Shown here: positions 1 to 16,859 of the stretch, piece after piece
Position numbering within the stretch: position 1 is the first letter of the stretch
Layout: each line of letters starts with the position of its first letter
NCBI GenBank assembly: GCA_003153955.1
Contig: PMCB01000132.1
Location: 1-16,859 of the forward strand
DNA length: 16,859 nt
Direction of reading: 5' to 3'
Origin: Dehalococcoidia bacterium
GTDB lineage: Bacteria; Chloroflexota; Dehalococcoidia; Dehalococcoidales; Fen-1064
Notes under the pieces: generated by a model
Databases searched by the model: none
What the model was told of the DNA's origin: nothing
The model's input: the letters and a program-made list of their open reading frames with translations, nothing else
Translations under genes and position numbers: made by a program

Positions 1-224
1 CCCATTCTTCGATTAGAAAAGAGTCCCCCTGTCAGGTAGCCTTTGCGGCTAAACATTGGAAAAGGAATGTTTTTAGAAAAACTGGCATTTTTTATCAGAA
101 CGGATATCTGCCAACGATAAAATATCAATATGTTATAATCAGTAACGAATAAATAATATTGAAAAATACTACTAATGGGTAATTATCAGCCACTGCAGCC
201 CGAATTATAAAGGCGAAGATAAAG
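1..224. other. Non-coding left edge of the window
   Basis: No reading frame of convincing quality crosses this stretch on either strand. The first 60 bases contain a small GC-rich hairpin (AGCC-TTTGC-GGCT, 38-50) that belongs to no RNA family I can name with confidence. The only interpretable element is an extended -10 box at 131-139, which probably drives the lipoprotein gene at 225. The gene to the left of the window is not visible. Confidence 0.5.
131..139 (+). promoter_or_regulatory. Extended -10 promoter for the lipoprotein gene
   Basis: The sequence TGT-TATAAT is a perfect -10 hexamer with the TGn extension. The position 17 bp upstream (111-116, CCAACG) is a poor -35 box, so recognition would rely on the extended -10. 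The predicted start near 146 leaves a leader of about 80 nt before the ATG at 225. Confidence 0.5.
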
Positions 225-809
225 ATGAATAAAAAACAATTCAGTTTTGCTGCCGCAGTTTTGGTTCTGCCAACGTTAATAATTTTGATAACATCGTGCA
301 GCTCAAAGCCTCCCAGTGCTACCACAACTACAGACGATGTTAATTCCCTGGATTTCGCGCAGAAAATAATGCAGACTCAAATTTCGGCAGCTCCTATTGA
401 AGACGCCGGTAAGTCGCTGGAGCCTGAATTAAGCGCCCAATATCCGGACACTTTCGGTGGGTTGTGGGTGGAGTATACCCCTAAATTCCATTTTGTTGTT
501 GCATTTACAAGTGGGGGCGAAGAAGCTGTCCAGCCGTACCGCCAGGGATTATTGGCAAATGCCATTGAAGTACGCACCGTCAAATATTCTTACCGAAGCC
601 TCCAAAAAGCGCAAACGGATATAATGACAGCCCTCAACAAACTGAACATTGAATTCAACTCAGGAATCATGACGATGGATAACGTGGTGGAATTGGATAT
701 TGCCAAAACAGATATGCCCAGACTGAATGATGCCGTTCAGTCTGGGCATTTGTTAATACCCGATTGCGTTAAAATTGTGCCTGTTGACGCACTGGCTAGC
801 CCCCTTTAG
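225..809 (+). CDS. Predicted lipoprotein with protease-prodomain-like region
   Basis: The product has 194 residues. The N-terminus is a lipoprotein signal: positive residues (MNKKQ), a hydrophobic core, then ITSC at residues 22-25, with Cys25 the likely lipidated residue. A short Ser/Thr-rich linker follows, so the protein should be anchored outside the membrane. The region around residues 77-160 (FGGLWVEY, then FVVAFTSGG, then IEVRTVKYSYRSLQ) resembles by eye the small alpha/beta prodomains of secreted trypsin-like proteases of the streptogrisin/alpha-lytic type, but no protease domain follows. That resemblance is an inference made without a search. The ribosome binding site is weak (ggcgaagataaag). 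The gene converges on the lyase gene at 835, and a perfect 14-bp inverted repeat lies inside its 3' part. Function is unknown; existence of the gene is well supported by its signal peptide and length. Confidence 0.75.
   Translation: MNKKQFSFAAAVLVLPTLIILITSCSSKPPSATTTTDDVNSLDFAQKIMQTQISAAPIEDAGKSLEPELSAQYPDTFGGLWVEYTPKFHFVVAFTSGGEEAVQPYRQGLLANAIEVRTVKYSYRSLQKAQTDIMTALNKLNIEFNSGIMTMDNVVELDIAKTDMPRLNDAVQSGHLLIPDCVKIVPVDALASPL
714..749. repeat. Perfect 14-bp inverted repeat inside the lipoprotein gene
   Basis: The arms ATGCCCAGACTGAA (714-727) and TTCAGTCTGGGCAT (736-749) are exactly complementary around an 8-nt loop. The element lies in frame within the coding sequence, about 20 codons before the stop. 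Read on the minus strand it comes 86 bases after the stop of the lyase operon and is followed by ATCTGTTTT. It could therefore be the transcript end of that operon placed inside the convergent gene. The terminator role is inferred, and the U-tract is poor. Confidence 0.6.
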
Positions 810-820
810 CGGGGTTTAGC
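795..820. terminator. Imperfect hairpin between convergent genes
   Basis: GCTAG-CCCC pairs with GGGG-TTTAGC around the loop TTTAGC, with one wobble and one mismatch, and it overlaps the TAG stop of the lipoprotein gene. It lies in the 25-bp gap between two convergent stop codons, where a terminator is expected. No run of T follows on either strand, so it is at best a weak intrinsic terminator. Confidence 0.3.
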
Positions 821-834
821 CCGAACATTCTAAG

Positions 835-1737
835 TTAGCACTTTTTCGTGGTGACGTACTTTTCTTCCAGGCCTTCCCAGAAATCCAAACGGCGCAGCTT
901 GTTGAGATAAGCGTTATCCGGCAAGCCGGCGGGAAAGAAGCTTTTTGTCGAGCCGGTATCATAAAGACCTTGATACATATCGATTAAGGCTTTGGCCACG
1001 CCGGGAAGGGGATTACCCGGTACCCACAGTTTGGCGCCGATATCTTCGTAGTCTTTGGTGGTAAATTCTTCCGGCCCCGAGCCCCAAATCCAGACTTTGG
1101 GTGCGCCCATTTTTTTATAAATATCTTTCATGATGGACTTGGTGGTCTCGCCGGATTTCGGTTTGATGGTATCGATACCTTGAGGAAGGAGCGCATCGAC
1201 GCCTAAATCCACCGCCGCTTTCATCCTTGCAATTGCGTCTTCCACGCCGTTGGTCCGTAAGGAATCAGTGCGGGCACAGATGAAAAAGTCTTTATCTTCT
1301 TTTTCGCGGGCTTCCATGGCAGCCTTGAGTTTACCGATATATTCATCCAGCGGAACAACTTCCTGGGTTCCGAGCGCCGGGCATTTGGTTGGGTGCTTCT
1401 GGTCGTCAAGGAACAAGCCTGCAGCCCCGGCCCGGATCAGTTCGCGAGTGGTACGGTAAGCGGCCAACGCTCCGCCGTAGCCGTCATCAGCGTCCACGAT
1501 GAAAGGGATATCCACCGAATTGACCATATTTCTGACGATATTCACGACTTCAGTGGCCGTGGCAATACCGAAATCAGGCATACCGAGTTGAGCGTCGCGG
1601 ATCCCGTAACCGGTCATAAAAACAGCTTTAAACCCGACCGCTTCCGCCATACGGGCAGACAAACAGTCGTAAGCGCAGGGAATGACTTTCAATCCGGGTT
1701 CATTAAGTAATTTCCGCAGCATTTTCGTCTTTTTCAT
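835..1737 (-). CDS. PEP mutase/isocitrate lyase superfamily C-C lyase
   Basis: The product has 300 residues from the ATG at 1737, which has an AAGGGG ribosome binding site 8 bases upstream; an in-frame ATG at 1770 would overlap the previous gene and lacks this site. The fold is the alpha/beta barrel of the PEP mutase/isocitrate lyase superfamily: VIPCAYDCLSAR (18-29), FMTGYG..LGMPD (40-54), the Mg-binding segment VDADDGYGG (81-89), DDQ (111-113), FFICARTDS (151-159) and DALLPQG (181-187). Known members cleave 2-methylisocitrate, isocitrate or 2,3-dimethylmalate, decarboxylate oxaloacetate, or rearrange phosphonates. The flexible-loop signature KRCGH reads TKCPA here (117-121): the Cys is kept and the Gly-His is lost. 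The usual PE after the sixth strand is PQ. It is the last gene of an operon with aconitase-type subunits, which suggests cleavage of a hydroxy-dicarboxylate or -tricarboxylate made by that enzyme. Exact substrate unknown. Confidence 0.85.
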   Translation of the reverse strand: MKKTKMLRKLLNEPGLKVIPCAYDCLSARMAEAVGFKAVFMTGYGIRDAQLGMPDFGIATATEVVNIVRNMVNSVDIPFIVDADDGYGGALAAYRTTRELIRAGAAGLFLDDQKHPTKCPALGTQEVVPLDEYIGKLKAAMEAREKEDKDFFICARTDSLRTNGVEDAIARMKAAVDLGVDALLPQGIDTIKPKSGETTKSIMKDIYKKMGAPKVWIWGSGPEEFTTKDYEDIGAKLWVPGNPLPGVAKALIDMYQGLYDTGSTKSFFPAGLPDNAYLNKLRRLDFWEGLEEKYVTTKKC

Positions 1738-1750
1738 CAAAATACCCCTT

Positions 1751-2269
1751 TTATATTTTACCTTCAGCAATCAGTTTATCGGTATACGGTTCGATGCCGC
1801 CGGCCGACATGATTTCCAGTAAAAAGTCAGGCAGCGGTGTAAATTTCAGGGTTTTCTTGGTAGTGACGTTCTTGATTTCACCGGCCTCAAGGTCAACTTC
1901 CAGAATATCGCCGGCCTTAACATTTTTATTTATCCCTTCCAGTTCAATAATTGGCAAACCCAGATTGATGGAATTTTTAAAGAAGTTCCGGTCGAATGAT
2001 TCGGCGATGACACAAGAGATGCCGGCTTGTTTGATGCCGATATTGGCGTGCTGGTGGCCGTGCCCGCAGCCCATATTGGTGCCGACGACCATGATATCGC
2101 CCTTCTTCACTTTCTTCGGGAATTCAGGGTCGACCGGGGTCATCACCCATTTGCCGAAATTACCGTCTTTCATTAAACCCATTTCACGTTCGCGAAACGG
2201 GATAATTTCTTTATCGACATCCAGATTATCACCAAAGACCCATACTTTGCCTTTGAATTTTAAAGCCAT
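1751..2269 (-). CDS. Aconitase/IPM isomerase-type small subunit (LeuD-like)
   Basis: The product has 172 residues, normal for a LeuD/DmdB-type swivel domain. Family marks are VWVFGDNLDVDKEIIP (9-24), where other members have the substrate-contacting GD-N-TD-IIP segment, the glycine-rich motif at 63-75, and GISCVIAESFDRNFFKNSINLGLP further on. In aconitases and isopropylmalate isomerases the glycine-rich motif reads NFGCGSSREHA and supplies the catalytic Ser and the carboxylate-binding Arg. Here it reads NMGCGHGHQHA, so Ser-Ser-Arg-Glu is replaced by His-Gly-His-Gln. The frame, length and remaining motifs are intact, so this looks like altered specificity, not decay. An AAGGAG ribosome binding site precedes the ATG. 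The gene starts 11 bp after the large subunit gene stops and ends 13 bp before the lyase gene begins, so the three are translated from one message. It should form a heterodimer or higher complex with the large subunit. Confidence 0.88.
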   Translation of the reverse strand: MALKFKGKVWVFGDNLDVDKEIIPFREREMGLMKDGNFGKWVMTPVDPEFPKKVKKGDIMVVGTNMGCGHGHQHANIGIKQAGISCVIAESFDRNFFKNSINLGLPIIELEGINKNVKAGDILEVDLEAGEIKNVTTKKTLKFTPLPDFLLEIMSAGGIEPYTDKLIAEGKI

Positions 2270-2280
2270 TAATTTACTCC

Positions 2281-3561
2281 TTAAAGATATTTGCGGGGGT
2301 CAGCGATTTTACCTTCGAGCGCGGAGGCGGCAACAGTGGCGGGGCTGCCCAGATAGACCTGAGCGCTTTCTTCGCCCATGCGTCCCGGGACGTTGGTGGT
2401 ACTGGAGGCGATACAGACCTCGTTCTTGGCGAGCGGGGTGTAGAATCCCGGACACATGCTGCAGCTGGGGGCGCAAATCAGACAACCGGCTTCCAGCAGC
2501 GTAGAAATGATGCCTTCCTTATCCGTCCGGAGCATTGTTTCCGCAGACCCGGGAGTGACATTGAACATCACATCAGGGTGGATTTTTTTGCCTTTTAAAA
2601 TCCTGGCGGCAATTCTCAAATCTTCGTCACGGCCGCTGGCGCAGGAACCGATGAAAGCGGTGGTGATTTTGGTGCCCTCAACCGATGAAACAGGCTGGAC
2701 GGTACGCCGGTACGGCGGAACAACGATCTGCGGCTCAATTTTGGAACCGTCGTAGGTATATGTTTTAGCATACACGGCATCCGGGTCGCTGTACTGAGGC
2801 TCATAATGAACTTTGGTCCGTGTTTTGAACCAGTCAAATACTTTTTGGTCGGGATTAACGATGCCGGTCTTCGCGCCGGTAAAAATGGAGAGGCAGCACA
2901 TGGATAAACGCCCGTCGAGGCTCATATCTTCGACGACCTGTCCCGTAAATTCCATCGCCTGATAGACAGCCCCGGCCGGACCGATTTGGCCAAGGATATA
3001 TTCAAATACATCCCGGCCCATTACGCCGTCCTGCAGTTTACCGGTGATGTTGAATTTGATACTTTTCGGCACACGGAACCACATCCAGCCGAGCCGCAGA
3101 AAAGCAGGTTCTGCGGCGGAAAGATTGATACCCAGACAGCCGACCCCGCCGGCAGTAGGGCAATGGGTATCGGCGTGCAGGTAAACATTGCCCGGCAGCG
3201 CCCAGCCTTTTTCGATGGGAAGATGGTGACATGTGCCGACATTACCCAAATCGAGGATATTTTCTTTAGGAACACCTAACGACAAGGCCCATTCTTTAGT
3301 AATGCGGTGGGATTCCCTGTTGGTTACATTATCCTGCTGCCTGGCCCAGGTGCCGCAATGTTCCGGGGCAATCATCACTTTTTTGGGGTCAAAAAATTTA
3401 TCCCAGCCGAGACGCTCATATTCCCGGGAATTAAGGGCGCCGATATCGCTGCCGACCTGAATATAGGTGTCTTTGATACCGAATTTAAGATAATCTCCGG
3501 GAGAAACCTCCGGTTTGCCGGCAGCTTTGGCCATGATTTTTTCGACGATGGTTTTTCCCAT
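2281..3561 (-). CDS. Aconitase/IPM isomerase-type large subunit (LeuC-like)
   Basis: The product has 426 residues, the usual length of the short LeuC/HACN/DmdA-type large subunit that carries the [4Fe-4S] cluster of a hydro-lyase. The three cluster cysteines are visible: Cys307 in IGSCASGR and Cys367 and Cys370 in SCSMCPGF. The substrate-side segment TTNVPGRMG (388-396) keeps the expected Arg. The family motif G-DSHT-T-GA appears as ADTHCPTAGG (130-139), and the SCTNGR motif as SCASGR, so two family hallmarks have changed. Known relatives isomerise isopropylmalate, hydrate homoaconitate or dehydrate 2,3-dimethylmalate; none can be chosen from sequence alone. An AGAGAGG ribosome binding site precedes the ATG, and a consensus promoter lies about 150 bp upstream. 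It is the first gene of the operon with the small subunit and the C-C lyase. Confidence 0.88.
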   Translation of the reverse strand: MGKTIVEKIMAKAAGKPEVSPGDYLKFGIKDTYIQVGSDIGALNSREYERLGWDKFFDPKKVMIAPEHCGTWARQQDNVTNRESHRITKEWALSLGVPKENILDLGNVGTCHHLPIEKGWALPGNVYLHADTHCPTAGGVGCLGINLSAAEPAFLRLGWMWFRVPKSIKFNITGKLQDGVMGRDVFEYILGQIGPAGAVYQAMEFTGQVVEDMSLDGRLSMCCLSIFTGAKTGIVNPDQKVFDWFKTRTKVHYEPQYSDPDAVYAKTYTYDGSKIEPQIVVPPYRRTVQPVSSVEGTKITTAFIGSCASGRDEDLRIAARILKGKKIHPDVMFNVTPGSAETMLRTDKEGIISTLLEAGCLICAPSCSMCPGFYTPLAKNEVCIASSTTNVPGRMGEESAQVYLGSPATVAASALEGKIADPRKYL

Positions 3562-3712
3562 GCTAAAAATACCTCTCTTTTTGTCTCAGGCTTTAAATAC
3601 ATTGAGAAAGCCGGATAATATTAAAAAACGATAGGGAAATGATGCAGCCGATTTCGAATCAGGCAGTGAATTAAAAAACATGATACTTTGATATCACCTA
3701 TCTTTTGCAGAC

Positions 3713-3741
3713 AGGATAACACTCAAAAAAAGTTTTGTCAA
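3713..3741 (-). promoter_or_regulatory. Promoter of the LeuC-like/LeuD-like/lyase operon
   Basis: On the minus strand a perfect TTGACA (3736-3741) and TATCCT (3713-3718) are separated by exactly 17 bp. Transcription would start near 3706, giving a leader of about 145 nt before the ATG at 3561. The leader contains a short hairpin (TGATA-TCAAAG-TATCA followed by TGTTTTTT) and later CCCTATCG followed by TTTTTT. The long leader leaves room for attenuation, but no known riboswitch is recognisable. Confidence 0.65.
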
Positions 3742-3811
3742 ACAAAAAATATGTTGATTTTATTTATAACGATAAAAAGATAAAATTAATGAATAATTAG
3801 AGCCTAATTGT

Positions 3812-4516
3812 TCATCTTCCGATATGGCGGCGCGCAAATTCCTCGAAATCCCGTAGGCCCGAAGGAGAACCGATTTCATAGAACCGTTCAGTAACTTCAA
3901 AAGCAAGCAGTTGTTCGATTCCGATCAAGCGGATAAATAGGTCTTCCAGCGGAGAAAAACGATTTTCCGGAATCAGCTGAAGGACTTCTTTGCGGAAGAT
4001 TACGGCGCCGTAATCGATGTAAACCATGTCTTGCGTTTGTTCGGCTTTACTGTATTTCGCGACCATGTTGTTTTTAACGGCGATGTTGCTTTTGTCATAA
4101 GAGTCATCATTCTTAAAAATGGTATCAAGACCGAGTTTGTTCTGAGAGCAAAAATACGACATCATTTTGGCAAAGTTCAGGAAAAGATAGGAATCTCCGT
4201 ACATCACGACGAAAATATCCTTTAAAAAAGGTCCGGCATTTTTCAGCGCGCCGGCGGTGCCTAGCGGCTTTTCTTCCGGACTGTAATGGAGGCTCACATC
4301 ATATCTGCTGCCGTCACCGAAAGCTTCCTGAATTTGCGCACCCAGGTGGCCGGTACAAAGTACAATATCGCTGATACCGTTGTTCTTTAATAACTCGAGT
4401 TGATAGGCGAGGAACGGTTTATCGAGTATTTCTACCAGGGATTTCGGGCGGTTTTCCGTTAAATTACCGAGTCTGGTGGCCAGTCCGCCGGCTAAAATTA
4501 CAACCTGAATATCCAT
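3812..4516 (-). CDS. Sugar-1-phosphate nucleotidyltransferase
   Basis: The product has 234 residues, close to the size of HddC/GmhD- and RmlA-like enzymes that couple a sugar 1-phosphate to an NTP. The N-terminal nucleotide-binding motif LAGG.ATRL....RPKSL is intact (8-27), with Arg15 and Lys25 the expected contacts. GTAGAL (86-91) contacts the base and sugar in relatives, and GDS at 107-109 supplies the metal-binding Asp. Near the C-terminus the usual D-I-G-T-P appears as E-I-G-S-P, a conservative change of the second metal ligand. There is no left-handed beta-helix or acyltransferase tail. It has its own promoter and no glycan genes beside it, so the sugar cannot be named; nucleotide-activated heptose, mannose or glucose for a surface glycan are all possible. 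Confidence 0.82.
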   Translation of the reverse strand: MDIQVVILAGGLATRLGNLTENRPKSLVEILDKPFLAYQLELLKNNGISDIVLCTGHLGAQIQEAFGDGSRYDVSLHYSPEEKPLGTAGALKNAGPFLKDIFVVMYGDSYLFLNFAKMMSYFCSQNKLGLDTIFKNDDSYDKSNIAVKNNMVAKYSKAEQTQDMVYIDYGAVIFRKEVLQLIPENRFSPLEDLFIRLIGIEQLLAFEVTERFYEIGSPSGLRDFEEFARRHIGR

Positions 4517-4571
4517 TATTTAAATCCGCTATATAAATATCAATTAAATATGAATCAATATAAATACCCAA

Positions 4572-4600
4572 ACTATATCGAAGCCGGTTGGAAATGTCAA
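4572..4600 (-). promoter_or_regulatory. Promoter of the nucleotidyltransferase gene
   Basis: On the minus strand TTGACA (4595-4600) and TATAGT (4572-4577) lie exactly 17 bp apart. The start would be near 4565, about 50 nt before the ATG at 4516. A 7-bp inverted repeat, GCCGGTT (4583-4589) and AACCGGC (4615-4621), brackets the -35 box and could be an operator. Confidence 0.68.
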
Positions 4601-4682
4601 TATTAATGGGCCGAAACCGGCAATCAGTCAGCGGATAAATAATCAAGAATTAAGTATCGATAATCAGGAATCAGTTTGCTTC

Positions 4683-4711
4683 TTGAATTAGGCGGGGCTT
4701 TAACATACAAT
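4683..4711 (+). promoter_or_regulatory. Promoter of the Asp-tail protein gene
   Basis: TTGAAT (4683-4688) and TACAAT (4706-4711) are spaced by 17 bp. The predicted start falls near 4718. This leaves about 40 nt before the ATG at 4758, and it coincides with an in-frame GTG at 4719. Confidence 0.6.
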
Positions 4712-4757
4712 TCATTTAGTGGCTGTAAAACCGGTCACAAAAACGAAGGTGAGTGAA

Positions 4758-5510
4758 ATGAGCAAATTCATTGAAAGATTACAACAGGTAATGACGCCCT
4801 CTGTTCAATCCATGGGCTTTATGACGGCAAAAGCGCAATGCGCCAGACCGAAAATACAGCTTGTTCTGAACGTTAACGCAAGCAAAGCAAAAACTCAGAT
4901 CAAAGAAGCGGCCGGGGCTGATGCTCTCCTCTTTTCCAATGGTGCAGTTGACTGCGGAGAGACAGTAACCGGAATGCGGCTGGTAAAAGGCGACGCAGAA
5001 GAAGTCGAGAAAGCGGTCAAAGCCGGAGCTGATTTCGTTGTCTTGCCGCTAAGCGGAGAAGTTTTAGCACCCGATAAAAAAGTGGGAAAAATTATTCAAA
5101 TAGAGGACGCAATCACCGACATTATGTTACGCACGGTTAGCGATCTCCCGGCAGACGCGGTACTTTTGATGGAAGACAAAGAAAACAGCCTGTCATTGAC
5201 TTGGAAAAGATTGATGCTGATTCGCAAGTTCGCCTCCCTATCAGGCAAGCCCTTGCTGATTGAAGTCCTGGCAAGTGTTAAAGAGACCGAGCTGCAACAG
5301 ATTTGGGATGCCGGAGTCAGCGGCGTAGTCGTCAGGATAGACGCGGAACAGGCTGAAGCCGCGGCCGCGAATTTGCGGCAAATAATCGAAAAACTGACAT
5401 TTCCATCGAAACAGAAGAATGGAAAAAACATGGCGATTGTGCCCGCGGTGACCGTTGCTGCCGAAGCTCCCAAAGAAGACGACGATGACGATGATGACGA
5501 CGACGAATAG
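4758..5510 (+). CDS. Uncharacterised TIM-barrel-like protein with poly-Asp tail
   Basis: The product has 250 residues from the ATG at 4758, which follows a good ribosome binding site (AAGGTGAG, 4747-4754). An in-frame GTG at 4719 would add 13 residues but has no such site. I do not recognise a named family. The pattern of alternating strands and helices, with segments such as AGADALLFSNG, AGADFVVLPLSG, KPLLIEVLAS and AGVSGVVVRID, suggests a beta/alpha barrel like those of phosphate-sugar or flavin enzymes, but no catalytic motif is evident. A hydrophobic, Ala-rich linker leads to a C-terminal run of nine Asp residues and a final Glu. The Asp codons are a mix of GAC and GAT, so it is not a recent triplet expansion. 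No signal peptide or membrane segment is visible, so it is probably cytosolic. It is transcribed alone. Confidence 0.8.
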   Translation: MSKFIERLQQVMTPSVQSMGFMTAKAQCARPKIQLVLNVNASKAKTQIKEAAGADALLFSNGAVDCGETVTGMRLVKGDAEEVEKAVKAGADFVVLPLSGEVLAPDKKVGKIIQIEDAITDIMLRTVSDLPADAVLLMEDKENSLSLTWKRLMLIRKFASLSGKPLLIEVLASVKETELQQIWDAGVSGVVVRIDAEQAEAAAANLRQIIEKLTFPSKQKNGKNMAIVPAVTVAAEAPKEDDDDDDDDDE

Positions 5511-5555
5511 GGTTATTTGCTGCTAAAAAGCGCACTCATTATACCGGATAAAAAA

Positions 5556-5587
5556 GCACCTCTCCATATTTAAAGAGGTGTTTTTTT
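5556..5587. terminator. Bidirectional intrinsic terminator
   Basis: CACCTCT (5557-5563) pairs with AGAGGTG (5574-5580) and is followed by seven T on the plus strand. On the minus strand the same hairpin is followed by GCTTTTTT. It separates the convergent Asp-tail gene and guaB3-like gene and can end both transcripts. Confidence 0.88.
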
Positions 5588-5612
5588 GTTTAGTTTGTTG
5601 AAGCGTTGTTAA

Positions 5613-6764
5613 TTATGCCCGGGTGTTGGGACCGGACAACTGCCAGGACTTGCCTTCAGTAGTAATAGAAGGCGCAATAACCATCTCGGCATTATGCATT
5701 TCGCGGATAGTTGAGGCGCCGCAGAAACCCATTGCCGTCCTGATGGCGCCGACGAAGTTCTGGGTACCGTTGGTAACGGATGTCGGGCCAAACAGAATCT
5801 GCTGTAAAGGAACGGAGGTGCCGACTTTGATGCGGGTACCGCGCGGCAGGACAGGATTAGGGGTCGACATTCCCCAATGATAACCGTGGCCGGGTGATTC
5901 GATAGCCTGAGCAAAAGTCGAGCCAAGCATAACGCCGTCCGCGCCGGCAGCAATCGCTTTGCATACATCGCCACCCTTCTTGAAACCGCCGTCGGTGATA
6001 ATCGGCACATAACGGCCGGTATCTTTGAGGTAAGTATTGCGTGCGGCGGCACAATCGATAGTCGCAGTGATTTGAGGCACGCCGACACCGAGTACTTCTC
6101 TGGAAGTACAGGCAGCCCCGGGACCAACTCCAACCAACACGCCGGAGACGCCTTCTTTCATCAAATCGAGACAGGCGGAATAGCTGACACAATTACCAAC
6201 AACAACAGGAATCGGCACAGATTTTACGAGTTTGGAGAAAACCAGGCCTTCATAACTCTTGGAAACGTGACGGGTGGTAGTGACGGTGGACTGGACAAAG
6301 AGCAGGTCGGCGCCGGCTTCAACAATCAATTGCGCATACTTTTTGGTGTTGGTGGGCATGACCGTGGCGGCACAGACCGCGCCGGCTTTCTTGATAGCCC
6401 GGATTCTTTCCCCGATGAGGTTTTCTTTAATCGGGGCTGAATATATTTTCTGCATCAGCGCAGTCACTTTTTCATTCGGGGAGTTGGCGATTTCGTTGAG
6501 GACTTCGGCGGGATTATCATAACGGGTCTGAACCCCTTCCAGGTGAAGGACCGCAAGACCGCCCAGCTTACTCATCAGAATGGCGAAATTGACATCGGTG
6601 ACGCCGTCCATCGCCGATGCCACAATCGGTATATCCAATGTGATATTTCCAAGTTGCAGTGAAACATCGGTCTGTTCGGGATTGACGGTAATGTCTCCCG
6701 GGACGATAGCGACATCATCGAAACCATAAGCCTGTTTCATTTGCTTAAATTTTGGTGCCGTCAT
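5613..6764 (-). CDS. GuaB3-type IMP dehydrogenase family protein
   Basis: The product has 383 residues and is an IMP dehydrogenase/GMP reductase barrel without the two CBS domains that interrupt ordinary GuaB (about 490 residues). This matches the GuaB3 branch known from actinobacteria and cyanobacteria. The active-site loop GPGAACTSREVLGVGVPQ carries the catalytic Cys219, and the IMP phosphate-binding segment follows (DGGFKKGGDVCKAIAAGADGVMLGS). The N-terminus has the family opening YGFDDVAIVPGD. The likely reaction is NAD-dependent oxidation of IMP to XMP in guanine nucleotide synthesis, but GuaB3 members were long annotated only as related proteins, and GMP reductase activity cannot be excluded. 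The AAGGAAG ribosome binding site fixes the start. It is monocistronic, divergent from rsmI, and ended by the bidirectional hairpin. Confidence 0.88.
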   Translation of the reverse strand: MTAPKFKQMKQAYGFDDVAIVPGDITVNPEQTDVSLQLGNITLDIPIVASAMDGVTDVNFAILMSKLGGLAVLHLEGVQTRYDNPAEVLNEIANSPNEKVTALMQKIYSAPIKENLIGERIRAIKKAGAVCAATVMPTNTKKYAQLIVEAGADLLFVQSTVTTTRHVSKSYEGLVFSKLVKSVPIPVVVGNCVSYSACLDLMKEGVSGVLVGVGPGAACTSREVLGVGVPQITATIDCAAARNTYLKDTGRYVPIITDGGFKKGGDVCKAIAAGADGVMLGSTFAQAIESPGHGYHWGMSTPNPVLPRGTRIKVGTSVPLQQILFGPTSVTNGTQNFVGAIRTAMGFCGASTIREMHNAEMVIAPSITTEGKSWQLSGPNTRA

Positions 6765-6819
6765 ATATTTTTACTTCCTTTAGAACTAATAATTTTACCG
6801 GTTGCTAAATATTATTCTC

Positions 6820-6848
6820 AATATATCATCAAATTGTTGCAGTTTCAA
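6820..6848 (-). promoter_or_regulatory. Promoter of the guaB3-like gene
   Basis: On the minus strand TTGAAA (6843-6848) and TATATT (6820-6825) are spaced by 17 bp. The predicted start near 6813 gives a leader of about 48 nt with the AAGGAAG ribosome binding site. Confidence 0.65.
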
Positions 6849-6881
6849 TATGACACTAGAGTCATTATTGATATGTGAAGC

Positions 6882-6910
6882 TAGACTGCCATACCGCGGT
6901 GGGTTATAAT
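6882..6910 (+). promoter_or_regulatory. Promoter of rsmI, near-leaderless
   Basis: TAGACT (6882-6887) and a perfect TATAAT (6905-6910) are spaced by 17 bp. Transcription would start near 6917, only about six bases before the rsmI ATG at 6923, with no ribosome binding site in between. An in-frame GTG at 6875 lies upstream of the -10 box and so could not be translated from this message. Confidence 0.6.
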
Positions 6911-6922
6911 GACGATACTGAT

Positions 6923-7738
6923 ATGAATACACTTTATGTAGTGGCAACCCCAATCGGCAACCTGGAGGATATTTCCCTGCGGGCACTGCGTATTCTCAAA
7001 GAAGTCAGGATAATCGCGGCGGAAGATACCAGGAAAACCAGCCGGCTGTTGAATCATTATCAGATCACGACGCCGATGACCAGCTACTACGAGCACAACA
7101 AACTGGTCAAATTGAATCGGATGCTGGATTATCTGGCGGATGGGGATATGGCGCTGGTCTCCGAGGCGGGGATGCCGGGTATTTCGGACCCCGGTTATGA
7201 ACTTATTGTCGCGGCAATCGGGCAGGGGATACCGGTGGTGCCGATACCCGGGGCTTCGGCCGTAACGACAGCGCTGGCAGTCTCCGGATTGGCGACCGAT
7301 AAGTTTACGTTTTTAGGATTTTTGCCGAATAAATCAGCAGCCAGGCGTCGTGTGCTGGAGAGCGTCGCGGCGGAAAAAGCTACCTTGATTATCCTGGAAG
7401 CGCCGCATCGGGTACAGGATTCTTTGCAGGATATATTGGCAGTTCTGGGGGACAGGCGAATAGCGGCGTGCCGGGAACTAACTAAAATGCACGAGGAAGT
7501 CTTTCGCGGCACGGTCAGCGAAGCGCTGGCTCATTTCGCCGCGCCAATAGGCGAATTCACCCTGGTTATCGATGGGAATAAGGACGAATCCCCTAAAGAA
7601 CTCACGGCAGACATTTCCCAAAAACTCCATGATTTACGGAAGTCCGGTTTGCCGGCAAAAGAAGCAATTGCGGGGATGGCGGCGGAAACCGGATTATCCA
7701 AACGGGAACTTTACCGAGTGTGGCTCGAGCAAACATAA
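6923..7738 (+). CDS. rsmI: 16S rRNA 2'-O-methyltransferase RsmI
   Basis: The product has 271 residues from the ATG at 6923, where the conserved opening MNTLYVVATPIGNL begins exactly. The family uses S-adenosylmethionine to 2'-O-methylate C1402 of 16S rRNA in the decoding centre. Further marks are AAEDTRKTSRLL, SYYEHN, VSEAGMPGISDPG (the cofactor-binding glycine segment of the tetrapyrrole methylase fold) and IPGASAVTTALAVSG, and a short C-terminal helical extension is present. Length and motifs are normal. It is divergent from the guaB3-like gene and lies on the same strand as the small two-CxxC gene, metG and the prenyl synthase. No terminator is visible after it, so they may share a transcript. 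Confidence 0.93.
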   Translation: MNTLYVVATPIGNLEDISLRALRILKEVRIIAAEDTRKTSRLLNHYQITTPMTSYYEHNKLVKLNRMLDYLADGDMALVSEAGMPGISDPGYELIVAAIGQGIPVVPIPGASAVTTALAVSGLATDKFTFLGFLPNKSAARRRVLESVAAEKATLIILEAPHRVQDSLQDILAVLGDRRIAACRELTKMHEEVFRGTVSEALAHFAAPIGEFTLVIDGNKDESPKELTADISQKLHDLRKSGLPAKEAIAGMAAETGLSKRELYRVWLEQT

Positions 7739-7862
7739 TGTACTTTGAAGCCAATTTAAGATATTATTAAATGAGGTGCAATGTAATCCGGTAATATTAT
7801 TTATTATTGTCTGATATGCGCACCCAGCCAAAGATGAAATTGTTTTAAGGGGAGGAATTAGG

Positions 7863-8099
7863 ATGAGACGAGGATGTATTTCACAGGGGAATATAAAATG
7901 CGACAGCTGCGGGATGATGGTTCCGTACGCGGGACGATACATGACGGTGGAAGAAGCGGACGGTGAGGAAACCAGCGAAGGCGGCGAAACCAAAAACTAC
8001 TGCGTAAAATGCTGCGTTAAGAAGAAATATGCCGAATACCGCGAAGAAAAAGGGGACAAAGTCCTGACATTCTTCCATGAAGAGAAAAAACTCTCATAA
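7863..8099 (+). CDS. Small two-CxxC (zinc-ribbon-like) protein
   Basis: The product has 78 residues. It carries CDSC (13-16) and YCVKCC (46-51), two CxxC knuckles separated by an acidic, Gly-rich linker, followed by a Lys/Glu-rich tail. This is the layout of a small zinc ribbon, although an iron-binding role cannot be excluded. The gene is real by its strong ribosome binding site (AAGGGGAGG, 7847-7855, seven bases from the ATG) and its tight position 29 bp before metG. I do not recognise a named family. The position suggests co-expression with the synthetase; a tRNA- or protein-binding role is only a guess. The 124 bp between rsmI and this gene hold no promoter that I would defend. Confidence 0.8.
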   Translation: MRRGCISQGNIKCDSCGMMVPYAGRYMTVEEADGEETSEGGETKNYCVKCCVKKKYAEYREEKGDKVLTFFHEEKKLS

Positions 8100-8128
8100 A
8101 GTCAATTATTTCGGTAGGGTAGAGAATA

Positions 8129-9790
8129 ATGAGCGAGAGAATCCTGGTTTGTGTTGCCTGGACATATGCTAACGGTTTAGCGCATGTGGGTCATGTGGCG
8201 GGTGCCAACCTGCCGGCGGATATTTTTGCCCGGTATCACCGGATGAAGGGCAATGAGGTTTTGATGGTCTCGGGGTCGGACATGCACGGCACGCCGGTGA
8301 CGCTCAAAGCCGAACAGGAAGGGAAAACACCCGCTGAAGTGGCGATGTACTACCACACCGAATTCGTAGACGCCTGGAGACGACTGGGATTTACTTTTGA
8401 CCTTTACACACACACCGAAACACCCAATCATGCCCGGGTAACGCAGGATGTTTTCCTGACGCTGTTAAAAAAGGGTTATCTTTATACCAATACTGTTTTG
8501 CAGGCATACTGCCCGAAATGCGAACGTTTCTTGCCGGACCGCTATGTTGAGGGAACCTGTCCGTTTTGTAAGGGCAAGGGAGCCCGCGGCGACCAATGTG
8601 ATACCTGCGGCAAACCGCTCAACGCGAATGAACTGATTGAACCGCACTGCCGTTTGTGCGGAACGCCCCCGGTATTTAAAGATACTGAGCATTTCTTCTT
8701 GAAGCTGAGCGCATTCAACGAACAGTTGTTGAGTTGGGTTAAAGACCAACTCCACTGGCGGCAGAATGTGATTAATTTTACCACCCATTACCTCCAGGAA
8801 GGGTTGAAAGACCGGGCCATCACGCGCGATATAGCTTGGGGCGTGCCGATACCGGTAAAAGGGTTCGAAAACAAACGCATTTATGTCTGGTTCGATGCGG
8901 TCATCGGTTATCTGTCCGCTTCCAAGGAGTGGGCGGCCATGACCGGCGACCCGGAAAAATGGCGCGATTTCTGGCAGAAGGACTGCCGCAGTTATTATTT
9001 CATCGGTAAAGACAATATTCCGTTCCATACGATTATCTGGCCGGCGATGTTGATGGGTTACGGCGGACTGAATTTGCCTTATGATGTGCCGGCGAACGAA
9101 TTCCTGACCGTGGAGAACCAGAAAGGTTCGAAAAGCCACAACTGGGCGGTATGGATAAAAGATTATCTTGCCAGTTATGACCCCGACCCGCTGCGCTACA
9201 TCCTTTCAATCAATATGCCGGAGAACAGCGATACTGATTTTTCATGGCATGAATTCGTGCGACGTAATAATGATGAACTGGTGGCGACTTACGGCAACCT
9301 GGCACACCGTGTGTTGACGCTGACTTACCGTAATTTTGACGGCAAAGTCCCGACGCCGGTGAATCCGGATGAAGAGGATCGTCTACTGGCGGCACAATGT
9401 GCTGAGGTTTTTGAAGAAGTTGACGATAGCCTGGCCCGCTGCCAATTTAAACAGGCGCTGAACAAAGCCATGGCCCTGGCACATGAAGCTAACCGCTACC
9501 TGGACGGGAAAGCCCCTTGGAAGACGATTAAGACCGACCGGCAGGCGGCGGCTAATTCGTTGTACGCAGCAATCGGCGCAATTTCAGCTTTAAAGACAAT
9601 GCTCTCGCCGTTCCTGCCGTTTAGTTCGCAGAAATTACACGAATATCTCGGCTTTGAAGGTAAAATTGAAAATTCAAAATGGGAAATTTGCATTCCCGCA
9701 CCGGGTCAAAAACTGATAGAGCCAAAAGCTTTATTCATCAAGCTCGATGACGAGATAATCGAAAAAGAAACTCAGAAGCTCGGACACTAA
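8129..9790 (+). CDS. metG: Methionyl-tRNA synthetase
   Basis: The product has 553 residues and charges tRNA-Met with methionine. The class I HIGH motif is HVGH (19-22) in YANGLAHVGHVAG. The connective domain has four CxxC pairs (128/131, 144/147, 157/160 and 174/177), the pattern of the two-zinc-knuckle MetG type. The KMSKS loop reads KGSKS (332-336) followed by HNWAVW, so the usual Met is Gly. The anticodon-binding helical bundle follows (NLAHRVLTLTYRNF, then NRYLDGKAPW). The protein ends there, without the EMAPII-like dimerisation/tRNA-binding domain found in many bacterial MetG, and no separate gene for that domain is nearby. Ribosome binding site AGGGTAGAG; the prenyl synthase gene follows 18 bp after the stop. 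No T-box precedes it. Confidence 0.95.
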   Translation: MSERILVCVAWTYANGLAHVGHVAGANLPADIFARYHRMKGNEVLMVSGSDMHGTPVTLKAEQEGKTPAEVAMYYHTEFVDAWRRLGFTFDLYTHTETPNHARVTQDVFLTLLKKGYLYTNTVLQAYCPKCERFLPDRYVEGTCPFCKGKGARGDQCDTCGKPLNANELIEPHCRLCGTPPVFKDTEHFFLKLSAFNEQLLSWVKDQLHWRQNVINFTTHYLQEGLKDRAITRDIAWGVPIPVKGFENKRIYVWFDAVIGYLSASKEWAAMTGDPEKWRDFWQKDCRSYYFIGKDNIPFHTIIWPAMLMGYGGLNLPYDVPANEFLTVENQKGSKSHNWAVWIKDYLASYDPDPLRYILSINMPENSDTDFSWHEFVRRNNDELVATYGNLAHRVLTLTYRNFDGKVPTPVNPDEEDRLLAAQCAEVFEEVDDSLARCQFKQALNKAMALAHEANRYLDGKAPWKTIKTDRQAAANSLYAAIGAISALKTMLSPFLPFSSQKLHEYLGFEGKIENSKWEICIPAPGQKLIEPKALFIKLDDEIIEKETQKLGH

Positions 9791-9808
9791 TCACCGGGAG
9801 ACACGGTC

Positions 9809-10774
9809 ATGCAGTTAACCGAAATCTATGCTCCGATTCAGAAAGACCTGGCAATCGTGGAAGACCGGATAAAGTCTACAGGTTCAGGGGAAGCCCCATG
9901 GTTGGGAGATTTATTGACCCACGCGCTGAAAGGTGGCGGTAAAAGGCTCCGTCCGGCGCTGGTACTGCTCTCCGCCAGTTTTTACGATTATAACTTGGAA
10001 CGTCTGATGCCGATGGCCCGGGCCGTAGAAATAATGCATCTGGCAACTTTAGTGCATGATGATACAATCGACAATTCTTTTGTGCGTTGGGGCAGACCGA
10101 CTGTGAACAAAATCTGGGGCATGGAAAAAGCTGTGCTGCTGGGCGATTACCTTTTCGCCAAAGCCGGCGACCTGACGGCCAGCACGGAGAACCTTCGGGT
10201 AATCAAACTGCTGCCGCAAACCCTGATGATTATTACTAACGGGGAACTGGCGCAATCGGCCAGCGCTTTCCAATTGGGTCAATCCCGCGAACAGTACATC
10301 TTTAGAATCTCCTCGAAAACAGCGGCGCTTTTTGTGATGGCTGTCGAATCGGGAGCCGTGTTGAGCAATGCGCCGGAAAAATCGATTCAAATCCTGCATG
10401 ATTATGGTTATTATCTGGGTCATGCCTTCCAGATTATCGACGATATTCTCGATTTCACCGGTACTGAAGAGGAAATGGGCAAACCTGTCGGCGGCGACCT
10501 GGCACAGGGCACAGTCACCCTGCCGACCTTAATGCTGATGGAAAAATATCCGCAGGATAACCCGGTAAAAAAAATGTTTGAAGGCGGCGATAAACAGAAA
10601 TACGTCCGGGAAACAATTGAGATGGTGCGGAATTCCACGATCATTGCGGAATGCTTCAATGTCGCCAACGAATATTGCGACAAAGCCTGCCGCAACCTCA
10701 AATCACTACCGGAAAAAGGGCCCCGTGCTTCGCTGACCGGCCTGGCGGATTATATTGTCTCCAGAAGAAGGTAA
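9809..10774 (+). CDS. Trans-polyprenyl diphosphate synthase
   Basis: The product has 321 residues, the length of IspB/HepT-type long-chain prenyl synthases that extend farnesyl or geranyl diphosphate with isopentenyl diphosphate. The first aspartate-rich motif is DDTID (84-88) in LVHDDTIDNS, and the second is DDILD (211-215) in QIIDDILDFTG; both bind Mg-diphosphate. GGGKRLRP (36-43) is the isopentenyl diphosphate-binding segment. The usual RRG.PT after the first motif reads RWGRPT, losing one Arg. Chain length cannot be read safely: no bulky residue blocks the tunnel just before the first motif (IMHLATLVHDD), which favours a long product for quinone or lipid-carrier synthesis. Ribosome binding site CGGGAG; co-transcribed with metG. 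Confidence 0.9.
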   Translation: MQLTEIYAPIQKDLAIVEDRIKSTGSGEAPWLGDLLTHALKGGGKRLRPALVLLSASFYDYNLERLMPMARAVEIMHLATLVHDDTIDNSFVRWGRPTVNKIWGMEKAVLLGDYLFAKAGDLTASTENLRVIKLLPQTLMIITNGELAQSASAFQLGQSREQYIFRISSKTAALFVMAVESGAVLSNAPEKSIQILHDYGYYLGHAFQIIDDILDFTGTEEEMGKPVGGDLAQGTVTLPTLMLMEKYPQDNPVKKMFEGGDKQKYVRETIEMVRNSTIIAECFNVANEYCDKACRNLKSLPEKGPRASLTGLADYIVSRRR

Positions 10775-10818
10775 CTGGTTTCAACCGATAATTATCGTCC
10801 GTAGTTCACTATAAAACG

Positions 10819-10846
10819 AAAGGGAGTGCTTGCGCACTCCCTTTTT
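10819..10846. terminator. Bidirectional intrinsic terminator
   Basis: AAAGGGAGTGC (10819-10829) pairs perfectly with GCACTCCCTTT (10834-10844) around a TTGC loop, and five T run to 10846. Read on the minus strand the hairpin is followed by TTTCGTTTT. It lies between the convergent prenyl synthase and ftsH genes and should end both. Confidence 0.92.
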
Positions 10847-10854
10847 GCTTGTTT

Positions 10855-12816
10855 CTACTTTTGTTCCGGTTTGGATGGCGGTTCCAGAACAATACTTGCC
10901 GTGCCGCCGTCCGGCTGTGGTTTTAGAATCACCGTCGGCCCCGGTTGAGGGTTTTTAGCTTCCGGCTGTTTTATTTCCGGAGGCGTTGGTTCTATGACTT
11001 TGGGAGCAAGAGTTTCGCCTCTGAACAGAGCTTCTAATTCGTCCGTATCCAAAGTCTCTCTGGTGATCAGAGCGTCGGTTAATTTTTTCAGCAAATCCAT
11101 ATTATCAGTCAGGATTTTGGTGGCTAATGCAGAGGCTTCATTGATAATACGGTCGATTTCCCGGTCAATTTCGAGAGAAGTCCTTTCACTGTAATCCTTG
11201 GTTTCAGAGATTTCCCGGCCCAGAAACACCAGTTCCTGTTTGTCGCCATAGGTACGGGGCCCCAGTTTATCGCTCATACCGAGGTCAGTTACCATTCGGC
11301 GGGCGTAACCGGTAGCGGACCGCAAATCACTGGACGAACCGGAAGAGGGCTCACCGAAGATAAGTTTTTCCGTGCACAGCCCGGCTAAAGATACCGCAAT
11401 GCTGTCCGTTAATCTGGATTTTGACCAATACGCTCTATCTTCAGGCAGCATGCGGGTATAACCGCCGGCCATACCGCGGGCAATAATTGATACCTTATGG
11501 GGCGGGTCTGCATTTGGCAGTAACTTGGCCACTAGGGCATGTCCGGCTTCGTGGTAAGCGGTCAGTTTTTTATCTGCGGCGCTCATCCGTTTACTGCGTC
11601 TCTCCGGCCCCATGGCTACTTTATCGATAGACTCTTCCAGGTCAATCATTTCAATTGTTTTCTGACTCTTTCTGGCCGCCAGAATCGCAGCCTCGTTCAT
11701 CAGGTTAGCAATATCAGCGCCGCTGAAACCTGCCGTCTCTTTAGCCAGTGTATCCAGCTTAACCGAGGCTCCGAGCGGTTTATTCTTGGCATGAACTTTT
11801 AATATCGCGGTGCGGCCGATGACATCCGGTAAATCCAGCACTACGCGGCGGTCAAAACGGCCGGGCCGCAGAAGGGCCGGATCCAGAATATCGGGACGGT
11901 TAGTGGCCGCCAGAATGATAATACTGGTGTTAGTATCAAAACCGTCCATCTCTGTCAGGATTTGATTCAATGTTTGTTCACGTTCGTCATGGCTGCCGCC
12001 TAAACCGGCGCCGCGGTGACGTCCTACCGCATCGATTTCATCGATAAAAATGATGCAGGGAGCATGGTGCTTGGCTTGGTCGAACAGGTCGCGGACACGG
12101 GAAGCGCCCACGCCCACAAACATTTCGACGAATTCGCTGCCGCTGATGGAGAAGAAAGGAACTCCGGCTTCACCGGCGATAGCTTTTGCCAGTAAAGTTT
12201 TACCGGTACCGGGAGGTCCGACCAGCAAAATGCCGCGTGGGATACGAGCACCGAGAGCGGTAAAACGGTCGCGGGATTTTAAAAAGTCAACAACTTCACG
12301 CAATTCCTGCTTGGCCTCATCCACACCGGCGACATCATTAAAAGTGACCTGCGGTTTATCACCGGGGAAGAGACGGGCGTTACTGCGCCCGAAACTCATC
12401 GCCTGGTTATTGGCGCCGCGCGCACGGAAGAACATGATTAAAATAAACACGCCGAGAATAATGATTAAGCCCCAGGAAAGAAGGATACTCAACCAATCGA
12501 TGCCGGGAGCTTGAAAAGTCACTGCAACTAATTTGGGATCAATGGTCAAGCCTGCGACCTGGTAGATACTGACACCCGTACCAAGATAGGCAGAATATTG
12601 CGTGCCGTCAGTACCAACGATACTGACATTCTGGCCCTGTACGTTAATTGACTTGATTTGGCCGGCCTCATTTTTGGTGACAAGATCGCTCATGTTGATC
12701 GGAGTGACTTTGGGTGCCGTCGTCGGATTCTTGAATATCCACAAAATCAGGGCGATACCCAAAATAAATATGATTAAATAGACTATACTGATGCTGCGAA
12801 CTTTCGGTTGTTTCAT
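10855..12816 (-). CDS. ftsH: ATP-dependent zinc metalloprotease FtsH
   Basis: The product has 653 residues, a full-length membrane AAA+ protease that extracts and degrades membrane and regulatory proteins. Two transmembrane segments are visible (about 9-28 and 108-130) around an extracytoplasmic domain. The AAA module has Walker A GPPGTGKT (200-207), the pore loop EMFVGVG (231-237), Walker B IIFIDEID (255-262) and the second region of homology [21 protein letters not shown]. The protease has HEAGH (422-426) with Asp497 in [10 protein letters not shown] as the third zinc ligand. The C-terminal 40 residues are Pro-rich and probably disordered. All catalytic residues are present. The ribosome binding site is AGAGGT. 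It is monocistronic, divergent from the ileS T-box leader. Confidence 0.96.
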
Positions 12817-12849
12817 TTTGACCTCTATGAGCGCTAAAGCTCTATTTAC

Positions 12850-12877
12850 ATTATAACAAAAACGGAATCAACGTGAA
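12850..12877 (-). promoter_or_regulatory. Promoter of ftsH
   Basis: On the minus strand TTCACG (12872-12877) and TATAAT (12850-12855) are spaced by 16 bp, and the -10 is extended (TGTTATAAT). The start would be near 12843, giving a leader of about 27 nt. It is about 90 bp from the divergent ileS promoter. Confidence 0.6.
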
Positions 12878-12942
12878 TAGCAACAATAATTTGTACTTTA
12901 ATATAAGGTTACATAATATATAGTACCGGCTTTGGTAATGCG

Positions 12943-12971
12943 TTGATTTATTCGGTCCGAAATGATATACT
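12943..12971 (+). promoter_or_regulatory. Promoter of the T-box/ileS transcript
   Basis: TTGATT (12943-12948) and TATACT (12966-12971) are spaced by 17 bp. The predicted start near 12978 is just upstream of the base of T-box stem I, which supports both calls. Confidence 0.7.
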
Positions 12972-12977
12972 TGAGCG

Positions 12978-13268
12978 TGTAAAGGCGTTGAAGGAGAAGA
13001 GTAAGAGCATTAATGGCGCCCAGCGAGTCCGGCATGGTGTGAGCGGACGCGCCTGACCCTCTGAAAATCCCTCCTGAGCTGCCAACCGAAAAGAATTTTT
13101 CTGAGTAGGCTTGGCCGGAGCCGTCAGCCGTTAACAGCGACGAGGACATTTATTTGTGTCCTGGGGTTCTTTGTTGAGCCCTAAAAGAGCGCCCCGGATA
13201 TTTCGGGGAAACAGGGTGGTACCGCGGGTGTTTTGCAAATCCCGTCCCTCATAAGGACGGGATTTTTT
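12978..13268 (+). promoter_or_regulatory. T-box riboswitch for ileS
   Basis: All parts of a transcriptional T-box are readable. Stem I is closed by AGGAG (12992-12996) with CTCCT (13071-13075). The specifier loop has AGTA on the 5' side and GAAAATCC on the 3' side, where ATC (13067-13069) is an isoleucine codon. The AG bulge and distal loop read AGCGAG...ATGGTGTGAGCGGAC, close to the family consensus. A stem III-like segment with TGAGTAGG follows. The T-box proper is AGGGTGGTACCGCGGG (13213-13228), which pairs with the acceptor end of uncharged tRNA, and a terminator hairpin follows. Uncharged tRNA-Ile should favour the antiterminator and switch ileS on. The base after the specifier is C, where a purine is usual. 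Confidence 0.93.
13239..13268 (+). terminator. Regulated terminator of the ileS T-box
   Basis: ATCCCGTCC (13239-13247) pairs perfectly with GGACGGGAT (13255-13263) around the loop CTCATAA and is followed by T to 13268. Its 5' arm can pair instead with the GCGGG end of the T-box sequence to form the antiterminator. Confidence 0.92.
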
Positions 13269-13280
13269 GTTTTTGTGTGG

Positions 13281-13350
13281 TCAATAAATGAACAAGATGA
13301 GAAATTCGAAATACTAATAATTTGGATTTCGAGCTTAGGATTTAGGATTT
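13281..13350. repeat. AT-rich dispersed repeat, copy A
   Basis: This stretch between the T-box terminator and the ileS ribosome binding site is made of short degenerate units (gaaattcgaaat, tggatttcgagc, aggatttaggattt). The 12-mer CGAAATACTAAT (13307-13318) is the exact reverse complement of ATTAGTATTTCG at 16807-16818 in the non-coding end of the window, and the flanks also resemble each other. It looks like a member of a degenerate repeat family. No open frame or promoter is evident. Confidence 0.5.
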
Positions 13351-13369
13351 ATTGAGATGGAGGCTGAAC

Positions 13370-16300
13370 ATGTTTGAACCGGTGAGCAGTCGGGTGAATT
13401 TCCCGCAAAATGAAGAGAAACAACTGGCATTCTGGAAACAGAATCAAATTTTTGAAAAGAGTGTGAAGAACCGGGAGGGCAATCCGAGATTTGTGCTTTA
13501 CGAAGGGCCCCCGACGGCGAACGGTAACCCCGGCATCCATCACGTCCTGGGGCGTGCGTATAAAGATATCATCACCCGTTATAAAGTGATGAAAGGTTAT
13601 TACGCGCCGCGCATCGCCGGCTGGGATACCCACGGTCTGCCGGTAGAACTCGAAGTGGAGAAACAGCTCGGTTTTTCCGGTAAATCTCAAATCGAGGCTT
13701 ATGGCGTGCAGCAATTCAACGAAAAATGCCGGGACAGCGTCTTTAAATATTTGAAAGAGTGGGACAATCTGACCGAAAGAATCGCCTATTGGGTCGATTT
13801 GGAACATGCTTATGTCACGATGAACAGCACTTATATTGAGTCGGTTTGGTGGGCCATCAAACAAATGTGGGATAAAGGGCTGATTTACCAGGGTTATAAA
13901 GTCACGCCCCACTGCCCGCGTTGCGGCACTTCCCTCAGTTCCCATGAAGTGGCGCAGGGCTACAAAGACGATACGGAAGACCCGTCAGTCTATATCAAGT
14001 TTCGAACACACCTGAAATCTAAAAAGGAATCGCCGGCACTGGCGCAATTACGTGAGCTCACTGGTCGGAAAAAAGTATATCTGATGGCATGGACCACCAC
14101 GCCGTGGACATTGCCGGGGAATACCGCCGTGGCCGTAGCGGCGAATGTGGAATATGCCATGGTGGAACACGACGGCGAATATCTGATTTTCGCGGATGCT
14201 AGACGGCAGGCAGTCGGGTTGGGGGAAAATACCGTTATCGCAACAATCCCGGGCAAGGATTTAGTTGGGGTGGAATATGAACCGCTGTTCAATCCCCACG
14301 AATTCGGGGTGGACCGGGAGCGGTTTACTTCCGGTAATGAATTGACACTGCAGAAACCGTTAAAAAGCCTGGTCTATCACGTCATCGCGGCGGATTTCGT
14401 CTCGATGGACGATGGTACGGGGATTGTGCATATTGCGCCGGCTTACGGTGAAGACGATTATCACGCAGGGCAGGAAAACGGACTCGATTTTGTCCATAAT
14501 GTCGATTTGCAGGGTAAGATAATCGGCAGCTATCCGTTCGCCGGTAAATTCATCAAAACCGCCGACCCTCTGGTGCTGGATAACCTGCGGGAGCGCGGGC
14601 TTTTGTTTAAAGTCGGGACAATACGACACACTTATCCTTTCTGCTGGCGGTGTAGTTCCCCGCTGGTCTATTACGCCAAACAAAGCTGGTACATCCGCAC
14701 CACCGCGGTCAAAGATGAGCTGATAAAAGGCAACGAGGAAATTAACTGGTATCCGGAGCATGTCAAAGAAGGGCGTTTCGGTGACTGGCTGGCGCATAAT
14801 GTCGACTGGGCATTCTCCCGTGAACGGTACTGGGGGACGCCAATGCCGATCTGGAAATGCGAAAAATGCGGCAATTTCGAATGTATCGGCAGTGTGGACG
14901 AACTGAAAGGCAAACCGGATGTCAAAATGGATTCGATGGCCGCCCACAAACTGAAAAACGGCGAATATGATTTGCACCGGCCTTTCATCGATGACACAAC
15001 CTTCACATGCGGTAAATGCGGCGGCCTGATGAAACGTGCCCCGGAAGTGATCGACTGCTGGTTTGATTCCGGTTCAATGCCCTTTGCGCAGCTGCATTAT
15101 CCTTTCGAGAATAAAGAGCTGTTCGATAAAGAGTTAAAGGTTGCAGATTATATCTGCGAGGGTGTCGACCAGACACGCGGCTGGTTCTACAGCCTGCACG
15201 CAATTTCGACGGCGTTGTTCGACCGGCCCTGCTATAAAAACTGTATCTGTTTTGAACTGATTCTCGACGCCAAAGGCGAGAAAATGAGCAAGAGCAGAGG
15301 TAATGTCGTGAAGCCGATGGACGTGGTCAAACTATACGGCGCCGATGCCCTGCGCTGGTACTGCTATACTTCAGCGCCGCCCGGCAGTGTGCGGCGTTTT
15401 GATACGAAGATGGTAGCGGATATCACCAGGTCGATCATGCTGACATTGTGGAATGTCTATTCGTTCTTCGTAATGTATGCCAATATCGATAATTTTAAAC
15501 CGGACCCGGCGAAAACCGTGAAAGAAGTGCCGGAGCTCGACCTTTGGATACTTTCGGAATTGAATCAGTTAGTCATTGATGTCGATGCCGGGTTAAACGG
15601 ATATGATCCCACCGGGCCGGCGCGTAAACTCGAGGAATTTGTGGACATGCTGTCCAACTGGTATGTACGCCGCAGCCGCCGCCGCTTCTGGAAGAGTGAG
15701 AGCGATACCGATAAACTGTCGGCTTACAATACGCTTTATCATTGCCTGGTAACAGTCTCGAAACTGATCGCGCCGTTTATGCCGTACCTGGCGGAAGAAA
15801 TGTATCAGAATCTGGTCTGTTCTCAGGACAAAGATGCGCCTGTCAGCGTCCATCTGGCGGATTTCCCGGTCGCTGATACGGCACAGGTCAACCGCGACCT
15901 TTCTGCCGATACCCAGCTGGCGATGAAAGTATGCAGCCTCGGCCGGGCTGCCCGCAGTCAAGCAAATGTCAAGGTGCGTCAGCCGCTGGGCCAGGCGTTG
16001 ATCCGGGTAAACTCGGTACGGGAACGGGATGGATTAATCCGCATTATGCCGCAAATCCTGGAAGAACTCAATGTGAAAACACTGGCTTTTACAGACAAAG
16101 TCGAAGAACTAAACATGCCGGACTTATGTGTCAGTGCGGAAGGCGAAGTTTCGGTGGCCATTCCCCGAACCGTTTCGCCGGAACTGGCGGAAGAGGGACT
16201 GGCGCGGGAAATTGTCCACCGCCTGCAAACAATGCGGAAGACCGCTGGTTTTGAAATCGCGGACTATATCGTCACATATTATCAGGGCGATGATTACGTT

Positions 16301-16447
16301 AAGCAGGTGATGAGCAATTATGCCGATTACGTGAAACTGGAAACATTGTCCCGCAGCCTGATAGATGGCAAACCGGAAGAAGGTGTGGCCACAGAAACAT
16401 TCAAACTCAACGACCACGCGGTGGTGCTGGGAGTAAAGAAAGTTTAG
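13370..16447 (+). CDS. ileS: Isoleucyl-tRNA synthetase, long (type 2) form
   Basis: The product has 1025 residues from the ATG at 13370, which has a GGAGG ribosome binding site; an in-frame TTG at 13352 is less likely. It charges tRNA-Ile. The HIGH region is GIHH (55-58) in PPTANGNPGIHHVLG, and KMSKS is intact at 638-642. GWDTHGLPVELEVEK (84-98) has Thr where type 1 bacterial enzymes usually have Cys; this and the length point to the eukaryote-like type 2 form. The editing domain is complete, with AWTTTPWTLPGNTAVAV and GTGIVHIAPAYGEDDY. Cys pairs occur at CPRC, CWRC, CEKC and CGKC. The anticodon-binding domain (ELDLWILSELNQ, then NWYVRRSRRRFW) and a long C-terminal domain complete the protein. 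Expression is governed by the T-box leader. Type 2 enzymes are generally less sensitive to mupirocin; this is family knowledge only. Confidence 0.96.
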   Translation: MFEPVSSRVNFPQNEEKQLAFWKQNQIFEKSVKNREGNPRFVLYEGPPTANGNPGIHHVLGRAYKDIITRYKVMKGYYAPRIAGWDTHGLPVELEVEKQLGFSGKSQIEAYGVQQFNEKCRDSVFKYLKEWDNLTERIAYWVDLEHAYVTMNSTYIESVWWAIKQMWDKGLIYQGYKVTPHCPRCGTSLSSHEVAQGYKDDTEDPSVYIKFRTHLKSKKESPALAQLRELTGRKKVYLMAWTTTPWTLPGNTAVAVAANVEYAMVEHDGEYLIFADARRQAVGLGENTVIATIPGKDLVGVEYEPLFNPHEFGVDRERFTSGNELTLQKPLKSLVYHVIAADFVSMDDGTGIVHIAPAYGEDDYHAGQENGLDFVHNVDLQGKIIGSYPFAGKFIKTADPLVLDNLRERGLLFKVGTIRHTYPFCWRCSSPLVYYAKQSWYIRTTAVKDELIKGNEEINWYPEHVKEGRFGDWLAHNVDWAFSRERYWGTPMPIWKCEKCGNFECIGSVDELKGKPDVKMDSMAAHKLKNGEYDLHRPFIDDTTFTCGKCGGLMKRAPEVIDCWFDSGSMPFAQLHYPFENKELFDKELKVADYICEGVDQTRGWFYSLHAISTALFDRPCYKNCICFELILDAKGEKMSKSRGNVVKPMDVVKLYGADALRWYCYTSAPPGSVRRFDTKMVADITRSIMLTLWNVYSFFVMYANIDNFKPDPAKTVKEVPELDLWILSELNQLVIDVDAGLNGYDPTGPARKLEEFVDMLSNWYVRRSRRRFWKSESDTDKLSAYNTLYHCLVTVSKLIAPFMPYLAEEMYQNLVCSQDKDAPVSVHLADFPVADTAQVNRDLSADTQLAMKVCSLGRAARSQANVKVRQPLGQALIRVNSVRERDGLIRIMPQILEELNVKTLAFTDKVEELNMPDLCVSAEGEVSVAIPRTVSPELAEEGLAREIVHRLQTMRKTAGFEIADYIVTYYQGDDYVKQVMSNYADYVKLETLSRSLIDGKPEEGVATETFKLNDHAVVLGVKKV

Positions 16448-16470
16448 CCCGTTTGGTGTTTTGTTAAGTT

Positions 16471-16510
16471 AAGAAGGGGACGACTTATACGAGTCGTCCC
16501 CTTCTTTGTT
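16471..16510 (+). terminator. Intrinsic terminator of ileS
   Basis: AAGAAGGGGACGACT (16471-16485) pairs over 15 bp without mismatch with AGTCGTCCCCTTCTT (16492-16506) around the loop TATACG, followed by TGTT. It starts 23 bases after the ileS stop codon. The T-run is short, but the stem is very strong. Confidence 0.85.
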
Positions 16511-16540
16511 CCGCATCTATCCTTACCTGATTTCCTACTT

Positions 16541-16582
16541 CCATTGCGAGGAATCCGCTTCAGGCGGACAACGCGGCAATCC
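16541..16582. repeat. Hairpin-type dispersed repeat, family 1
   Basis: The unit has outer arms ATTGC (16543-16547) and GCAAT (16576-16580) and an inner hairpin TCCGC (16554-16558) / GCGGA (16564-16568) with loop TTCAG. I recall similar cattgcgaggaat...gcggcaatc units as common intergenic repeats in environmental bacterial genomes; that recollection is not verified here. It is non-coding and directly followed by a second repeat type. Confidence 0.6.
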
Positions 16583-16588
16583 CCCACT

Positions 16589-16616
16589 TGTCATTCCCGC
16601 TTTCGCGGGAATCCAG
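16589..16616. repeat. Hairpin-type dispersed repeat, family 2
   Basis: ATTCCCGC (16593-16600) and GCGGGAAT (16605-16612) form an 8-bp hairpin with a four-base TTTC loop, flanked by TTGTC and CCAG. This tgtcattcccgc...gcgggaatccag unit resembles a widespread REP-like intergenic repeat. Only six bases separate it from the family 1 unit. Confidence 0.65.
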
Positions 16617-16755
16617 TCTCCATAACCCACTCCGGTTAATCTCTAAGCGGGGCAAGTAGTATTGGGTTTCCCGAAGGTACTCAGTCTTTGAATGATGTAG
16701 AACCCGACCGCCCCGGCCCTCAAATAACTCCCCACTCACACTTCCGAACTGAAAT
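16617..16755. other. Non-coding stretch with nested inverted repeats
   Basis: I see no gene here on either strand. CGGGGC (16648-16653) pairs with GCCCCG (16710-16715), and inside it GGGTT (16664-16668) pairs with AACCC (16701-16705). The pairs are nested, so a folded RNA or another repeat unit is possible, but each stem is short and the strand is unknown. Confidence 0.3.
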
Positions 16756-16759
16756 CTAA

Positions 16760-16835
16760 TTGCAAAAATTTTGATTTTGTATTTTGAAATTTTTTCGGAT
16801 TTCGATATTAGTATTTCGGATTTGCATTTATAAAA
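16760..16835. repeat. AT-rich dispersed repeat, copy B
   Basis: The stretch consists of degenerate attttga/atttcgga units and contains ATTAGTATTTCG (16807-16818), the exact reverse complement of the core of copy A upstream of ileS. The two copies are therefore in opposite orientation about 3.5 kb apart. The last bases of the window include TTGACA (16853-16858), which may be the -35 box of a gene beyond the edge, but no -10 can be seen. Confidence 0.5.
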
Positions 16836-16859
16836 TTGGTGACAAAATCCCCTTGACAG

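Follow-up and report, generated by a model that had tools for sequence, protein, structure and literature searches.

Organization of the locus

The analysed stretch of DNA (the window) comprises 16,859 nt of contig PMCB01000132.1 from a Dehalococcoidia bacterium. ORF calls reveal a real three-gene unit on its minus strand, with intergenic gaps of 11 and 13 bp, and agree in both frames and spacing with the first-pass annotation of this DNA. The unit (hereafter the trio) codes for a LeuC/aconitase-type large subunit of 426 amino acids with cluster cysteines C307, C367 and C370 present (2281..3561), a LeuD/aconitase-C-type small (swivel) subunit of 172 amino acids (1751..2269) and a lyase of the PEP-mutase/isocitrate-lyase superfamily of 300 amino acids (835..1737). 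The lyase likely starts with ATG at 1737; a TTG-initiated ORF extends to 1770.

Upstream of the trio lies a promoter-like sequence, TTGACA-17-TATCCT (3713..3741, minus strand), which matches at 10 of 12 positions. The box described earlier thus exists; that it is the one promoter serving all three genes is unproven, because a scan of the region gave 5 promoter-like sites against 4.2 expected. No leuA, leuB, citrate synthase or nicotinate gene was recognised by reading the window ORFs, three neighbours being also scanned against families, as had been noted for the adjacent genes. Neighbours of the window trio read as housekeeping genes, and no transporter was recognised alongside.

Family membership

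Domains of the aconitase superfamily are found in the trio (PF00330, Aconitase, 228.2 bits; PF00694, Aconitase_C, 43.1 bits), and the large-subunit sequence contains the three [4Fe-4S] cysteines of that superfamily. Where the swivel domain should provide the base Ser642 together with S643 and R644, the small subunit has H70, G71 and H72, and Arg447 of NRNFxGR is T389 in the large subunit. Equivalog cut-offs of LeuC and LeuD are missed (TIGR02083, 312.4 vs 610.65; TIGR02084, 165.3 vs 245.85), the lyase stays under the prpB cut-off (TIGR02317, 169.7 vs 354.4 bits), and aconitase and 2-methylisocitrate dehydratase models score far under their own cut-offs. The small subunit exceeds the cut-off of the LeuD/DmdB subfamily (TIGR02087, 162.5 vs 108.95 bits). 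None of the three proteins matched the AcnX family in the Pfam scan at E up to 0.001. The trio therefore fits no equivalog model, and is a putative distinct type relative to the set compared, namely curated models, solved IPMI/HACN sequences, and PrpB and LeuC of E. coli.

An ordinary LeuCD for leucine was rejected on the missed equivalog cut-offs and on a separate leu set elsewhere in the genome: an apparently normal leuA-C-D-B set, recognised by reading, lies on another contig (L034). The methylcitrate pair was rejected as main reading on model scores. Relatives are automatically named 3-isopropylmalate dehydratase and methylisocitrate lyase; one metagenome relative (P0246) carries the automatic name 2,3-dimethylmalate lyase.

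Active-site motifs of the LeuC- and LeuD-like subunits

Translation bears out all motifs reported before (DTHC, SCASGR, HGHQ and TKCPA). Their comparison forms are equally real: DSHT, SCTNGR and GSSRE occur in regular LeuCD of relatives, the last in 10 of 10 relatives with small subunit read (L003-L012), and KRCGH in E. coli PrpB.

By alignment, D131-T-H-C134 of the large subunit (3160..3171, minus strand, as are all motifs below) replaces D165-S-H-T, with S166 changed to T. The first cluster cysteine lies in S306-C307-A-S-G-R311 (2629..2646), where T-N has become A-S, and the second and third form C367-x-x-C370 (2452..2463). C307, C367 and C370 align with aconitase C358, C421 and C424, and among 52 rows of trio-type large subunits they are found in 52, 50 and 50, respectively. 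A further change, absent from the first-pass annotation, concerns the normal LeuC/aconitase NRNF-GR, which reads T388-T389-N-V-P-G-R394 here (2380..2400): N446 and R447 of aconitase are both replaced by T, the latter by T389, and R452 is kept. At the R447 position the same 52 rows have T (47), L (2), Q (1) or a gap (2). Equivalents of five other aconitase residues are nearly always kept in ungapped trio-type rows (H101 41/42, H147 44/44, D165 44/45, H167 45/45, E262 52/52). For the large subunit, the AlphaFold prediction (mean pLDDT 71.3) is too weak for checking the composite site.

In the small subunit, H70-G71-H72-Q73 (2051..2062), preceded by G69, stands at aconitase S642-S643-R644-E. This placement follows from alignments to LeuD structures and from equal-length matched stretches with aconitase, the latter match (profile 59-108 to 5acn 631-680) being weak (E 0.05). 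The predicted model of the small subunit gives TM of 0.87-0.92 to 3vba chains. In 121 rows, consisting of the window protein and the best 120 listed of 310 homologues, the Ser642 position is occupied by His in 118 and Gln in 3, and the Arg644 position by His in all 121; this motif is therefore beyond chance. As far as the aligned sequences tell, the motif changes are the signature of a clade.

The lyase and its link to LeuCD

The catalytic-cysteine loop of the window lyase, T117-K-C119-P-A121 (1375..1389), corresponds by translation and comparison to KRCGH of E. coli PrpB, from which the protein branches far away. E-D-Q ahead of the loop has become D-D-Q; catalytic C119 and the DxD motif region are kept. 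Coordinated active-site change in all three proteins, as claimed before, thus stands for LeuC and LeuD, and is milder in the lyase because its catalytic cysteine is retained.

Cysteine is present at the catalytic column in 48 of 121 lyase rows (the window and 120 listed of 558); the other 73 are without it, 37 of them being gapped. Among 16 lyase paralogues of two MAGs, the catalytic cysteine is found in 5 of the 6 encoded within LeuCD operons and in none of the 10 others (Fisher p 0.0014, kinship by descent ignored). The lyase cysteine is kept almost only where LeuCD shares the operon, which agrees with the hydration-plus-cleavage logic suggested at first. Seen from the other side, 6 of the 8 H-x-H LeuCD copies in G000 (the window's genome) and G004 have a lyase directly downstream, the exceptions being the C55 copy and the first of the C106 pairs. 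The single lyase of C106 is without catalytic cysteine. One of the 10 other lyases, C119b, is located about 1.9 kb from a trio, beyond an opposite-strand gene.

Distribution and conservation

The trio is conserved outside its own genome: paralogues occur in the sister species Dehalococcoidia fen_1014, and trio proteins also in metagenomes. It is scarce among the genomes sampled, and copy number of the H-x-H LeuCD varies, with 2 in G000 and 6 in G004. Purifying selection on the trio is strong; dN/dS against sister-species orthologues amounts to 0.049-0.066, with synonymous sites near saturation.

By reading, G000 has elsewhere, in addition to its leuA-C-D-B set, another LeuCD that adjoins a dehydrogenase-like gene. 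Two more genomes of the class have related pairs within transporter-linked clusters. In G132, an H-x-H pair occurs with two ICL-type lyases (KRCGF and KKSGS), both outside the lyase clade of the window, and the LeuCD-lyase association therefore extends to another lyase lineage. In the G104 relative the second His of the motif is replaced by N, and the stretch read contained no recognised lyase. Genes for 2-oxoacid oxidoreductase lie downstream of the paralogous trio L023, and fragments of them were recognised by eye at L024; this neighbour is absent at the window locus. A hydroxylase similar to 4-hydroxybenzoyl-CoA reductase/XDH is also located near L023, and family-5 solute-binding proteins, CoA enzymes and redox enzymes are found in paralogous clusters and wider-clade loci.

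A linkage proxy in metagenomes, based on contigs of equal size, gave 8 LeuD-LeuC, 9 LeuD-lyase and 4 LeuC-lyase matches (background at seven offsets 0-2, 0-5 and 0-3, respectively; input 117/120 LeuD, 53/120 LeuC and 91/120 lyase clusters). It is given little weight, because the two signals involving the lyase are weak and because chance alone yields matches among short contigs.

Relationship to known systems

The best solved relatives of the LeuCD-like pair are isopropylmalate/citramalate isomerases (4nqy/4kp1 for the large and 3vba for the small subunit, presumably all Methanocaldococcus jannaschii proteins), which share with it two subunits, three cluster cysteines and the swivel fold. Unlike these, the trio has the Ser642, Ser643, Arg644, Arg447 and Asn446 positions replaced and D-T-H-C for D-S-H-T, and the window pair adjoins a lyase instead of leuA/leuB. 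Judging by the alignments, the serine base, R447 and R644 are replaced throughout the trio-type clade with cluster ligands kept, and the base position is taken by the first His of H-x-H. R447 and R644 of aconitase we take to be carboxylate-binding arginines.

According to PMC8184944, the Ser base is common to non-AcnX aconitases, and these subfamilies are identical at over 15 of their 20 active-site residues. In the same source, aconitase X (AcnX types I and II) represents plain dehydration with altered site residues within the superfamily; AcnX type I has serine at the base position and altered cluster ligands, the reverse of the trio pair, which falls into Pfam Aconitase and Aconitase_C without AcnX match. 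We read the trio LeuCD as a putative new variant within the aconitase superfamily, remodelled at the site for proton transfer and the carboxylate. A literature search of titles and abstract openings, with most subscription papers outside its coverage, returned no description of the H-x-H variant or of the trio.

The lyase shares superfamily match, DxD region and catalytic cysteine with PrpB, petal death protein (1zlp) and 2,3-dimethylmalate lyase (3fa3). It differs from PrpB in TKCPA for KRCGH and D-D-Q for E-D-Q, and scores under the prpB cut-off.

Proposed function

The trio is probably a catabolic module for hydration followed by cleavage, in which a [4Fe-4S] LeuCD-like hydro-lyase and the lyase yield a carboxylate and a 2-oxoacid. 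The putative hydro-lyase would hydrate (or isomerise) an unsaturated or hydroxylated di- or tricarboxylate, with the His pair taking over proton transfer; loss of R447 and R644 would suit a substrate lacking one carboxylate or having a different one. The lyase may then cleave the malate-type product in a retro-aldol reaction, and the 2-oxoacid could enter a ferredoxin-linked 2-oxoacid oxidoreductase. The direction of the reaction is presumed, and the branched hydroxy-acid suggested at first is putative. In favour of this reading are the cluster cysteines, the H-x-H motif, purifying selection, and the linkage to lyases with its cysteine pattern. Counting against it are the two LeuCD copies with no lyase directly behind them, the C106 lyase, the many lyase rows without Cys, the position of C119b and the G104 relative. 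Mutants S642A and R644Q of aconitase, which exist as crystal structures according to entry titles, are crippled, and the trio LeuCD could therefore be a poor hydro-lyase.

It is unlikely that LeuCD is instead a binding, regulatory or metal protein without hydro-lyase chemistry and that the lyase acts alone. The catalytic Ser and substrate arginines are indeed missing. Moreover, a sister clade (14/69 wider-clade rows) has lost even the cluster ligands, and lyases without LeuCD are common (10/16). Against this, the H101, H147, D165, H167 and E262 equivalents and the cluster cysteines are nearly all kept in trio-type rows, selection is strongly purifying, and the lyase cysteine goes with LeuCD.

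About as unlikely is that the trio is a diverged form of the nicotinate-fermentation module of dimethylmaleate hydratase (DmdAB) and 2,3-dimethylmalate lyase, giving propionate and pyruvate. The likeness to the Eubacterium barkeri system lies in the identical gene logic of hydro-lyase plus PEP-mutase/ICL-type lyase; the LeuD/DmdB score of the small subunit, the hydroxylase and 2-oxoacid oxidoreductase near L023 and the automatic name of P0246 point the same way. However, DmdB is an ordinary GSSRE-type LeuD, no nicotinate gene was recognised in the window, and a single partner search did not find the PrpF-type isomerase (PF04303, presumably the methylitaconate isomerase family) in G000 or G004, both incomplete MAGs.

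The housekeeping-like surroundings of the window copy, where no transporter was recognised, would suit an isomerase-lyase pair that makes a dedicated metabolite; the solute-binding proteins, CoA and redox enzymes around paralogues and wider-clade loci and the variable copy number argue against such a biosynthetic role, which we hold for quite improbable. Most improbable of all is that the trio handles propionate as an ordinary pair of the methylcitrate or aconitase/methylisocitrate lyase kind: lyase and large subunit do belong to those superfamilies, but model scores fall far short, the Ser base and both arginines are lost, and no citrate synthase was recognised beside the trio.

If the catabolic module is correct, it points to an unassigned organic-acid route hidden under 3-isopropylmalate dehydratase/methylisocitrate lyase annotation and expanded in two genomes of Dehalococcoidia, of which one is named from a fen. 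A clade that keeps the cluster ligands without the serine and substrate arginines also makes it possible to test what aconitase chemistry cannot do without. More tentatively, Chloroflexota may possess a clade of cluster-bearing aconitase-fold hydro-lyases in which the Ser-alkoxide base and two arginines were swapped for a His-x-His proton relay, acting on an organic acid of no described pathway together with a dedicated C-C lyase, and including a branch with Asp/Glu/Glu for the three cluster cysteines; that branch would then be an aconitase-fold enzyme using another metal. Asp/Glu/Glu in place of the three cysteines is seen in the wider clade, and at E 1e-95 a phylum search with P0232 from this group matched a single genome of 400, which was that of the window, through both of its trio-type copies.

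The three genes and their families

Three genes follow each other on the minus strand with intergenic gaps of 11 and 13 bp. They code for a LeuC-like large subunit (2281-3561, 426 aa; Pfam Aconitase), a LeuD-like small subunit (1751-2269, 172 aa; Aconitase_C) and a PEP-mutase/isocitrate-lyase-type lyase (835-1737, 300 aa from its ATG; PEP_mutase and ICL). Among the NCBIfam models listed for these proteins, a cut-off is reached only for the LeuD/DmdB subfamily, by the small subunit (162.5 vs 108.95 bits). The large subunit falls 1.8 bits short of the cut-off of the general aconitase/IPMI large-subunit subfamily model (383.2 vs 385), and all three proteins score far below the cut-offs of the equivalog models listed. 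Nearest solved structures are isopropylmalate/citramalate isomerase subunits (4nqy, 3vba) for the pair, and petal death protein (1zlp) and dimethylmalate lyase (3fa3) for the lyase. The predicted small-subunit model (pLDDT 92.9) matches 3vba chains with TM of 0.87-0.92.

On comparison with E. coli PrpB and LeuC, solved IPMI/HACN sequences and curated models, we file this trio as a putative new variant within the aconitase superfamily and not as LeuCD, DmdAB or PrpB. Nicotinate fermentation includes a dimethylmalate module, which the trio resembles in logic. PrpF-type isomerase, one partner family of the nicotinate route, is absent from the window's genome and from that of a sister species in the same genus (G004), both incomplete MAGs (83% and 86% complete).

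Active-site residues

In printed alignments to LeuD structures, H70-G71-H72 of the small subunit lies on S-S-R of GSSRE. The match to aconitase is weak (E 0.05, alignment not printed); since the matched stretches 59-108 and 631-680 are of equal length, H70, G71 and H72 would stand at S642, S643 and R644. PMC8184944 names S642, the three cysteines, D165, H167 and H147 among aconitase residues, gives Ser642 as the general base, and states that over 15 of the 20 residues of the active site are identical across the non-AcnX subfamilies.

Alignment of the large subunit to aconitase and normal LeuC reveals changes (S166 to T132, N446 to T388, R447 to T389) and retention of cluster cysteines C307, C367 and C370. 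Also retained are H68, H112, D131, H133, E204 and R394, equivalent to H101, H147, D165, H167, E262 and R452. E67 occupies the D100 position. The aconitase numbers N446, R447, R452, E262, S166, D100 and H101 were fitted to the alignments. In aconitase, R447 and R644 bind carboxylate.

A loop of the small subunit takes part in specificity; it reads YLVY in isopropylmalate isomerase 3vba and YLRT in homoaconitase 2pkp. Residue 29 of this loop is acidic (Asp or Glu) in 96 of the 121 small subunits aligned, and an acidic residue there would speak against a substrate with a distal carboxylate.

Conservation

The active-site changes are shared across a clade. The 121 rows comprise the window's protein and the best 120 listed out of 310 homologues. 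Of these, 118 have His and three have Gln at position 70, and position 72 is His in all; small subunits of ten relatives read (L003-L012) carry GSSRE. The T389 position was followed in 52 trio-type large subunits, fragments included (the window's and 51 drawn from the 120 listed out of 5813), and holds T in 47, L in two, Q in one and a gap in two. Homologue lists contain metagenome and genome proteins, most without taxonomy.

A quick tree was constructed from 124 large subunits: the window's, 14 taken from loci, and those 109 among the 120 listed that have at least 380 aa. In it a branch of length 0.71 (SH-aLRT 99) divides 117 trio-type and wider-clade rows from seven regular LeuCs, with a program warning of long branches that meet at E. 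coli LeuC and within the regular set. P0163, counted within the wider set of 69, groups inside the trio clade. Purifying selection on all three genes is evident from dN/dS against G004 orthologues (LeuC 0.049, LeuD 0.066, lyase 0.064), with synonymous sites near saturation.

Fourteen of the 69 wider-clade large subunits have Asp, Glu and Glu where the three cluster cysteines stand, and they carry Asn at the H147 position and Gln at that of N446. They form one clade in the quick tree (SH-aLRT 100): P0216, P0219, P0220, P0222, P0224, P0227, P0229, P0230, P0232, P0233, P0234, P0235, P0237 and P0239. Apparently, this is an aconitase fold without [4Fe-4S] ligands.

Distribution and neighbours

Among 61 relatives, the window's genome included, close small subunits (at least 66% identity) occur only in that genome (two copies) and in G004 (six). 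At E 1e-50 the small subunit matched a single genome, the window's own, both among 393 genomes of the class and among 400 of the phylum. The large subunit at E 1e-98 was found in three of the 393, namely the window's genome, G104 and G132; when the G132 protein was the query against another sample of the class, 2 of 343 genomes matched, again G104 and G132.

Survey of the contigs of the window's genome and G004, in which several neighbours were named by reading their sequence, places a lyase directly after six of eight H-x-H pairs. The second trio of the window's genome (C23) lies beside a short-chain dehydrogenase, a MaoC/FAS1-type dehydratase and a CoA-transferase-type protein. In G004, the orthologous trio (C119) is accompanied by a double-cubane HGD-D protein, a Cys-less lyase, two family-5 solute-binding proteins and a homologue (L020 964-1557; 65% identity, dN/dS 0.13) of the lipoprotein-like gene at 225-809, which is convergent with the window's trio and without match in Pfam and NCBIfam. 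C106 carries two LeuCD pairs, of which one has a gapped LeuC, and a single Cys-less lyase. C55 has LeuCD without lyase, near a molybdopterin oxidoreductase, an old-yellow-enzyme protein, a dehydrogenase and a solute-binding protein. On C135 the trio precedes genes for 2-oxoacid oxidoreductase gamma, alpha and beta subunits, of which gamma exceeds its subfamily cut-off and alpha and beta match below cut-off only; a 4-hydroxybenzoyl-CoA-reductase-like protein (below cut-off) and a weak aldehyde-oxidoreductase match are also present. C10 ends in a gapped trio with oxidoreductase fragments, identified by reading.

The related pair of G132 (GHDHDH) neighbours two lyases (KRCGF, KKSGS), a regular LeuCD, a solute-binding protein and permeases identified by reading. 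A second LeuD-like gene (L030 4069-4668) adjoins the H-x-H one; its active-site loop, GASVACLDGDPEDPH, is neither SSRE nor H-x-H. The G104 pair (L031) is of H-x-N type (GHDNDH) and stands with a TcuA-type tricarballylate dehydrogenase flavoprotein (498.6 vs cut-off 369); no lyase was recognised within the stretch read. Further genes there encode a protein that matches PrpD weakly, an MtmB-family methyltransferase and a peptide-type ABC transporter. Transporters at the G104 and G132 pairs are of similar kind.

Lyase family

Six lyase paralogues are present in the window's genome and ten in G004. Five of the six encoded in LeuCD operons have the HPTKC loop, against none of the other ten (Fisher p 0.0014, common descent ignored), and on the lyase tree the LeuCD label requires two changes. 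About 1.9 kb separate one of the ten (C119b) from the C119 trio, with an opposite-strand gene in between. Loss of the catalytic Cys is common in this family, since its column in the wider alignment of 121 rows holds Cys in 48, a gap in 37 and other residues in 36. The lyase tree (56 rows: 19 of known place and 37 obtained by sampling one in three of the 120 listed and discarding short sequences) separates the G132 lyases from the clade of the window's lyase (branch 1.81, support 100/100), with long rows present.

The ten PEP-mutase-type paralogues outside LeuCD operons in the two MAGs (L038-L045 and L020 6505-7419) lack this Cys. A Pfam-confirmed SBP_bac_5 protein is encoded in the stretch examined around seven; none was recognised near the other three (L038 twice, L040), where ORFs were judged by reading, without a Pfam scan. 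Several loci also have Cupin_2 or xylose-isomerase-like genes. Their neighbourhoods suggest a putative expanded uptake-and-conversion system.

Proposed reaction

Ligands remain for a cluster that binds a carboxylate and an adjacent hydroxyl; the residues that in aconitase abstract the proton and hold another carboxylate are altered together in both subunits. In the window's genome and G004, the cleavage enzyme retains its general acid where, and only where, the hydro-lyase shares its operon, with one exception. Taken together, these features fit hydration or isomerisation followed by retro-aldol cleavage. Most likely, the LeuCD-like pair would hydrate an unsaturated acid or isomerise a hydroxy-acid, which the lyase would then cleave to a 2-oxoacid and a carboxylate. 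The 2-oxoacid might be oxidised by a ferredoxin-linked enzyme, such genes being present at two paralogous loci. The residue changes, the gene linkage and the selection are shown by the data, and from them we infer the histidine roles, the substrate class and the reaction direction.

Other features of the window

A 263-aa ORF at 4719-5510 ends in an Asp/Glu run and belongs to no family in Pfam or NCBIfam. A T-box leader (12979-13252, 110.8 bits) lies upstream of the gene at 13352-16447, identified by reading as isoleucyl-tRNA synthetase.
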